From: Gloeocapsa sp. DLM2.Bin57
GTDB lineage: Bacteria; Cyanobacteriota; Cyanobacteriia; Cyanobacteriales; Gloeocapsaceae
DNA: 64,000 bases
Assembly: GCA_007693955.1 (NCBI GenBank)
Contig: RECR01000043.1
Coordinates: 1-64,000 of the forward strand
Direction of reading: 5' to 3'
The notes beneath the pieces are model-generated. The model was not told the DNA's origin. It made no database searches and saw nothing but the letters and a program-made list of their open reading frames with translations. Shown here piece by piece: positions 1 to 64,000 of this stretch. Both the position numbers and the translations under genes were made by a program. Every line of letters begins with the position of its first letter. The stretch's first letter is position 1.

Positions 1-400
1 CCAATTAGAGCTAAATTACCACTAATTCCTACTGAGTAGCCGAATTGGTCACTATTTTCTGGGGTAGGATTAAGAAAAGTTTGCAGCAAATCTCCCGTAT
101 TGTTGTTAAATAGGTAAGCCGCCCCACTACTAGTGGCAGCTGTGTTATAATTTGGAGTACCAGTTAGAGCTAAATTACCACTAATTCCTACTGAGTAGCT
201 GAAATTGTTAGAATCTTCTGGGGTAGGATTGAGGAAGGTTTGCAGCAAATCTCCCGTATTGGTGTTAAACAGGTAAGCCGCCCCAATACTAGTATCACTT
301 GTGTTGTCTAACGGAGTACCAATTAGAGCTAAATTCCCACTAATTCCTACTGAGGATCCGAATCTGTTAAAATCTTCTGGGGTAGGATTAAGAAAGGTTT
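1..400 (-). repeat. Tandem 159-bp coding repeats
   Basis: The word AGAGCTAAATT recurs at 7, 166 and, with one late change, 325, giving a period of exactly 159 bp (53 codons). Flanking words such as TCTCCCGTATT recur with the same period. Near-identity at DNA level suggests recent expansion or gene conversion; the array continues beyond the window edge. Confidence 0.9.
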
Positions 401-551
401 GAGTCAGTTCCCAATCCTGGGCGTTACTTGGTTGGGTCTGAATCAATAAACAACCAAGGGCGGTGGCGGAGATGAGAGAAAACTTTAACTTTCTAGAGGT
501 TAGGCTACCCCCCCCCGTATTTTTGTCTGTTTTTACTGTTAATCTACTCAT
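1..551 (-). CDS. Secreted FG-GAP repeat protein, 5' part only
   Basis: The reading frame is open from an ATG at 551-549 to the left edge of the window, so the C-terminus is missing. The first ~25 residues are polar and contain a Gly triplet coded by nine consecutive G. A hydrophobic segment (LKFSLISATALGCLLIQ) ending in SNAQD then looks like a Sec signal peptide. After it come repeats of 53 residues, each containing a FLNPTPE-type start and SVGISGNLAL followed by GTP. This is the FG-GAP pattern of integrin-like beta-propellers (family knowledge), usually extracellular proteins in ligand or surface contacts; calcium binding is not evident in the part visible. At DNA level the repeats are near-identical with a 159-bp period (the same word at 7, 166 and 325). 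Exact function is unknown; family call is fairly sure. Confidence 0.8.
   Translation of the reverse strand, partial: MSRLTVKTDKNTGGGSLTSRKLKFSLISATALGCLLIQTQPSNAQDWELTQTFLNPTPEDFNRFGSSVGISGNLALIGTPLDNTSDTSIGAAYLFNTNTGDLLQTFLNPTPEDSNNFSYSVGISGNLALTGTPNYNTAATSSGAAYLFNNNTGDLLQTFLNPTPENSDQFGYSVGISGNLALI
508..516. repeat. C9/G9 homopolymer near the start of the FG-GAP gene
   Basis: Nine consecutive C on the plus strand read as three Gly codons (residues 13-15) upstream of the signal peptide of the FG-GAP gene. No other in-frame ATG lies between the tract and the hydrophobic segment, so slippage by one base would remove the product. Confidence 0.9.
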
Positions 552-620
552 TTTTGCTTGAATTTAATTTAAGAATACTTATTACCTCTTAAATAATATA
601 AAAAATTAGGACAAATAGCA

Positions 621-655
621 AGACAAATTGTCTAAATAACGTTAATTAAATTAAC
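621..655. promoter_or_regulatory. Two perfect palindromes upstream of the FG-GAP gene
   Basis: AGACAAATTGTCT at 621-633 and GTTAATTAAATTAAC at 641-655 are perfect palindromes with a single central base, seven bases apart, about 70-105 bp upstream of the FG-GAP start. They look like paired operator sites, but no regulator is identified and AT-rich palindromes arise easily. The rest of 552-846 holds no convincing gene. Confidence 0.35.
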
Positions 656-846
656 AATTAGCGGGACTTTGACAAAAAAGATTAATAAAATTATTCCCTG
701 ACTTCTATAATTTATTTCTACAAATATCTAGAATCAGCCTTAGCTATAAGGTTTAGGTTGCGTTTACCTTGTCAACCCAAACTAGAGGCGATCGCATTTT
801 TCCATGTTATGATCAAAGTAGCTAAATATTCATTTATAAATTGTAC

Positions 847-1021
847 ATGAGACAAGTAATTATTTACCCAGGAGAGTCATATTATTCTATGTAAAGATGA
901 ACCTTTTGCTGAAGTAGTAGTTCCAAATCATAAACATCTTGATAAAGGAACTCTCCGAGCTATTATTCGACAAGCAGACTTAGATGTGGACGAATTTATT
1001 GAATTGTTAAAGAATAAGTAA
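847..1021 (+). pseudogene. Remnant of a HicB/HicA toxin-antitoxin locus
   Basis: From the ATG at 847 the frame reads MRQVIIYPGE, the typical opening of HicB antitoxins, then stops after 15 residues. In the +1 frame from about 866 to the TAA at 1021 the translation continues with SHIILCKDEPF and later VVVPNHK, DKGTLRAIIRQ and EFIELL, the C-terminal half of a HicA mRNA interferase, including the His of the RNA-binding fold. The two frames meet at the short word GGAGAGTCAT. The simplest reading is an internal deletion that joined the 5' end of hicB to the 3' part of hicA, leaving neither protein intact. No intact partner lies nearby. Identification rests on motif recognition; the direction of decay is inference. 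Confidence 0.7.
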
Positions 1022-1145
1022 TTTGATGATCATATGAGTACGGAATATGATCGCTATTCCCCAAAAAAGCTCCACGTAACCTCTATCTTCATGAACATAC
1101 TAATTGAGTTTAGTATTTTCGTAGTAAAAAAGGAAAAAACCTAGA

Positions 1146-1463
1146 TTAAGATAGTAACTCAGTAAAACCGCTAATTTTAGTTAAACGTTCTTGAATAGCT
1201 TGTATTTTACTAGTTTGTTTAGCACTATTTTTAAGCGCCGAGAGAAAGAGTAACTCTGTTTTTAATAATCTTAACTCTCGGTGTATTTCTGTGACTAGAG
1301 ATACTTGTTCTTCTGTCGTAGAATTAAGCAATAATGGTAAGATCTGGTCAATTTCTGTTATTTGTTCGGGATAATTGATGCCATTGCTTAAATTTTTCTT
1401 TAATTTATCAAGTAACTTTTGTAACTCTTGATAAGCTGAGGGTGATTGTGATTTATCTAACAT
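1146..1463 (-). CDS. Small helical protein, possible PatD family
   Basis: 105 residues, predicted almost entirely helical, with heptad-like Leu spacing and the stretch HRELRLLKTELLFL near the centre. Size and this LRLL..(D/E)L.FL pattern resemble the cyanobacterial PatD family, whose Anabaena member affects heterocyst frequency and which also occurs in strains without heterocysts. There is no signal peptide or membrane segment. It is transcribed away from the rel gene with 85 bp between the two starts, so the promoters share that gap. The family assignment is from memory of the pattern and is tentative; an unrelated coiled-coil protein is the alternative. Confidence 0.5.
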   Translation of the reverse strand: MLDKSQSPSAYQELQKLLDKLKKNLSNGINYPEQITEIDQILPLLLNSTTEEQVSLVTEIHRELRLLKTELLFLSALKNSAKQTSKIQAIQERLTKISGFTELLS

Positions 1464-1548
1464 TTTTGGAAAATTAAGTTACAATTATAGGCAAAGACTT
1501 TAAATACTTTGTTTAACAATTTTCACATAACCAGCTGCTCGATGATCT

Positions 1549-3813
1549 ATGAGTAACGCCACTTTAAAAGAGTTTGATCCTAGTTTCTTTCAGTTACCTC
1601 AATGGTTACAAGAATGCTTGATAACTAACGACGGGGATGACCAACATTATAATCATGAAGATAATCGACTAATTTGTCAAGCTTTTCAATTTGCTTACGA
1701 ATTGCATAAAGATCAAAAACGTAAATCCGGAGAGCCCTATATTATGCACCCAGTAGCAGTAGCAGGGTTACTGAGGGATTTAGGGGGAGATAGTGCGATG
1801 ATCGCCGCAGGATTTCTCCATGATGTAGTAGAAGATACAGAAGTTACTCTAGAAGAAATAGAGAGTAGGTTTGGAGAACAAGTACGTCAATTAGTAGAAG
1901 GGGTTACTAAGCTAGGAAAATTAGAGTTTTCTAGTAAAACAGAAAGACAAGCGGAAAATTTCCGACGAATGTTTCTAGCAATGGCAAAAGATATCCGCGT
2001 CATTGTGGTTAAATTAGCGGATAGATTGCATAATATGCGCACTCTGGAGCATTTAAGTCCAGAAAAACAAAAGATTATTTCTCTAGAAACGAGGGAAATT
2101 TTTGCTCCTTTGGCTAATCGCTTGGGGATAGGAACTTTAAAATGGGAATTAGAAGATTTAGCCTTTAAATATCTCGAACCCACAGAATATAGAGAGGTAC
2201 AAAGCTATATAGCTGAAAAAAGAGGCGATCGCGAGGAAAGAATCGAAAAAGTTACCCAAATACTCAAAGAACGTCTCCAGAAAACGGGAATAGAAGTAGT
2301 AGAAATTAAAGGACGTCCTAAACATCTCTATGGTATCTATCAAAAGATGCAGCGTCAACAAAAACAATTTAGCGAAATCTATGATATCGCGGGATTGCGT
2401 ATGATTGTGAAAACTAACGATGAATGTTATCGCGCTTTAGCCATTGTCCATGATACCTATAAACCAATTCCAGGACGTTTTAAAGACTATATTGGGTTAC
2501 CTAAACCTAATCGCTATCAATCTCTACATACAGCGGTAGTAGGCTCAAATGGACGTCCTCTAGAGGTACAAATTCGCACAGAGGAAATGCACCACATAGC
2601 AGAATACGGTATTGCTGCCCACTGGAAGTATAAAGAAAGTGGTAACAGTCAAACCCAACCAACTTCTGATGATGAGAAGTTTACCTGGTTGAGACAGATA
2701 TTAGAATGGCAACATGATCTCAAAGATGCACAAGAATATATAGATAGTCTCAGAGATAATCTCTTTGAAGACGAAGTCTATGTTTTTACTCCCCAAGGAG
2801 ATGTGGTAGTCTTAGCTAGGGGTGCGACTCCTGTAGATTTCGCTTATCGTATCCATACGGAAATAGGTAACCATATCAAGGGAGTAAAAATTAACGGACG
2901 CTGGTCAGTTTTAGACTCAACCCTCAATAATGGGGATATAGTGGAAATTCTCACTAGTAAAAATAGTCATCCTAGTCTAGATTGGTTAAACTTTGTGGCG
3001 ACATCTACCGCGCGTAACCGTATCCGTCAATGGTATAAGCGATCGCATAGTGAAGAAAATACCGCTAGAGGTAAAGAATTATTAGAAAAAGAATTAGGGA
3101 AAGGAGGGTTAGAAGCTTTACTCAAATCAACAACGATGCACAATGTAGCCCAACGCTGTAACTATCAAAAGGTAGAAGATTTACTCGCAGCTATAGGTTA
3201 TGGTGAAGTTACCGTTAGTAACGTGGTTAATCGTCTTCGGGAAGCAGCTAAAACTCAACAGGATATTAATAAACCTGAAGAGGAGTTAAGTAATAGGGTA
3301 ATGATTGAATCTCCTAAAAAGATTCCCGTATCTCCTCTGACTAAACAGTCACCAATTTTAGGAGTAGAAGGGTTACTCTATCATTTAGCTGGTTGTTGTC
3401 AACCTCTACCAGATGAGAAAATTATCGGAGTGGTGACGAGAAATGCTAGGGGAATAGCGATTCATAATCAAAATTGTCCCAACTTAGAGGGAGTAGAAGG
3501 CGATCGCCTGATTCCTGTAGAGTGGAATAATGTTAATGATCAGGGACGATCTCCAACTTATCCTGTGGATTTAGCGATCGAAGTAATCGATCGCGTGGGT
3601 GTTTTAAGAGATATTCTTTCTCGTTTGAGCGATCATAACATTAATGTGCGCAATACTGGTGTTAAGATTTGTCCTGGTAACACAGCAATTATTAATTTAA
3701 AAATAGAGGTACTTACCCGAGGACAATTACAAAACACCACCAACCAAATTAAGAATATGAGTGATGTTTTAAACATTCGTCGAGTTAATAATTTTGAGGA
3801 AGTATTAAGTTAA
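1549..3813 (+). CDS. rel: Bifunctional (p)ppGpp synthase/hydrolase (Rel/SpoT)
   Basis: 754 residues, the usual length for long RSH proteins, which make and degrade the alarmone (p)ppGpp in the stringent response. The HD hydrolase domain is intact, with HDVVEDT at residues 91-97. The synthetase domain carries GRFKDYIGLPKPN near residue 308; RFKD is the RXKD form found in bifunctional enzymes, and the QIRTEEMHHIAEYG strand follows. A TGS domain covers about 407-465 and a C-terminal ACT domain about 670-750, with the CCQPLP segment between them. As the only RSH-type gene in the window it is likely the housekeeping copy. It stands alone: Yfr1 and trxA follow with their own signals. Confidence 0.96.
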   Translation: MSNATLKEFDPSFFQLPQWLQECLITNDGDDQHYNHEDNRLICQAFQFAYELHKDQKRKSGEPYIMHPVAVAGLLRDLGGDSAMIAAGFLHDVVEDTEVTLEEIESRFGEQVRQLVEGVTKLGKLEFSSKTERQAENFRRMFLAMAKDIRVIVVKLADRLHNMRTLEHLSPEKQKIISLETREIFAPLANRLGIGTLKWELEDLAFKYLEPTEYREVQSYIAEKRGDREERIEKVTQILKERLQKTGIEVVEIKGRPKHLYGIYQKMQRQQKQFSEIYDIAGLRMIVKTNDECYRALAIVHDTYKPIPGRFKDYIGLPKPNRYQSLHTAVVGSNGRPLEVQIRTEEMHHIAEYGIAAHWKYKESGNSQTQPTSDDEKFTWLRQILEWQHDLKDAQEYIDSLRDNLFEDEVYVFTPQGDVVVLARGATPVDFAYRIHTEIGNHIKGVKINGRWSVLDSTLNNGDIVEILTSKNSHPSLDWLNFVATSTARNRIRQWYKRSHSEENTARGKELLEKELGKGGLEALLKSTTMHNVAQRCNYQKVEDLLAAIGYGEVTVSNVVNRLREAAKTQQDINKPEEELSNRVMIESPKKIPVSPLTKQSPILGVEGLLYHLAGCCQPLPDEKIIGVVTRNARGIAIHNQNCPNLEGVEGDRLIPVEWNNVNDQGRSPTYPVDLAIEVIDRVGVLRDILSRLSDHNINVRNTGVKICPGNTAIINLKIEVLTRGQLQNTTNQIKNMSDVLNIRRVNNFEEVLS

Positions 3814-3858
3814 GCAAAATTTCTGAGTCTAGATCCCCTAATTTCTCAAATTTTACAT

Positions 3859-3864
3859 TACAAT
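3859..3864 (+). promoter_or_regulatory. -10 box of the Yfr1 promoter
   Basis: TACAAT ends seven bases before the G at 3871, the predicted first base of Yfr1. No good -35 box is seen at the expected distance, so an extended or sigma-specific promoter is possible. Confidence 0.6.
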
Positions 3865-3870
3865 AGAGAT

Positions 3871-3944
3871 GGCGGGAACGAATGTTTCCGTTCACTCCTC
3901 ACACCACACCCCGCTCGGATTTGTTCCGGGCGTTTCTTTTTTTT
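3871..3944 (+). ncRNA. yfr1: Yfr1 small RNA
   Basis: The cyanobacterial sRNA Yfr1 has two hairpins flanking the ultraconserved single-stranded word ACUCCUCACAC, and sits near trxA in several genomes. All of this is visible here: a 5' stem CGGGAAC/GTTTCCG (3873-3879 with 3884-3890, loop GAAT), the exact word ACTCCTCACAC at 3894-3904, a second stem CGCTCGGA/TCCGGGCG (3912-3919 with 3925-3932, one G-U pair), then a T-rich terminator tail to 3944. trxA starts 121 bp downstream. In picocyanobacteria Yfr1 pairs with outer-membrane protein mRNAs; targets in this strain are not shown by the sequence. Confidence 0.94.
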
Positions 3945-4065
3945 GATTGTTAAGAATAGGCGATCGCCAGGTTAAGACATTTTAAGTATGCTAAATACCG
4001 AAAAATGATAAGATAAAGCAACGTCAAAAGAAAAAACCCTAGATTTAATTAAAGGATTTGTGAGT

Positions 4066-4389
4066 ATGTCAGGAGCAACTCCCGTTACAGATGAAAATTT
4101 TAAAGAATTAGTATTAGACAGTGATTTACCTGTATTAGTAGATTTCTGGGCCCCTTGGTGTGGACCTTGTAGAATGGTTGCACCTGTAGTCGAAGAAATT
4201 GCCGAACAATACGATGGACAGGTAAAAGTAGTTAAAGTCAACACCGATGAGAACCCCAATACAGCTACTCAATATGGTATTCGTAGCATACCAACTTTAA
4301 TATTATTTAAGGGTGGTCAAAGAGTAGATACAGTGGTAGGTGCTGTCCCGAAAACAACTTTAGCTAATACTATAGAAAAGTATCTGTAA
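4066..4389 (+). CDS. trxA: Thioredoxin TrxA (m-type)
   Basis: 107 residues with the active site WCGPC and the cis-Pro strand RSIPTLILF, closely matching the main cyanobacterial m-type thioredoxin that passes electrons from ferredoxin-thioredoxin reductase to target disulfides. An in-frame GTG lies two codons upstream at 4060, but AAAGGA at 4051-4056 stands nine bases before the ATG at 4066 and only three before the GTG, so the ATG is chosen. The gene follows Yfr1 and is convergent with the vWA gene; a 10-bp inverted repeat lies between them. Confidence 0.95.
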
Positions 4390-4396
4390 TCACTAG

Positions 4397-4435
4397 TTAT
4401 CCACACAATTAACCCTTCTAGGAATGTGTGGATAA
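4397..4435. terminator. Inverted repeat between trxA and the vWA gene
   Basis: TTATCCACAC (4397-4406) and GTGTGGATAA (4426-4435) form a perfect 10-bp stem between two convergent genes. Only a weak T-rich tail follows on either strand, so a bidirectional terminator or 3' mRNA stabiliser are both possible. Confidence 0.6.
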
Positions 4436-4444
4436 TCTTACTTA

Positions 4445-5686
4445 CTATTGTAATTGAGTCTTTGCCGCCATACGGGTTTTCTTACGTTCGGCGTCTGAGA
4501 GTTCTTCCCCTGCTTGTAATCTTGTAGCGCTATTTTGTAGAACAGTAGCCCCACCTTTATCACCCAATTGTATAGCAGTTTTGGCTGCAGTTTGTAATAA
4601 AGTAGCGGCGCCACGGCGATCGCCATCTTGGAGTTTTTTCTCAGCTAATTGAGTTTGACGATATTTAGCTAAAGCTAAAACCGACTTCTCGACGCTTGCC
4701 GATGGTGCTGCTTGATAAGTATCTTGTACTATTGCGGTTACTGGTATCTGCTCTGATAATAACCCTTCTGAGGCTGAGATAGGATCATCATAGCGTATTT
4801 GTACCTGAGCGACGGTTATTTCTCCTACGGATAAGCTATGGAGGTAGAGGTTAGCGAGGAGGACTCGGGGTACATCTCTCATTAAATCCCCCAAACGAGT
4901 TGTATATAAACCTGCTATTTCTTCTATAGTTAATTCTATAGTTTCTGGGGATACTTGCGCTAGTGGTTTCATCTCCGCTAAACGCACTTGGGGATGTAAC
5001 TCCAACAGTAGATAAGCGTTGGTAAAGTTGACAGATTGAACTCTGGTAAATAAGCGTTGAAATTCTCTGAGCGCTTGTTCTGGTTCTTCGATGTGACAGA
5101 GTGTACCTGCTGCGCGATCGGCTATTTTTTCTAAAACATCGGGATTCCAATGACTACCAAAACCGAGAGTATTGATGGTAATGTTATAACCTGAGGCTAA
5201 TTCGGCTAGTTTAAGACATCTTTGATTGTCTCCATGTTCGTTTTCTCCATCGGTAAGTAAAAAGAGCTGAGAAATACGATTATTTTTACCGTTAGCGATT
5301 TCTTGGATACCTAATTTTAGCCCTTCATCTATAGCTGTTCCACCATTTGCTTTTAAATCTGCGATCGCTTGCTCTACTACTGAGAGGGTTTCTAGACCTT
5401 GACAAGGTATAATTACTTTAGCTTGATGGTTAAAACCTACTACTGATATTCTATCTCCCGGATTGAGTTTAGAGATAATATCGATAGCTGCTTGCTTAAC
5501 TTTTTCTAGGGGTTTTCCTCGCATTGAACCACTATAATCGATTACCAAACAAAGATTCAATGGTAAATGGTTCTCTTGTATTGCTTCAGCATTAACATTA
5601 ATACTGATTTCTAATTGACGTTGACAACTTGGTTGTTTAGCGTTAAGGTGGCTATCGCTTAAAACGGCTTTGAGTTCAACTTTCAT
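4445..5686 (-). CDS. vWA domain protein
   Basis: 413 residues. The N-terminal von Willebrand factor A domain has a complete metal-ion-dependent adhesion site: DYSGS at residues 50-54, NGGTAIDEGL and LLTDGENEHGD. It binds a divalent cation and usually mediates protein-protein contacts. There is no signal peptide, so it is probably cytoplasmic. The C-terminal quarter is Ala/Gln-rich and helical, with repeated AKYRQTQLAEKKLQDGDRRG-like segments that suggest a coiled structure. Similar stand-alone cyanobacterial vWA proteins are common, but their partner is unknown; none is encoded beside it here. It is transcribed as a single gene. Confidence 0.85.
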   Translation of the reverse strand: MKVELKAVLSDSHLNAKQPSCQRQLEISINVNAEAIQENHLPLNLCLVIDYSGSMRGKPLEKVKQAAIDIISKLNPGDRISVVGFNHQAKVIIPCQGLETLSVVEQAIADLKANGGTAIDEGLKLGIQEIANGKNNRISQLFLLTDGENEHGDNQRCLKLAELASGYNITINTLGFGSHWNPDVLEKIADRAAGTLCHIEEPEQALREFQRLFTRVQSVNFTNAYLLLELHPQVRLAEMKPLAQVSPETIELTIEEIAGLYTTRLGDLMRDVPRVLLANLYLHSLSVGEITVAQVQIRYDDPISASEGLLSEQIPVTAIVQDTYQAAPSASVEKSVLALAKYRQTQLAEKKLQDGDRRGAATLLQTAAKTAIQLGDKGGATVLQNSATRLQAGEELSDAERKKTRMAAKTQLQ

Positions 5687-5705
5687 GATTTATTCTTCCC
5701 ATATT

Positions 5706-5853
5706 CCAAAAAATAACAGCAACCCGATTTAATTAACCTAGGGATTTCCTGATTTACTTAATACTATTCGGAGTATAACTGAGTTTACAGTCTTTTGACT
5801 CCCTGATTACCATTTTAGGAAATATAAGATATTTTTGAGTTGCTGTTATTTGG
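5706..5853. repeat. 148-bp element with terminal inverted repeats
   Basis: CCAAAAAATAACAGCAAC (5706-5723) and GTTGCTGTTATTTGG (5839-5853) are inverted copies differing only by the length of the A/T run. A second short inverted pair, GGAGT/ACTCC, lies inside. The element occupies most of the gene-free stretch 5687-6001 between the vWA gene and the atpD terminator. It has no ORF and no clear target-site duplication. A MITE-like element or a structured RNA would both fit. The remainder (5854-6001) shows nothing recognisable. Confidence 0.5.
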
Positions 5854-6001
5854 TTTTAACGAGACAGACGTAGATTTAAACAGCTTTCTTACCTCTTCTT
5901 GATCAAACTGCCTGTTCAATCTGCCAGGAGAAGCTTGATAATTGCTTCTACTCTTAGAATAACATCTCTTACTGATTTTGTTCACCACTGATACAAAACT
6001 T

Positions 6002-6030
6002 AAAAAAAGGAAGCCTGAATTAGCTTCCTT
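6002..6030 (-). terminator. Intrinsic terminator of atpD
   Basis: On the minus strand AAGGAAGC and GCTTCCTT form an 8-bp stem (6023-6030 with 6007-6014) with an 8-base loop, followed by seven T. It begins 15 bases after the atpD stop codon. Confidence 0.88.
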
Positions 6031-6044
6031 GTAAGTTTTAGATA

Positions 6045-7541
<1,497 letters not shown>

Positions 7542-7582
7542 CTATTTTGGCACTTTTTAAAAGTAGTCCTAGCCATAGGTGT

Positions 7583-7936
7583 TCAATTTTTAAAATCTTG
7601 AGCAAAACCCCCGAGGAAAGAAGAAATAATTGATAAAACAATCGCACCGATTACCGCGGGCCAAAAGCCATTGACACTTAAAAAATCAGGAGTTAAATAG
7701 CTCGCTAAAGACAGGGAAATACCATTGACTACCAGTAAAAATAACCCAAGAGTGAGAATAGTCAAAGGTAAGGTCAAAATAACTAAGATCGGTTTGACTG
7801 TTGCGTTGAGAAACCCAATCACCAAAGAAGCGATCGCCGCTCCCGTAAAACTACTTACCGTGATTCCTGGTACTATGTAAGCGGTGATAACCAGGGAAAT
7901 TGTTGCCAAAGCCCATGTTAAGAGAAAATTTAACAT
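7583..7936 (-). CDS. Phage-holin-superfamily-IV-like membrane protein
   Basis: 117 residues with four hydrophobic helices and the pattern GFLNATVKPILVILTLPLT typical of the widespread Pfam family named after a mycobacteriophage holin (4 TM, superfamily IV). In bacteria this is a housekeeping membrane protein of unknown role, and no phage genes are nearby. It lies upstream of atpD on the same strand with 92 bp between them, and is divergent from yebC with 91 bp between the starts. Confidence 0.8.
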   Translation of the reverse strand: MLNFLLTWALATISLVITAYIVPGITVSSFTGAAIASLVIGFLNATVKPILVILTLPLTILTLGLFLLVVNGISLSLASYLTPDFLSVNGFWPAVIGAIVLSIISSFLGGFAQDFKN

Positions 7937-8027
7937 AAAACTACTTTAACCTAATTTTGATCTGTACTTTAACTTTAGCAATTTTTGCTATTATGTTGAA
8001 ATTGAGGACGTTTCTAAAGAACTATCT

Positions 8028-8774
8028 ATGGCTGGTCATAGTAAATGGGCAAATATCAAACGACAAAAAGCCCGAGTTGACGCCAAAAAAGGCAAAACTT
8101 TTACACAATTATCTAGAGCTATTATAGTGGCTGCTCGTCAAGGATTACCAGATCCTGACGCTAACTTTCAACTGCGCACAGCTATTGATAAAGCTAAAGC
8201 TGCGGGTATCCCTAACGAGAATATCGAAAGGGCGATCGCTAAAGGTACTGGGACTTATGTAAGCGAAGATAGTAGTAACTATGAAGAGATTCGCTACGAA
8301 GGTTATGGAATAGGTGGAGTAGCGATTCTGATTGAAGCTCTCACCGATAATCGTAATCGTACTGCTGCTGACTTACGCTCTGCTTTTACTAAAAATGGGG
8401 GCAACTTGGGAGAAACTGGCTGTGTTAGTTGGATGTTTAGTCAACAAGGGGTAGTTAAATTAGCAGGGATAATCGATGAGGATGCACTTTTAGAGATATC
8501 TTTAACTACTGATGTTCTTAATTACGAAATCTTTGATGATGAAGCAGAGGTTTTCACAGAGATAAGTAATTTAGAAAATCTGCACAACCTGTTAAAAAAT
8601 AATGGTTTTGAAGTAATAGAGTCAGAGTTACGTTGGTTACCTGCTAATACTATCGAAATAAGCGATCCTCAACAAGCCCAATCTGTACTTAAACTGCTAG
8701 ATGTTCTCGAATCTTTAGACGATGTCCAAAACGTTACCACTAATATGGTTAACACGGATCTTCCGTACCTGTAG
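8028..8774 (+). CDS. yebC: YebC/PmpR family DNA-binding regulator
   Basis: 248 residues with the family signature at the N-terminus (MAGHSKWANIKRQKARVDAK) and the conserved segments NIERAIAKGTG, RNRTAADLRSAFTKNGGNLG and SWMFSQQG. Members bind DNA in some bacteria and others aid translation of proline stretches, so the precise role here is open. A weak hairpin terminator follows the stop codon. Confidence 0.93.
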   Translation: MAGHSKWANIKRQKARVDAKKGKTFTQLSRAIIVAARQGLPDPDANFQLRTAIDKAKAAGIPNENIERAIAKGTGTYVSEDSSNYEEIRYEGYGIGGVAILIEALTDNRNRTAADLRSAFTKNGGNLGETGCVSWMFSQQGVVKLAGIIDEDALLEISLTTDVLNYEIFDDEAEVFTEISNLENLHNLLKNNGFEVIESELRWLPANTIEISDPQQAQSVLKLLDVLESLDDVQNVTTNMVNTDLPYL

Positions 8775-8775
8775 T

Positions 8776-8797
8776 GATAAGCTTTCACTTATCTTTT
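8776..8797 (+). terminator. Probable yebC terminator
   Basis: GATAAG (8776-8781) and CTTATC (8788-8793) form a short stem followed by TTTT. It lies directly after the yebC stop; stability is modest. Confidence 0.5.
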
Positions 8798-8810
8798 ATA
8801 AGGAATGTAG

Positions 8811-8829
8811 GGGCGCAAGCCTTGCGCCC
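8811..8829. repeat. Palindromic repeat unit GGGCGCAAG-C-CTTGCGCCC
   Basis: A 9-bp perfect inverted repeat around one central base. GC-rich intergenic palindromes of this kind are dispersed in many cyanobacteria. It is out of keeping with the AT-rich surroundings and has no T-run, so it is more likely a dispersed repeat than a terminator. The rest of 8830-8971 shows no gene. Confidence 0.6.
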
Positions 8830-8971
8830 TAGAAGAAATAAACTGTAACTTGCGATACAATTTACTCCCATAATGACGAGAGAGCCATTGCATTTTTTTT
8901 CTTATTTTCTATTTCATTAGACCTCCAAATGACTATGAATTTTTAAGATCAAGATTTATATATTTTTTAGA

Positions 8972-9168
8972 CAATTCATACAATTCATACGTTATTAAAA
9001 CATGATTTCAAACAACAGGTTGTTAGGATAACAGAGAAGACCAGAGTTGTTAATTTACTCAAGCAGTCTTCTCATTTTATTTATGGAGTACGTTATAAGC
9101 ATCAGAAGAGAGAGCTAAGACAATCGCCCAAAATATTGAATAAAAACTATCAAGGACTATGACAATGA
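8972..9168 (+). repeat. Copy A of a duplicated csbD leader and 5' coding region (decayed)
   Basis: This stretch aligns with 10000-10196 at an offset of 1026-1029 bases throughout. Shared landmarks in the same order include CAATTCATACAA, CAAACAAC, AGAGTTGTT, AGAGCTAAG and AAAATATTGAA. In the copy here the csbD frame reads RAKTIAQNIE and then stops, so it is a remnant of a csbD 5' end. Its last part now supplies the ribosome site and start of the 87-residue gene at 9165. A palindrome AACAACAGGTTGTT at 9011-9024 and an 8-bp stem GAGAAGAC/GTCTTCTC (9034-9041 with 9066-9073) are specific to this copy. Confidence 0.7.
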
Positions 9169-9428
9169 GTAACCAAAATGACTCTCAAAATTCTCTCCCA
9201 CAATATGACGCGCACATCATTCCGTCTGAATCTGTCCCACGTCACTATTCTTATCAAGAAGCTGACCGCACATCGAGCCAAGCAACAGATGGCTACATGG
9301 TAGATAAAGAAGGCTTGCTTATTGAAGACTCTCCTACTATGGCAGAATATGCTCTCCAGTTGCAGGATTTATCTGATTGTTCAAAATCTATCATTGCAAA
9401 ACTAAATAACCATAGAATGATTAAATGA
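9165..9428 (+). CDS. Small conserved-looking protein of unknown function
   Basis: 87 residues, polar, with no signal peptide or membrane helix. The middle (VPRHYSYQEADRTSSQATDG) is rich in Tyr, Ser and acidic residues and looks partly disordered; the end is helical. AAGGA at 9152-9156 stands eight bases before the ATG at 9165 and only two before the alternative ATG at 9159, so 9165 is preferred. The stop overlaps the beginning of the next reading frame, and the DUF4079 start follows 35 bp later, suggesting co-transcription. I do not recognise the family. The start region derives from duplicated csbD sequence, so the N-terminus may be recent. Confidence 0.6.
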   Translation: MSNQNDSQNSLPQYDAHIIPSESVPRHYSYQEADRTSSQATDGYMVDKEGLLIEDSPTMAEYALQLQDLSDCSKSIIAKLNNHRMIK

Positions 9429-9463
9429 TTTTAATATATGCAAATACTTTGGAGATGAGCATC

Positions 9464-9943
9464 ATGAGTTCAGACAGTCTAGCCGCTTTCAAGCCCTATC
9501 TCAGCTTTTTCCACCCAATTACGATGTGGATTTTGTTGGTGGTTGCGCTCTACACGATGTATCTGGGTGTGCAAGTCCGGCGGACGCGCTTGGCGGATGG
9601 CAATCTCAAGAAAGAACTGGTAAAGGGTCGGTTCGCTTTACGCCACCATCAAATTGGCGCCATACTCCTAGCACTGATGGTGATGGGGGCGATCGGAGGC
9701 ATCACCGTGACCTACTTTAACAATGGCAAGATTGTGATTGGGCCCCATCTATTTGCTGGGTTAGGAATGTTGGGGTTAGTTTCCACGTCTGCCGCGTTGG
9801 TTCCCTTTATGCAAAAGCATGACTGGGTTCGCAGTATCCACGTTTCGCTGAATCTGATTCTGCTGGGACTGTTTGGCTGGCAAGCCGTGACTGGGGTACA
9901 AATTGTACAAAAAATAGTGAGCCAGATGATGCAGTCTGGTTGA
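9464..9943 (+). CDS. DUF4079 family membrane protein, b-type-cytochrome-like
   Basis: 159 residues with four hydrophobic helices. Histidines stand at helix ends or inside helices in FHPITMW, RHHQIGA, GPHLFAG and SIHVSLN, a spacing that fits two axial heme pairs as in cytochrome b561-type proteins. DUF4079 is, to my knowledge, grouped with that clan, so transmembrane electron transfer is a reasonable inference. GGAG at 9451-9454 stands nine bases before the ATG at 9464; ATGs at 9425 and 9455 are less well placed. The gene is markedly GC-rich: 38 of 60 bases are G or C at 9541-9600, against clearly AT-rich neighbours, a sign of different origin. Confidence 0.78.
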   Translation: MSSDSLAAFKPYLSFFHPITMWILLVVALYTMYLGVQVRRTRLADGNLKKELVKGRFALRHHQIGAILLALMVMGAIGGITVTYFNNGKIVIGPHLFAGLGMLGLVSTSAALVPFMQKHDWVRSIHVSLNLILLGLFGWQAVTGVQIVQKIVSQMMQSG

Positions 9944-9999
9944 GTTAGGGTTCATAGGAAAGAAATGGATTTTTTGTTACGTTTTGTATCGTATTCAGT

Positions 10000-10196
10000 C
10001 AATTCATACAAGTTCATTCAATTCAATCACGAAATCAAACAACCGTCGATTACAGTAAAGACAGAAACAGAGTTGTTCACTCAACTCAATCTAATCATTC
10101 CCAAATTTCACCAGAAGAATATCATGAGTTTAAAAAATAGAGCTAAGGCAACTGCTAAAAATATTGAAGGTAAAATTCAAGAAAGCATAGGCAATC
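10000..10196 (+). repeat. Copy B of the duplicated csbD leader (intact)
   Basis: The counterpart of 8972-9168. Here the leader runs into an intact csbD start at 10124. The alignment extends from about 124 bp upstream of the ATG through roughly codon 24, so promoter, leader and coding start were duplicated together. Confidence 0.7.
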
Positions 10197-10306
10197 TGAC
10201 AGGCGACCCTAAAGATCAGTTAGAAGGTAAAGCCAAACAGGCTGAGGCAAAAGTTCGTCACACCAACGAAGATGTGAAAGATGAAGTCAAAAAAATCGTT
10301 GACTAA
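10124..10306 (+). CDS. CsbD family stress protein
   Basis: 60 residues with the CsbD pattern: KNRAKATAKNIEGKIQESIG, then LTGDPKDQLEGKAKQAEAKV and a charged helical tail. Members are small, abundant, stress-induced hydrophilic proteins (sigma-B controlled in Bacillus) of unknown mechanism. The frame is open further upstream to 9965, but the family starts at this Met, and the upstream segment is the duplicated untranslated leader. Confidence 0.9.
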   Translation: MSLKNRAKATAKNIEGKIQESIGNLTGDPKDQLEGKAKQAEAKVRHTNEDVKDEVKKIVD

Positions 10307-10548
10307 TTCAGTCATTTGTTTTTTAAAACTCTACTTTCATCGGAGCATTTCCTCGAAGAATCCCTTTCTTTGAGATAAGTGACTTTATATAGTACTTAAA
10401 AATACTGTCTAAACTGTGGTTATTAAAAGAATTTCCGCCAAGTTTTCTTGGCTGGAAAACCGCAGAGGAAGCAATCTCGAAGAAATCTGCCTAAAAGCCT
10501 ATCAACTTAATATTTGACTCAAACTGTTCAAAAATAGAGATTATTACT
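10307..10548. other. 242-bp gap between csbD and the DUF2892 gene
   Basis: No gene is seen. A hairpin GCCAAG-TTTT-CTTGGC (about 10437-10452) lies mid-gap without a T-run after it. The gap may hold a separate promoter for the two genes that follow. Confidence 0.4.
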
Positions 10549-10761
10549 ATGAAAACGAATGTTGGTTCACTCGATCGCCTAATCCGCTTATTGTTGGCTT
10601 CAGTGTTATTTTATCTAGGACTGTTCCTTTACGGAGGGACAGTATTGGGTATTAGTATTGTCGTTGCGGGTAGCGTACTACTGGTAACAGCTTTAGTAGG
10701 CTTTTGCGGTCTTTATAGCCTCTTGGGAATTCAGACTAACCAGACTAAGGAACAACTTTAG
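10549..10761 (+). CDS. YgaP-like (DUF2892) small inner-membrane protein
   Basis: 70 residues beginning MKTNVGSLDRLIRLLLAS, the standard opening of the DUF2892 family, followed by two membrane helices and GFCGLYSLLGI, the conserved CxxY/LLG end. In some bacteria this module is fused to a rhodanese (YgaP), linking it to sulfur or sulfide handling; here it stands alone. It precedes the c-type heme protein by 60 bp on the same strand. Confidence 0.85.
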   Translation: MKTNVGSLDRLIRLLLASVLFYLGLFLYGGTVLGISIVVAGSVLLVTALVGFCGLYSLLGIQTNQTKEQL

Positions 10762-10821
10762 AAGAATCCACTCTAAAGATTGATGAATTCATGACTGTCA
10801 ACTTTAATTGGACATAAAACG

Positions 10822-11424
10822 ATGTTTAAGTATCTTTACCCTTTGCTGATTGGTTTAGTCACCCTTACCCTTTGGCTGATTCCTCAATTGGCTTGGGCGA
10901 GTACGAATCCAGCTGAACTAGCAAAGGTGGTTCAGTCTATTGAAAATCTCGATCAGATGCGTTCCACTTTAGCTTCGACCTTAGAAGGAACGACCGAGCA
11001 ACCCACTGTACAAACCATGAAAGAAGTTTGCCGTCCTGTAGGAATGCAGGCCATAAAACTCAGCCAAGAAAACGGCTGGCAGGTTAAACAAATTGCCCGT
11101 AAATATCGCAATCCTGCCCATGCCCCCGATAATCTTCAGTCCACAATTGCTTTAGCAAAGTTTGAGCAAAATCCAGAACTGATGGGTTTCTGGGAGCGAG
11201 AAATCCTCGATGGACAAAATGGAAGTCGCTATTACCGTCGTATCAACGTGGAATCTAGTTGTTTAACGTGCCACGGAGGGAAAGCGAATCGTCCGCAGTT
11301 TGTCGAAGACAACTATCCTCAAGACCTAGCCTATGACTTCAAGCTTGGCGATCTGCGGGGAATGTATGCTGTGTTTATTCCCGATCTCCAAAAAGCCTTG
11401 AAAAATACAGTGGGTAATTCATAG
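10822..11424 (+). CDS. Secreted Tll0287-like (DUF3365) c-type heme protein
   Basis: 200 residues. A signal peptide (residues 1-26, ending AWA) is followed by a DUF3365/Tll0287-like domain, a PAS-like sensor fold in which heme is attached through CxxCH. The motif CLTCH is present at residues 147-151, inside the conserved SCLTCHGG block. The Thermosynechococcus member copurified with photosystem II; the domain also serves as a sensor input in kinases. It should act in the thylakoid lumen or periplasm. As the last gene before a strong terminator it probably shares a transcript with the DUF2892 gene. Confidence 0.88.
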   Translation: MFKYLYPLLIGLVTLTLWLIPQLAWASTNPAELAKVVQSIENLDQMRSTLASTLEGTTEQPTVQTMKEVCRPVGMQAIKLSQENGWQVKQIARKYRNPAHAPDNLQSTIALAKFEQNPELMGFWEREILDGQNGSRYYRRINVESSCLTCHGGKANRPQFVEDNYPQDLAYDFKLGDLRGMYAVFIPDLQKALKNTVGNS

Positions 11425-11456
11425 AGAGCCATATTTCATCCCTCTCCCAATTGCAC

Positions 11457-11487
11457 TAGGGCGCTTGTTAAGAGCACCCTATTTTTT
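11457..11487 (+). terminator. Terminator of the accessory cassette
   Basis: TAGGGCGCT (11457-11465) and AGCACCCTA (11473-11481) form a stem with one mismatch, followed by six T. It ends the plus-strand cassette and overlaps the stop codon of the convergent glutamate synthase gene. Confidence 0.82.
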
Positions 11488-14400
11488 AAACAGAAGTTAA
11501 CGATTGTGTTGCGTCCTCTGTAACTTCAGGACTATTGGCTTCAGATGGTGGTACAACTTGCCAGAATTTAGGTAGATAAGACTGCCAATCGGCAAGTATT
11601 TTAGCACCCCAAGGGCTTTGGGTTTTTTCTACGTGAGCTTGAATCAATTCTCGTAGTTGTTTTTCACCTGTAGAAGTAACAACCCGTTGAATTTTGACGA
11701 TTTCGGGGTTAACTTTAGCGGGAAAATCTCCTTCTTCGTCAAGGAAATAAGCTAAACCTCCTGTCATACCTGCACCAACATTGCGTCCCACAGGTCCTAA
11801 AACTACGATAACTCCACCAGTCATATACTCACAACAGTGGTCACCTGCTCCCTCTACTACTGCTTTAGCTAGGGAGTTACGCACTGCGAAACGTTCACCT
11901 GCTGTACCATTAGCGAAGAGATAACCACCTGTTGCGCCATAAAGACAGGTATTACCGATAATGCTATTTTTAGAGCTATCAAAGGTAGTTTGTTGAGGAG
12001 GATAAATGATAATCTCTCCCCCATTCATTCCTTTACCGACATAATCGTTAGCTTCTCCTGAGAGAATTAATCTCATTCCTTGGAGGTTAAATGCGCCAAA
12101 ACTTTGACCTGCACTACCTGTGAATTTAAGGGTTATTTCGCCACTAAAACCTGTATCACCGTAAACAAAGGCGATTTTACCAGCTATTCTTGTACCGACG
12201 GAGCGATTAGTATTGCAGATATTCAACTCTTTAGTTACAAAGCCTTGGTTAGCAATAGCGGTGTTAATCAGGTTATCAGTGAGAATTTCGTCGTCTAAAA
12301 CAGGTCCATTGCTATGTACGCTAATGTGGTTTAACCAACTGCGGTCGCTTTTCACGTCGGGGAGATGGGTTAAGACTTCTAGGTTAAGAGAATGAGTCTT
12401 CCCCGGTTTTACGTCTTTACGTGTAGTTAATAAGTCAGCACGACCGATAATCTCTGTTAGAGAAGTATAACCCAAATGAGCCAAAACGTGACGTACTTCC
12501 TCAGCGATAAAATAGAAGAAATTAACTACTTGAGCTGGTGTACCGCTAAAACGTTGACGTAAGCGTTCTTGTTGTGAGGCTACACCTACTGGACAATTAT
12601 TAGTATGGCAAATCCGCGCCATGATACAACCTGCTGCAATCATCGCTACTGAACCAAAACCGTACTCTTGGGCCCCCATAAGTGCTCCCATAACTACGTC
12701 ATGACCAGTTTTAAAGCCACCATCTACTCTTAATAAGACGCGATCGCGTAATTGATTCTCTAACAAGACTCTATGTACTTCGGTTAAGCCCAATTCCCAG
12801 GGTGTACCCGCGTGTTTAATGGAGCTAAGAGGTGAAGCACCTGTACCTCCATCGTGTCCCGATATTTGAATGATATCTGCGTTACCTTTAGCTACACCTG
12901 CGGCGATTGTACCAATACCAATTTCGGCGACTAGTTTGACTGATACTTGAGCTTGGGGGTTAATTTGGTGTAAATCGTAGATTAGTTGGGCTAAATCTTC
13001 GATGGAGTAGATATCGTGATGGGGTGGGGGTGAGATTAGGGGTACTCCAGGTTTAGAGCGACGTAACATAGCGATATAGGGGCTAACTTTTGGTCCTGGT
13101 AATTGTCCTCCCTCTCCTGGTTTTGCTCCTTGAGCCATTTTAATCTCAATTTGACGACCACTCATCAAATATGCAGGTGTTACCCCAAAACGTCCTGAAG
13201 CTACTTGTTTAATCGCTGAACAAGCACTATCACCGTTGACTAATCCGTGAAGATGAGCAAAACTGGTGGATTTTCCTGCTGAATCTACGTCGTTAATTGT
13301 TTGATAACGTAGGGTGTCTTCTCCACCTTCTCCTGAGTTGGATTTTCCACCGATACGATTCATGGCTATAGCTAGGGTTTCGTGAGCTTCCCGTGATAAT
13401 GCACCTAGTGACATTCCCCCTGTGCAAAAACGCTTGACTATTTCTTCTACTGGCTCTACTGTTTCTAATGGTATAGAAGGGCGATCGCTTTGAAAGGTTA
13501 ATAAATCCCTTAAGGCTGTAATGGGACGCTCGGCAATGTATTTTTGGTATAACTGGTAATGATCGTAGTCTTCTGCTTTGACTGCTTTATGTAAGGCTTT
13601 TGCCATTTCTGGACTATTCATGTGGTATTCACCACCGGGACGATAGTTGACAAAACCGTAGTTTTCTAGTTTTTTAGCTTTGAGGGTAGGAAAAGCTTGA
13701 TTAAGAAATGCTGCTACTTCTGAAGCCAACTCTTTTAGAGTCATTCCTCCTACCCGAGAAGTTGTCCCCCCAAAGGCGATATCGATTACTTCTGTTCCTA
13801 ATCCGATCGCTTCAAATATCTGTGCTCCATGATAAGAAGATAATAGAGATATTCCCATTTTGGACAAGATTTTCAATAACCCTGCTTCTACGGCTCTACG
13901 GTAGTTTTCTAGAGCTTTTTCTAGAGTAATCGCGGGTAATTTGCCATTTTGCATTAATTTTTGGGTTTTTTCTTCGTTCCACCACTGATAGATGGTTTCC
14001 CAAGTTAAATAAGGACATACCGCTGATGCACCATAACCAATTAAACAAGCATAATGATGAGTACTCCAACATTGAGCTGTATCTACTATTAAAGATGCTT
14101 CTAGTCTTACTCCTTGGTGAATCAAGTGTTGATGTACCGCACCTACTGCTAAGAGAGGGGGTATATAGCTCGATTCTTCTTTAATTACTCCCGAAGGGAG
14201 CGCTACGCGATCGGACAGAATAATTATCTCTGCTCCTTCTTTAACTGCTTGCTCTGCTTGTTGACATAATCTAGTTAAAGCTTTAGCTAACCCTGATGGT
14301 CCATCGGCTAAGGGATATACTGTCCCTAATTCTACGGTTTTAAATTCCGATTGTTTGATATAGTTTAATTGCCCTTCATTGAGTAAAGGACTTTTTAGCT

Positions 14401-16096
14401 CTAATAATCTTGCGTCTTGAGCAGTTACTGCTAAAATATTGCCTCTTTTGCCTAATAACACTTCTAATGACATTACTAAGCCTTCTCTGATGGGGTCAAT
14501 GGGTGGGTTGGTTACTTGAGCAAATCGCTGTTTAAAATAGTTATAGACTAGATGAGGTTTTTCTGATAACACCGCTAGGGGTATATCATCTCCCATACAA
14601 AAGGTTGGCTCTTTTCCTTGACTCGCCATAGGAACGATTACCATTTCTACATCTTCAGCGGTATAACCAAAGGCTACTTGTTGTTGTAAAAAAGCACTTT
14701 CTCCGAGATGACGTTGATTAACTTTTTCTCCAATCTCTCCTACTTCTACTCTAGCTTTTAGCCATTCTTTGTAAGGAAGTGATAGAGCGATTTTTTCCTT
14801 TATTTCCCAATTTCTGAGAATTTCTCGCTCTTGTAAATCTACTGCGAGCATTTCTCCTGGACCTAGTCTCCCTTTTTCGAGGATATCTTCTGGGGGTATC
14901 TCAATTACTCCTGCTTCACTAGCTACAATCACTAAGTCGTTTTTAGTAAGGCAATAACGCGCAGGTCGTAAACCATTACGATCTAAAGTAGCTCCGACTA
15001 TTTTACCATCACTAAATACCAATAACGCAGGTCCATCCCAAGGTTCTTGTAAACCACTATAATAGTCGTAAAAATCGCTGATTTCAGGATATTTAGCTAA
15101 TCCAGGTTGGTTGTGATAGGCTTCTGGTACTAAAATCATCGCTGCTTCTAGAGGAGTTTTTCCTGTTCGTACCAGTAATTCCATAGTACTATCTAGATTA
15201 TAGGAATCGCTATTATTTACATTGACTATTGGTTTGAGGGATTCTAACTCTTCTGTTGTCCAGCCCTGGGCTGCTAGATTGACTTCTCGCGCCATCATCC
15301 AGTTGATGTTACCTAAAAGGGTATTGATTTCTCCATTGTGTCCTAATAAGCGCATTGGTTGCGCAAAGGGCCATCTAGGCATAGTATTAGTGCTAAAACG
15401 GCGATGATACACCGCAAATTTACTTTTATAGCTGGGATTGGTTAAATCTTGATAAAATTGTCCTAAGACTTCTCCTCTGACTAATCCTTTATAAACAATT
15501 GTTCTCGATGAGAAGGAACAGAAGTAAAAGTCATCTGATAGTAATTTACCAATATGGGAACGCGCAATATATAGCGATCGCTCTAGTTTTTCTCCTGTTA
15601 GTTTTTCAGATGATTTAACGATTATTTGTTTAATTTGAGGTCGTGTTTCTTCTGCTTGAAGACCTAATACCGTCAGATTTACTGGTACTTGACGCCATCC
15701 TAATACCGTCAGATTTTCTCTAGCGACTACTTCTTCTATATGTTGACGACTGATTTCTGCTTCTACCGGGTCATGGGGTAAAAATACCATTCCTACTCCC
15801 CATGTGCCTTCTTCTGGTATCTCTATTTGATGTTCGGCAAACCAGGGCTCGAATAGTTCATAGGGAATCTCGGTCATGATTCCTGAGCCATCTCCAGTGT
15901 CTCTATCTGCGCTACATCCCCCACGGTGTTCTAAACAATCTAAAGCTTTAACTGCTTGTTCGATAATTTGATGATTTTGTTTACCTGTTGTTGTTGCTAA
16001 AAAACCTACTCCACAAGCATCTCTTTCTTCTACTAGCCATCTAGGACCTAAATAAATTGATTCGGAATATTCTTTTCTGGGATTATTTTGCTTCAT
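11486..16096 (-). CDS. gltS: Ferredoxin-dependent glutamate synthase (Fd-GOGAT)
   Basis: 1536 residues. It converts glutamine plus 2-oxoglutarate to two glutamates using reduced ferredoxin, the second half of the GS-GOGAT nitrogen cycle. A short propeptide precedes the catalytic Cys28 of the class II amidotransferase domain ([11 protein letters not shown]). The block [18 protein letters not shown] is the plant/cyanobacterial ferredoxin type (glsF/gltS). The central FMN domain has the 3Fe-4S ligands in [15 protein letters not shown] near residue 1155, and the C-terminus has the GXGXG beta-helix. No small NADPH-type subunit is adjacent. An unusual stretch after IILSDR (DNA 14188-14213) matches a small dispersed repeat. 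I saw no NtcA site (GTA-N8-TAC) upstream. Confidence 0.95.
14188..14213. repeat. Small dispersed repeat inside gltS
   Basis: The plus-strand word CTCCCGAAGGGAGCGCTACG and the following CGATC have the same layout (GAAGG core, CGCTACGCGA flank) as the repeats at 16954 and 22142. In the protein it encodes VALPSG right after the conserved SDR, in a loop before [12 protein letters not shown], where plant and cyanobacterial enzymes have variable sequence. Confidence 0.5.
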
Positions 16097-16140
16097 GTTT
16101 TGTTGTCAATGCTAATATGATTTTGTAGTTAGATAAAGCC

Positions 16141-16187
16141 AAAAAAAACCTAGCTTCGCCTTGCTATCCTTTCGCTAGTTCTTTTTT
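16141..16187. repeat. Imperfect inverted repeat between gltS and the cupin gene
   Basis: AAAAAAAACCTAGC (16141-16154) and GCTAGTTCTTTTTT (16174-16187) pair with one mismatch. It lies upstream of both divergent genes and resembles a transcription terminator on either strand, possibly an insulator or an attenuator. The remaining gap to 16355 shows nothing further. Confidence 0.45.
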
Positions 16188-16355
16188 ATTATCTGCACAG
16201 TTAATATTTCTTATTATAGCTTTAATCTCTAGGATTAGAATAGTTAATTATTAGCTAGCCAAGCTCGGCTAAATGTCATAGCTTCTTAACTTAACTAGTC
16301 ATCGGTTATCTTAGTTATAGTATTAATTAATTTACTATGAGGAGGGGTTAAAATT

Positions 16356-16769
16356 ATGGCTAAGTCTGAACAAGTAAAAGATACTCTGGTTTTATCTCTA
16401 GGTAATAGTCAAGAAAGACAAACCTTTACAGAAACAGAGATACGTCCTTGGGGTTCATTTACAACTTTAGAAGAAGGTAGCGGTTATAAGATTAAGCGCA
16501 TAGAAGTTAATCCTGGACATCGTTTAAGTCTGCAGATGCACCATCATCGTAGTGAACATTGGATAGTAGTTTCAGGAACGGCTAAAGTGATTTGTGGTGA
16601 AGAAGTAGAGATTTTAGGTCCAAATCAATCTACTTACGTACCTCAATGTACTGCCCACAGATTAGAAAATCCTGGGGTAATTAAATTAGTATTGATTGAA
16701 GTGCAAAACGGTGAATATCTAGGCGAAGATGATATAATACGTTTTCAAGATGATTATGCTCGCAAATAA
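16356..16769 (+). CDS. Cupin, mannose-6-phosphate isomerase type II-like
   Basis: 137 residues: a single cupin domain like the isomerase half of bifunctional GDP-mannose pyrophosphorylase/phosphomannose isomerases. It has RPWGSFTTLEEGSGYKIKRI, then the metal site HHHRSEHWIVVSG with the downstream Glu/His pattern (PQCTAHRLENPG). It probably interconverts mannose-6-P and fructose-6-P for polysaccharide synthesis, but lone cupins of this kind have not all been assayed. A strong GAGGAGG ribosome site lies 13 bases before the ATG. Its stop codon abuts the ATG of the HesB-like gene. Confidence 0.85.
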   Translation: MAKSEQVKDTLVLSLGNSQERQTFTETEIRPWGSFTTLEEGSGYKIKRIEVNPGHRLSLQMHHHRSEHWIVVSGTAKVICGEEVEILGPNQSTYVPQCTAHRLENPGVIKLVLIEVQNGEYLGEDDIIRFQDDYARK

Positions 16770-17117
16770 ATGTTAAAAATTACACCTAATGCTATTACAG
16801 AGATTAAAAGGATACAAGATAGTTTAGGAGAGTCAGGACAACCAATCAGTCTGACCGTAAAATCAGGGGGATGTTGTGGGTTATGCTATAGTTTTGAGCT
16901 AAGTCCAACCACAACAGAGCAAGTTTGGCAAACAGAAGGGATAAACCTAGCCTGCTCGCGCAACGAGATCCTTCGGATCGCCCCTGAAGCTCAACCCTAT
17001 GTAGAAAACCTGAAGATAGACTATGCCGAAGACTTAATGGGGGGAGCATTTCGCTTTGAGAATCCCCAAGCCCAAGCAACCTGCAGTTGTAGTCAGTCAT
17101 TTTCTTGGGAATGTTGA
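16770..17117 (+). CDS. HesB/IscA-like protein with an in-frame repeat insertion
   Basis: 115 residues of the A-type iron-sulfur carrier family. The first Cys block is GGCCGLCYSFEL and the C-terminal pair sits in ATCSCSQSF, so the three metal-binding Cys positions are kept. The conserved IDYAEDLMGGAFRFENPQA is intact. Between GINLA and IAPEAQPYV there are eight extra residues (CSRNEILR) coded by a small dispersed repeat that is inserted in frame. The gene starts directly at the cupin stop, implying translational coupling, and the str-operon promoter overlaps its end. Role: Fe-S carrier or scaffold, inferred from family; activity of the expanded form is unknown. Confidence 0.85.
   Translation: MLKITPNAITEIKRIQDSLGESGQPISLTVKSGGCCGLCYSFELSPTTTEQVWQTEGINLACSRNEILRIAPEAQPYVENLKIDYAEDLMGGAFRFENPQAQATCSCSQSFSWEC
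16954..16981. repeat. Small dispersed repeat inside the HesB-like gene
   Basis: GCTCGCGCAACGAGATCCTT plus CGGATCGC matches the reverse complement of 22142-22169 at 25 of 28 positions. It accounts for the eight extra codons of the HesB-like protein, as in the in-frame insertions known for small dispersed repeats of cyanobacteria. Confidence 0.8.
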
Positions 17118-17143
17118 CACATTGCTCAAAAATTTGGTATGAT
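17114..17143 (+). promoter_or_regulatory. Consensus promoter of the str operon
   Basis: TTGACA (17114-17119) and TATGAT (17138-17143) are spaced by 18 bp, close to the sigma-70 consensus, and give a start near 17150, about 50 bases before rpsL. The -35 box overlaps the stop codon of the HesB-like gene. Confidence 0.75.
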
Positions 17144-17201
17144 GATAATTTGTCAACGATTTTAGGTTCACAGCGAATTGCTCAAAGAAGAAAAATAAAT
17201 T

Positions 17202-17573
17202 ATGCCAACAATCCAGCAATTAATTCGCGAGGAACGTTCTAAAGCGAAGAAGAAGACAAAATCACCAGCTTTAAAAGAATGTCCTCAGCGTCGAGGTGTG
17301 TGTACAAAAGTCTATACAACCACACCCAAAAAACCCAATTCAGCCCTAAGAAAAGTAGCCAGAGTAAGACTAACATCAGGATTTGAAGTAACCTCTTACA
17401 TACCTGGGGAAGGACACTCATTACAAGAGCACTCTGTAGTGTTAATCAGAGGCGGAAGGGTAAAAGACCTGCCAGGTGTAAGATATCACATAGTACGTGG
17501 TACTCTAGATGCAGGAGGAGTAAAAGATAGAAAACAAGCGCGTTCCAAATACGGAACAAAGCGACCTAAATAA
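17202..17573 (+). CDS. rpsL: 30S ribosomal protein S12
   Basis: 123 residues, full length, with the decoding-centre segment [18 protein letters not shown] and [20 protein letters not shown] intact. S12 monitors codon-anticodon pairing. The Lys at the usual streptomycin-resistance position is unaltered in the PKKPNS segment. First gene of rpsL-rpsG-fusA-tuf-rpsJ, with 29 bp to rpsG. Confidence 0.98.
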
Positions 17574-17602
17574 ATTAAGAGAGTAAAAAAAACAATTAGA
17601 TT

Positions 17603-18073
17603 ATGTCTCGTCGTAAGGTAACCAAAAAACGCGAAGTGCCCGCAGATCCAGTATATAGTAGTAGGCTGGTAAGCATGACCATACGTCGGATCATGAAAAG
17701 CGGCAAAAAGTCTGTAGCATCTGGTATATTATATGATGCTTTTAAGATCATAGAAGAAAGAACAAAAACCGATCCTCTAGAAACTTTTGAGCAAGCAGTA
17801 AGAAATCTCACCCCTCTAGTAGAAGTAAAAGCTAGAAGAGTAGGTGGAGCGACCTATCAAGTGCCCATGGAAGTACGCCCAAGCCGAGGAACAGCCTTAG
17901 CCTTAAGATGGTTAATACAATATTCCAGAAAGCGATCAGGAAGAACCATGGCCGGGAAACTAGCCAATGAGATCCTCGATGCAGCCAACGAAACAGGGGG
18001 AGGAATCAAGAAAAGAGAAGAAACCCATAAAATGGCGGAAGCAAACAAAGCCTTTGCTCATTACAGATACTAA
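17603..18073 (+). CDS. rpsG: 30S ribosomal protein S7
   Basis: 156 residues beginning [18 protein letters not shown], with the [20 protein letters not shown] loop and a complete C-terminus [12 protein letters not shown]7 nucleates assembly of the 30S head. The translation matches the cyanobacterial protein over its full length. A tandem hairpin repeat follows the stop. Confidence 0.98.
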
Positions 18074-18076
18074 TAG

Positions 18077-18136
18077 GGAGCGAGACGCTCCCACTCCAGA
18101 TAAACAGGAGCGAGACGCTCCCACTCCAGATAAACA
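18077..18136. repeat. Two tandem 30-bp hairpin repeats between rpsG and fusA
   Basis: Two identical 30-bp units (18077-18106 and 18107-18136) each contain GGAGCGAGACGCTCC, a 6-bp stem around AGA. They sit inside the str operon transcript, so they could act as an RNA processing or stabilising element between rpsG and fusA. No T-run follows. Confidence 0.9.
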
Positions 18137-18230
18137 AGTAAAAAAAAGCCAAGAAAAGTCTAGAATTGTAAAGAGTGTCAGTAAAGAGTAAAACAGTAAA
18201 AACTTGCTTGGCAAGACAAAGGAGGTAGCC

Positions 18231-20309
18231 GTGTCACGTACTATCCCACTAGAGAAAGTTCGCAATATAGGAATTGCCGCGCACATAGACGCAGGCAAAA
18301 CTACAACCACTGAGAGGATATTATTCTACTCAGGAATGGTACATAAACTGGGGGAAGTGCACGAAGGTACAGCGGTGACTGACTGGATGGAACAAGAGCG
18401 AGAGCGAGGGATAACCATCACAGCAGCAGCGATTACTACCAGTTGGCAAGATCACAAAATAAACATCATTGATACACCAGGTCACGTGGACTTTACTATA
18501 GAAGTAGAGCGGTCCATGCGGGTGTTAGATGGTGTCATAGCCGTATTTTGTTCAGTAGGAGGAGTACAACCCCAATCTGAAACGGTATGGCGTCAAGCGG
18601 AGCGCTACCAAGTACCGAGAATAGCCTTTGTCAACAAAATGGATCGTACAGGGGCGAACTTCTTCAAAGTTGCTGAACAAATCAGAGACAGACTAAGAGC
18701 TAATGCAGTCGCAATTCAGATACCCATTGGTGCAGAAAACGAGTTTACAGGAATAGTAGATTTAGTAAGAATGCGCGCGTTGCTTTATAGAGAAGATGAC
18801 TTAGGTCAAGAGATAGTAGAGGCCCAAATTCCTACAGAAGTAGCCGAACTAGCCGAAACCTATCGAATGCAGCTCATCGAAGCAGTGGCAGAAACAGATG
18901 ATTTCCTGACAGAAAAATATCTCGAAGGAGAAGAATTCAGCGAAGCTGAAATACGCAAGGGCATCAGACAGGGTACAATAGCGGGAACAATAGTTCCCTT
19001 ACTCTGTGGCTCAGCATTCAAAAACAAAGGGATACAACTACTATTAGACGCAGTAGTAGATTATTTACCAGCACCAACGGAAGTACCAGCGATCAAAGGT
19101 CTTCTACCAGATGGGAGCGAAGGAATTAGACCAGCAGCAGATGAAGAACCCTTCTCGGCTTTAGCCTTTAAAATAGCAGCAGACCCCTTCGGACGTTTGA
19201 CTTTTTTAAGGGTATATTCTGGAGTCTTAGCTAAAGGAAGTTATGTTTATAACTCTACGAAAGATCAAAAAGAAAGGATTTCTCGTCTAATCGTTCTCAA
19301 ATCAAACGATCGCATTGAAGTAGAAGAACTCAGAGCGGGAGATTTAGGAGCAGCGATCGGATTGAGAAATACGATTACAGGGGATACACTGTGTGATGAG
19401 GCAAAACCCATCATTCTAGAGTCTCTCTTTGTACCAGAGCCTGTAATTTCCGTAGCGGTAGAGCCAAAAACCAAACAGGATATGGAGAAGCTGTCTAAGG
19501 CTTTGCAAGCCCTCTCCGACGAAGATCCCACCTTTCGTGTCAGGATAGATTCAGAGACGAATCAAACCGTAATCGCAGGGATGGGAGAGCTACACCTAGA
19601 AATTCTAGTAGATCGAATGTTGCGCGAATATAAAGTAGAAGCAAACGTCGGTCAACCCCAGGTGGCTTATCGAGAGACAATACGCAAAGCTAGTGAAGCC
19701 GAAGGCAAATTTATCCGTCAAAGCGGAGGGAAAGGACAATACGGTCACGTAGTGATTAAACTAGAGCCAGGAGAACTAGGCAGCGGTTTCCAATTCATCT
19801 CCAAAATCGTTGGGGGAACAATTCCTAAAGAATATATACCCCCAGTAGAACAAGGGATGAAAGAAGCCTGTGAGTCAGGAATCCTCGCAGGATATCCACT
19901 GATCGACGTCAAAGCAACCCTGTTAGACGGTTCTTACCACGACGTAGATTCTTCGGAAATGGCTTTTAAAATTGCAGGCTCAATGGCAGTTAGAGAGGCG
20001 GTACTCAAAGCATCTCCAGTGATCCTAGAGCCTATGATGAAAGTTGAGGTAGAAGTACCCGAAGGCTTCCTCGGGGATGTTATCGCCGATTTAAACTCTC
20101 GTCGTGGCAACATTGAAGGCATGAACTCCCAAGATGGTCTAGCCCAACTAACCGCTCTTGTTCCACTAGCGCAAATGTTTGGTTACGCCACAGATATACG
20201 CTCTAAAACCCAAGGACGTGGTATCTTTACCATGGAGTTCAGTAGATACGATGAAGTGCCTCGCAATATCGCCGAAGCCATCATCGCTAAAAGCAAAGGG
20301 AACGCATAA
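18231..20309 (+). CDS. fusA: Translation elongation factor G
   Basis: 692 residues from the GTG at 18231. The G1 motif [26 protein letters not shown] and NKMD are present, as are domains II-V including the catalytic tip region [18 protein letters not shown] drives ribosome translocation and recycling with GTP. An in-frame TTG lies nine codons upstream, but AAAGGAGG at 18218-18225 stands directly before the GTG and the family starts here ([13 protein letters not shown]). 32 bp separate it from tuf. Confidence 0.97.
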
Positions 20310-20341
20310 CTAATATAACACAAAGGAAACAATAAAAATAC

Positions 20342-21571
20342 ATGGCACGCGCAAAGTTTGAACGTACTAAAGATCACGCTAACATCGGCACTATCGGTCA
20401 CGTTGACCATGGTAAAACCACTTTAACCGCAGCGATCACTATGACTCTCTCGGCTTTAGGTCAAGCCAAAGCGAGAAAATATGATGATATCGATGCAGCT
20501 CCCGAAGAAAAAGCACGGGGTATCACTATCAATACCGCTCACGTAGAATACGAAACCGAGACACGTCACTACGCACACGTAGATTGTCCAGGACACGCTG
20601 ACTACGTTAAAAACATGATCACTGGAGCAGCCCAAATGGATGGGGCTATATTAGTAGTATCAGCTGCTGATGGTCCTATGCCCCAAACCCGTGAACATAT
20701 TCTCCTAGCACGTCAGGTAGGTGTTCCTCACCTAGTAGTCTTCCTCAATAAAGAGGACATGGTTGATGACCCAGAATTACTCGAACTAGTAGAACTAGAA
20801 GTACGGGAGTTATTAAGTGAGTATGGCTTCCCTGGAGATGATATCCCCATCGTCGCAGGCTCTGCACTACAAGCTCTTGAACACATGGTCGCTAACCCCA
20901 CCACTAAAAAAGGTGACAATGATTGGGTAGATAAAATTTACGCTCTCATGGATAACGTTGACTCCTACATCCCCACTCCAGAAAGAGAAGTAGATAAACC
21001 CTTCTTGATGGCGGTAGAAGACGTGTTCTCCATCACTGGACGTGGAACAGTAGCAACAGGACGTATTGAACGCGGTAAGATTAAAGTAGGTGAGACCGTT
21101 GACCTAGTAGGTATCAGAGACAAACGTAGCACTACCGTTACTGGGGTGGAAATGTTCCAAAAAACCCTAGATGAAGGTATGGCTGGAGATAACGTCGGTT
21201 TGCTTCTTCGTGGTGTCAATAAAGAAGATATCGAAAGAGGTATGGTATTAGCTAAACCAGGTAGTATTAATCCTCATACTAAATTTGAGTCAGAGGTATA
21301 TGTACTCAAAAAAGAAGAAGGCGGTCGTCATACTCCTTTCTTCTCTGGTTATCGTCCTCAGTTCTATGTCCGTACTACTGACGTAACAGGAACAATCGAA
21401 GCCTACACCGCAGATGATGGCAGTGACGTAGAAATGGTTATGCCAGGCGATCGCATCAAAATGACCGTTAAACTCATTAGCCCTATCGCTATTGAACAAG
21501 GGATGCGCTTCGCTATTCGTGAAGGTGGACGCACCATTGGTGCTGGTGTAGTTTCCAAAATTTTAGAATAA
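20342..21571 (+). CDS. tuf: Translation elongation factor Tu
   Basis: 409 residues, the usual cyanobacterial/plastid length, with [34 protein letters not shown] and NKEDM. It delivers aminoacyl-tRNA to the ribosome. The C-terminus ends [14 protein letters not shown] as expected. Only one tuf copy is in the window. A hairpin terminator or attenuator separates it from rpsJ. Confidence 0.98.
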
Positions 21572-21591
21572 CACCATTCTTCAACCTGGTT

Positions 21592-21629
21592 GGAGCAGTT
21601 GAACAATATTGCTGCTCCATCATTTTTTT
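21592..21629 (+). terminator. Terminator or attenuator between tuf and rpsJ
   Basis: GGAGCAG (21592-21598) and CTGCTCC (21612-21618) form a stem, followed after ATCA by seven T. rpsJ starts 38 bp later, so read-through rather than full termination is plausible. Confidence 0.72.
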
Positions 21630-21667
21630 GTCTAATTAAACCTTACTGAGAACCTTGATAACTAAAC

Positions 21668-21985
21668 ATGGCTACTATTCAACAACAAAAAATCCGCATT
21701 CGTCTCAAAGCTTTTGACCGTCGTTTACTCGATACTTCCTGTGAGAAAATCGTTGACACCGCTAAAAGAACTAACGCTACAGCAATTGGTCCGATTCCTC
21801 TACCTACTAAACGTAAAATCTACTGCGTTTTACGCTCTCCTCACGTAGATAAGGATTCCCGAGAACATTTTGAAACTCGTACCCATCGTCGCATCATCGA
21901 TATTTATCAACCTTCTTCTAAAACCGTTGACGCTTTGATGAAACTGGACTTACCCGCAGGGGTTGATATTGAGGTGAAACTGTAA
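21668..21985 (+). CDS. rpsJ: 30S ribosomal protein S10
   Basis: 105 residues, the standard cyanobacterial length, with [20 protein letters not shown] and [22 protein letters not shown]10 is part of the 30S head and, as NusE, of antitermination complexes. Its place directly after tuf is the usual cyanobacterial order, where rpsJ ends the str cluster. Confidence 0.97.
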
Positions 21986-22141
21986 AAAAAACGTGATTTC
22001 CTAGGAGTAGATGCCTATGGTGTCGCAGCAAAGGAATAAAAACGATAACATTGGTTAACCGCATCAAAGATCAATTGTCAATTTGGCGATCCTTGGGATC
22101 CCATCCTAATCTTAAACGTAACTGTGAGGAGAAGAGGGATG

Positions 22142-22169
22142 GCGATCCGAAGGATATCGCTACGCGAGC
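22142..22169. repeat. Small dispersed repeat between rpsJ and the DUF29 gene
   Basis: GCGATCCGAAGGATATCGCT plus ACGCGAGC is the reverse complement of the 16954 element at 25 of 28 positions. A partial relative (GGCGATCCTTGGGATCCC) lies near 22084. Otherwise 21986-22217 holds no gene. Confidence 0.8.
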
Positions 22170-22217
22170 ACGCACTATTAGATATAATAGTCAAATCATT
22201 GTATTATCAAATTTCAT

Positions 22218-22637
22218 ATGAGCCAAAGCTTTAATAGCGACATTTACGAAAAAGACTTTTATCAATGGACAACAGAACAATCAAAATCTTTACGAGAGCG
22301 AAATTTAGAAAAATTGGACTGGGAAAACATTATTGAGGAAATCGAAGCTTTGGGACGTAGTGATTACCAGGCTGTAATATCTCTATTAACTCGAATTCTT
22401 CAACACCGTTTAAAGATTGATTTTGCTAATCAACCAGAAAATCATCGTCATTGGCAAGCTGAAATCAAAGCCTTTTCTAACACAGTTAGAAGACGTTATA
22501 GCCCCTCAATGAAACCTAAATTGGAGGCGGAATGGCAAGGGATATATTCAGACGCAACAGACCTATATTTGATTGATTATCCTCCTGCTGATTTCCCGGA
22601 AGTGTGTCCCTATTGTCTGGAGGATTTGCTACCTTAA
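22218..22637 (+). CDS. DUF29 family protein
   Basis: 139 residues with the DUF29 pattern: YEKDFYQWTTEQSKSLRERN, LDWENIIEEIEALGRSDY, LTRILQHRLKI and a C-terminal PEVCPYCLEDLLP. This family is strongly expanded in cyanobacteria and of unknown function, often scattered near repeats and toxin-antitoxin genes. No membrane segment. It lies alone between a repeat-rich gap and the convergent DUF4912 gene. Confidence 0.88.
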   Translation: MSQSFNSDIYEKDFYQWTTEQSKSLRERNLEKLDWENIIEEIEALGRSDYQAVISLLTRILQHRLKIDFANQPENHRHWQAEIKAFSNTVRRRYSPSMKPKLEAEWQGIYSDATDLYLIDYPPADFPEVCPYCLEDLLP

Positions 22638-22701
22638 CTTTAAATAGTGGTTTGCTAATCCTCATTTCTTAGCATTTTTACTAGTATAGAAACTACCTGA
22701 T

Positions 22702-22733
22702 AAAAAATCCCTACCTACAAGCTAGATAGGGAT
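22702..22733 (-). terminator. Terminator of the DUF4912 gene
   Basis: On the minus strand ATCCCTA (22733-22727) pairs with TAGGGAT (22713-22707) and is followed by a run of T (plus-strand A run 22702-22707). It begins 16 bases after the DUF4912 stop. Confidence 0.8.
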
Positions 22734-22748
22734 AATGTTAATTAATTA

Positions 22749-24020
22749 TTAAACAAACCATTCTTCCACTGCTTCCTCTTTGGTATTGGTATGGCGAGAG
22801 GGAGTTTCACGAGTAAATTTCATGTGAATGGAGCGGGTTTGTTCTCCATCTGCCGCTACCGCCATAATAGGATAATCGATTAAACCATCTTGGAAAGACA
22901 TCTGGAAGCGAAAAGTTCCATCAGGATTGAGTTTAATGGGACGACCACCGATAGTAACCGTAGCATCGGGTTCGGTAGCTCCATAAACGATTAATTCTGC
23001 ATCAGCCACTAACCAGAATTGGCGGGGACGCATAGGAATAGCTGAAGCCGAGAAACCTGCTCCAGACATCATACCTACACCAGACATAGTTACTAGTCCA
23101 GAAGGGGTGGGGACAGATGCAGTGGGTACAGCCCACATACCTACACCAGATGGGAAGACATAAGAGCTAAGTACTTGTTGTGGTACTAAAGAACCTGGTA
23201 CGTGTTGCATAGAGCCATAGAGAGAACCTGCAACTCTTTGAGCTTCGGCGGATTTTGCCATACCAAAGATTTCCTCATAGAGTGGGTTATCTTGCTGACT
23301 TCCGCCTGGGGTAGCTTCAGGTTGACGTTTGCTAGGTGGTACGAGTTCGTATAGGGTTTTACCGCGTAAATCTTCTTCCCAATCTACGGTAATAAAGACA
23401 TCTTCTATCCAATCAGAAGGATAAACCGGGGGAACGTGAATAGGTAGAGAACGAGCTAAAACTAACCAGCGACCATCGGCACAACGATAACCAATATCAA
23501 TTACATAATCGCGATCGCTCACTGGTACGGGTAGATACCATTCTCTGGCTAACTCATCACAGAGATATTCTTGGACACTATGGGGGCTTTGATAACTTAT
23601 ATCTATATCCGTCATATCATAGAGACGGATGGCTAATTGTTGTCCACCTTGACGGCGTAATTCTTCTTTATGATTGTTGGGAATATCCCAATAAGCGTAG
23701 CACCATTGAGGGTCTCTGGGCATTAAAACGATGCGACTTTCACCATATCCCCCTGGTAAATCCCCTAGATTTTCATCTACTGACGCTAAAGGACCACCTA
23801 TTTTATCGTCTTGACCTAATTCAAACTTAGATGCTTCCACTTGTTGTTCCTCCTGAATACGAGATGATGTACGAGTAATTTTTTCTTGTAAAACTTTTTG
23901 AATTTCTGCTAATAATTGCGACTTGCGCATACGACTGTATCTAGATATGGAGCACTCGCTGGCAACTTTCCTAAGTTGTCTGAGAGTCATCTCTTCTAGA
24001 GGGGGACGTTCTTTTGACAT
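22749..24020 (-). CDS. DUF4912 protein with an N-terminal SAP/Rho-N-like segment
   Basis: 423 residues. The first ~45 resemble a Rho-N/SAP helix-extended-loop-helix (EEMTLRQLRKVASECSISRY), often linked to nucleic acid binding. Residues about 95-215 form the DUF4912 domain (VLMPRDPQWCYAYWDIPNNH). A Gly/Met/Ser/Pro-rich linker (about 285-325) leads to a C-terminal part with AELIVYGATEPDATVTIGG and FRFQMSFQDG, which resembles an immunoglobulin-like fold. There is no signal peptide. It is a cyanobacterial conserved protein; function is not known. Monocistronic, with its own terminator. Confidence 0.85.
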   Translation of the reverse strand: MSKERPPLEEMTLRQLRKVASECSISRYSRMRKSQLLAEIQKVLQEKITRTSSRIQEEQQVEASKFELGQDDKIGGPLASVDENLGDLPGGYGESRIVLMPRDPQWCYAYWDIPNNHKEELRRQGGQQLAIRLYDMTDIDISYQSPHSVQEYLCDELAREWYLPVPVSDRDYVIDIGYRCADGRWLVLARSLPIHVPPVYPSDWIEDVFITVDWEEDLRGKTLYELVPPSKRQPEATPGGSQQDNPLYEEIFGMAKSAEAQRVAGSLYGSMQHVPGSLVPQQVLSSYVFPSGVGMWAVPTASVPTPSGLVTMSGVGMMSGAGFSASAIPMRPRQFWLVADAELIVYGATEPDATVTIGGRPIKLNPDGTFRFQMSFQDGLIDYPIMAVAADGEQTRSIHMKFTRETPSRHTNTKEEAVEEWFV

Positions 24021-24222
24021 GACATCTAGTCTCCTGTGTTAACACCTAGGGCGTTGGGTAAGAGTTTAATTTCTTGACTATCGCTGTTTGTTTCTGACTC
24101 TTTCAACTTTTTTTTGGGATCACTAAATGATCTCTTTTACTATGTAACAAAATTTTAACCCTATTAGTCAAGTGCTGATGTCATGATTTCTTGATATTAT
24201 GGGGATCAAAAACAAAAGGCAA

Positions 24223-24248
24223 TAAAAATCCCCGTCCTAGGGACAGGG
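24223..24248 (-). terminator. Terminator of moeB
   Basis: On the minus strand the arms at 24248-24241 and 24237-24230 form an 8-bp stem with one mismatch, followed by ATTTTTATT. It lies 22 bases after the moeB stop and closes the rpaB-ccb-M67-moeB gene run. Confidence 0.75.
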
Positions 24249-24270
24249 AATATCAAGATTTATTATTGAT

Positions 24271-25443
24271 TTAGTACTCAGGGACAGTGGAATCTATTTC
24301 TCGACTCCAAGCGTTAATACCACCGACGAGATTTTTACCAGTGATTCCCTCTTGTTTAAGGATAAATAGGGCTTTAGCAGAGCGTCCACCCATTTTACAC
24401 TGAGCGATCAGATTTTTGTCTTTGGTTAACTCTTTGACTTTATCTAGGGCTGAACCATTTTCTATGTCTGGTAAGGGGACTAAAATAGCTCCAGGAATGC
24501 GAGCGATTTCGTACTCATTAGGGTTACGTACATCTAACAAGACAAAATCATCAGCTCCACTATCGATAAGTTGTTTTAATTCTTGAACAGTAATTTCTTC
24601 CATTGCTTGTTGTTGTTGAGCTTCTGCGGCACGTGCTTGAGGAATACCACAGAATTGTTCATAATCGATGAGTTCGTTAATAACAGGACGTTCGGGATTA
24701 GGGCGTAATTTTAACTCTCTAAAAGTCATATTTAAGGCGTTATAAAGCAATAAACGTCCACTGAGAGTTTGATTAGAGCCTAGAATGATTTTAATCGCTT
24801 CTGTGGCTTGAATAGAGCCAATTACTCCACACAAAACCCCTAATACTCCACCTTCTGCACAGGAAGGGACCATACCTGGTGGTGGTGGCTCGGGGAATAA
24901 ATCACGGTAGTTAGGTCCACCACGGTAGTTAAATACCGTCGCTTGTCCTTCAAAGCGGAAAATTGAACCGTAAACGTTAGGTTTGTTTAGTAATACACAA
25001 GCGTCGTTAGTGAGGTAGCGAGTGGGGAAGTTGTCTGTACCGTCAACTACTACGTCGTAATCTTTTAAAATTTCTAGAGCGTTAGCTGAAGTCAGACGAG
25101 CTTCGTATAAATCTACCTGACAAGTAGGATTAATTTCGAGAATGCGATTTTTAGCTGAGTGAATTTTCGGTTTACCTACCCAAGATGTTCCATGGATAAC
25201 CTGACGTTGAAGATTAGAACTATCAACTACATCAAAATCCACAATACCAATCCTACCGATTCCCGCGGCTGCTAGATAAAGGAGTAGGGGAGATCCTAAA
25301 CCTCCTGTACCAATACAGACAACACTAGCTGTTTTTAAGCGTTTTTGTCCTTCTAAACCAACTTCTGGCAAGATAATATGACGAGAGTATCGCTCATACT
25401 CATCTTTACTGAGTTGGATCGTGTCTAAGTTAGGGTTAAGCAT
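24271..25443 (-). CDS. moeB: MoeB-type E1-like adenylyltransferase fused to rhodanese
   Basis: 390 residues from the ATG at 25443 (an in-frame TTG four codons upstream is less likely). The N-terminal ThiF/MoeB domain has the ATP site GTGGLGSP and the DFDVVDSSNLQRQ segment, with SCAEGG as catalytic-Cys region. The C-terminal rhodanese domain (about 280-390) has the active-site loop CKMGGRS. Such fusions adenylate and sulfurate the C-terminus of MoaD or ThiS-like carrier proteins for molybdopterin, thiamine or cysteine synthesis. The first zinc CxxC of E. coli MoeB is not seen. It is fourth in a run behind rpaB, ccb and an M67 peptidase. Confidence 0.92.
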   Translation of the reverse strand: MLNPNLDTIQLSKDEYERYSRHIILPEVGLEGQKRLKTASVVCIGTGGLGSPLLLYLAAAGIGRIGIVDFDVVDSSNLQRQVIHGTSWVGKPKIHSAKNRILEINPTCQVDLYEARLTSANALEILKDYDVVVDGTDNFPTRYLTNDACVLLNKPNVYGSIFRFEGQATVFNYRGGPNYRDLFPEPPPPGMVPSCAEGGVLGVLCGVIGSIQATEAIKIILGSNQTLSGRLLLYNALNMTFRELKLRPNPERPVINELIDYEQFCGIPQARAAEAQQQQAMEEITVQELKQLIDSGADDFVLLDVRNPNEYEIARIPGAILVPLPDIENGSALDKVKELTKDKNLIAQCKMGGRSAKALFILKQEGITGKNLVGGINAWSREIDSTVPEY

Positions 25444-25518
25444 TGCACTGATCAATTAATTGCAATATGTGCAAACAGATAATTATATTCTTTTTTACAA
25501 CTTTTAGGAGAGTTTTTC

Positions 25519-25947
25519 TCAAATTGTCATAATTTCTTCGGGGTGAAATTGCCGATTTTCATCTAATACCCAACTGAGTATTTTTTCGGGTTGACCTTGA
25601 GTTAGGGAAATAATTACATAAGAGTAACCTTGATGGGCGATCGCTCGGTCATATTCTGAAGGTTGGGGAGGATGATCGGGGTGAGAATGATAGATACCGA
25701 TAATATTGAGATTTAACTGACGAGCTTTTTTACTAACTTCTAGCATAGTTTGGGGAGCGATACTAAAACGATTGCCTTTACTTCCCTCGGGTGTGTTAAA
25801 TATTTCCCCTGACCAACTATTCTCTGTTGACCAAACTTGTTGTACTAGTTTATTATTCCCTAATAACAATCCACAGCATTCCTCGGGATATGTTTTGACT
25901 GCGTGAGTTTTGATTTGTTCTAGTTGTGTTAAGGTTATCTGCAGCAT
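25519..25947 (-). CDS. M67 family (JAMM) metallopeptidase
   Basis: 142 residues with the JAMM zinc motif HSHPDHPPQPSEYD and an upstream ECCGLLLG segment. Bacterial M67 proteases remove the C-terminal extension of sulfur-carrier proteins of the ubiquitin fold. Being next to the E1-like moeB fits that role. Its ATG directly abuts the stop codon of the ccb gene, suggesting coupled translation. Confidence 0.9.
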   Translation of the reverse strand: MLQITLTQLEQIKTHAVKTYPEECCGLLLGNNKLVQQVWSTENSWSGEIFNTPEGSKGNRFSIAPQTMLEVSKKARQLNLNIIGIYHSHPDHPPQPSEYDRAIAHQGYSYVIISLTQGQPEKILSWVLDENRQFHPEEIMTI

Positions 25948-26589
25948 TTACATGGTTTCTAGGGTTAAAGCTAATTTAGCAGCGATCGCCTCAATCCAAT
26001 TTTCATCTTGTTTAGTATAACTGCGAGGAGCATTAGCACCTAGAATCATTACTCCCTCTTTCCCCAAAGGTTGACAGATAACCCCTTGGGTATTTTCGGG
26101 TAGATAATCAAATTCTAGGCTACCTGGATAGAGTTTTAGGGAGACTAGATAAACGGGTTTACCGTTATCCAAACAACGTTGTACAATTGCTCCTGGGGTA
26201 ACTTCTGCTTTAACAGGGAGAATACCTCTTCTTAAGATAACTTTACCCTGATAATAGATAACCACAGTACGAGTCACGGTGTTAGTTAATAACAGATGAG
26301 TTGCCCAAGCTAACTCTATTTTTACTGTTTCAGGAAGATTTGGGTCTAACTCAAAACCTTCTGTACCAATTAAAGTTACTGCTTCAGGGTTACGAGGTTG
26401 GATTTGTTGCCATAGTAACCCCACTAATATCAGTAAAGCACTTAAGATAACCCCAAGCACATCAGAACGAGCTTGGGAGTTAGTCAATTCCAGAGTTCCC
26501 CAACGATTGAATAATAAAAGTCCACCACCTACCATTCCACTCACGAGAGGAAGTAATCTTAGTATCTGATTCTGATCTGGTTTAGTCAT
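25948..26589 (-). CDS. Cofactor assembly of complex C subunit B (CCB2/CCB4-like)
   Basis: 213 residues. Two hydrophobic helices near the N-terminus (LLPLVSGMVGGGLLLF and VLGVILSALLILVGLL) are followed by a soluble domain with YPGSLEFDYLPENTQGVICQ and a GAF-like end. This matches the CCB2/CCB4 family, which attaches heme ci to cytochrome b6 on the stromal/cytoplasmic side of the thylakoid. It follows rpaB by 20 bp and abuts the M67 gene. Confidence 0.85.
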   Translation of the reverse strand: MTKPDQNQILRLLPLVSGMVGGGLLLFNRWGTLELTNSQARSDVLGVILSALLILVGLLWQQIQPRNPEAVTLIGTEGFELDPNLPETVKIELAWATHLLLTNTVTRTVVIYYQGKVILRRGILPVKAEVTPGAIVQRCLDNGKPVYLVSLKLYPGSLEFDYLPENTQGVICQPLGKEGVMILGANAPRSYTKQDENWIEAIAAKLALTLETM

Positions 26590-26609
26590 CTGGAAAATTA
26601 TTAACCTGT

Positions 26610-27344
26610 TTATTCTTCTCCTGGTTCCATTATTCTTTGGAATAAATAACCTGTTCCTCTAGCGGTGAGAATTAATTCTGGATTGCTTGGATCATCTTCT
26701 AGCTTAGCTCTAAGACGGGAGATATGTACATCAACTACTCTAGTATCTACGTGTCTTTCTGGTGTATATCCCCAGACTTCTTGTAAAATTTCTGAACGAG
26801 AAAACGCTTCTCCCGAACGACCTACTAATAATTCTAGTAGGCTAAATTCCATACCAGTCAGACGAATTCTAGCGTCTCCTTTATAGACTTGACGTTTATT
26901 GGTGTCGATTCTGATAGAACTAATTTGTATGACTCCTGAACTGGGAATCCCTGGTACACCGTTTTTGTCCACACGTCTTAATACAGAACGTATCCTAGCT
27001 TCTAATTCTTTGGGGGAGAAGGGTTTAACTACATAGTCATCTGCTCCTAATTCTAAGCCTGTGATGCGATCGGCTACATCTCCTAAAGCGGTTAACATGA
27101 TGATAGGAATATCTGATTCTTTGCGGAGTTCCTGACACACACCGTAACCGTCTAATTTAGGCATCATTACGTCTAAAACTACTAAATCAGGGTGACTATC
27201 GTGAAAAACTTCTAAAGCTTCTTCACCATCAGCCGCGGTTACTACTTCATAACCAATCATTGATAAGCGTGTTTCTAGAATACGACGGATACTAGCTTCA
27301 TCATCCACAACCAAGATTTTTTCTTTATTACTTTCCAATGTCAC
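26610..27344 (-). CDS. rpaB: Response regulator RpaB
   Basis: 244 residues, almost identical in pattern to RpaB/Ycf27. The receiver domain has VVDDEAS, the phospho-acceptor Asp in VVLDVMMPKLDG, and the conserved Lys in VVKPFSPKE. The OmpR/PhoB winged-helix domain has PERHVDTRVVDVHISRLRAK. RpaB is the essential partner of the kinase Hik33/NblS and controls high-light and photosynthesis genes. It is divergent from radA across a 214-bp gap. I saw no clear HLR1 direct repeat in that gap. Confidence 0.95.
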   Translation of the reverse strand: MTLESNKEKILVVDDEASIRRILETRLSMIGYEVVTAADGEEALEVFHDSHPDLVVLDVMMPKLDGYGVCQELRKESDIPIIMLTALGDVADRITGLELGADDYVVKPFSPKELEARIRSVLRRVDKNGVPGIPSSGVIQISSIRIDTNKRQVYKGDARIRLTGMEFSLLELLVGRSGEAFSRSEILQEVWGYTPERHVDTRVVDVHISRLRAKLEDDPSNPELILTARGTGYLFQRIMEPGEE

Positions 27345-27558
27345 ACTTCCTTAAAATGATCATAGAACTGTTTTATTTACTAGAATATCTTTTTTTCATG
27401 TCTTAATTAAGCTTTAAATAGAGTATATCTCGTTAAAATAGAAGGGATTTTTTAAGATTTCCTAGACAACCGACCCTAACTAGACATGATAAACTCAAGA
27501 TAAAATTAAGCGTGTTGTCAACCACTGGCTAACCATTGAGGAGCAGATTTTAAGGTTT

Positions 27559-29049
27559 ATGGCTAGTAAAAATCGTACTGTCTATGTTTGTAGTGAATGT
27601 GGCGCTGAGTCTCCTCAGTGGTTTGGTAAATGTCCTTACTGTGATGTCTATGGTACTCTTGAAGAACAGGTACTCAATTCTGGTAATTCCTTGTTAAATA
27701 GGGGAGGTTGGCAATCTAGTACAAATACAGGACGCAACAGTAGTAAACCTTGTCAACCTCGTCTGTCTTTATTATTTTCCCAAATTATTAGCGATGTTCA
27801 AGAAAGATTTGACTCAGGTTATGGAGAATTCGATCGCGTTTTGGGAGGAGGTGTAGTACCTGGTTCTTTGGTCTTAATTGGAGGCGATCCAGGTATCGGT
27901 AAATCAACACTTTTACTCCAAACCGCTAATCAGTTAGCTTTACGATTACCCCGCATTCTCTATGTCTCAGCTGAAGAATCAGGACACCAAATTAAATTAC
28001 GCGCGTCTCGTTTGGGTGTGGGAGTAACCGACACAGAAGCTAATAGTCAGAATGGTAAACAACCTAGTTCCGAACATAATCTCTATGTAATGGCAGAAAC
28101 TGATTTAGAAGAGATTTTACGGGAGTTAGAAGCTTTAAAACCACAACTAGCGGTTATTGATAGTATTCAAACTCTCTATTTTGCTTCTTTGACTTCTGCA
28201 CCAGGGTCGGTTGCCCAAGTAAGAGAATGTACTTCAGCGTTGATGCAGGTAGCTAAACGAGAAAATATTACTCTATTCATTGTCGGTCATGTGACTAAAG
28301 AAGGGGCGATCGCAGGTCCGAGAGTACTTGAACATCTAGTGGATACTGTACTCTATTTTGAGGGCGATCGCTACGCTTCCCACCGTTTATTACGTTCTGT
28401 TAAAAATCGCTTCGGTTCAACTCATGAAATCGGTATCTTTGAAATGGCGGATCAGGGTTTACGAGAGGTCGCTAATCCCTCAGAATTATTTCTCGGTAAT
28501 CGTGAAGAGTTAGTACCAGGTACATCCACTGTAGTAGCTTGTGAGGGTACACGTCCTCTAGTCGTAGAGTTACAAGCTTTAGTCAGTCCCACTAGTTATA
28601 GTTCCCCTCGTCGTTCCACTACTGGAGTAGATTATAATCGTTTATTACAAATATTGGCGGTATTAGAAAAACGGGTGGGGATTCCCTTATCTAAATTAGA
28701 CGCTTATGTAGCTTCAGCTGGAGGATTGGGAGTGGAAGAACCCGCCGCTGATTTGGGGATAGCGATCGCTATTGTCGCTAGTTTCCGCGATCGCATCGTT
28801 GATCCACGTACAGTCTTAATTGGAGAAGTGGGTTTAGGGGGTCAAGTTCGTTTAGTAGCCCAAATGGAACTCAGACTCAAAGAAGCTGCTAAACTAGGCT
28901 TTAAACGCGCTATAGTCCCTAAAGGTCAAGCTTTTCCTGATGATTTGGGTTTAGAAATTATTCCTGTAGGTAAGGTTATCGATGCGATTATCAAAGCTAT
29001 CCCTAGTCAACGAGTTAATAACCCATCTAACCATCAAGAAGAAGAATAA
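27559..29049 (+). CDS. radA: DNA repair protein RadA
   Basis: 496 residues with the N-terminal zinc finger (CSECGAESPQWFGKCPYC), the Walker A GGDPGIGKST, the RadA-specific SVKNRFGSTHEIG and the C-terminal Lon-protease-like domain (GVEEPAADLGIAIAIVASF). It acts in branch migration and recombinational repair. The start follows GAGGAG at 27539-27544. A DALR-domain gene follows 18 bp downstream. Confidence 0.96.
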   Translation: MASKNRTVYVCSECGAESPQWFGKCPYCDVYGTLEEQVLNSGNSLLNRGGWQSSTNTGRNSSKPCQPRLSLLFSQIISDVQERFDSGYGEFDRVLGGGVVPGSLVLIGGDPGIGKSTLLLQTANQLALRLPRILYVSAEESGHQIKLRASRLGVGVTDTEANSQNGKQPSSEHNLYVMAETDLEEILRELEALKPQLAVIDSIQTLYFASLTSAPGSVAQVRECTSALMQVAKRENITLFIVGHVTKEGAIAGPRVLEHLVDTVLYFEGDRYASHRLLRSVKNRFGSTHEIGIFEMADQGLREVANPSELFLGNREELVPGTSTVVACEGTRPLVVELQALVSPTSYSSPRRSTTGVDYNRLLQILAVLEKRVGIPLSKLDAYVASAGGLGVEEPAADLGIAIAIVASFRDRIVDPRTVLIGEVGLGGQVRLVAQMELRLKEAAKLGFKRAIVPKGQAFPDDLGLEIIPVGKVIDAIIKAIPSQRVNNPSNHQEEE

Positions 29050-29067
29050 CTAGAATAATTATGGTTA

Positions 29068-29715
29068 ATGTCTCTGCGAGAATATCTTGTACAAATTTTA
29101 TTACCAGAATCAACAATATCTCTATATCTCTTAAAGTATCCCCAAGCTATTATTTATCGGTTTCAGACTAAAGGGGATACTATTAATTATTCTGGAGAGG
29201 AGATAGTTATTACCACTGTTGGTGATTATGCTATTGATGTCAGAGTAAGCGATCGCCTATTGGTTTCTTGGTTAACTAAAACCTATCAGTCTATTCTCAG
29301 TGATTTTCCCTTTTTTCTGGGTTCTCAGACTGAAATCGTGATTAATAGTGAGTTTTCCTTACTTCAATATAGTCACGCTCGCTGTTGCGCTTATTTACGA
29401 CAATTATATCAACAAAAGATAATTACAGCAGAAGGTCTAATTATTTTGACTACAGATTTAATAGATTTATTGGTTGATTTTAATGTTCATGATTGGGATT
29501 TACTCAAGGCGATCGTCTCAATTAACGATGTACCAATTTCTAGGAAATTAATCAATAATCTGTGTCAAGCTGTCTTAAATTTTGAGCGTTATAGTGGTCT
29601 TTGGCGAGAAAACTTACCATTAAGAGAGATTAAAGCTATCTTACTGATACTATCTCGTTATTACTTACACATTTTTTTAGTAGAATCATCAGTTATTCCA
29701 CCAGTAGAACTATAA
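29068..29715 (+). CDS. DALR anticodon-binding-like domain protein
   Basis: 215 residues. The second half (about 88-215) resembles the DALR anticodon-binding domain of arginyl-tRNA synthetase: LLQYSHARCCAYLRQLYQQ matches the YAHAR-type helix, and a bundle ending YYLHIFLVESSVIPP follows. No catalytic domain (HIGH/KMSKS) is present. Such free-standing DALR proteins are conserved in cyanobacteria; their function is unknown. The short distance to radA suggests co-transcription. Confidence 0.75.
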   Translation: MSLREYLVQILLPESTISLYLLKYPQAIIYRFQTKGDTINYSGEEIVITTVGDYAIDVRVSDRLLVSWLTKTYQSILSDFPFFLGSQTEIVINSEFSLLQYSHARCCAYLRQLYQQKIITAEGLIILTTDLIDLLVDFNVHDWDLLKAIVSINDVPISRKLINNLCQAVLNFERYSGLWRENLPLREIKAILLILSRYYLHIFLVESSVIPPVEL

Positions 29716-29734
29716 AAGAGTTTTCACAAAAAAG

Positions 29735-31267
29735 TTACTCCCAGACTTCAGGCAAAGAAGAACTTTGTCCATCGATAGAAGTTGCTTGAATAGGGAAAGG
29801 GATAATAATCCCTTCCTGTTGATATCTTTTGTATAATTCCTTAATAAACTTATGTCTAACTAGAAATTGGTCAAAATAATCCTCTACTTGTAAAAAAACC
29901 GTAAAATTAATACTGTAATAACCGAATTTATTAAAACATAAAAAAGGTTCGTATTCTTCCTCTGTAGGAGTCGTCAAGAATTCTTGTATGACGTATTGAG
30001 CAACTCCTAGAGTAATTGCTTCTACCTTTTCTAAATCGCTATCATAACCTACACCTACTTCAACTGGTACTAATAATCTTTTTTCAGGGAGTCCATAGTT
30101 AGTAAAACTAGAAGAAATCAAATGAGCATTAGGAATAATTTGCAGGTTACCAGTGATTTTTTTAATCACAGTATATCTTAATTCTACATCAGTAACATAA
30201 CCCTCTTCCCCACTAGTTAATTTAATATAATCTCCTGGTCTAACTTTTTTAGAACTAATAATAGTAATTCCCGAGGTAAGATTTTCTAGAGGTCCTTTCA
30301 AAGCAAGTCCAATGGAAACACCACCTACCCCTAAAGCAGTAATCAGGGGAGTTATCCCCACCCCAATAGATTGTAGAATAATTAAGAAACCTAAACTAAA
30401 AACAACCAGTTTAGTAATATTTTCAAACAAAGAAGTAATGACGGGACTTCCTTGATTTTGATTACCATAAAGTCTAATAAAACTAATAGCTAAACGATAA
30501 ATAACTAGAGTAGATGAGGTGAGAAAACAAATGATAATGCCTTTAGTAAATAAAATGATTAAAGCATTAGGAAGAGGAAAAATATTAATAGCTGCTGTTA
30601 CCCCCGCGAGGACAGACCAAAAAACTATTATACCTTGAAAACAGTTAACGATTAATTCATCTCCATCCCAAGCAGTTTTGGTAGCTAATTGATATAGTAA
30701 CTTTAAACCTTTTTTATCCGCTATAAAACCGAGAACAAAACTAGTAATTACTATCGCAAATGGTAAAATATATTTATTAAGTTCATAAGTAGAAAAGCCA
30801 GCTAAGCTAATAATACCAACAGTTCCTAAACTATAGATAACTAGACGGGTTATTTGGTCAAAAAAACGATTAACGGGAAAATTACCTTGACTGCGATAGA
30901 AATCAATTAAACCAGTAGCTAATCTAGCGATAACTATAGTAAAAGAAGCAATAATTAAAGCGGTTAAGACTTTTTGAGCAACTCTGAGATATTGATAATA
31001 ATCATTAAAATTAAAGTTAACTAAATAAAAATCGATTAAAGCTTGATGGAGACAAATAGATAAACCTATAATTAGAGACCAGATAACTAACATATTACGG
31101 AAAACATTGACGATAATATGCTCGCCTCTCCAGTTAGTTTTTTCTACTAATTTAGCTAATAATTTAAGACCAATTCTTTCTAAAATTAAACCCACAATTA
31201 AGCTAATTAGCATAATTACCACGGGTATAATTAATCGCCAATAACTAAAAGCTTCGGGATTATTCAT
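29735..31267 (-). CDS. MscS family mechanosensitive channel, large form
   Basis: 510 residues from the ATG at 31267. The frame stays open for 20 more codons upstream, but these fall in tandem-repeat DNA. The N-terminal half has two similar blocks of membrane helices, each with a GERLGLKLL/KKGLKLLYQLATKTAWDGDE-type amphipathic link, an internal duplication. The C-terminal MscS domain starts near residue 310, with ALGVGGVSIGLALKGPLENL as the pore helix and the beta domain VRPGDYIKLTSGEEGYV. It is not part of an obvious operon. Probably a tension-gated osmotic valve, possibly ion- or ligand-modulated. Confidence 0.9.
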   Translation of the reverse strand: MNNPEAFSYWRLIIPVVIMLISLIVGLILERIGLKLLAKLVEKTNWRGEHIIVNVFRNMLVIWSLIIGLSICLHQALIDFYLVNFNFNDYYQYLRVAQKVLTALIIASFTIVIARLATGLIDFYRSQGNFPVNRFFDQITRLVIYSLGTVGIISLAGFSTYELNKYILPFAIVITSFVLGFIADKKGLKLLYQLATKTAWDGDELIVNCFQGIIVFWSVLAGVTAAINIFPLPNALIILFTKGIIICFLTSSTLVIYRLAISFIRLYGNQNQGSPVITSLFENITKLVVFSLGFLIILQSIGVGITPLITALGVGGVSIGLALKGPLENLTSGITIISSKKVRPGDYIKLTSGEEGYVTDVELRYTVIKKITGNLQIIPNAHLISSSFTNYGLPEKRLLVPVEVGVGYDSDLEKVEAITLGVAQYVIQEFLTTPTEEEYEPFLCFNKFGYYSINFTVFLQVEDYFDQFLVRHKFIKELYKRYQQEGIIIPFPIQATSIDGQSSSLPEVWE

Positions 31268-31298
31268 ATTATTAAAATAATAAACAACATTAAAGGGA

Positions 31299-31326
31299 AA
31301 AGGCAGAAGGCAAAAGGCAAGAGGCA
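31299..31326. repeat. Four heptamer short tandem repeats
   Basis: AAAGGCA-GAAGGCA-AAAGGCA-AGAGGCA are four 7-bp units upstream of the MscS start. Heptameric short tandem repeats of this purine-rich type are common between genes in cyanobacteria. Confidence 0.85.
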
Positions 31327-31364
31327 CTCATTAGTATTATATATATAAATAATATCTCCTAACA

Positions 31365-31394
31365 CCGTTCAACCGTTCAACCGTTCAACCGTTC
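31365..31394. repeat. 8-bp tandem repeat CCGTTCAA
   Basis: Three full copies and a partial fourth of CCGTTCAA lie ten bases beyond the ndhE stop codon. A different unit from the neighbouring heptamer array, 38 bp away. Confidence 0.9.
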
Positions 31395-31403
31395 CCTCTA
31401 AAA

Positions 31404-31715
31404 CTACCACTTAAGGAGGTTAAATTGTTCCATGTCAATGGTATCGCGGTTGCGGTAGATAGCGAGAATAATTGCCAAACCTACAGCAGCTTCAGCAGCA
31501 GCTATAGTAATGACAAAGACGGTAAAAACTTGACCCTTGATACCTAGAGGATCGAGAAAATTAGAAAATCCCATTAAATTGAGATTAACGGAGTTGAGTA
31601 ATAATTCAATGGACATTAAAACCCGTACAGCGTTACGACTGGTAATTAAACCATAAATACCAATACAAAACAATGCTGCTGCGATTAAGAGAAAATATTC
31701 TAATTGTAATTGCAT
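31404..31715 (-). CDS. ndhE: NDH-1 subunit NdhE (NuoK)
   Basis: 103 residues, three membrane helices, with [13 protein letters not shown] and the conserved Glu in [11 protein letters not shown]. Part of the proton-pumping membrane arm of the NDH-1 complex used in respiration and cyclic electron flow. Last gene of ndhA-I-G-E; 15 bp after ndhG. Confidence 0.96.
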
Positions 31716-31730
31716 GAGTTAAATTCTGAA

Positions 31731-32330
31731 TTAATCTTCGGTTGATTTACTAGAGACAGACGCCAATTCACGAGGACGTTCTGGCAAAGTTAAAGGAGAG
31801 GTAGTGGTATCGGGAATCAAATCACGACGCGCGAGAATAATTGCACCCACCATAGCCATTAATAGTACAACTGAGGCTAATTCAAAAGGAAGTAAAAAGT
31901 CACTAAATAAATGTTTAGCCAACTCAATTACGGTATTTTCGATTAAAGCTGGGGAAGTAGCATCTAATGACCAAGGGGTGATTAAAATCATCGTAGTTAA
32001 CAAAGCAAAGATGCTTAAACAAACTAAACCAGTAGCTACCTTACGAATCCAACGTTTAGGAATGGTAGCAAAGTCTTCTTGCTTATTAACTAGCATGATA
32101 GCGAAGATAATTAAGACGTTGACTGCGCCTACGTAGATTAAAATTTGTGCTGCTGCGACAAAATCAGCATTGAGTAAGATATATAAACCAGAAATACTTA
32201 AAAAAACTACCGCTAAGAGGAAAGCTGAGTAAACGATATTTTCTAGTAATACTACTCCTACTGCAGCACTAAGCATCATTCCTGTGAGAACGAAAAAACA
32301 GACAAATTGTACTCCTTCGGCTATATTCAC
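31731..32330 (-). CDS. ndhG: NDH-1 subunit NdhG (NuoJ)
   Basis: 199 residues with five membrane helices and the conserved LLNADFVAAAQILIYVGAVNV segment. The hydrophilic C-terminal tail is longer than in enterobacterial NuoJ, as is normal in cyanobacteria. Third in the ndhA-I-G-E cluster. Confidence 0.95.
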   Translation of the reverse strand: MNIAEGVQFVCFFVLTGMMLSAAVGVVLLENIVYSAFLLAVVFLSISGLYILLNADFVAAAQILIYVGAVNVLIIFAIMLVNKQEDFATIPKRWIRKVATGLVCLSIFALLTTMILITPWSLDATSPALIENTVIELAKHLFSDFLLPFELASVVLLMAMVGAIILARRDLIPDTTTSPLTLPERPRELASVSSKSTED

Positions 32331-32386
32331 GCTTGTTGATACTCCTTGATAATAGTGGGAAAACCGGGATTAACCCGGTATTTAGT

Positions 32387-32959
32387 TTATTCTTTGAGAT
32401 CTTCTGGGTGTTTACCTGCGCGTTGACTACCTGGGGGTAAATCATGGGGTGAGATGACGTCTTTAGGTAGATAACCTAATTCGCGCAAAGGTGTAACCAT
32501 AGGATCTTGGGTAACTTTATAGGGTAATCGACCCAAAGCCACGTTATCATAATTAAGTTCGTGGCGATCGTAGGTTGCTAATTCGTATTCTTCGGTCATG
32601 GATAAGCAGTTGGTAGGACAATATTCTACGCAGTTACCACAGAAAATGCACACACCGAAGTCAATGCTATAGTGTTTGAGTTCTTTTTTCTTGGCTTCCT
32701 TGTTAAATTCCCAATCCACTACGGGTAAGTTAATGGGGCAAACGCGCACACATACTTCACAAGAGATACACTTATCAAATTCAAAGTGAATTCTACCGCG
32801 ATAACGTTCCGAGGGTATTAACTTCTCATAGGGATACTGTACAGTAATCGGGCGTCTTTGCATATGATCAAAGGTTACCGATAAACCTTGACCAATGTAT
32901 TTAGCTGCTTCGATACTTCCTTTTGCGTAATCACTAACTTGTTTGAGAATATTGAACAT
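32387..32959 (-). CDS. ndhI: NDH-1 subunit NdhI (NuoI)
   Basis: 190 residues with two 4Fe-4S motifs, [12 protein letters not shown] and [12 protein letters not shown], that carry electrons along the peripheral arm. Five bases separate it from ndhA. The N-terminal segment [16 protein letters not shown] is typical of cyanobacterial NdhI. Confidence 0.97.
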
Positions 32960-32964
32960 AGTTG

Positions 32965-34083
32965 TTATCCACCAAAAGCGACAGGGAAAGCGAGTTTTAA
33001 AGCTGCGGTAATCAAAAGATTAGCCAGAGATACGGGTAAGAGGAATTTCCACCCTAGATCTAATAATTGGTCTATACGTACTCTAGGTACTGTCCAACGT
33101 ATTAAGATGGCGATGAAAATAAGTAAGTAGGCTTTTAAAACGGTCATAGTGATTCCCACTGCAGCAGTAATAACTTGCAACCAGGGGGTAGTGTCACTAA
33201 TACCCAGCCAACCTGCTAGAGAATCTATGGGTATGATAAATTCCCAACCTCCTAGATAGAGTATAGAAAAAACTAGAGCAGAGAGGACGAGGTTGACGTA
33301 TGAACCAACGTAAAATAGACCGAATTTCATCCCTGCGTATTCGGTTTGATAACCGGCTACTAGTTCTTCTTCCGCTTCTGGTAAGTCAAAGGGGAGACGT
33401 TCACATTCTGCTAAAGCGGCGATCCAGAAAATGAGAAAACCTATAGGTTGACGCCAAATGTTCCAACCAAAGATACCATAACCCGATTGTTGTTGCACGA
33501 TGTCAATGGTACTGAGACTGTTAGACATCATAGCGATCGCCAAGACAGCTAGAGCTAGTGGTATTTCATAACTAATAGACTGAGCAGCCGCTCTTAACCC
33601 TCCTAGCAGGGAGTATTTATTATTAGAAGCATAACCCGACATTAACAAGCCAATGGGAGTGATACTCGATAGAGCAATCCACCAGAATATACCCACGTTA
33701 AGATCGGTAATCACCAGATTTTGCCCAAAAGGTACGATTAGATAGGACAAAAATACGGGAATAACCACGATGATAGGTCCAATGGTAAACAACCAGCGAT
33801 CTGCTTTGGCAGGTACGATATCTTCTTTAAAGACTAGTTTAATACCATCTGCTACTGGTTGTAAAACTCCCAATGGTCCTGCGTATTCCGGACCTATCCT
33901 TTGTTGAGCAGCAGCTGAAATCTTTCTTTCTAGCCAAACTACTACTAAAACTCCCACCGTTGCACCGATAATCATTAAAATCATCGGCAGGGGTAGCCAA
34001 ATGGTTTTGGCTAATCCTGGTGGGAGTCCCAATTCTTTGAGGGATTCGATAAAACTTCCTTGTAGGTCGATTCCTGAGTTCAT
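32965..34083 (-). CDS. ndhA: NDH-1 subunit NdhA (NuoH)
   Basis: 372 residues with eight membrane helices, [21 protein letters not shown] and [22 protein letters not shown], both quinone-site regions. First gene of the ndh cluster; hemE lies 50 bp upstream on the same strand, so read-through from hemE is possible. Confidence 0.97.
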
Positions 34084-34133
34084 TGTTTATCTTTGACAGG
34101 CTTTTTCACTCTAGTATATCGCTACCTGGTAGT

Positions 34134-35198
34134 TTAGACCTTTAACAGTTGATCTGCTTGTTTGGCTGTTTCAAAGAAGAATCTCACGTTTTCTTCGGGT
34201 GTACCTACTAAAACACCGTGACCTAGGTTTAAAATGTGTCCTTGGTTACCCGCTTTTTTGATGGTGTCTAAGAGGCGATCGCGGATAAAGTCATGAGAAC
34301 CAAATAAAACTCCTGGATCAACGTTTCCTTGCACTTTCATCTCTTGACCTAGTCTTTGTCTAGCTACCGCCATATCTACTGTCCAATCCACGCTGACTAT
34401 ATCTACTCCTGATTGTCCCATATATTCTAAAATCCCTCCACTGCCGCTGATATAGAGGATTAAGGGTGTATCAGGGTGAGTAGCTTTGACTTGTTTGACT
34501 ACCTGTTGTTGATAGGGAAGAGCAAAAGTAGCGTAGTCTTGGGGGCTAAGTTCTCCCGCCCATGAATCGAACATTTGTACTACTTGTGCACCGCAATCGA
34601 TTTGGTAACGCACATAAACGGCGATCGCCTCGGCTAATTTAGTTAAAAACTGGTGTAAAATCTCAGGTTCAGAAAATGCCATACTCTTGATCATTGAGTA
34701 GGTTTTTGAGGTTTTTCCTTCAATCGCGTAAGCAGCTAAAGTCCAAGGAGCACCCACAAAACCCAAAACTGTAGATTTATTACCTACTTCCTGGCGCAAA
34801 GTCTGTAAAATTGTTTTAATAAAAGGTAAGGATTCTTCAGGTTCAAGAGGTTTTAATTGTTTAATCTGCTCCTGAGTGCGAATCGGTGGAGTGATTACAG
34901 GTCCTGTACTTTCGATAATCTCAAAAGGAATGCCAATACCAGGTAAAGGAGTAAGGATATCAGAAAACATAATTACTCCATCAGGTTGAAAAGCTCGCCA
35001 AGGTTGCAGAGAAATTTCAATAGCTAACTCAGCATTTTCCGAGCGATCGCGAAAACTCGGGTATTTATCCCGTAAATCTCGATAAACCTTCATATAACGC
35101 CCTGCTTGACGCATTAACCACACAGGAGGGCGATCTAAAATCTCCCCACGAGCTGCACGTAGGAGTAAAGGTAATTCTAAAGAGTGAGTCATGGTCAA
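34134..35198 (-). CDS. hemE: Uroporphyrinogen decarboxylase
   Basis: 354 residues with the signature [13 protein letters not shown], the [16 protein letters not shown] active-site loop, and [14 protein letters not shown]. It decarboxylates uroporphyrinogen III to coproporphyrinogen III on the path to heme and chlorophyll. It is divergent from malQ with 80 bp between starts. Confidence 0.97.
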
Positions 35199-35278
35199 AT
35201 TTTCAAAACATTAATTGTTATTTTGTCGCATTTGTCAGCTTATCATAAAGTAAGCTCACGACTGTTAAAAGGGATATT

Positions 35279-36781
35279 ATGTTATTTAAAAGAGTCAGCG
35301 GTATCTTGTTACATCCTACTTCCCTTCCTTCCCGTTTTGGTATTGGTGATTTAGGAGAGTCAGCTTATCGCTTCGTCGATTTTTTAGCGGATAGTTTTCA
35401 ACAATTATGGCAAATTTTACCTTTAGGTCCTGTTGGTTATGGTAATTCTCCTTATTCCTGTTATTCTGCTTTTGCGGGTTATTCACTATTAATTAGTATA
35501 GATAGGCTGGTTGGAGATGGGTTATTGTCTAATGATGATTTAGCTAACCTTCCTGAATTTCACTTAGAAAAAGTGGATTATCAATCGGTAGAAGAGGTGA
35601 AAGCCCCTTTATTACGTAAAGCTTACCAAAACTTTTGCCAACAACCTAACCCTGAACAAAAACAAAGGTTTCAAGATTTTTGTCAGCAACAACAACACTG
35701 GTTGGATAATTATAGTCTGTTCAGGGCTGTTAAGGATGAAAATGGCGGGGTAGCTTGGAATTTTTGGCCCGAAGACATAGCTAGTCATAAAGCTACAGCT
35801 GTAGAAGCAGCTAGGGAACGTCTCGCTAGTGATATAGGCTACCATAAGTTTTTACAGTTTGTTTTCTTTCAACAATGGCAAGATTTGCGTAATTATGCTC
35901 ATCAACGCGGTGTGAAAATTATTGGTGATATACCTATCTATGTAGCTCATGATAGCGCCGACGTTTGGGCTAATACTCGTTTCTTCTGTTTGGATCAAAA
36001 AACCCTCGGCTCTTCTACTATGGCGGGAGTACCTCCAGATTGCTTTAGTGATACAGGACAACTTTGGGGTAATCCTATTTATCTCTGGAAACGTCTAGAA
36101 GAAAATAACTTTAGCTGGTGGGTTCAACGTCTTAAGACTATGCTAGAATACGTCGATATTATTCGGGTTGACCACTTCCGTGCTTTTGAATCTTTTTGGG
36201 CGGTAAAACCAGGAGAAACTACCGCTATACAAGGAAAATGGCTGAAAACTCCAGGAGAAAAGTTATTTCAAGTTCTCGCCGAAGAATTAGGGGACATCCC
36301 CATTATCGCTGAAGATCTTGGCATAATTACACCAGAAGTAGAAGCACTCAGAGATAAGTTTAATTTCCCGGGTATGAAAGTTATTCAATTTGCCTTTGAT
36401 TCTGACCGCGCTAATCCCTTTTTACCCTATAATTACGTTGATCGTAACTGTGTGGTCTATACTGGTACTCATGATAACGATACCACTATGGGTTGGTTTC
36501 TAGCGCGATCGCCTGAAGCACAAGCTAGAGTCAGGGATTATCTCGGTTGTATTTCTCCTGAAGGAATACACTGGAGTTTAATACGTTTAGCGATGAGTTC
36601 CGTTGCGAATGTGGCTATCTTCCCTCTTCAAGATATTCTCGGTTTAGAAAATTGGGCAAGAATGAATATGCCAAGTACTGCAACTGGTAATTGGGAATGG
36701 CGTTACCACCCCGACGCTTTAACCCGAGAATTAAGCGATCGCCTTAAATACTATACTTGGCTTTATGGTCGTGCTCCTTGA
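35279..36781 (+). CDS. malQ: 4-alpha-glucanotransferase (amylomaltase)
   Basis: 500 residues, GH77. SGILLHPTSLPSRFGIGDLG opens the protein; the nucleophile lies in IIRVDHFRAFESFW (near residue 295), the acid/base in PIIAEDLGIITPEV and the third Asp in GTHDNDTTMGW. It redistributes glucan chains in glycogen metabolism. Monocistronic. The following 36782-36910 holds no gene. Confidence 0.96.
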   Translation: MLFKRVSGILLHPTSLPSRFGIGDLGESAYRFVDFLADSFQQLWQILPLGPVGYGNSPYSCYSAFAGYSLLISIDRLVGDGLLSNDDLANLPEFHLEKVDYQSVEEVKAPLLRKAYQNFCQQPNPEQKQRFQDFCQQQQHWLDNYSLFRAVKDENGGVAWNFWPEDIASHKATAVEAARERLASDIGYHKFLQFVFFQQWQDLRNYAHQRGVKIIGDIPIYVAHDSADVWANTRFFCLDQKTLGSSTMAGVPPDCFSDTGQLWGNPIYLWKRLEENNFSWWVQRLKTMLEYVDIIRVDHFRAFESFWAVKPGETTAIQGKWLKTPGEKLFQVLAEELGDIPIIAEDLGIITPEVEALRDKFNFPGMKVIQFAFDSDRANPFLPYNYVDRNCVVYTGTHDNDTTMGWFLARSPEAQARVRDYLGCISPEGIHWSLIRLAMSSVANVAIFPLQDILGLENWARMNMPSTATGNWEWRYHPDALTRELSDRLKYYTWLYGRAP

Positions 36782-36910
36782 GGGAAGAGAGGGGGAGTGT
36801 GGTTCGAGTGGAAATTAAGAATGGAGAATGCGCAATAACTCCTTCTACTGTCTGCGCTTTGCGCTACTCCTTTCCTCCGAACCCCGAAGGATTTTAGACT
36901 GTATAAATAC

Positions 36911-37678
36911 TTACTTTACTCTTAAAGCTTGAGAAAACTTAAAGGTTTGAATTTTTACTAATTGGTCTTTTACTTCACTAAAAATTTGTACTAATTGAAC
37001 AAAAGTACGTTTAAAGATTTCCAATCCGATGGCTTCACCCTGACTACCACCAATACCTACTTGATTATCTACTAAACGACAAATTAATAAAGTACTTCCT
37101 AGATTGGGATGAACCAAATCACAAAAAAGAGCGTACATTACCCCAATATCAGAGTTATTTTTTGTCCATTTTTCTAAACAAGTTAAGATATTTACTTGGG
37201 AAGCATCACCAGCAGTAGGATGAGTTAAATAATCAGCTAAAAATTCTGTCCAATTAAAACGCTGTCCAGTTAAATGTTTCTCTAACCAAGGGATAATTTC
37301 TGATACTTCACTCTCGGTAACTTGACCATCTTCTAAAGCTAATTCCACCAAAGGTAACATTTTATCGGTGACATAATAACGTAAAATCGCTGTATGTTCA
37401 ATAATTGCCCTACCAATCAAACCATAAATTAAATAATTAGCTGTATTTAAAGATTGAATCAAAGCTTGACACAAAATAGCGTACTTATTAAAATAAACAA
37501 GTAAGAGAGAATCTAGATAATAATCATAAAGTTTATGGGGATTATTTTCGGGTTTTTGTAGAATCACTGTTGTTTGAGAATTGCTTTCAAAATCTTGAGT
37601 AATTGTCTCAAAATTGGTTAATAATTCTTGTAACTCTGAGTCAAGTATTTGGCTAAAATCTGGGTTAAATGTACTCAT
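36911..37678 (-). CDS. Protein of unknown function downstream of gmk
   Basis: 255 residues from the ATG at 37678; an in-frame TTG two codons earlier is less likely. It appears wholly helical, with no signal peptide. YLIYGLIGRAIIEHTAILRYY and FCDLVHPNLGSTLL resemble the conserved R..IE...L and H P/N patterns of helical-bundle DUF5677-type or HEPN-like proteins, but the match is too weak to name. It starts 7 bp after the gmk stop, so it is probably cotranscribed with remA-gmk. Confidence 0.65.
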   Translation of the reverse strand: MSTFNPDFSQILDSELQELLTNFETITQDFESNSQTTVILQKPENNPHKLYDYYLDSLLLVYFNKYAILCQALIQSLNTANYLIYGLIGRAIIEHTAILRYYVTDKMLPLVELALEDGQVTESEVSEIIPWLEKHLTGQRFNWTEFLADYLTHPTAGDASQVNILTCLEKWTKNNSDIGVMYALFCDLVHPNLGSTLLICRLVDNQVGIGGSQGEAIGLEIFKRTFVQLVQIFSEVKDQLVKIQTFKFSQALRVK

Positions 37679-37685
37679 AATCAAA

Positions 37686-38237
37686 TTAGGAAAAAATAGC
37701 CTTTTCTAGAAGTTTAAGAGCTTGTTTAAAATCGTCATTAACGATTTGGTAATCAAACTCATCAGCAGCTTGTAACTCTTGCTGAGCACGTTCTAAGCGT
37801 TGTTGAATAGCTGTAGGGGAATCATTCCCTCTACCTTGTAAACGACGTTCTAATTCAGCAAAAGTAGGTGGTAAAATAAAGATACCGAGAGTATCGGGAA
37901 AATTACTTTTTACTTGACGTGCTCCAAGTAGCTCGATTTCAAAAATAATACTTTGGCCTTCTTGTAATTGAGTTTCTACTTGTGCGCGTGGTGTGCCATA
38001 ATAATTACCAGTATATTGAGCCCATTCTAAGAAAGAATTACTAGCGATCATAGTCTCAAATTCAGCAGGAGATAGAAAATAGTAATGAACACCATGTACT
38101 TCACCAGGACGAGGCGATCGCGTAGTAGCGGAGACAGAAAGATTTAACTCGGGATGAAGGTTAAGCAATTCCTTAACCAGAGTACCCTTTCCTACACCAG
38201 ATGGACCTGTAATAACAATTAATTTTCCCTGAGTCAT
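37686..38237 (-). CDS. gmk: Guanylate kinase
   Basis: 183 residues with the P-loop GPSGVGKGT, the GMP-binding SVSATTRSPRPGEVHGVHYYF and EWAQYTGNYYGT, and RLERAQQELQAADEFDY. It converts GMP to GDP. It follows remA by 16 bp, an order also seen in Firmicutes, and is followed by a gene of unknown function. Confidence 0.96.
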   Translation of the reverse strand: MTQGKLIVITGPSGVGKGTLVKELLNLHPELNLSVSATTRSPRPGEVHGVHYYFLSPAEFETMIASNSFLEWAQYTGNYYGTPRAQVETQLQEGQSIIFEIELLGARQVKSNFPDTLGIFILPPTFAELERRLQGRGNDSPTAIQQRLERAQQELQAADEFDYQIVNDDFKQALKLLEKAIFS

Positions 38238-38253
38238 TAAAAAATTAAAAAGT

Positions 38254-38511
38254 TTAATTAACAGAATCTTTTTGAGTAACGAAACGATGAGAAACGGTTT
38301 CAGGTTGAATCGCAGACAAGACGATATGATTAGAATCAGTAATAATCACAGCGCGAGTACGACGACCATAGGTAGCATCGATTAGTTTACCATTTTCTTT
38401 AGCTTCTGTAATAATACGCTTAATGGGAGCAGATTCAGGACTAACGATCGCGATAATGCGGTTAGCCGAGACTATATTACCAAAACCAATGTTAATTAAC
38501 TGTATTTCCAT
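38254..38511 (-). CDS. remA: RemA family regulator (DUF370)
   Basis: 85 residues: [49 protein letters not shown], the near-complete RemA pattern. In Bacillus RemA is a DNA-binding activator of biofilm matrix operons that forms oligomeric rings. The link with gmk is the same as in Bacillus. Targets here are unknown. Confidence 0.9.
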
Positions 38512-38638
38512 AAATAAAAATAACTAATCAGGTTATATCCTTAATAATTCTAATGTTATCTCGAAAATTTAGGGATTTCAACGGTAAAATCGAAATAGTT
38601 ATCTATAAATTTGTCTTTTTGAAGCTTTGTAGTTAGAT

Positions 38639-40381
38639 ATGCAGCCAGTCGATTATACAACAATGATAGGTAGTTGTGCTGAATTAGCAAGAGACTGGTT
38701 ACCCGCGAGGTTAGAACAAGTCTATCAGCGCGATCGCTATACAATCTCCTTAAATTTACGTACGGTAAAACACAGAGGATGGTTAGATATCTCTTGGCAT
38801 CCCCAAGGTGCGAGAATATGTTTAGGATCACCTCCTCCTCGTATTGCCGATACTTTTACCTTTAGTGATCAACTCAGACACCAACTCAAAGGATTTGCCT
38901 TAACTCAAATCATCCCTGTGACTCCTTGGGAAAGAGTCTTAGACTTACAATTTGCCAAACGTCCAGGAGAAGAGCCTATTTGGCATCTCTACGTAGAAAT
39001 TATGGCTAAATACAGTAACGTCATTTTGACCAACGCAGAACAACAAATCATTACTGTAGCCCATCAAGTTAGTTCTACTCAATCGAGTTTACGTCCTTTA
39101 CAAACAGGAGGAAGCTACGAATTTCCCCCACCCTTAACTACAGAAACACCTAATCTAGAAGAAGATTATCAAAGTTGGCAAAAAAAGGTTAACCTCATTC
39201 CTAGAGAAATTGCTACTGGATTATTAAAAACTTATCGGGGATTAAGTCCTAATTTAGCCCGTAGTTTAGTCAGCAAAGCTAATTTAAACCCCAAACAATC
39301 CACCGAGTCATTATCTCCCTCTGATTGGGAACAACTATTTACTGTGTGGAGAGAGTGGTTAACTCATCTAAAGGAAAAACAATTTATACCCGTATGGACA
39401 AAAGAAGGTTATCACGTCTTAGGGTGGGAAGAGGTAAAACCTGCAGATGGAGTTAATCAACTTCTCGATCATTATTATACTCAACAACTCAGTCAACAGG
39501 TTTTTCAACAACTACGACATCAATTAGAGCAAAAAATTACCTATCATCTCGGGAAGCTTAAAACCAAAAGAGATACATTTCAAGCCAAACTAGAGGAATC
39601 CACAGAAGCAGAAGCATACCGCTACAAAGCTGATTTATTGATGGCTAATCTACAAAAATGGCAACCTGGATTAAAGAGCATCACACTAGAAGACTTTAGC
39701 ACAGCAGAACCCGTAACTATTCCCCTCAATCCCGAGAAAAACGCTGTCCAAAACGCACAACAGCTTTATAAACAACATCAAAAACTCAAAAGAGCAAAAG
39801 ATGCGGTTATACCTCTATGGGAAGAAACTCAAGGAGAGATTAATTATTTAGAACAAATAGAAGTTAATCTTAACCAATTAGATAATTATCAATCAGAAGA
39901 AGACTTACTTACTCTCAGAGAAATTAAAGCAGAATTAATCCAACAAAAGTATCTCCCTTCTCCCCAACAAGATCATAACCTGCAAAGTAATTCCGAACCT
40001 CGTCGTTATACTACTCCCTCTGGGTTTACCTTATTGATTGGCAGAAATAACCGACAAAATGAACTACTTACTTTTCGGATTGCGACAGACTATGACCTGT
40101 GGTTTCATACTCAAGAAATCCCTGGTAGTCATGTTTTATTACGTTTAGATCCAGGAAGCATACCTACTGAAGAGGATTTACAATTTACTGCTGATTTAAC
40201 CGCTTACTATAGCAAAGCTAGAGAAAGTGAACAAGTCCCCGTGATTTATACTGAACCCAAACATGTATATAAACCCAAAGGCTCGCCACCTGGTATAGCC
40301 ATATACAAAAAAGAACGGGTTATTTGGGGACGTCCACAGGTAGCTAAAGCTTACTCAGATACAATGGTAGCAGTACCATAA
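38639..40381 (+). CDS. rqcH: NFACT family protein (RqcH/Rqc2 homologue)
   Basis: 580 residues. The NFACT-N domain begins at residue 1 (DYTTMIGSCAELARDWLPAR), a helix-hairpin-helix and long coiled coil follow (about 280-430), and the NFACT-R domain ends the protein (TPSGFTLLIGRNNRQNELLT, DLWFHTQEIPGSHVLLR). RqcH recruits Ala-tRNA to stalled 50S subunits and adds C-terminal Ala tails for degradation. Older annotations call it fibronectin-binding. Its last 31 bases overlap the convergent DUF2993 gene. Confidence 0.92.
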   Translation: MQPVDYTTMIGSCAELARDWLPARLEQVYQRDRYTISLNLRTVKHRGWLDISWHPQGARICLGSPPPRIADTFTFSDQLRHQLKGFALTQIIPVTPWERVLDLQFAKRPGEEPIWHLYVEIMAKYSNVILTNAEQQIITVAHQVSSTQSSLRPLQTGGSYEFPPPLTTETPNLEEDYQSWQKKVNLIPREIATGLLKTYRGLSPNLARSLVSKANLNPKQSTESLSPSDWEQLFTVWREWLTHLKEKQFIPVWTKEGYHVLGWEEVKPADGVNQLLDHYYTQQLSQQVFQQLRHQLEQKITYHLGKLKTKRDTFQAKLEESTEAEAYRYKADLLMANLQKWQPGLKSITLEDFSTAEPVTIPLNPEKNAVQNAQQLYKQHQKLKRAKDAVIPLWEETQGEINYLEQIEVNLNQLDNYQSEEDLLTLREIKAELIQQKYLPSPQQDHNLQSNSEPRRYTTPSGFTLLIGRNNRQNELLTFRIATDYDLWFHTQEIPGSHVLLRLDPGSIPTEEDLQFTADLTAYYSKARESEQVPVIYTEPKHVYKPKGSPPGIAIYKKERVIWGRPQVAKAYSDTMVAVP

Positions 40382-41031
40382 CAATCTATTCTACCTTGAG
40401 CAAGGGTTAGGTTTTCTAGTTGTACTTGTGAACCTAAATCAACCTCATAGTTATGTAAGGTGATTTGTTCGCTACTGGTTTCAATTTGAATGGGGTGTAA
40501 GAGTAGTTTACGGTGACTAGCTAAACTTAAACCTGATTTCCAACTAATGGGAGTAACGATCGTTCCTTGAGAATCGATGGCGATCGCCCTAAGAATAAGT
40601 TTATCAGAGTGAATCTCCAGATTTTGCCAGTTTATCTGTAAATTATGGAGATAATCACCCTTGATAAAGCTTTTTAATAAGTCTGTCAAAGCAGTAGTTA
40701 ATAAATCAGAAGAGAGTGAGAGATTCAGTTGTGTTTGTTCTAAAGCAATTTTACCCTTAACCAGAATTGGTTCGAGTAAACGAAGGGGTTGACCTTTAAT
40801 TACTTGTCCTAAATTGATTTTAATGTTTTCTCCCGTCAATTCTACTTGGTTTAAATGTATCCCTTGATACACTGGTGCGATACTCCCTAGGGAAACTCCA
40901 GGAATATAACCAGTTAAAATCTGACGATTAGTACCAGTGATGTTAATTTGCAGTTGTTCGACTTTGTCTAATTGAGAGTGTAACCAGAGATTAACCGCGG
41001 GAGAGAGAACTTTACTAATGATATCCTTCAT
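40351..41031 (-). CDS. DUF2993 family protein
   Basis: 226 residues with the DUF2993 pattern: internal alternating strands such as GTNRQILTGYIPGVSLGS and LQINITGTN, with a long beta-rich body. Members are cyanobacterial/actinobacterial proteins thought to handle lipids or membrane contacts, but unproven. No clear signal peptide. It begins 37 bp after the GNAT gene stop on the same strand. Confidence 0.85.
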   Translation of the reverse strand: MKDIISKVLSPAVNLWLHSQLDKVEQLQINITGTNRQILTGYIPGVSLGSIAPVYQGIHLNQVELTGENIKINLGQVIKGQPLRLLEPILVKGKIALEQTQLNLSLSSDLLTTALTDLLKSFIKGDYLHNLQINWQNLEIHSDKLILRAIAIDSQGTIVTPISWKSGLSLASHRKLLLHPIQIETSSEQITLHNYEVDLGSQVQLENLTLAQGRIDCYGTATIVSE

Positions 41032-41068
41032 ACTAGCTTAATAATAAGTAAATTTTCTTAATCATACT

Positions 41069-41563
41069 TTATACTTTTCGACCTAAAATAACTAAATCTC
41101 TAATTTGAGCGTCAAGTTTAGCAACTCCAGGTAAATAACCCCATTGTTGAAACCCCTGTTTTTTAAATAAAGTTAAACTTGGTTGATTATGAGCAAAAAC
41201 AAAGGCTAAAAGAGTAGTAATATTTAACTTAGGACTCTCCATAATCGCTTTTGTCAATAATTCTTGACCTACCCCTTGACGTCGCCAATCAGGTGATACA
41301 TAAATACTAATTTCTGCAGTATGACGATAAGCGGGACGTCCATAAAAACTCTGAAAACTCAACCATCCCGCGATTTTACCATCTATTTCTAATACCCAAA
41401 TAGGGCGATCGCCAGATTTATGGACTTGAAACCAATGGAGACGACTTTCTAGGGTAACAGGGACTAAATCAGCTGTAGCTAAGCGATCTGGGATACTAGC
41501 GTTATAAATTTCTACAATAACTGGTAAATCTAGTTCTGTTGCTTCCCGAATTTGTTTAAACAT
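41069..41563 (-). CDS. GNAT family N-acetyltransferase (Pat-like)
   Basis: 164 residues with the acetyl-CoA loop DWRRQGVGQELL and the opening IREATELDLPVIVEIYNASI, characteristic of phosphinothricin/methionine-sulfoximine-type acetyltransferases. The substrate cannot be told from sequence. It is divergent from the Uma2 gene with only 26 bp between starts. Confidence 0.9.
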   Translation of the reverse strand: MFKQIREATELDLPVIVEIYNASIPDRLATADLVPVTLESRLHWFQVHKSGDRPIWVLEIDGKIAGWLSFQSFYGRPAYRHTAEISIYVSPDWRRQGVGQELLTKAIMESPKLNITTLLAFVFAHNQPSLTLFKKQGFQQWGYLPGVAKLDAQIRDLVILGRKV

Positions 41564-41589
41564 AAAGAAATATAGACACCAGACTCAAG

Positions 41590-42162
41590 ATGACTAAAAT
41601 TAATTTATACCCTATTAAAGACCAAATTAGTGCTAAATTTGCGGCAATATGTCAAGAAAACCCTAATTTATCCTTAGAATTATCGGCGACAGGAGAATTA
41701 AGAGTCATGTCACCTACAGGAGGAGAAACAGGAAGACAAAACGCTTATTTACTTGGTTTATTTTTTGTCTGGAATCAAGCTAACCAGTTAGGGGTTTTAT
41801 TTGATTCTTCTACTTGTTTTCGCTTATCAAATGGGGCGTTATTTTCTCCTGATTTAGCTTGGGTTACCCTAGAGAGGTGGAATAACCTAAGCAAAGATGA
41901 ACAGCAAAAGTTTCCCCCTTTAGCTCCCGATTTTGTGTTAGAGTTATTATCACCTAGTGATTCACTGCCACAACTCCAAAATAAGATGAGAGAGTATCTC
42001 CAAGGTGGAGTACCTTTAGGATGGTTATTAAATCCCAATCTCAAAAGCCTAGAAATCTATCGTTTAAATAGTGAAGTAGAGATATTATCTAATCCTCTTA
42101 CTATTGCCGCAGAAAAAATTTTACCTGGATTAGTAATTAATTTAACGTCTATTTGGGGTTAG
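41590..42162 (+). CDS. Uma2 family putative nuclease
   Basis: 190 residues with the PD-(D/E)XK-like core of the Uma2 family: FSPDLAWV, PPLAPDFVLELLSPSDSL and KMREYLQGGVPLGWLLNP. Uma2 proteins are expanded in cyanobacteria; nuclease activity is inferred from fold. It overlaps the convergent 366-residue gene by four bases. Confidence 0.9.
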   Translation: MTKINLYPIKDQISAKFAAICQENPNLSLELSATGELRVMSPTGGETGRQNAYLLGLFFVWNQANQLGVLFDSSTCFRLSNGALFSPDLAWVTLERWNNLSKDEQQKFPPLAPDFVLELLSPSDSLPQLQNKMREYLQGGVPLGWLLNPNLKSLEIYRLNSEVEILSNPLTIAAEKILPGLVINLTSIWG

Positions 42163-43259
42163 TTAATTTGTAACAAAGAACGTAAAACTATGGTAGCTGC
42201 TTCTCTAATGGCTGTGGAACGCACGTCTAACTGTTCATAACTATCTACAAATCGTTGATAATCTTCTAGGTTTTTAGGTTCGTTAATCTCCTTCCAAAGT
42301 ACCCTTAACATTCTTTCAGTTCTTTCGATTTGGTCTAAACACTCTCGATATTTACGAAAACTATTGTCATCTTGAAGGATTCCTAAAGTAAATTTAGCTA
42401 TCTTATATTTCCAAATATTGCTTTTAAAATCCCAAGAACGAATTAAAATATTTAAGGTTTGTTCATAAGCAAAAGGTTTATAGGCTAATAATTCTTGGAG
42501 AGTTTCCCGCTTAATATTGAGAAATTCTGAGCGAGGTTTTTTAACACCATTTCTTTCCCATTCGTCGATTTCTTGAATTTGATTGATATGACGAGTAATC
42601 GTAGGAAACCAATTAGCTAAAAGAGGAAAAGTCCCATAGCGATCGATTAAATCTTTAGCAGAAAATTCTAAACCTGTGATATAATCTCCCAGAATAATAT
42701 CGGGTATATCATGATTATAATAACTCCCTAAATCTAAAAATTGTTGAAGTTTATCAATAAATTGATTCACATTACCCATAAATTTAATGAGTTGATTGAT
42801 CTCTTCTGATTCCAGATAAATAGCAATTTCTTGTAATAAAATATTCACATCTCCCGTTTTACCTAACTCAAAAATTTCCCCTAGTTTATCTTCGATAGTT
42901 TCTAATTTATTGAGAATATGTTTAATACTTAAACCGCCAATTTGTTCGGTATCACCAGGTAATAAAACTAAACGTTCAGTATCAGGGTAGTTATCGAGAA
43001 CATATCCCCAACCAGTTAACCATCTTTGACAAGTATCAACAGCCCAAATTTCTACTAAATCAAGCTGACGATTATTAACAATAATATCGTTATAAAAAAT
43101 AGCTGCTTTTCCCTTTTGTTTTGTTTCCATATTAACAACAACAACGGGAGGATTAAGAGTGGTTTTAGTACAACAATCAAATAATTTCCAAAAAATACCA
43201 GACTGTACCTTGTTTTTTAAACCTCCATGAGGGAAGATAATGATAGCTCTGGTAGTCAT
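42159..43259 (-). CDS. Protein of unknown function, possible GT-A-like N-terminus
   Basis: 366 residues. The first ~130 look like an alpha/beta domain: RAIIIFPHGGLKNKVQ, a strand PVVVVNMETKQKGKA, then RLVLLPGDTEQIGGL, in which the acidic DTE stands where a nucleotide-sugar transferase would place its metal-binding motif. The rest is helical, rich in Leu and Glu, with coiled-coil character. No signal peptide. I do not recognise the family; a glycosyltransferase-like role is a guess. It is not co-oriented with a close neighbour except the caspase gene 46 bp upstream. Confidence 0.6.
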   Translation of the reverse strand: MTTRAIIIFPHGGLKNKVQSGIFWKLFDCCTKTTLNPPVVVVNMETKQKGKAAIFYNDIIVNNRQLDLVEIWAVDTCQRWLTGWGYVLDNYPDTERLVLLPGDTEQIGGLSIKHILNKLETIEDKLGEIFELGKTGDVNILLQEIAIYLESEEINQLIKFMGNVNQFIDKLQQFLDLGSYYNHDIPDIILGDYITGLEFSAKDLIDRYGTFPLLANWFPTITRHINQIQEIDEWERNGVKKPRSEFLNIKRETLQELLAYKPFAYEQTLNILIRSWDFKSNIWKYKIAKFTLGILQDDNSFRKYRECLDQIERTERMLRVLWKEINEPKNLEDYQRFVDSYEQLDVRSTAIREAATIVLRSLLQIN

Positions 43260-43305
43260 GTGATTTATAAAACCTATCTAGAAAAACTCTTACATTATAA
43301 TTGAG

Positions 43306-45402
43306 CTATTGAGTATTAATTACAAAACTTAAACTAGCCCAATGAGTAACCGCTAAAGTATAGTTATCAGCAGAATTCGGGATTAATTTTGATTTAGCCT
43401 GACTTGCGTTGTCTAAATCTGTCAGAATAGCTTGGATAACTCCTAAAGGTTTAAGTAACAAGACAATTGTTTCTTTATTCCCCAAGGTTTGTTGTTGATT
43501 ACCGAGAGTTTCTAAAGTGTTTTTAAAAGGACTATCACTACAAATCACTAGAGTTTCTGTAATACCTAAAGGTTCAGAAGTTTTCCAAGTAAAAGAATTA
43601 TTGGGATTAGGTATAACGCGAGTTTCTCCTGGATTAACCACAGAAGGTAAGGTTTTTTGATTCAGAGGAGGGGTATAAAGAGCGATCGCCTGATGATCAG
43701 GTAAGATACTTAATAAGATAAAATAAATAGGGTTATTACCCTGATTAGTCAAACGATATTGAATAGATTTATTTATCGGGATACTAGGGAGAAATTGTCC
43801 TGGATTTTTCCTAGTGATTTTATCTTGTTTACCTCCTGATTGGCTAATTTTTTGCCAAATCATTTGATTACGTTGGTCAAAAATCGTTAAACTAACTTCT
43901 ACTGGTAAGCGAGAAGAAGCTTGATTGAGAGTAAGTCTGCTTAATTTGGCTGCTAAAATTACTGCTAAATTAGGAGTTAAACGAGTAACCGCTGACTTAA
44001 TCGCTTCGTTAACTTCCCCTGTGGTTTTAGGGATAAGATTACCTTTCTGAGTCAATAAACCATAACCTGTAGAAGTTTTTGCCAATAAACAATCAGCCCA
44101 TTGTTCCCCTGGATTAACTATACCATCAACTAGATCCAGATTAACTAGTGCACTAGTAGCGTCAACCCTTTCGATTCTTTCGAGACTATTATCTAAAGCT
44201 ATAGCTAACTTTACATCTTTGGGTAAAACTCTGAGATATTCTTGAACAACTTGTCCTACTTTTAAGTTTTTGGGGGGATTATCACCGAGCCAACTTGCAT
44301 TACTAGTAAATTTATTTAGACTATGCAACTGTAAATATTGCTCAGGTTTTAATTCAGGTATCGCGAATAGAGAGTTAGCACCATAATTTTGTAAAACCGT
44401 TGCGGGTAATCCTAATAGATTTACTTGTGGTTCTTCTCCAATTGAGCTAAGATAACCATGAGCAGAAAAAGCTGATTGGGATTTTAGGTAGTAAACCACA
44501 TCTGATGTCAGAGCAGGTTTACTCAATTGAGGTTGTTGTTGACTTCCCATCACAGTAGCGATATTAGCAGTAGCTTGAGCTAAACTAGTAATTAAATTAG
44601 TCGGGGGAATTTTTGACCAAAGATCTTGAGTAAGATTATAAGTAAATAAACCCGCACTAAAATTTTGCCAACGTTGTTCAACCGCTAGTTGATTTTCTGC
44701 TCCCGCGTGTAATAATATTGGTTGAAGATTTTTTTTAGTTGAAGGTATCCCTAATCGTATTTGTTCAGCAAAAGCTACCTCTGAGATATTTTCTTGTTGT
44801 TCACCAGGTGGTAATAAAGAACGAACTTTCAAGTTACCGAGAAGTAATTGACTAGGAATAGCATAACTAGTATCTAAGACTAGAGTAACCTTATCTGTAG
44901 GTAAAGATTGGGCTAATAAAACTAAGGTTTTTTCTAGTAAATGATTACTAGTGGAGTTCTTTTTATTGGGGAAGCTACTATCTACTGGTACTAAACTAGG
45001 GAGATTAGTTTGATTAGGGAGACTTGCTAAACTACCATAACCGCTAAAATGAAAAACCACTATATCAGTAGCTTTAGCTTGTTTAATAAGATGTTCTGTA
45101 AAAGCGGTTTCGATGTTTTCCCTAGTTGCTTCTTTTTCAGTGAGGGTAACAATATCCTGGGGTTGAAAATTAAAACGGTGAATTAACAACTCTTTTTGTA
45201 ACTCAACATCCGTCAAACAACCATTCAATTGAGGATAGTGAGGATATTGATTAATTCCTACTAACAAAGCTAACTTACGGTTAGTTGTAGCAGCTAGAGT
45301 TTGAACATAGCGGTTAAATCCAGGTAAAGTGAGTTGACTAGTACCTAGAGTTAGTATAGCTAATCCCGTTTGTTGTAAAAACCGCCTTCGTTCAATTCTC
45401 AT
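43306..45402 (-). CDS. Pseudo-orthocaspase with Tat signal and DUF4384
   Basis: 698 residues. MRIERRRFLQQTG is a twin-arginine signal with a hydrophobic stretch after it, so export is predicted. The caspase p20 fold follows (RKLALLVGINQYP at 43-55). At the catalytic His position the protein reads FSGYG (Tyr122), and at the catalytic Cys position LVLDTSY (Ser179), so both catalytic residues are replaced. Tyr/Ser pseudo-orthocaspases are a known cyanobacterial group. The C-terminal part (about 500-620) is a DUF4384-like region (GNNPIYFILLSILPDHQAIAL). It may bind rather than cut partners. It precedes the unknown 366-residue gene on the same strand. Confidence 0.88.
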   Translation of the reverse strand: MRIERRRFLQQTGLAILTLGTSQLTLPGFNRYVQTLAATTNRKLALLVGINQYPHYPQLNGCLTDVELQKELLIHRFNFQPQDIVTLTEKEATRENIETAFTEHLIKQAKATDIVVFHFSGYGSLASLPNQTNLPSLVPVDSSFPNKKNSTSNHLLEKTLVLLAQSLPTDKVTLVLDTSYAIPSQLLLGNLKVRSLLPPGEQQENISEVAFAEQIRLGIPSTKKNLQPILLHAGAENQLAVEQRWQNFSAGLFTYNLTQDLWSKIPPTNLITSLAQATANIATVMGSQQQPQLSKPALTSDVVYYLKSQSAFSAHGYLSSIGEEPQVNLLGLPATVLQNYGANSLFAIPELKPEQYLQLHSLNKFTSNASWLGDNPPKNLKVGQVVQEYLRVLPKDVKLAIALDNSLERIERVDATSALVNLDLVDGIVNPGEQWADCLLAKTSTGYGLLTQKGNLIPKTTGEVNEAIKSAVTRLTPNLAVILAAKLSRLTLNQASSRLPVEVSLTIFDQRNQMIWQKISQSGGKQDKITRKNPGQFLPSIPINKSIQYRLTNQGNNPIYFILLSILPDHQAIALYTPPLNQKTLPSVVNPGETRVIPNPNNSFTWKTSEPLGITETLVICSDSPFKNTLETLGNQQQTLGNKETIVLLLKPLGVIQAILTDLDNASQAKSKLIPNSADNYTLAVTHWASLSFVINTQ

Positions 45403-45445
45403 GCTGACTGCTTAGGTTTTGTAATTACAGCATTTTTAGGATAAC

Positions 45446-45477
45446 AAAAAAAGCCCGCACTTGTTTAAAAGTGCAGG
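45446..45477 (-). terminator. Terminator of sat
   Basis: On the minus strand AAGTGC (plus 45469-45474) pairs with GCACTT (45457-45462), extended across one mismatch by CC/GG pairs, and a run of seven T follows. It lies nine bases after the sat stop and upstream of the caspase gene. Confidence 0.85.
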
Positions 45478-45485
45478 AATTTGAC

Positions 45486-46667
45486 TTAAACCTTTTGTAC
45501 TTGAGATTGCATTGCTTGAGATAATTCTGCTGCAACTTCAGGACGAGAAAATTCAGGGGGTGGTAATTCACCACGACGCAACATTTCTCTTACTTTTGTA
45601 CCTGAGAGGTGAATACGATCTTCTTTAGTCGCGGGACTAGTTTTGGTTGTCGCCATTTGTTGAGTTAACTTACAATAAAAAGCGTGTTCAAACATCATCG
45701 GGACGATTTCTAACTCATGGGGTTCAAACTCAGCAAAAATCTTTTGTGCATCGTAAGTACCGTAATAATCTCCTACACCCGCGTGGTCTCTACCGACGAT
45801 AAAATGGGTACAGCCATAGTTTTTACGGATTAAAGCGTGGAAAATCGCTTCTCTAGGACCTGCGTAACGCATGGCTGAAGGATTGATAGCCAGAATAACG
45901 CGATCGTGAGGATAATATTTTTCGAGCATAATCTCATAACAACGCATTCTCACGTCTGCGGGGATATCATCTTCTTTCGTTGCACCTACGAGAGGATGTA
46001 AGAAGAGTCCATCAACTACCTCCATCGCACATTTTTGAATATATTCGTGAGCGCGATGTATGGGGTTGCGGGTTTGAAAACCGACAATAGTTTGCCATCC
46101 TTTCTCTTTAAACATAGCCCTTGATTGTAGGGGATCTATTTGATAGGAAGGGAAGAGAGGATGAGCTTCTCTGTCTAATAACCAAACAGGACCTGCTAAA
46201 TTAACTGGTCCAGATTCAGATAAAACTTTAACACCAGGATGCTTCTGCTCGTCGGTTAAGTAAACATTGACCGCTTCGTGAGCTTTATTGTAGTGGTATT
46301 TTTGGGTTAGTTCTAAAACCCCGATAAATTTACCTTCAGAGTTATCTAGACGTACCCAATTACCTTCTTTGAGGGAGTCTGCTACTTCTTCTGACACAGA
46401 GAGAGTCACGGGTAATGACCAAGGAAGACCGTTGGTTAGACGCATATCTTCAACTACTGTCTCGTAGTCTGCTTGTTCCATAAACCCTTTTAGAGGACTA
46501 AAACCACCGATGGCGATCATCACTAAGTCAGATTCAGCCCGTTGATCTAGTTGTACTCTAGGTAGAGAGTCGGCTAATTGGAGAAATTCTGCTCTTTCTG
46601 CAGCTGTGGCTACGCGATTGATTAAATGACCACCGTGGGGGGTAATTCCGTCTATATGTGTACTCAT
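45486..46667 (-). CDS. sat: Sulfate adenylyltransferase (ATP sulfurylase)
   Basis: 393 residues of the monofunctional (Met3-type) enzyme with [16 protein letters not shown] and [12 protein letters not shown], both ATP/sulfate-site motifs. It makes APS from sulfate and ATP, the first step of sulfate assimilation. No APS-kinase domain is attached. It is divergent from the aldehyde dehydrogenase gene, with only 41 bp between the two starts. Confidence 0.97.
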
Positions 46668-46708
46668 ACTCTTATAATAGTTAAGTCTTTGCCTATTTTC
46701 TCACGTTG

Positions 46709-48187
46709 ATGTCATTTATGGTTAATTTTCCCCAACAGATTTGTAACTGGATTAATGGTCAAGAAATACCCTCTCAAGGTGGTGCTTGGTTTAGTAAGTT
46801 AAACCCCTGTAATGGTCAGACACTCTGTCAAGTAACTCGTTCTCAAGCTGAGGATGTCGCTACCGCGGTAGATGTCGCTAGAAAACAATTTACTGTTGCT
46901 TGGTCGGAAATTCCACCTGTCCAAAGGGGAGAAATTCTCCATAATTTGGTCTTGGGATTAAAAGCTAGACAAGAGGAAATAGCTAAGATTGTCGCTGCTG
47001 AAACGGGTAAATCTTTTGCTTCTGCTTTGGGGGAAACTCAAGGGGCGATCGCCCTGGGTTTATTTTACGCTAGTGAGGGACAAAGACTATATGGACGTAC
47101 TACCACGAGCGCTGTTCCCCATAAACACGCTTTAACGGTTCGTCAACCCCTAGGAGTAGCTGGGTTAATTATCGCTGCTAATACTCCCATCGCTAATGTC
47201 GCTTGGAAGGTTTTCCCCGCTCTCATCTGTGGTAATACTGCTGTACTTAAAGCCGCTGAAGATACCCCTATTACGGCTTGGATTTTTGGTCAAATCGCTC
47301 AAGAAGCTGGTTTACCCCCTGGAGTGTTAAATATTATTCAAGGTTACGGTGAAGAAGCGGGAGCACCTTTAGTAGCTCACCAGGATATAGATATTATTAG
47401 TTTTACTGGTTCTACCGCTGTAGGACGTCAAATTCAAACGGTAGCAGGTCCTAGTTTAAAGCGTATCTCCCTGGAATTAGGGGGGAAAAATCCCCTGGTT
47501 GTCTGTGATGATGCAGATTTAGATAATGCGGTTAATTGGACTATCTTATCAGCTTTTAGTAACGCGGGACAACGTTGCGCCGCAGGTAGTAGGATTATTA
47601 TCTTTGAGTCTATCTATGATCAGTTTCGAGATTTGTTAGTAGCCAAAACTAAACAACTTAAAGTAGGACCAAAGGATACAGATGATTTAGGTCCTGTGAT
47701 TAATAATAAACAATTACAACAAATGTTAAGGGCGATCGCTACTGCCCGGGCCAATGGTGCTAAAATCTTAAGCGGGGGAGATCGTCTTACCGATAGCGAA
47801 CATCAAGATGGTTATTATCTCGCACCCACCCTCCTAGAGAATATCTCCCCTGAAGCGGCAATCTCCCAAACAGAATTATTTGGTCCAATTGCTATACTCT
47901 ACTCTGTACCTGATTTTAACAGTGCTTTAGCTTTGGCTAATAACTCTCCCTATGGTTTAACCGCTTCTATCCATACAGGTAATTTACATCGTGCTATACG
48001 CTTCTGTGAAAAAGTTCAAGCAGGAGTAGCTGTAGTAAATGGTGGTACTTATGGAAGTGAACCCCATATGCCTTTTGGAGGTTTTAAACAGTCGGGAAAT
48101 GGTACAAGAGAACCAGGTACAGAAGCTTTAGACGTTTATTCGGAATTAAAAGATATCTATATCAATATTGATCCTAACTATGTTTAG
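46709..48187 (+). CDS. NAD(P)-dependent aldehyde dehydrogenase
   Basis: 492 residues from the ATG at 46709 (ATG 46718 is equally possible; no clear ribosome site). The catalytic Glu is in ELGGKNPLVV (near 256) and the nucleophilic Cys in AGQRCAAGS (near 289). The substrate is not evident; closest patterns are those of succinate-semialdehyde or broad-range ALDHs. The stop overlaps the next start by eight bases, an unusual partner for the two genes that follow. Confidence 0.88.
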   Translation: MSFMVNFPQQICNWINGQEIPSQGGAWFSKLNPCNGQTLCQVTRSQAEDVATAVDVARKQFTVAWSEIPPVQRGEILHNLVLGLKARQEEIAKIVAAETGKSFASALGETQGAIALGLFYASEGQRLYGRTTTSAVPHKHALTVRQPLGVAGLIIAANTPIANVAWKVFPALICGNTAVLKAAEDTPITAWIFGQIAQEAGLPPGVLNIIQGYGEEAGAPLVAHQDIDIISFTGSTAVGRQIQTVAGPSLKRISLELGGKNPLVVCDDADLDNAVNWTILSAFSNAGQRCAAGSRIIIFESIYDQFRDLLVAKTKQLKVGPKDTDDLGPVINNKQLQQMLRAIATARANGAKILSGGDRLTDSEHQDGYYLAPTLLENISPEAAISQTELFGPIAILYSVPDFNSALALANNSPYGLTASIHTGNLHRAIRFCEKVQAGVAVVNGGTYGSEPHMPFGGFKQSGNGTREPGTEALDVYSELKDIYINIDPNYV

Positions 48188-49286
48188 TTTTGTTCGGTCA
48201 AAGTTACAATTATGGTTTTCTCACTCTCAAACTAAAGAACCAGACAAAAAACTGATATCTTTACCGAATTTACCTAAAACTAAACTAGAAAAACAATTAC
48301 AGTGCTTATCCTCTCCTATTATCTATCAAAATACTATACAAGAGGCGATCGCTCCAGCTGTTAAAAACTGGCAAGAAAATCCCGACGCTTGCCATAGCAT
48401 AGTTTTTTTAAGTAATCCTGTAGAAAATATCGCTAAAATTTTAAGAGATAGTATTAATAACTGGAGTAACCATCCTGTTGATATTATCACCATCTTATCT
48501 GGTCAATCTCGATTAAGTAATCCCTTGGAGATTCCCGATTTAATCCAAGAAGTAACTCAACCCTATGCTTCTACAGATAATCCTAGTCAGACAGTATTAG
48601 TAATTCCCTCTTTACATCAGTTATTTTTACGTTCTATTGATGGTTGGGATGGTCTAGAATACCTAAGAGATTTTATTGTTAAACAACGGGATTATTTTTG
48701 GGTCATAGGTTGTAATTATTGGTCATGGGATTTTCTCGATTTTGTTTGTCAAATTAATGCTTATTTTCCTGAAATTAAATTCCTTCCTAAAATGGATGCG
48801 GAATCACTGGAAGAATGGTTTAATCCTTTATTAGAATACGTTAAAAATAACTATCAAGCTGAAGAATTAGAAAGTTTAGTTAATTCTAAATATTGGGAGG
48901 TTTTAGTTAATGAAGCTTCAGGTATCAGTAATATTGCTGCCCAATTATGGCTAGATAGTTTAGCTATTACACCAGAAGAGGTGGAGTTAAAGAATAAATC
49001 TCTTACTCTATATCAATTTAAACCATCTTTGCCTAGTTTACCAAAAATAAGCTCTCTAGATCGTTATCTACTCCACTCTGTGTTGATTCATGGACAAATT
49101 ACGCGCAATCATTTAGCATTAAGTTTAGGTGAATCATCTAGTCAGATTCGCTCTTGTGTCCAAGTTTTGTTAGCTGAGGATTTGTTAAAAGACAAGGAGC
49201 ATCTGCTTACTATTAATCCTAGTTATTATGACCAGATAAAAAGTGAATTAGTTAATAACAATTTTTTGGTTAGTCAAGATGAATAA
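48180..49286 (+). CDS. Winged-helix protein with a degenerate-ATPase-like body
   Basis: 368 residues from the ATG at 48180, which lies inside the end of the ALDH gene. The middle part alternates strands and helices (SIVFLSNPVENIAKILRD, TVLVIPSLHQLFLRS, YFWVIGCNYWSWDFLDF), like a P-loop domain without an evident Walker A. The C-terminus (about 290-345) reads LHSVLIHGQITRNHLALSLG and RSCVQVLLAEDLL, a winged-helix pattern. It overlaps the MscS gene by eight bases, which ties it to that channel. I do not recognise a named family; a regulator or accessory factor of the channel is inference. Confidence 0.65.
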   Translation: MFSFVRSKLQLWFSHSQTKEPDKKLISLPNLPKTKLEKQLQCLSSPIIYQNTIQEAIAPAVKNWQENPDACHSIVFLSNPVENIAKILRDSINNWSNHPVDIITILSGQSRLSNPLEIPDLIQEVTQPYASTDNPSQTVLVIPSLHQLFLRSIDGWDGLEYLRDFIVKQRDYFWVIGCNYWSWDFLDFVCQINAYFPEIKFLPKMDAESLEEWFNPLLEYVKNNYQAEELESLVNSKYWEVLVNEASGISNIAAQLWLDSLAITPEEVELKNKSLTLYQFKPSLPSLPKISSLDRYLLHSVLIHGQITRNHLALSLGESSSQIRSCVQVLLAEDLLKDKEHLLTINPSYYDQIKSELVNNNFLVSQDE

Positions 49287-50121
49287 TTTATTGATATTTG
49301 CCCAAATAGAATCAACAGAAACTCTGGAACAATTGTTTAGAGAAATTGATATATCCAAAATTTTATATATAAGTGCATCTATATTTTTGACTTGGTTTAT
49401 ATTAGCTTTAATTAAATGGTTTAATAACTGGATATCAGAGAAAGTACCTCGCCGATTTCGTCTCCTAATTAAACAATCTCTTCCCTTTCAAAAAAGTATA
49501 GTTCTTTTCATTGCTATTGCTTATTTAGCCAATTTATTATTGAATTTATCCCCAACAAATCTATTAACCTTAACAGGAACAATTGCGGTTGCTTTAGGTT
49601 TCGCTTTTAAAGATTATATCAGTTCGATTATAGCAGGTTTTGTGGCGTTATTTGAAACCCCTTATCGGGTTGGCGATCGCATTAAAATTGCCGAACATTA
49701 TGGAGAAGTAGTTGGTTATCAATTGCGCACGATACAATTACAAACTGCTGACGATAATCTCATCACTATTCCCCATAATAAAATCTGGACAGAGAGTATC
49801 TCTAACGCCAATACTGGACATCTAGAAGCACAAGTAGCTACTGACTTTTATTTTGATCATAGCGTAGATGTAGAAAAAGTTCTGCGCATTCTCTATCAAG
49901 CGGTTTATAGTAGTAGATACACACAATTAAAGTTGCCAGTTGTAGTAATCCTCCAGGAGCATCCCTGGGGAACTCAGTTTAAACTACGAGCATACCCCAT
50001 AGATGCTAGAGAGGAATTTATTTATCAAACAGATCTAATCAGACGAGCTAAAGGAGCGTTTAACCGTCATAATTTACCTTATCCAAGACTATCACCAGTT
50101 TTCAAATCAGCGATTAATTGA
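49279..50121 (+). CDS. MscS family small mechanosensitive channel
   Basis: 280 residues. Three N-terminal membrane helices lead into the MscS domain with LTLTGTIAVALGFAFKDYIS as the pore helix, FETPYRVGDRIKIAEHYGEVV and the IPHNKIWTESISN beta domain. The channel should relieve turgor on down-shock. Its start lies within the upstream gene, and its last 43 bases overlap the convergent hslO. Confidence 0.93.
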   Translation: MNNLLIFAQIESTETLEQLFREIDISKILYISASIFLTWFILALIKWFNNWISEKVPRRFRLLIKQSLPFQKSIVLFIAIAYLANLLLNLSPTNLLTLTGTIAVALGFAFKDYISSIIAGFVALFETPYRVGDRIKIAEHYGEVVGYQLRTIQLQTADDNLITIPHNKIWTESISNANTGHLEAQVATDFYFDHSVDVEKVLRILYQAVYSSRYTQLKLPVVVILQEHPWGTQFKLRAYPIDAREEFIYQTDLIRRAKGAFNRHNLPYPRLSPVFKSAIN

Positions 50122-50984
50122 GCTAATTCTTCACCAGTAGCTTGATAAACTTGGTTACAAAAATGACAGGTAGCTTCTGCACCATTATCTTTTTCAATCA
50201 TATCTTGTAACTCGGCTTCTCCTAACATTTTCAGAGCACCTAACATACGTTCAGAGGAACAACCACAATTAAAGCGGACTAATTGTACCTCTGGTAAGAT
50301 ATTTAACCCCAAATCCCCTAATAACTCTTGGAAAATTGCGGGGATAGTATAACCATCTCGCAACAGATTAGTAAATCCAGATATTTTGCTAACTCTTGAC
50401 TCAAGAAGAGCAACTAAACTATCATCTTTAGCAGCTTTGGGCATTACTTGCAATAATAATCCTCCCGAAGCAGTAACTCCTTGAGAACCAACAAATACCC
50501 CTACTAGTAAAGCAGAGGGAGTTTGTTCAGAGTTAACCAGGTAATTAGCGATATCATCTCCTACCTCTCCTGAGACTAATTCTACGGTACTAGAGTAAGG
50601 GTAACCGTAACCCACGTCTCTAACCACGTAGAGATATCCTTGTTTACCGATCGCCCCACCTACATCTAATTTACCGATCGCATTGGGAGGGAGCTCAACT
50701 CCAGGGTTATTGACGTATCCTCTGACTGCACCATCTACCCCAGCATCAACTAGTAAACCACCTAATGGTCCATTCCCTTTAATGCGGATATTGACTCTAG
50801 AAGCTTCTGTTTTCATGCTAGAAGCTAATAATAAACCCGCAGACATTGCTCTTCCTAAAGCTGCTGTCGCTACGTAGGAGAGATGATGTCTTTGACGTGC
50901 TTCTTCGCTTACTCGATTAGTGATGGTTGCTACTGCTCTAATACCACCATTAGCTGCGGTGGCTTTAATTAGTTGATCTGCCAT
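50079..50984 (-). CDS. hslO: Redox-regulated chaperone Hsp33
   Basis: 301 residues with the zinc-binding redox switch at the C-terminus: FNCGCSSERM and CHFCNQ, four Cys. The fold opens upon oxidation and holds unfolding proteins. The N-terminus MADQLIKATAANGGIRAVAT is family-typical. It converges on the MscS gene with a 43-bp overlap. Confidence 0.96.
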   Translation of the reverse strand: MADQLIKATAANGGIRAVATITNRVSEEARQRHHLSYVATAALGRAMSAGLLLASSMKTEASRVNIRIKGNGPLGGLLVDAGVDGAVRGYVNNPGVELPPNAIGKLDVGGAIGKQGYLYVVRDVGYGYPYSSTVELVSGEVGDDIANYLVNSEQTPSALLVGVFVGSQGVTASGGLLLQVMPKAAKDDSLVALLESRVSKISGFTNLLRDGYTIPAIFQELLGDLGLNILPEVQLVRFNCGCSSERMLGALKMLGEAELQDMIEKDNGAEATCHFCNQVYQATGEELAQLIADLKTGDSLG

Positions 50985-51017
50985 GATTTAATTAACTTAA
51001 CTTTATCTTCCATTGTA

Positions 51018-51051
51018 AATTCCTTGCTCACAGGTTTTTGGTAAATTCCCC
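51018..51051. repeat. Direct repeat, copy 1, before the TPR gene
   Basis: AATTCCTTGCTCACAGGTTT then TTGGTAAATTCCCC. Copy 2 at 51562-51596 is the same except for one extra G. Together they bracket the TPR gene at a distance of 544 bp. Confidence 0.92.
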
Positions 51052-51082
51052 TATATCTTTGGATATGGGAAAGCTTAAATGT

Positions 51083-51088
51083 TATAAT
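51083..51088 (+). promoter_or_regulatory. -10 box of the TPR gene
   Basis: A perfect TATAAT predicts a start near 51095; a TTTGGA at 51058-51063 could be a poor -35 at 19 bp. It supports the ATG at 51125 over the upstream ATG at 51065. Confidence 0.5.
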
Positions 51089-51124
51089 CATGAAATCAAA
51101 TTTATTTCTGAACAATCACAGCGA

Positions 51125-51535
51125 ATGTCCTGGCAAAGAGACTATATTTTTCAAGTTATTGGTCGTTTAACTTTAACTGCTATTGTTTGTGTTGTTTATT
51201 ACACTTCTGAAACTGCTTTCATTTTGCCATCAGCAGCAATAGAAGTCAAAACGACAAAAAATACAGCCGATTTCTATTTTAATCGTGCTGACGAACATTT
51301 CAAGGCAGGTAATTTTCAAGGTGCAATTGATGATCTTACCGAGGTCATTCGTCTTGAACCGAATAATGCGGAAGCTTATTATGGTCGTGGTAGTGCTCGC
51401 ACAAATATGGGAGAAAGAGAGGGGATAGAGGATTGGAAAAAAGCAGTAGAGCTTTGGAAAAAGGAAAATGATCCTCGTGCTGTACAGCTACAAGAAATGA
51501 TTGACGCGATATCATCAGACTTAAAAAATCGCTAG
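51125..51535 (+). CDS. Membrane-anchored TPR protein
   Basis: 136 residues from the ATG at 51125. A hydrophobic segment (IGRLTLTAIVCVVYYTSETAFIL, split here as IGRLTLTAIVCVV and YYTSETAFIL) serves as signal peptide or anchor. It is followed by about two tetratricopeptide units, FYFNRADEHFKAGNFQGAID and EAYYGRGSARTNMGE. The protein probably faces the periplasm or lumen and scaffolds a partner. It is shorter than most TPR proteins. It lies between two direct repeats, a sign of insertion as a unit. Confidence 0.75.
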   Translation: MSWQRDYIFQVIGRLTLTAIVCVVYYTSETAFILPSAAIEVKTTKNTADFYFNRADEHFKAGNFQGAIDDLTEVIRLEPNNAEAYYGRGSARTNMGEREGIEDWKKAVELWKKENDPRAVQLQEMIDAISSDLKNR

Positions 51536-51561
51536 TTTCTTCCCAAGAAAAAATATTTGTC

Positions 51562-51596
51562 AATTCCTTGCTCACAGGTTTTTGGGTAAATTCCCC
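51562..51596. repeat. Direct repeat, copy 2, after the TPR gene
   Basis: AATTCCTTGCTCACAGGTTT then TTGGGTAAATTCCCC, matching copy 1 at 51018 with one inserted G. It merges into the structured leader of the next gene. Confidence 0.92.
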
Positions 51597-51601
51597 CATT
51601 A

Positions 51602-51684
51602 AGAATCGGGTGCTTTTCCCCTACCATCAGGGGTCGAGATTCTGCGACACTTAAAGTGTAGGATCGCGAGAAGAAGGGGTTACC
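51602..51684 (+). promoter_or_regulatory. Leader with alternative pairings over the ribosome site
   Basis: AGAATC/GATTCT (51602-51607 with 51638-51643) encloses CCCCT/AGGGG (51618-51622 with 51629-51633), then comes the palindrome ACACTTAAAGTGT (51647-51659). The ribosome site AAGGGG (51674-51679) contains another AGGGG that could pair with the same CCCCT, so two exclusive folds are possible, one hiding the ribosome site. This is a switch-like layout but no known riboswitch class is recognised. Confidence 0.4.
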
Positions 51685-52074
51685 ATGGATTATGTATATT
51701 TTTTACCAAACGCTAGTTTAACATTGCGGGTAATTGAATATCTACGCAGAATGACTAGTTTACCCGCCTGCAACATGGCTGTCATTCATCAGATTAATGG
51801 CTGGATTATCAGAGTCAAGTTTGCTCAACCATTAAAACCACCTTATCATGGTAATTTCCAAGCTTTTATGAGTGAGTTAGGGATTGTCTATCAACCAGAA
51901 ATGCGTATTCAAATGGTTTTTTGGAGTTTAGAAACTGGTCAAACCGTTGTTGAAGTCATGCGTCGTTATCAGGTGGCGATCGTCTCTTACGGTAGTCCTG
52001 ACACTAGCGATATTGAAGCTTTCCGCGAACAGTTTACCAGAGGACTAGGTTATTGTCCTGAAACTTTAGCTTAG
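51685..52074 (+). CDS. Conserved-looking protein of unknown function
   Basis: 129 residues, soluble, mixed alpha/beta, no signal peptide. Notable segments are YVYFLPNASLTLRVIEYLRR, GWIIRVKFAQPLKPPYHG and FREQFTRGLGYCPETLA. The start follows AAGGGG by five bases and a structured leader. It converges on the KaiB-like gene with a 4-bp gap. I recognise no family. Confidence 0.7.
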   Translation: MDYVYFLPNASLTLRVIEYLRRMTSLPACNMAVIHQINGWIIRVKFAQPLKPPYHGNFQAFMSELGIVYQPEMRIQMVFWSLETGQTVVEVMRRYQVAIVSYGSPDTSDIEAFREQFTRGLGYCPETLA

Positions 52075-52078
52075 TTAT

Positions 52079-52810
52079 TCAGCTGGTTAGAATTTGTAAA
52101 ACACGTTGCCAGTTATCAAATTCACCGACGATGCGTCGAATTGGTTGAGGTTGGATTCTAACTAAAGTTGGTGTAGCTGAGATATTAAATTTTTCTGCTT
52201 GTTCGGGATATTTATTGATATCGACTATTTTCAGGGTATAAGGTAAGTTCAATCCTTCTTCTAAGATTTGGTGAATGGTGTAGAGAGTCTCAGGGTTAGG
52301 TAGATTCTGATTAGAGATAAATAGTAGTAGGGTATAACCTTGAAGGGTTTCTGGTTTAGGTAGAGTTAATTTCTTCGGGTTATGTGGAGATTCAACCTTA
52401 ACTACTAACTCGTGATTTTGCCAAAGTTCGGGAAATCGTTGCTGATAGCTATCTAAAGCGATGGGGTTACAGAATTCCTCTTGCCAAGGGGCGATTTGCC
52501 AAGTTAAGTTTTCTGTTAAGTTAAAAATAGCATTCAGCAAACACTGATAAGGTTTCAGTCTAGGGTAGATACAGGTAGCGGTTTTGATTTCTCCTGTACC
52601 AGAGATTAACCAGCGATCTACCGTAGCTGTATATGCGGGTACAAGAAAATGGGGAGGTTCGCTTAAATTGAGGGTTTCTTGTACAGCGATACAGAGGTGG
52701 AGATGCCAACGATTTTGTTTAGTTGGATCGAGACAATAAAATAAATCGCCTCCTGGAGTAAATAAGGCGATTCCTTTGTATAAGTTGTTTTCTGGTTGAT
52801 AATCTGACAA
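52079..52810 (-). CDS. KaiB-family protein with an extra N-terminal domain
   Basis: 243 residues. The C-terminal ~85 match the KaiB fold family (thioredoxin-like): YTLLLFISNQNLPNPETLY, LKIVDINKYPEQAEKFNISA and TPTLVRIQPQPIRRIVGEF. The first ~150 are a separate alpha/beta region (ALFTPGGDLFYCLDPTKQNR) not present in clock KaiB of about 100 residues. KaiB-like paralogues act in clock output or stress; no kaiA or kaiC is nearby, so a central clock role is doubtful. Confidence 0.8.
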   Translation of the reverse strand: MSDYQPENNLYKGIALFTPGGDLFYCLDPTKQNRWHLHLCIAVQETLNLSEPPHFLVPAYTATVDRWLISGTGEIKTATCIYPRLKPYQCLLNAIFNLTENLTWQIAPWQEEFCNPIALDSYQQRFPELWQNHELVVKVESPHNPKKLTLPKPETLQGYTLLLFISNQNLPNPETLYTIHQILEEGLNLPYTLKIVDINKYPEQAEKFNISATPTLVRIQPQPIRRIVGEFDNWQRVLQILTS

Positions 52811-52857
52811 TGCTGATTAGACCTCAAGCACTGAATTGATTATAGCATTGATTGAGC

Positions 52858-54219
52858 TTACATTCTACCTCTGAGCATCATTGCCATTTCGTTAGGAGTA
52901 GGAGACATTTCTAGGGCGATTTCTTCGGTAATGCGTCCTTCTTGATAGAGGTTAAATAGAGATTGATTCATAGTAATCATACCATCGAATTCTCCCTCTA
53001 GCATAAGGGCGCTAATTTCTTCGTTTTTACCCTGTTTGATGTAGTCTTTAACGGTTTCGGTATTGATTAAGATGTCATGGTAAGCTGCTCGTTTTCCGTC
53101 GGTAGTACGACAAAGTCCTTGAGCAATAATCGCTACTAGAGATTCTGCTAGTGCCATACGCATAGCATCTTGTTCTTCAGCGCTATAGAGACTTAAGATC
53201 CTTTCTAGGGTTTTCACTGCACTATTGGTGTGGAGAGTTCCCATAACCAAGTGACCTGTTTGAGAAGCTTTAAGGGCTGTATTCACGGTTTCGCGATCGC
53301 GCATCTCCCCAACTAGAATGATATCTGGATCTTCCCGTAAAGATGCTTTGAGGGCGTTATCAAACTTGTGAGTATGAATACCTACTTCTCTTTGACGAAT
53401 AATCGATTTACGGCTTTGGTGAACGAATTCGATGGGGTCTTCAATGGAGATAATATGTTTAGCGTGTTCATTATTGATATAGTCAACCATTGCCGCCATA
53501 GTAGTTGATTTACCCGAACCCGTAGGACCTGTAACTAAAACCAACCCTTTATGATAGTCAGAGACGTCTTTAAACACTGGTGGGAGACGTAATTGTTCCA
53601 TAGTTAAGATTTTGACGGGAATCAAACGTAAAACCATGGAGTGACCACGTAAGGAGTCAAAGACATTAATACGTACCCTAGCGAATTCGTACTGTGTAGC
53701 CCCATCAAATTCTAAATTCTTTTTAAACTGCTGAATTTGATCTTCTGATAAAATCTCCCGTAACCAACTCATAAAGGTCTGTTGGTCGGTAACAGGATAT
53801 TCTGTAATAAGGATGTCACCGCGATCGCGCATTCTGGGGACTTCGTTAACCCCTAAGTGTAAGTCCGAATAACCATTCTCATAGGCTTCCCTGACTAAAT
53901 ATTCTAGGGTGGGATGACCAGGAGATGGTCGAGACATAGGACGTACAGGCGGTTCCGGCTGGTAACTTTCCTGTCTTGGTGGGGGGGGAACTGCCCTGGC
54001 TTTGGGAACAACGGGCATTGTCTCAAAGGCTTGACTACTATCTCCTGTAGGCATATCTATGGGCATATCTATAGATATAGACTCAGAGGGAGGAGGAGGA
54101 GGAGGGGGTGGGATACTAGAGGGGGGGGGTGGGGGAAAATTACTACCAGTGGGAACAGATACAGAGGTAGAAGGTGGTGGAGGTGGAGGTGGAATGGGAG
54201 GGCGAGAGGCGTCGGTCAT
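52858..54219 (-). CDS. pilT: Type IV pilus retraction ATPase PilT with proline-rich head
   Basis: 453 residues. The first ~100 are Pro-rich, with runs of seven or more Pro. The PilT core follows: Walker A GPTGSGKST near 231, the Asp box KHIISIEDPIEF, Walker B DPDIILVGEMRD and the His box TGHLVMGTLHTNSA. It powers pilus retraction in twitching and phototaxis. The length fits the longer PilT2-type cyanobacterial paralogue; that subtype call is tentative. A nine-G run (54121-54129) codes part of the proline tract. Confidence 0.93.
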   Translation of the reverse strand: MTDASRPPIPPPPPPPSTSVSVPTGSNFPPPPPSSIPPPPPPPPSESISIDMPIDMPTGDSSQAFETMPVVPKARAVPPPPRQESYQPEPPVRPMSRPSPGHPTLEYLVREAYENGYSDLHLGVNEVPRMRDRGDILITEYPVTDQQTFMSWLREILSEDQIQQFKKNLEFDGATQYEFARVRINVFDSLRGHSMVLRLIPVKILTMEQLRLPPVFKDVSDYHKGLVLVTGPTGSGKSTTMAAMVDYINNEHAKHIISIEDPIEFVHQSRKSIIRQREVGIHTHKFDNALKASLREDPDIILVGEMRDRETVNTALKASQTGHLVMGTLHTNSAVKTLERILSLYSAEEQDAMRMALAESLVAIIAQGLCRTTDGKRAAYHDILINTETVKDYIKQGKNEEISALMLEGEFDGMITMNQSLFNLYQEGRITEEIALEMSPTPNEMAMMLRGRM

Positions 54220-54286
54220 AACTATACCTTAATTACTCATCTGTTATTTAGTTTTCCCAAAATTGCGCTATTGCTAACATTGAGAT

Positions 54287-54490
54287 CTATTTTTGATTGG
54301 CTTTGGTATCTACTACCGCCCCCCAAAAAAATAAACCTGTCAGAGGAATCGAAGCGATTAAAATAATCGTCGTGGTTAGTTGACCTAATTCAGGATCTCC
54401 TGAACTTAACTCAAATACTGAACCGACAGCGGCGATCGCTGTTATGCAAGATATTAGTAACAAGACACCGCTTTTGGGGGTCATTCCCAT
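54287..54490 (-). CDS. Small two-helix membrane protein
   Basis: 67 residues with two hydrophobic helices (GVLLLISCITAIAAVGSVF and TIILIASIPLTGLFFWGAVV) and a short charged tail. It could start at the second Met (54484). Placed between def and pilT with 9 bp to def. Similar small membrane proteins occur in cyanobacteria, but no function is known. Confidence 0.65.
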   Translation of the reverse strand: MGMTPKSGVLLLISCITAIAAVGSVFELSSGDPELGQLTTTIILIASIPLTGLFFWGAVVDTKANQK

Positions 54491-54499
54491 AATTTTTAA

Positions 54500-55066
54500 T
54501 TACTCCTGGTAGGGTTGAACAGCTTGTAAGGAAAAACCGTTTTTTTTCAGTTCATCGGTGAGGGCTAAGGTATTTTGTACCCTATCTACGAATAAAACCC
54601 CATGAAGATGATCCATTTCATGTTGGATTACTCTGGATAAGAGTCCTGATGCTTTTAATTTCCGAGGTCGTCCATTCTCATCTTTGAAGCTTACGGACAC
54701 CACTTCAGGACGTATCACTTCCAGATAGACTCCTGGAATACTTAAACAACCTTCCTCAAAACCACATTTTTCCTGACTATAACCTGTTATCTGGGGATTG
54801 ATTAACACTACAGGTTGATTAGCTGAATTATCTGGTTCACAATCAATGACAATTATCTGTTTATTGATATTTACTTGAGGCGCTGCTAAACCTATTCCTT
54901 GAGAACTATACATCGTTTGCAGCATTTGTTCTACTAGTTTTCTGGTTTCTTGATCCACTTTGGCGATGCGTTTGGCTTTACCTCTTAAAGCGCGATCGCC
55001 TAGATAATGTAATTCTAAGGGGGGTTTTTCTAGTTTTTGTTTTGCGACGCTAATTACAGAACTCAT
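54500..55066 (-). CDS. def: Peptide deformylase
   Basis: 188 residues with the three metal motifs GIGLAAPQV, EGCLSIPG and QHEMDHLHG. It removes the formyl group from nascent proteins. The N-terminal extension of about 15 residues is common in cyanobacteria. Confidence 0.97.
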   Translation of the reverse strand: MSSVISVAKQKLEKPPLELHYLGDRALRGKAKRIAKVDQETRKLVEQMLQTMYSSQGIGLAAPQVNINKQIIVIDCEPDNSANQPVVLINPQITGYSQEKCGFEEGCLSIPGVYLEVIRPEVVSVSFKDENGRPRKLKASGLLSRVIQHEMDHLHGVLFVDRVQNTLALTDELKKNGFSLQAVQPYQE

Positions 55067-55110
55067 GGAACTCTTAACACATCTTTACTATTACTCAAAT
55101 TTTAGCATTA

Positions 55111-56658
55111 TTATCTCAATCCTAGAGGATATTGGCGCAACATCTGTTTACCTTGATAAACGTGCAATTTTTTGACTATTTCTTGGCCTCGATAAATTGG
55201 TATTCTCCCTATTGGTTTAAATTCGGCAAAATAATCACTATATGCTGCTGTTAAACCCTCTATCTGGTCATCAGAATCTAAGGTAATATACAAGGCGTTT
55301 TTACCTACCCAATCTTCAGTATCATACCAAAAGGCAAAACCTCGCATATCATCTCCTAATGTGGTTACAGGAATATTTACTACTGGTTTTAAACCAAGGT
55401 AAATTTGTCCCGCGAGATACCAAGCGTTGGTAAAGACAAAGTCTGTCTCTGTTAATACTTCCTGGAAGGGTGATTGACGAAAAGCTTCGGTTAGTTGTTT
55501 AACGTCAAACATCTCGGTAGATGTATCTGTCTCGGGAGTTAATATCCCCCCAAAGATGGCGTATTGACTGGGTTTCTGTAAAATTCCTAGACGCAAATGC
55601 AGTAAAAATATCACCATCAAGGTGGCGATCGCTATTGCTGAATATTTTAACCATCTCTCTACTAATTTTGCTGACCAATTAACCGCATATTTCCCCAATA
55701 ACAAGGTTACACCCCAATAACCCGCCATGGGCCATGCTGCTAAAACTTGTTGTTTTCCTCCCAATAGGGTAAATCCGATAATCAGTGGTAAGGATACCCA
55801 TAAAATCAAATTTTCGGCTAGTTGGACTTGTTTATTTTTAAATTGTTCTTGTATGGAACGAAATATTACCCAATTTAAGGGTATGCCAAAACTAGGGAAT
55901 AAATAAAGAATATTGGCTAAAAATACGATTAAAACTTTCAAGATACTAAAATCTGGTTTAATTACCCCTGGATCTGCTTGAAAACGACTCGATAGGTGAA
56001 AGCGAAAAGATACCCAATCGTTTTGATAATTCCAAATCCAGATAGGAGAAATCGTTAGAAAAAATACCCCAATTGCTAACCAACCCCACCGAGAGAGTAA
56101 AATACATCGATGTTGAGGACTAAATAAGACAAAACCTAATAACCCCAAAGCTAGAATAAAGCCATGGTATTTACTTAAACAAGCTAACCCTACCAAGACT
56201 GCTAAACAGAGAAGACGGTAACTCGGGGTATAATCACCTTTAGGGAAAAATTGCCATACCGCACAATATAAACTAGCTGACCAAAAAAAAATCAATGGTC
56301 CATCGGGAAGGGTTAAAATACCAAAGGCTATCTGAAATATAGGTATGATTGAGGCGATCGCTACAGATAACCGCGCTGCTTTACTGCCAAATAATTTGAC
56401 TCCTGTTAAATAAAGTAGATATAAACTCCCTGTATATAAAATTATCGTCCCAAATCTTAAACTCAGTGGTGAGACAATCCCCGTTAACCAAGGTGTAAAA
56501 CCTGTAGTTAAAGCCACCAAAATAGGATGGTCAAAATAACTCCAATCTAAATGTCTGCTATAAAGATAGTAATAAAATTCATCATAACTTAGGGTTAACC
56601 ATGTTCCTACTAATAAACGGTATAACAACCCCCATAATAATATTCCTCTAATCGTCAT
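55111..56658 (-). CDS. GT39-family membrane glycosyltransferase
   Basis: 515 residues with about ten or more membrane helices. Near the N-terminus YDEFYYYLYSRHLDWSYFDH holds the acidic pair of the PMT/ArnT superfamily (GT-C). The C-terminus is a soluble periplasmic domain (about 400-515). It probably transfers a sugar from a lipid carrier to lipid or protein; the acceptor is unknown. 44 bp upstream of def on the same strand. Confidence 0.88.
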   Translation of the reverse strand: MTIRGILLWGLLYRLLVGTWLTLSYDEFYYYLYSRHLDWSYFDHPILVALTTGFTPWLTGIVSPLSLRFGTIILYTGSLYLLYLTGVKLFGSKAARLSVAIASIIPIFQIAFGILTLPDGPLIFFWSASLYCAVWQFFPKGDYTPSYRLLCLAVLVGLACLSKYHGFILALGLLGFVLFSPQHRCILLSRWGWLAIGVFFLTISPIWIWNYQNDWVSFRFHLSSRFQADPGVIKPDFSILKVLIVFLANILYLFPSFGIPLNWVIFRSIQEQFKNKQVQLAENLILWVSLPLIIGFTLLGGKQQVLAAWPMAGYWGVTLLLGKYAVNWSAKLVERWLKYSAIAIATLMVIFLLHLRLGILQKPSQYAIFGGILTPETDTSTEMFDVKQLTEAFRQSPFQEVLTETDFVFTNAWYLAGQIYLGLKPVVNIPVTTLGDDMRGFAFWYDTEDWVGKNALYITLDSDDQIEGLTAAYSDYFAEFKPIGRIPIYRGQEIVKKLHVYQGKQMLRQYPLGLR

Positions 56659-56717
56659 TCTTTGCTAAAACCCTTTTTATTGAGCGACAAACTTTATTTA
56701 TCTTACTCATTCTTGGT

Positions 56718-58457
56718 TCACTTCAAAGATTCAAGATCAGTATTATATAAAATAGCTCGGTTTCTTCCTTGCTTTTTGGCTGCATATAGTGCTTGATCAG
56801 CCAGAGAAATTAAATTAGGTATAGATAGAGAAGGGGTAATAATAACGCTAGCAACACCACAACTGAGGGTAACATTTTTACTAATCAGAGATTGTGAGTG
56901 AGGAATTCCTGTCATTTCTACTTTTTCTACTATTCTTTGAGCAATTTCTTTAGCTATAGTAGGGTTAGTATTAGGTAAAATTACTACGAATTCTTCTCCT
57001 CCATAACGAGCGACTAAATCGGTGTTTCTGACTGCTTTTTCTAAAGTTTGCGCTACCAGGTATAAACAGCGATCGCCTTCTTGATGACCATAGGTATCGT
57101 TATATAGTTTAAAGAAATCAACATCACAGATAATCAGGGATAAATACTGGTGACTTTGATTGTGTAAATGCCATTGTTGAGATAAATTAAAGTCAAAATG
57201 ACGACGATTAGCTACTTGAGTAAGAGTATCTTTAGTGGCTATTTTATGGAGATTATAATTATTATAAAATAAAGTTAAAATTACAGAAATATTTAAAGAG
57301 ACAAAAGGAGTAAAGACAATTAACCACCAACCAAATAAAAAAGATAAATAACTACTAAAAATAAAGATAACATTTAAGGTTAATATAGAAATTGTAAATA
57401 ATAAACTCAATAAATGACTATTTAATTTAGTCAGGTCGAATTTAATTAATTTTGAGATTAAAACCGTTCCCAAATAAGACCATAACCAAACCCAAACCCA
57501 AGTTATAGGTGAGTTAAAAGCTCGTATTAAAGGTCGATTATCTAAAGCAGCGCTTAAGATTTCACTAGCAAAATTTCCATGAACAATTACTCCATGAGTT
57601 TGCTGATTATTCAGAAAAAATCTATCACTAAGACTAGGTGCTGTTGCTCCTACTAAAACCAGGCGATCGCTAAATAAATTGGCACTGATATTATTATTAA
57701 CAACATCTTGTGCACTAACAGTTAAAAAACTTTCTTTAGTTCCTCGATAATTAGAGAGAATCTGATAACCACCATTATCAAACCGCATATAACCCCCAAA
57801 TCTTTTCCCTAGGGGAGATAATTTAGCCTTACCCAACTCGATGGAGTTATTATAATTGGTTGGTTGGGGAGTAATTCCCTCAGCTTCTAGATAGATTAAA
57901 GCTAATTTAGTCCCTAAACCTAATTCGATTTCTCCACCATTTTCAAGTTGTACAGAAATTAAATTTCTGCGAATTCTCCCGTCATTATCTAAGACAAAAT
58001 CAGCAAAAGCAACTTGTCCCAAAGATCGTAAAATCGCATTAGGAGGAATAGATGGTTGAATTATTTTTTCAATCCCGATTAAATTAGGTGTCGATTCAAA
58101 AACAGCTGTTAATTCTTCCTGTCCTTCTTTAACAGAAATATTGCGAAAAATATCTAAACCAATTACTCGCGGTTTTTGTTGAGCGATCTTAGTTAACAAA
58201 TCAGCGAGATTGCGATCAGATAGGGGCCATTCTTGAAAATAGGCGATATCTTCTTCATCAAGGGTAACGATTACTATTCTAGAGTCTAAGGGTTCTGGTG
58301 GTCTCCAGCTAAAAAATTGGTCGAGAAAAAATAACTCTGAAGACTGAAAAAGTCCGAGATAGCTAAGAAGAATAATAACTATAGATACAATCGTAGCAAT
58401 TAAGATTCTTTCTTGGCTATTAGAGAAGCTTTGTTTTAGCTTTGACCAAATAGTCAT
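56718..58457 (-). CDS. CHASE2 sensor diguanylate cyclase
   Basis: 579 residues. One N-terminal helix, a periplasmic CHASE2 domain (about 45-310), three helices (about 320-400) and a GGDEF domain. The active site is intact (ARYGGEEFVVI, near 484), and RNTD five residues upstream is the inhibitory I-site. It should make c-di-GMP in response to an external cue and so govern pili, matrix or adhesin secretion. It lies next to DUF928 and the large exoprotein. Confidence 0.93.
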   Translation of the reverse strand: MTIWSKLKQSFSNSQERILIATIVSIVIILLSYLGLFQSSELFFLDQFFSWRPPEPLDSRIVIVTLDEEDIAYFQEWPLSDRNLADLLTKIAQQKPRVIGLDIFRNISVKEGQEELTAVFESTPNLIGIEKIIQPSIPPNAILRSLGQVAFADFVLDNDGRIRRNLISVQLENGGEIELGLGTKLALIYLEAEGITPQPTNYNNSIELGKAKLSPLGKRFGGYMRFDNGGYQILSNYRGTKESFLTVSAQDVVNNNISANLFSDRLVLVGATAPSLSDRFFLNNQQTHGVIVHGNFASEILSAALDNRPLIRAFNSPITWVWVWLWSYLGTVLISKLIKFDLTKLNSHLLSLLFTISILTLNVIFIFSSYLSFLFGWWLIVFTPFVSLNISVILTLFYNNYNLHKIATKDTLTQVANRRHFDFNLSQQWHLHNQSHQYLSLIICDVDFFKLYNDTYGHQEGDRCLYLVAQTLEKAVRNTDLVARYGGEEFVVILPNTNPTIAKEIAQRIVEKVEMTGIPHSQSLISKNVTLSCGVASVIITPSLSIPNLISLADQALYAAKKQGRNRAILYNTDLESLK

Positions 58458-58566
58458 TTACTGCTGCTTCTTTGGGTTTAACATATTGAGTAATACTGTT
58501 ACCTTGAACTCCTGTCTTGATTATACGATAAACTGGTTATTTATTCGGATATTTTTAGATTAAGTT

Positions 58567-59289
58567 TTACTCTAGCAGTGGTTGCTCACTGATTTCCTCT
58601 AACCCTACTGATTCCAAAACTGTTTGCCAATTTTGACTAATAGTAAGATCATTAGGTTTAGTTAAATGTTCTTGAGCTATTAATGCTAACATATCTAACC
58701 AGATCCCATTTTCACCGTAAAAAGAGGCTAATTCTAGAGAATTAATTGAGTCTATTTTTGCTGTTAAAGTAACACGGCGAATATTTCCTGACCAGACGAA
58801 ATCATCAGGGCTGATAGTTTCTTCACAAGCTAGGGTAAAGGAGAAGAGATAATCTTGATCAACTTCTAGGGGTGGGGCGTTTTCTGGCAAAGTAAAGCTA
58901 ATGATCCCAGATTGTCCATCAAGTTGGATAGTTTGTTGATAATAATATGTTTCTTGAGGATCGCGTAAGCTAAAAACTAGATTTTCTGCGGTTGTTGGGG
59001 GTAAATAGACTAGAAAAGTAGGATGTGTAGCCGTAGTTAAGGTGCTAGAGTTATCAGGTACTAATGCTGTAACCAAGATTTCAGGAGCTGAGGTATCATT
59101 AGCACAGAGTCTAACTGGTCTCGTACCACCTTGAGTAGTATTATTGGGTTTACCTGCATCAGGTGGGGTAAAATAGACGTTTTTCTGTTGAGATTCAGTT
59201 TCAGCCCCCAAAGGGGAGGTAAGCACAATTTCTGTAGCTATTAACAGAGAGACAAACAACAAAGAGAGAGTTTTATTGATAGTAATCAT
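58567..59289 (-). CDS. DUF928 secreted protein
   Basis: 240 residues. A signal peptide (LSLLFVSLLIATEIVLTSPLG) is followed by the DUF928 region: GGTRPVRLCAN, a Pro/Thr-rich section ATHPTFLVYLPPTTAENLVF and YYYQQTIQLDG. DUF928 is a cyanobacterial family often beside CHASE2 and haemagglutinin-type genes. It ends 13 bp before the exoprotein start region on the opposite side of the gap; both are on the minus strand, with the exoprotein first. Confidence 0.87.
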   Translation of the reverse strand: MITINKTLSLLFVSLLIATEIVLTSPLGAETESQQKNVYFTPPDAGKPNNTTQGGTRPVRLCANDTSAPEILVTALVPDNSSTLTTATHPTFLVYLPPTTAENLVFSLRDPQETYYYQQTIQLDGQSGIISFTLPENAPPLEVDQDYLFSFTLACEETISPDDFVWSGNIRRVTLTAKIDSINSLELASFYGENGIWLDMLALIAQEHLTKPNDLTISQNWQTVLESVGLEEISEQPLLE

Positions 59290-59302
59290 AGTATTTTCCT
59301 AT

Positions 59303-62300
59303 CTAGTTAGAGGGTGGACAAGAGGGATTATGGGTTAAGATGATAGTACCGTCGGATTGTTGACGCCAATGGTTAGCTTGAATAATGGCTGGGGTTTCCG
59401 TGGTTGTCGGAATAATTACTACTGATTCAGATAAATCACGGCGATCGCGCCATATTTGTTGACTAGTGAGAACTTGATCAGGCTTGGTGGGTAAACCACC
59501 TTTCCCTGTTACTACAAAGTTATTGCCCGTATTTTCGCCACAACCTGGGGTAATTTGTTCTGCGGGGTTTTGGGGTTGAAGATTAGCAATTAAAGCTAAA
59601 TTGCGCTTGAGATCAAGACTTTTTATTTCGATGATACCATCTACCCCTAATTGAGAGCTAGCGGTGATACTATCAGAAGAATTAAGGAAAATCGCTTCAG
59701 CGTTGATGGTAATATTGCCCCCATTACCTGCAAAAGCATTGGCATTAATGGTACTGTTATCAAAAACAAATAAAAACTGGTTACTGATATTAATATTACC
59801 GCCATCACCTCCTGCTGTATTTTCAGTTCCTGCTTGAGTGGAGATAGTACTATTTTGCTCTAAACTTAGGGTATTGGCAATAGTTAAATTAAGATTTCCT
59901 CCTCTTCCAGAGGAACTAGTTGCTGAGATATTACCCTGGTTTAAGGAAAGGTTATCAGCGTTAATAATAATATTACCCCCTGTACCAATATTTAAGGAAG
60001 AAGCGTCAATAATAGCTCCATTTACTGAGAGATTGGGGGTATTGAGGGAGATATTACCACCATCACCTGTGCCGAGGGTTTGAGCGAATAAACCACTCAG
60101 TAGCCCTAAATTGGGGTTTAAATCTTCAAATTGGATATCAGTAATAAAATTACCTGGACTTTCTAGGGAGATATGAAGTTGATAGGTATCCCCTGCATCC
60201 ATAACGTTACCTCTAATTAGGAGAGTATCTGAGGCGATTGAACCATTTTCAGCCACACCGATGACGTATAATCCTGGTTGAGCAAAAGTAGTAGTAAGGT
60301 AGGCGTCATCTTCTCTAACGCTTCCACTACCTCCTAAGCTAATGTCTGCATTATCATTACTACCTAATAATCTACCATTGATATCAAAGAGAAATAACAT
60401 GGTATCGGTATCAGTACTAAAGGGTATATTATTAACATTGCCATAGTCAATATCAAAGATTCCTTGAGTATCTCCTTCTGCGACACCAAAGAGATAATAG
60501 TCGAACTGGTTACCTGCTTCACCTAAAATAGTTTCACCAGTTTTAATATCTGTGATAGTTCTTTCTACGGTGATATAGGGTAAACCTGGTTCGACGTCGG
60601 GATTAGGTTCATTAGTTAACTCAAAATTCCGTAAGTCATAGACGATTTCCCTTGCAAAAGGTGTCCCAATAGTAGCATCTTCGGGAGGTTCGATATCTGT
60701 TCCTGTACCGCTAATTTCTATACTGGTGTTAGCCTCAACAGTAATAATACCTGCGTTACCTGTACTTTCGGTTTTAGCGCTGGTGATGATTTGTCCACCT
60801 GTATCGAGAATGAGGCGATCTGTGGTTATGTAAATACTACCCCCATCATTATTACTAAGGGTGCGCGCATTCAAAAACCCTCTCTCGGTTATGCGTAAGG
60901 TATGAGTATGGAGGTTAATTTCACCTCCTCTACCACTGTTAGTAGATTCACTCGCGCTAATTATGCCACTAGCGTAACCGGCTTGATTAACACCAAAAAT
61001 CTTAACCTCATTAGCGTTAATATTGACATCTCCGGCTATTCCTGTACCTTGGGTTTGTGCTTGAATTCTGCCCCCATTATTTAAGAGTAATTCAGTGGTG
61101 TTAATCTCGATATTACCGCTATTACCTTGACTGGCTATTTCTGCTGCACTGTTAAGGGAAGCATTATCTATCTCTACCTTTTGCAAAGCATTAATATTAA
61201 TTTCTCCCCCTAGATTTGTTCCTCTAGTCGCGGTAGAAAGATTGCTTCTATCTCTCAGGATTAATGATCCTGTAGCAATCGTAAGATTACCTGCCATTCC
61301 TTGAGCATTACTTCGAGTCTCTACCAGAGAGAAATTATTGAGGTTAACCGAGTCTGTCGCTATAATAGTTAGCTTTCCCCCTGTACCTACACCTGTGGTG
61401 GCTGTACTTAAAACTGCTCCATCACTAATGGTTAAGGTTTCTGTTTCAATTAACATATTACCCGCGTTACCATCGCCGAAGGTTTCTGTAGATACTTTAG
61501 ATCCCTCGGTGATCATAATCTCACGGGCGATAATTCTAGTATCCCCACCGTCTCCCCCTCCTTCAGGGCGTTCGGTGGAAGTGTCAATTACCGATCTCTG
61601 GTTAATCAAGAGGCGATCTGTTTGAATCAATAAATCCCCTGCATCACCTGTACTAAAAAAGCTTTCTACTTCGATAAATGAGCGATCGCTTAACTCTAAA
61701 CTTTCTGAGGCTATGATGGTTAAGTCACCCCCAAGGGATTGTTGAAAAGCATTGGGAGAAATGCGCGAACCTGATACCCTCATATTTTGGGTTTCAATCC
61801 GAATATTTCCCGCTTGATTATTATGTAAAGCATCAGTGGTTATACGAGAACCTGCTAATATTTCTACCGATTCTGTAGCGATAACCAGGATATCTCCTCC
61901 TTTTGGTCTTCTGGTTTCCCCCCAAGAGTAAGTATCTGTCCAAATTTTGCCGTTATCTTGTCTTAATCTGAGGGTTTCAATCCGAATATTACCCCCATCT
62001 CCTTCACCGTAAGGACTAATTTCTATTTTGGCGTTAACTACTTCAATCAGATTGGCTTCAATGGCTAAATCTCCACCTTTTCCCCTACCAAAACTATGAC
62101 TAAGGATTTCTGCATCACTACCTAGATTAAATTCTCTCGCTTTAAGAGTGATATTACCTCCTGCTCCTTGTTGATAGTTAAGGCTGTAGATGCCACTTTT
62201 GGGAGTATAATTAGGATTAAAGGGTAAATCTAGAGGTTCTGTCTTGCCTCTATTTTCTAAAGATAGTTGTAAGGTGTATTCTTGTCCTGGAGCGATTCTT

Positions 62301-63880
62301 CGGTCAATAAATACTGGAGCTTGATTGGGTTTATCTTCGGCTACATAAGAGTTAAAATGTCCCACCCCTAGGATATATGTACCTGGTTGCTCAAAATTTA
62401 CTCTCAGGTATGAGTCCAAGTTACTTACACTACCACCTGCTCCCTGGGTAATCTCTGAGTCGTCATTTTTGTCGATTAATTCTCCTGTTACAGCGTTCAA
62501 CACAAAGATGATACTATCCATATTGGCTTTGTTTACTTCTCCATAACTACCATAATCTATGTCAAAAATGCCTTCGCTCCCGGCTGTCTCTATAGTAAAG
62601 GAGTAATAATCTAAGTTCCCATAGGTATTCTCTAGGGAGGTAATTACTGTATCTTCAGTGCGTATATCTGTATCGGTGCGCTGAATGGAGAGGTAGGGTA
62701 TCCCGTTTGCTCCTGATTCTTCTACATCTGGGTTAACATCGGTTTTAAAGGTTAAATTGTCTAGATGGTAGATATTGACTCCCCCAAAAGGATGCTCAAA
62801 ACTTTTACCCTCTATGGTGATATTTTCTGTAGCGTTAATAATTATATCTCCACCTGGAGCATTACTCTGACTAATACTGAGGATTTGTCCCCCTTCGGTT
62901 ATATTGAGATTATTAACATTAAGGGCGATCGCTCCTCCTGGTTGATTACTATCGGTTAGACTAGCGATAAAACCCCTAGCGCTGATTTCTACTTCTCCTT
63001 GGGGTTGATTGGGGTTAACTAGGATATTTCCCCCTCCTGTAGAGAGTATCCCACTAAATAACCCATCAGTATTAAATCCTGTGATAGTCAGATTCTCAGT
63101 TACTTCTAATCTTATTTCCCCTCTTCCGTCACTTTCGATTCTGCTTCCTTCTGTTACTCTCAAGTTGTCAGAGGTTATAGCTATATCCCCTCCCTGTTGA
63201 CTGAGAATGTTACTAGTAGCAGTTAGATTAATCTCTCTTCCTGTTAAGGTTAGATTCCCTCTAGCTACCTCTATGGTTGCTCCTGTTAGATTGAGGTTAT
63301 CTCCGATTAGGGTAAGATTACTTTCTCCTGTAAGGGTTAATACCCCTTCTACCTGTATATTTCTGTTATGCTCTCGTAAAGCGTTACTAAATACTCCACT
63401 AGGATTGACTCTGAGTAAGACGCTAGTTTCTGGGTTACTCGCGCTAAATATCCCTTCTTCTCCTAAGAGAATACCATCTGCTGTAGTCGCGGTAAATGCT
63501 CCTCTTACGTCTAGTCGTGCGTTTGGTCCAAAATATATCCCATTGGGGTTAATTAAAAATAGATTAGCACTCCCTTGAACCCCTAATACTCCTAAGATAT
63601 TAGTTACGTTTCTCCCTGTGACTCTGGTTAGGATATTTTCTATCCCACGAGGATTAGCAAAATATACCTGTTGGAATTCTTGCACATTAAATTCTTGAAA
63701 ACTATGGAAGAGATTACCCCCTCTTCTCGCACCCCCTGTGATGATATCTTTTGCTTCTTGTTGGGTTATAGCTGAATTCTCTCTCTCTAGGGTTTGATCA
63801 GGAATTATTTGCGCTGCTACTTGTTGTTGACTCCCGATTAGGGTTAATAACAATAGTTGTAATAAGTATATTTTTTTCAT
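59303..63880 (-). CDS. Filamentous haemagglutinin-type exoprotein with two DVUA0089-like modules
   Basis: 1525 residues from the ATG at 63880; a GTG five codons earlier is possible but less likely. A signal peptide leads to a TPS domain (HSFQEFNVQEFQQVYFANP, NVTNILG, NLFLINPNGIYFGPNA), then beta-helix repeats of about 20 residues. Two blocks, about 367-540 and 1075-1243, break the helix. Each contains FDIDYG, an ND D/N pair, a GS-rich DAYL or DSYL strand and Q(P)G.Y(I)LGV/VIGV, the DVUA0089 type. The end (GCGENTGNNFVVTGKGG) is the usual cyanobacterial TPS tail. It should need a TpsB/ShlB outer-membrane partner, which is not in this window. Likely a surface adhesin. Confidence 0.9.
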   Translation of the reverse strand: MKKIYLLQLLLLTLIGSQQQVAAQIIPDQTLERENSAITQQEAKDIITGGARRGGNLFHSFQEFNVQEFQQVYFANPRGIENILTRVTGRNVTNILGVLGVQGSANLFLINPNGIYFGPNARLDVRGAFTATTADGILLGEEGIFSASNPETSVLLRVNPSGVFSNALREHNRNIQVEGVLTLTGESNLTLIGDNLNLTGATIEVARGNLTLTGREINLTATSNILSQQGGDIAITSDNLRVTEGSRIESDGRGEIRLEVTENLTITGFNTDGLFSGILSTGGGNILVNPNQPQGEVEISARGFIASLTDSNQPGGAIALNVNNLNITEGGQILSISQSNAPGGDIIINATENITIEGKSFEHPFGGVNIYHLDNLTFKTDVNPDVEESGANGIPYLSIQRTDTDIRTEDTVITSLENTYGNLDYYSFTIETAGSEGIFDIDYGSYGEVNKANMDSIIFVLNAVTGELIDKNDDSEITQGAGGSVSNLDSYLRVNFEQPGTYILGVGHFNSYVAEDKPNQAPVFIDRRIAPGQEYTLQLSLENRGKTEPLDLPFNPNYTPKSGIYSLNYQQGAGGNITLKAREFNLGSDAEILSHSFGRGKGGDLAIEANLIEVVNAKIEISPYGEGDGGNIRIETLRLRQDNGKIWTDTYSWGETRRPKGGDILVIATESVEILAGSRITTDALHNNQAGNIRIETQNMRVSGSRISPNAFQQSLGGDLTIIASESLELSDRSFIEVESFFSTGDAGDLLIQTDRLLINQRSVIDTSTERPEGGGDGGDTRIIAREIMITEGSKVSTETFGDGNAGNMLIETETLTISDGAVLSTATTGVGTGGKLTIIATDSVNLNNFSLVETRSNAQGMAGNLTIATGSLILRDRSNLSTATRGTNLGGEININALQKVEIDNASLNSAAEIASQGNSGNIEINTTELLLNNGGRIQAQTQGTGIAGDVNINANEVKIFGVNQAGYASGIISASESTNSGRGGEINLHTHTLRITERGFLNARTLSNNDGGSIYITTDRLILDTGGQIITSAKTESTGNAGIITVEANTSIEISGTGTDIEPPEDATIGTPFAREIVYDLRNFELTNEPNPDVEPGLPYITVERTITDIKTGETILGEAGNQFDYYLFGVAEGDTQGIFDIDYGNVNNIPFSTDTDTMLFLFDINGRLLGSNDNADISLGGSGSVREDDAYLTTTFAQPGLYVIGVAENGSIASDTLLIRGNVMDAGDTYQLHISLESPGNFITDIQFEDLNPNLGLLSGLFAQTLGTGDGGNISLNTPNLSVNGAIIDASSLNIGTGGNIIINADNLSLNQGNISATSSSGRGGNLNLTIANTLSLEQNSTISTQAGTENTAGGDGGNINISNQFLFVFDNSTINANAFAGNGGNITINAEAIFLNSSDSITASSQLGVDGIIEIKSLDLKRNLALIANLQPQNPAEQITPGCGENTGNNFVVTGKGGLPTKPDQVLTSQQIWRDRRDLSESVVIIPTTTETPAIIQANHWRQQSDGTIILTHNPSCPPSN

Positions 63881-64000
63881 TGATTTATTCCCCACATTCC
63901 CTCTATTATAAATAATAAACCTAGTTAGTTAACTCAGCTTATTTCCTTCATATTATTTAACTAAAGATAAGTAAATATACGGTTAAATTTTAATCAATAA
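63881..64000. other. Upstream region of the exoprotein, to window end
   Basis: AT-rich, no gene. It should hold the exoprotein promoter; no consensus boxes are convincing on the minus strand. Confidence 0.4.

Follow-up and report, generated by a model that had tools for sequence, protein, structure and literature searches.

The locus and its pseudo-orthocaspase

The window, the whole stretch of 64,000 nucleotides of Gloeocapsa sp. DLM2.Bin57 that was analysed, contains on its minus strand, at 43306..45402, a gene which starts with ATG and comprises 698 codons; the coordinates and frame proposed by a first-pass annotation of the sequence were correct. Relatives of the 698-aa product occur in genomes of the same order, and the nearest named one in the genome collection, from an uncultured Gloeocapsa, is 80% identical. 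Pfam recognises two domains, both above the curated cut-offs: a caspase domain (Peptidase_C14, residues 42-302, 44497..45279, E = 1.4e-16), which covers positions 1-232 of the 233 of the model, and a DUF4384 (residues 553-625, 43528..43746, E = 2.3e-8), which the same annotation had described as kept. They are preceded by a Tat-type signal peptide (residues 1-37, 45292..45402) and separated by a conserved middle domain with no Pfam name (residues 308-510, 43873..44481), delimited by conservation and by the structural model. With the predicted structure, Foldseek identified a metacaspase-like p20 fold (match to metacaspase-9, E = 4e-14). Judged from these features, the protein belongs, as a Gloeocapsa-type member, to the Tyr-Ser (YS) pseudo-orthocaspases already published. 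Just one further caspase is encoded in this genome, in a frame of 1684 aa that retains the His-Cys dyad and lacks an export signal.

Immediately upstream of the caspase gene, and on its strand, lies sat (45486..46667), coding for ATP sulfurylase and assigned by Pfam; a terminator-like hairpin with a T-run (45454..45477, minus strand) is found between the two genes. Downstream of the caspase gene, a 366-aa ORF (42159-43259, minus strand) gave no Pfam or NCBIfam match.

Loss of the dyad and retention of the S1 pocket

The SGHG motif is replaced by SGYG (45034-45045), which puts Tyr122 (45037..45039) at the position of the catalytic His, and alignment with His-Cys homologues places Ser179 (44866..44868), within LDTSY (the DTSY motif), at the position of the catalytic Cys. 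The His-Cys dyad of an active orthocaspase is absent, as had been claimed from the sequence, and the protein is best read as catalytically dead. In 149 aligned pseudo sequences, which include many close relatives, Tyr122 is found in 132 and Ser179 in 131, residue 179 is Gly in 16, and no sequence combines His with Cys. The residues of the acidic, Arg/Lys-binding S1 pocket, Cys62, Asp65, Ser120 and Asp177, are all present in the window protein; in the same alignment Asp65, Ser120 and Asp177 occur in 149/149 each and Cys62 in 144/149, 80 of the loci having come from a scan with peptide patterns including FHFSG, which biases the counts of His118 and Ser120 and leaves those of Asp65, Asp177, Tyr122 and Ser179 free of this bias. 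The S1 pocket thus varies less than the dead dyad, as a binding role would predict.

The change from FYFSGHG to FHFSGYG resembles a His/Tyr swap, and we considered a shifted catalytic His. His118 (45049..45051), present in 145/149 pseudo forms, is equally fixed among the exported His-Cys paralogues described below (25 rows), which rules out this possibility; it marks the exported clade as a whole almost without exception, His-Cys members included.

Compared with two congeners, the p20 domain has a dN/dS of 0.157 for the first and 0.175 for the second, where dS is high. Because of these values (0.16-0.18) and since a relative, either pseudo or exported His-Cys, is present in 140 of the 149 genomes of the order, the gene is attributable neither to chance nor to decay.

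Phylogeny and distribution

The phylogeny of YS orthocaspases was a check named beforehand in the first-pass annotation. The p20 domains of some 200 sequences were aligned, and 100 of these served for a tree from which the two dyad columns were left out. All 54 pseudo rows, the window protein included, formed one clade with an SH-aLRT of 99. Adjoining it are 24 His-Cys proteins which possess His118 and, in nearly all cases, a twin-arginine signal; cytoplasmic His-Cys orthocaspases fall outside, except the long-branch row L177. Full-length members of this sister group with DUF4384 and a twin-arginine signal are encoded at L157:658-2931, L163:656-2920 and L167:652-2802. When five exported His-Cys proteins were scanned, four were full-length with DUF4384 (three above the cut-off) and one was a short p20-only form. 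The simplest reading is that catalysis was lost once, within a lineage already exported; the deeper branches are weakly supported, and the tree comes from a quick search with a midpoint root, so that this is not a proof. Short exported His-Cys orthocaspases of about 400 aa that lack the C-terminal half are also encoded at L168:488-1693, L169:646-1836, L170:404-1603 and L200:1384-2580.

YS forms were reported to be widespread in cyanobacteria and absent from Gloeobacter, Prochlorococcus and Cyanobium (PMC6426788). Among 68 genomes sampled across the class, 58 have a relative (pseudo or exported His-Cys), and pseudo-orthocaspases occur in nearly all cyanobacteria. Family f41, with genomes of 1.6-3.0 Mb (G229, G233, G249, G251, G253, G269), has no pseudo-orthocaspase relative, and its ATP sulfurylase is clearly more divergent. 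Family f63 has no relative of the YS protein, though sat is present. Family f31, from the same order as the window genome, gave no match in the seven genomes tried (G031, G054, G072, G089, G106, G123, G138), five of which are at least 99% complete; it seems to depart from what was published on absences. At L154 (G040:C1:1888929-1890092), a stop and a gap disrupt a relative, which appears to be a broken copy.

Export signal and location

The N-terminus, MRIERRRFLQQTG, displays a twin-arginine motif (RRRFL), a short and weakly hydrophobic core whose Kyte-Doolittle maximum is about 1.1, and, around residue 37, a T-L-A site. R5, R6 and F8, which make up the RR-x-F motif, are present in 129/129 full-length relatives, and A37, the -1 Ala of the predicted signal-peptidase site, in 127 of them. 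The features of Tat substrates (RR-x-F-L, weak core, A-x-A type site) are all found here, in agreement with the Tat signal noted at first, and export itself is predicted.

In a proximity-labelling screen of the thylakoid lumen with PsbU-APEX2 in Synechococcus PCC 7002, A0101, a caspase p20 protein described as a homologue of sll0148, was among the most enriched proteins (enrichment 7.64); it ranked above Ycf48, PsbO, CtpA and Psb27 and was absent from the cytoplasmic GFP-APEX2 set (PMC7880944). The sole orthocaspase listed for PCC 7002 is Tyr-Ser (PMC6426788, Table 1). Combining the two papers, we consider A0101 a likely orthologue of the YS protein; taken together, these data locate a YS orthologue within the thylakoid lumen or close beside it. 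The extracytoplasmic location initially proposed is supported for this PCC 7002 relative, and by extension would apply to the window protein. The paper on the sll0148 knock-out does not mention the thylakoid lumen (PMC7889975). The periplasm is still an alternative to the lumen, since cyanobacteria use Tat for both compartments and some periplasmic proteins were also labelled in the PsbU-APEX2 screen (PMC7880944).

The C-terminal half

Residues 308-698 are predicted with a pLDDT of 93, and Foldseek returned no PDB match for them at E ≤ 0.001. The hits to F1-ATPase and TolB, at E of about 2e-3, have TM-scores close to 0.15 and carry no meaning, and the C-terminal alignment used as a profile against PDB sequences gave nothing convincing. 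Strong matches to this half were obtained in 25 genomes, all in long frames, which were caspase-family genes where examined, and Pfam detected DUF4384 in 32 of 39 relatives. In the alignment of relatives, few parts of the protein are as conserved as block 381-420, which contains ERIERVDATS. Given this conservation, a separate binding function probably resides in the C-terminal half.

Linkage with sat

In a sample spread evenly over the class and restricted to genomes with both genes, 36 of 58 genomes and 19 of 29 families have sat directly upstream of the caspase gene in the same orientation; the two genes are apart in the other 10 families. When loci were retained according to the upstream sequence available, sat was upstream in 99 of 122 loci with at least 1.3 kb and in 56 of 66 with at least 3 kb, versus 22 of 66 for the second commonest real neighbour within 6 kb. 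A cluster of neighbours at 25 loci turned out to be an antisense frame within the caspase gene itself. Within about 3.3 kb upstream of the exported His-Cys paralogues, sat was found in 0 of 14 cases.

The hairpin, which resembles an intrinsic terminator, is present in 7 of 102 intergenic regions, those of the Gloeocapsa genus and a few others. It makes co-transcription of the two genes doubtful in this genome, and the idea of a plain sat-caspase operon is weakened here. In Nodularia M32, the caspase-homologue gene NSP_23610 was described beside a sulfate adenylyltransferase gene and a link with sulfur was proposed; its expression is steady, with several transcription starts, some of them inside the preceding gene (PMC4933709). 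That report concerns one genome, whereas the linkage is counted here across families; in the open papers searched, we found no report of it beyond this Nodularia genome.

Comparison with known orthocaspases

The Tyr/Ser change, the Tat-like N-terminus and the acidic pocket of cyanobacterial YS pseudo-orthocaspases have already been published (Klemencic et al. 2019, PMC6426788), and the window protein shares all three, as well as a cyanobacterial host. It differs in its domains: the cyanobacterial YS forms were listed there with no further domain, whereas DUF4384 and a modelled middle domain are found here. DUF4384 was counted elsewhere in 4 cyanobacterial pseudo-orthocaspases (PMC8283722). The N-terminal extension had been singled out as what sets pseudo forms apart most strikingly from active ones (PMC6426788); judging by the predicted signals, it is not confined to the former, which changes one published point. 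Indeed, the exported His-Cys orthocaspases (e.g. L157, L163, L167) have the Tat signal, caspase domain, DUF4384 and His118 in common with the window protein, and differ from it by their intact dyad and by the lack of a sat neighbour. SyOC (sll0148) of Synechocystis PCC 6803 is by description of the same class, the single pseudo-orthocaspase of a unicellular cyanobacterium, with a Tyr-Gly dyad where the window protein has Tyr-Ser (PMC7889975).

To what was published, the present analysis adds the single pseudo clade beside exported His-Cys sisters, the stricter retention of the pocket than of the dyad, the class-wide neighbourhood of sat, the connection of the lumen label of a likely orthologue to the YS class, and a well-modelled C-terminal half with no PDB match. 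The sat linkage, the sister paralogues and the sll0148 knock-out had all been missed by the first-pass annotation, which held that the YS type is known in cyanobacteria and its job is not. The type is indeed published (PMC6426788); the job is not wholly unexplored, since the sll0148 knock-out has been reported (PMC7889975).

Possible function

In our judgement, the protein is ordinary in kind and well confirmed, and its function is what we infer. The reading we prefer, to which we give a probability of about 0.5, is that of a lumenal, non-cleaving binding protein which recognises Arg/Lys, is exported folded via Tat and attaches to other components through its C-terminal half. The folded dead caspase would be exported most likely to the thylakoid lumen, where the intact S1 pocket of the p20 domain would hold on to protein segments that contain Arg/Lys and leave them uncut, and the middle domain and DUF4384 may attach the protein to its partners. 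Its position behind sat in most cyanobacteria would fit a control shared with sulfate activation and redox state. The predicted fold, the loss of the dyad, the retention of the pocket, the purifying selection, the single pseudo clade and the gene order were computed here, and the lumen proximity labelling of the likely orthologue comes from the literature (PMC7880944). The 'binding scaffold' proposed at first is plausible with a strictly kept Arg/Lys pocket; binding itself is a reading of the sequence. In Synechocystis, deletion of sll0148, the Tyr-Gly member, raised tolerance to oxidative stress (H2O2) (PMC7889975), which counts against a simple assembly scaffold, as no such effect would be predicted.

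The same knock-out phenotype is what speaks for a role in oxidative stress as a pro-death or sensitising factor. We hold this to be improbable: near-universal presence, purifying selection and the steady expression of the sat-linked Nodularia gene (PMC4933709) look like housekeeping, and tolerance can also arise indirectly through an altered redox state. No better placed, in our opinion, is a decoy or dimer partner which would restrain an exported active orthocaspase in the manner of cFLIP. Exported His-Cys paralogues with the same Tat/p20/DUF4384 layout do exist and several genomes (e.g. G168, G193, G315) carry both kinds; against this, the window genome has no exported active partner, and PMC6426788 argued likewise from unicellular strains that possess the pseudo form alone. 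A surviving hydrolase activity, in which Ser179 would be the nucleophile and nearby His118 the base, is highly improbable. Both residues are frequent in pseudo forms, but a His118 equally fixed in the His-Cys paralogues does not replace a lost His, and Gly takes the place of Ser179 in 16 of the 149 sequences.

The clade, the pocket, the sat neighbour and the lumen match of the likely orthologue lead to specific and testable predictions on thylakoid biology. One bolder extension, which we regard as rather unlikely, is that a lumenal pseudo-caspase, reading Arg/Lys motifs near photosystem II and tied to sulfate activation through conserved gene order and a common control, couples the supply of sulfur or thiol to photosystem assembly or repair. 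Sat is a cytoplasmic enzyme. A physical link between it and a lumenal protein is therefore unlikely, and the adjacency of the genes may reflect co-regulation only. The linkage could even be an inherited neighbourhood with no functional meaning, which would be compatible with a lumenal binding protein and which we see as a tentative but serious alternative. The cytosolic location of Sat, the families in which the genes are apart and the hairpin between them in this genus favour such neutrality; the excess of sat over the next real neighbour and the absence of the linkage from the His-Cys paralogues argue against it.
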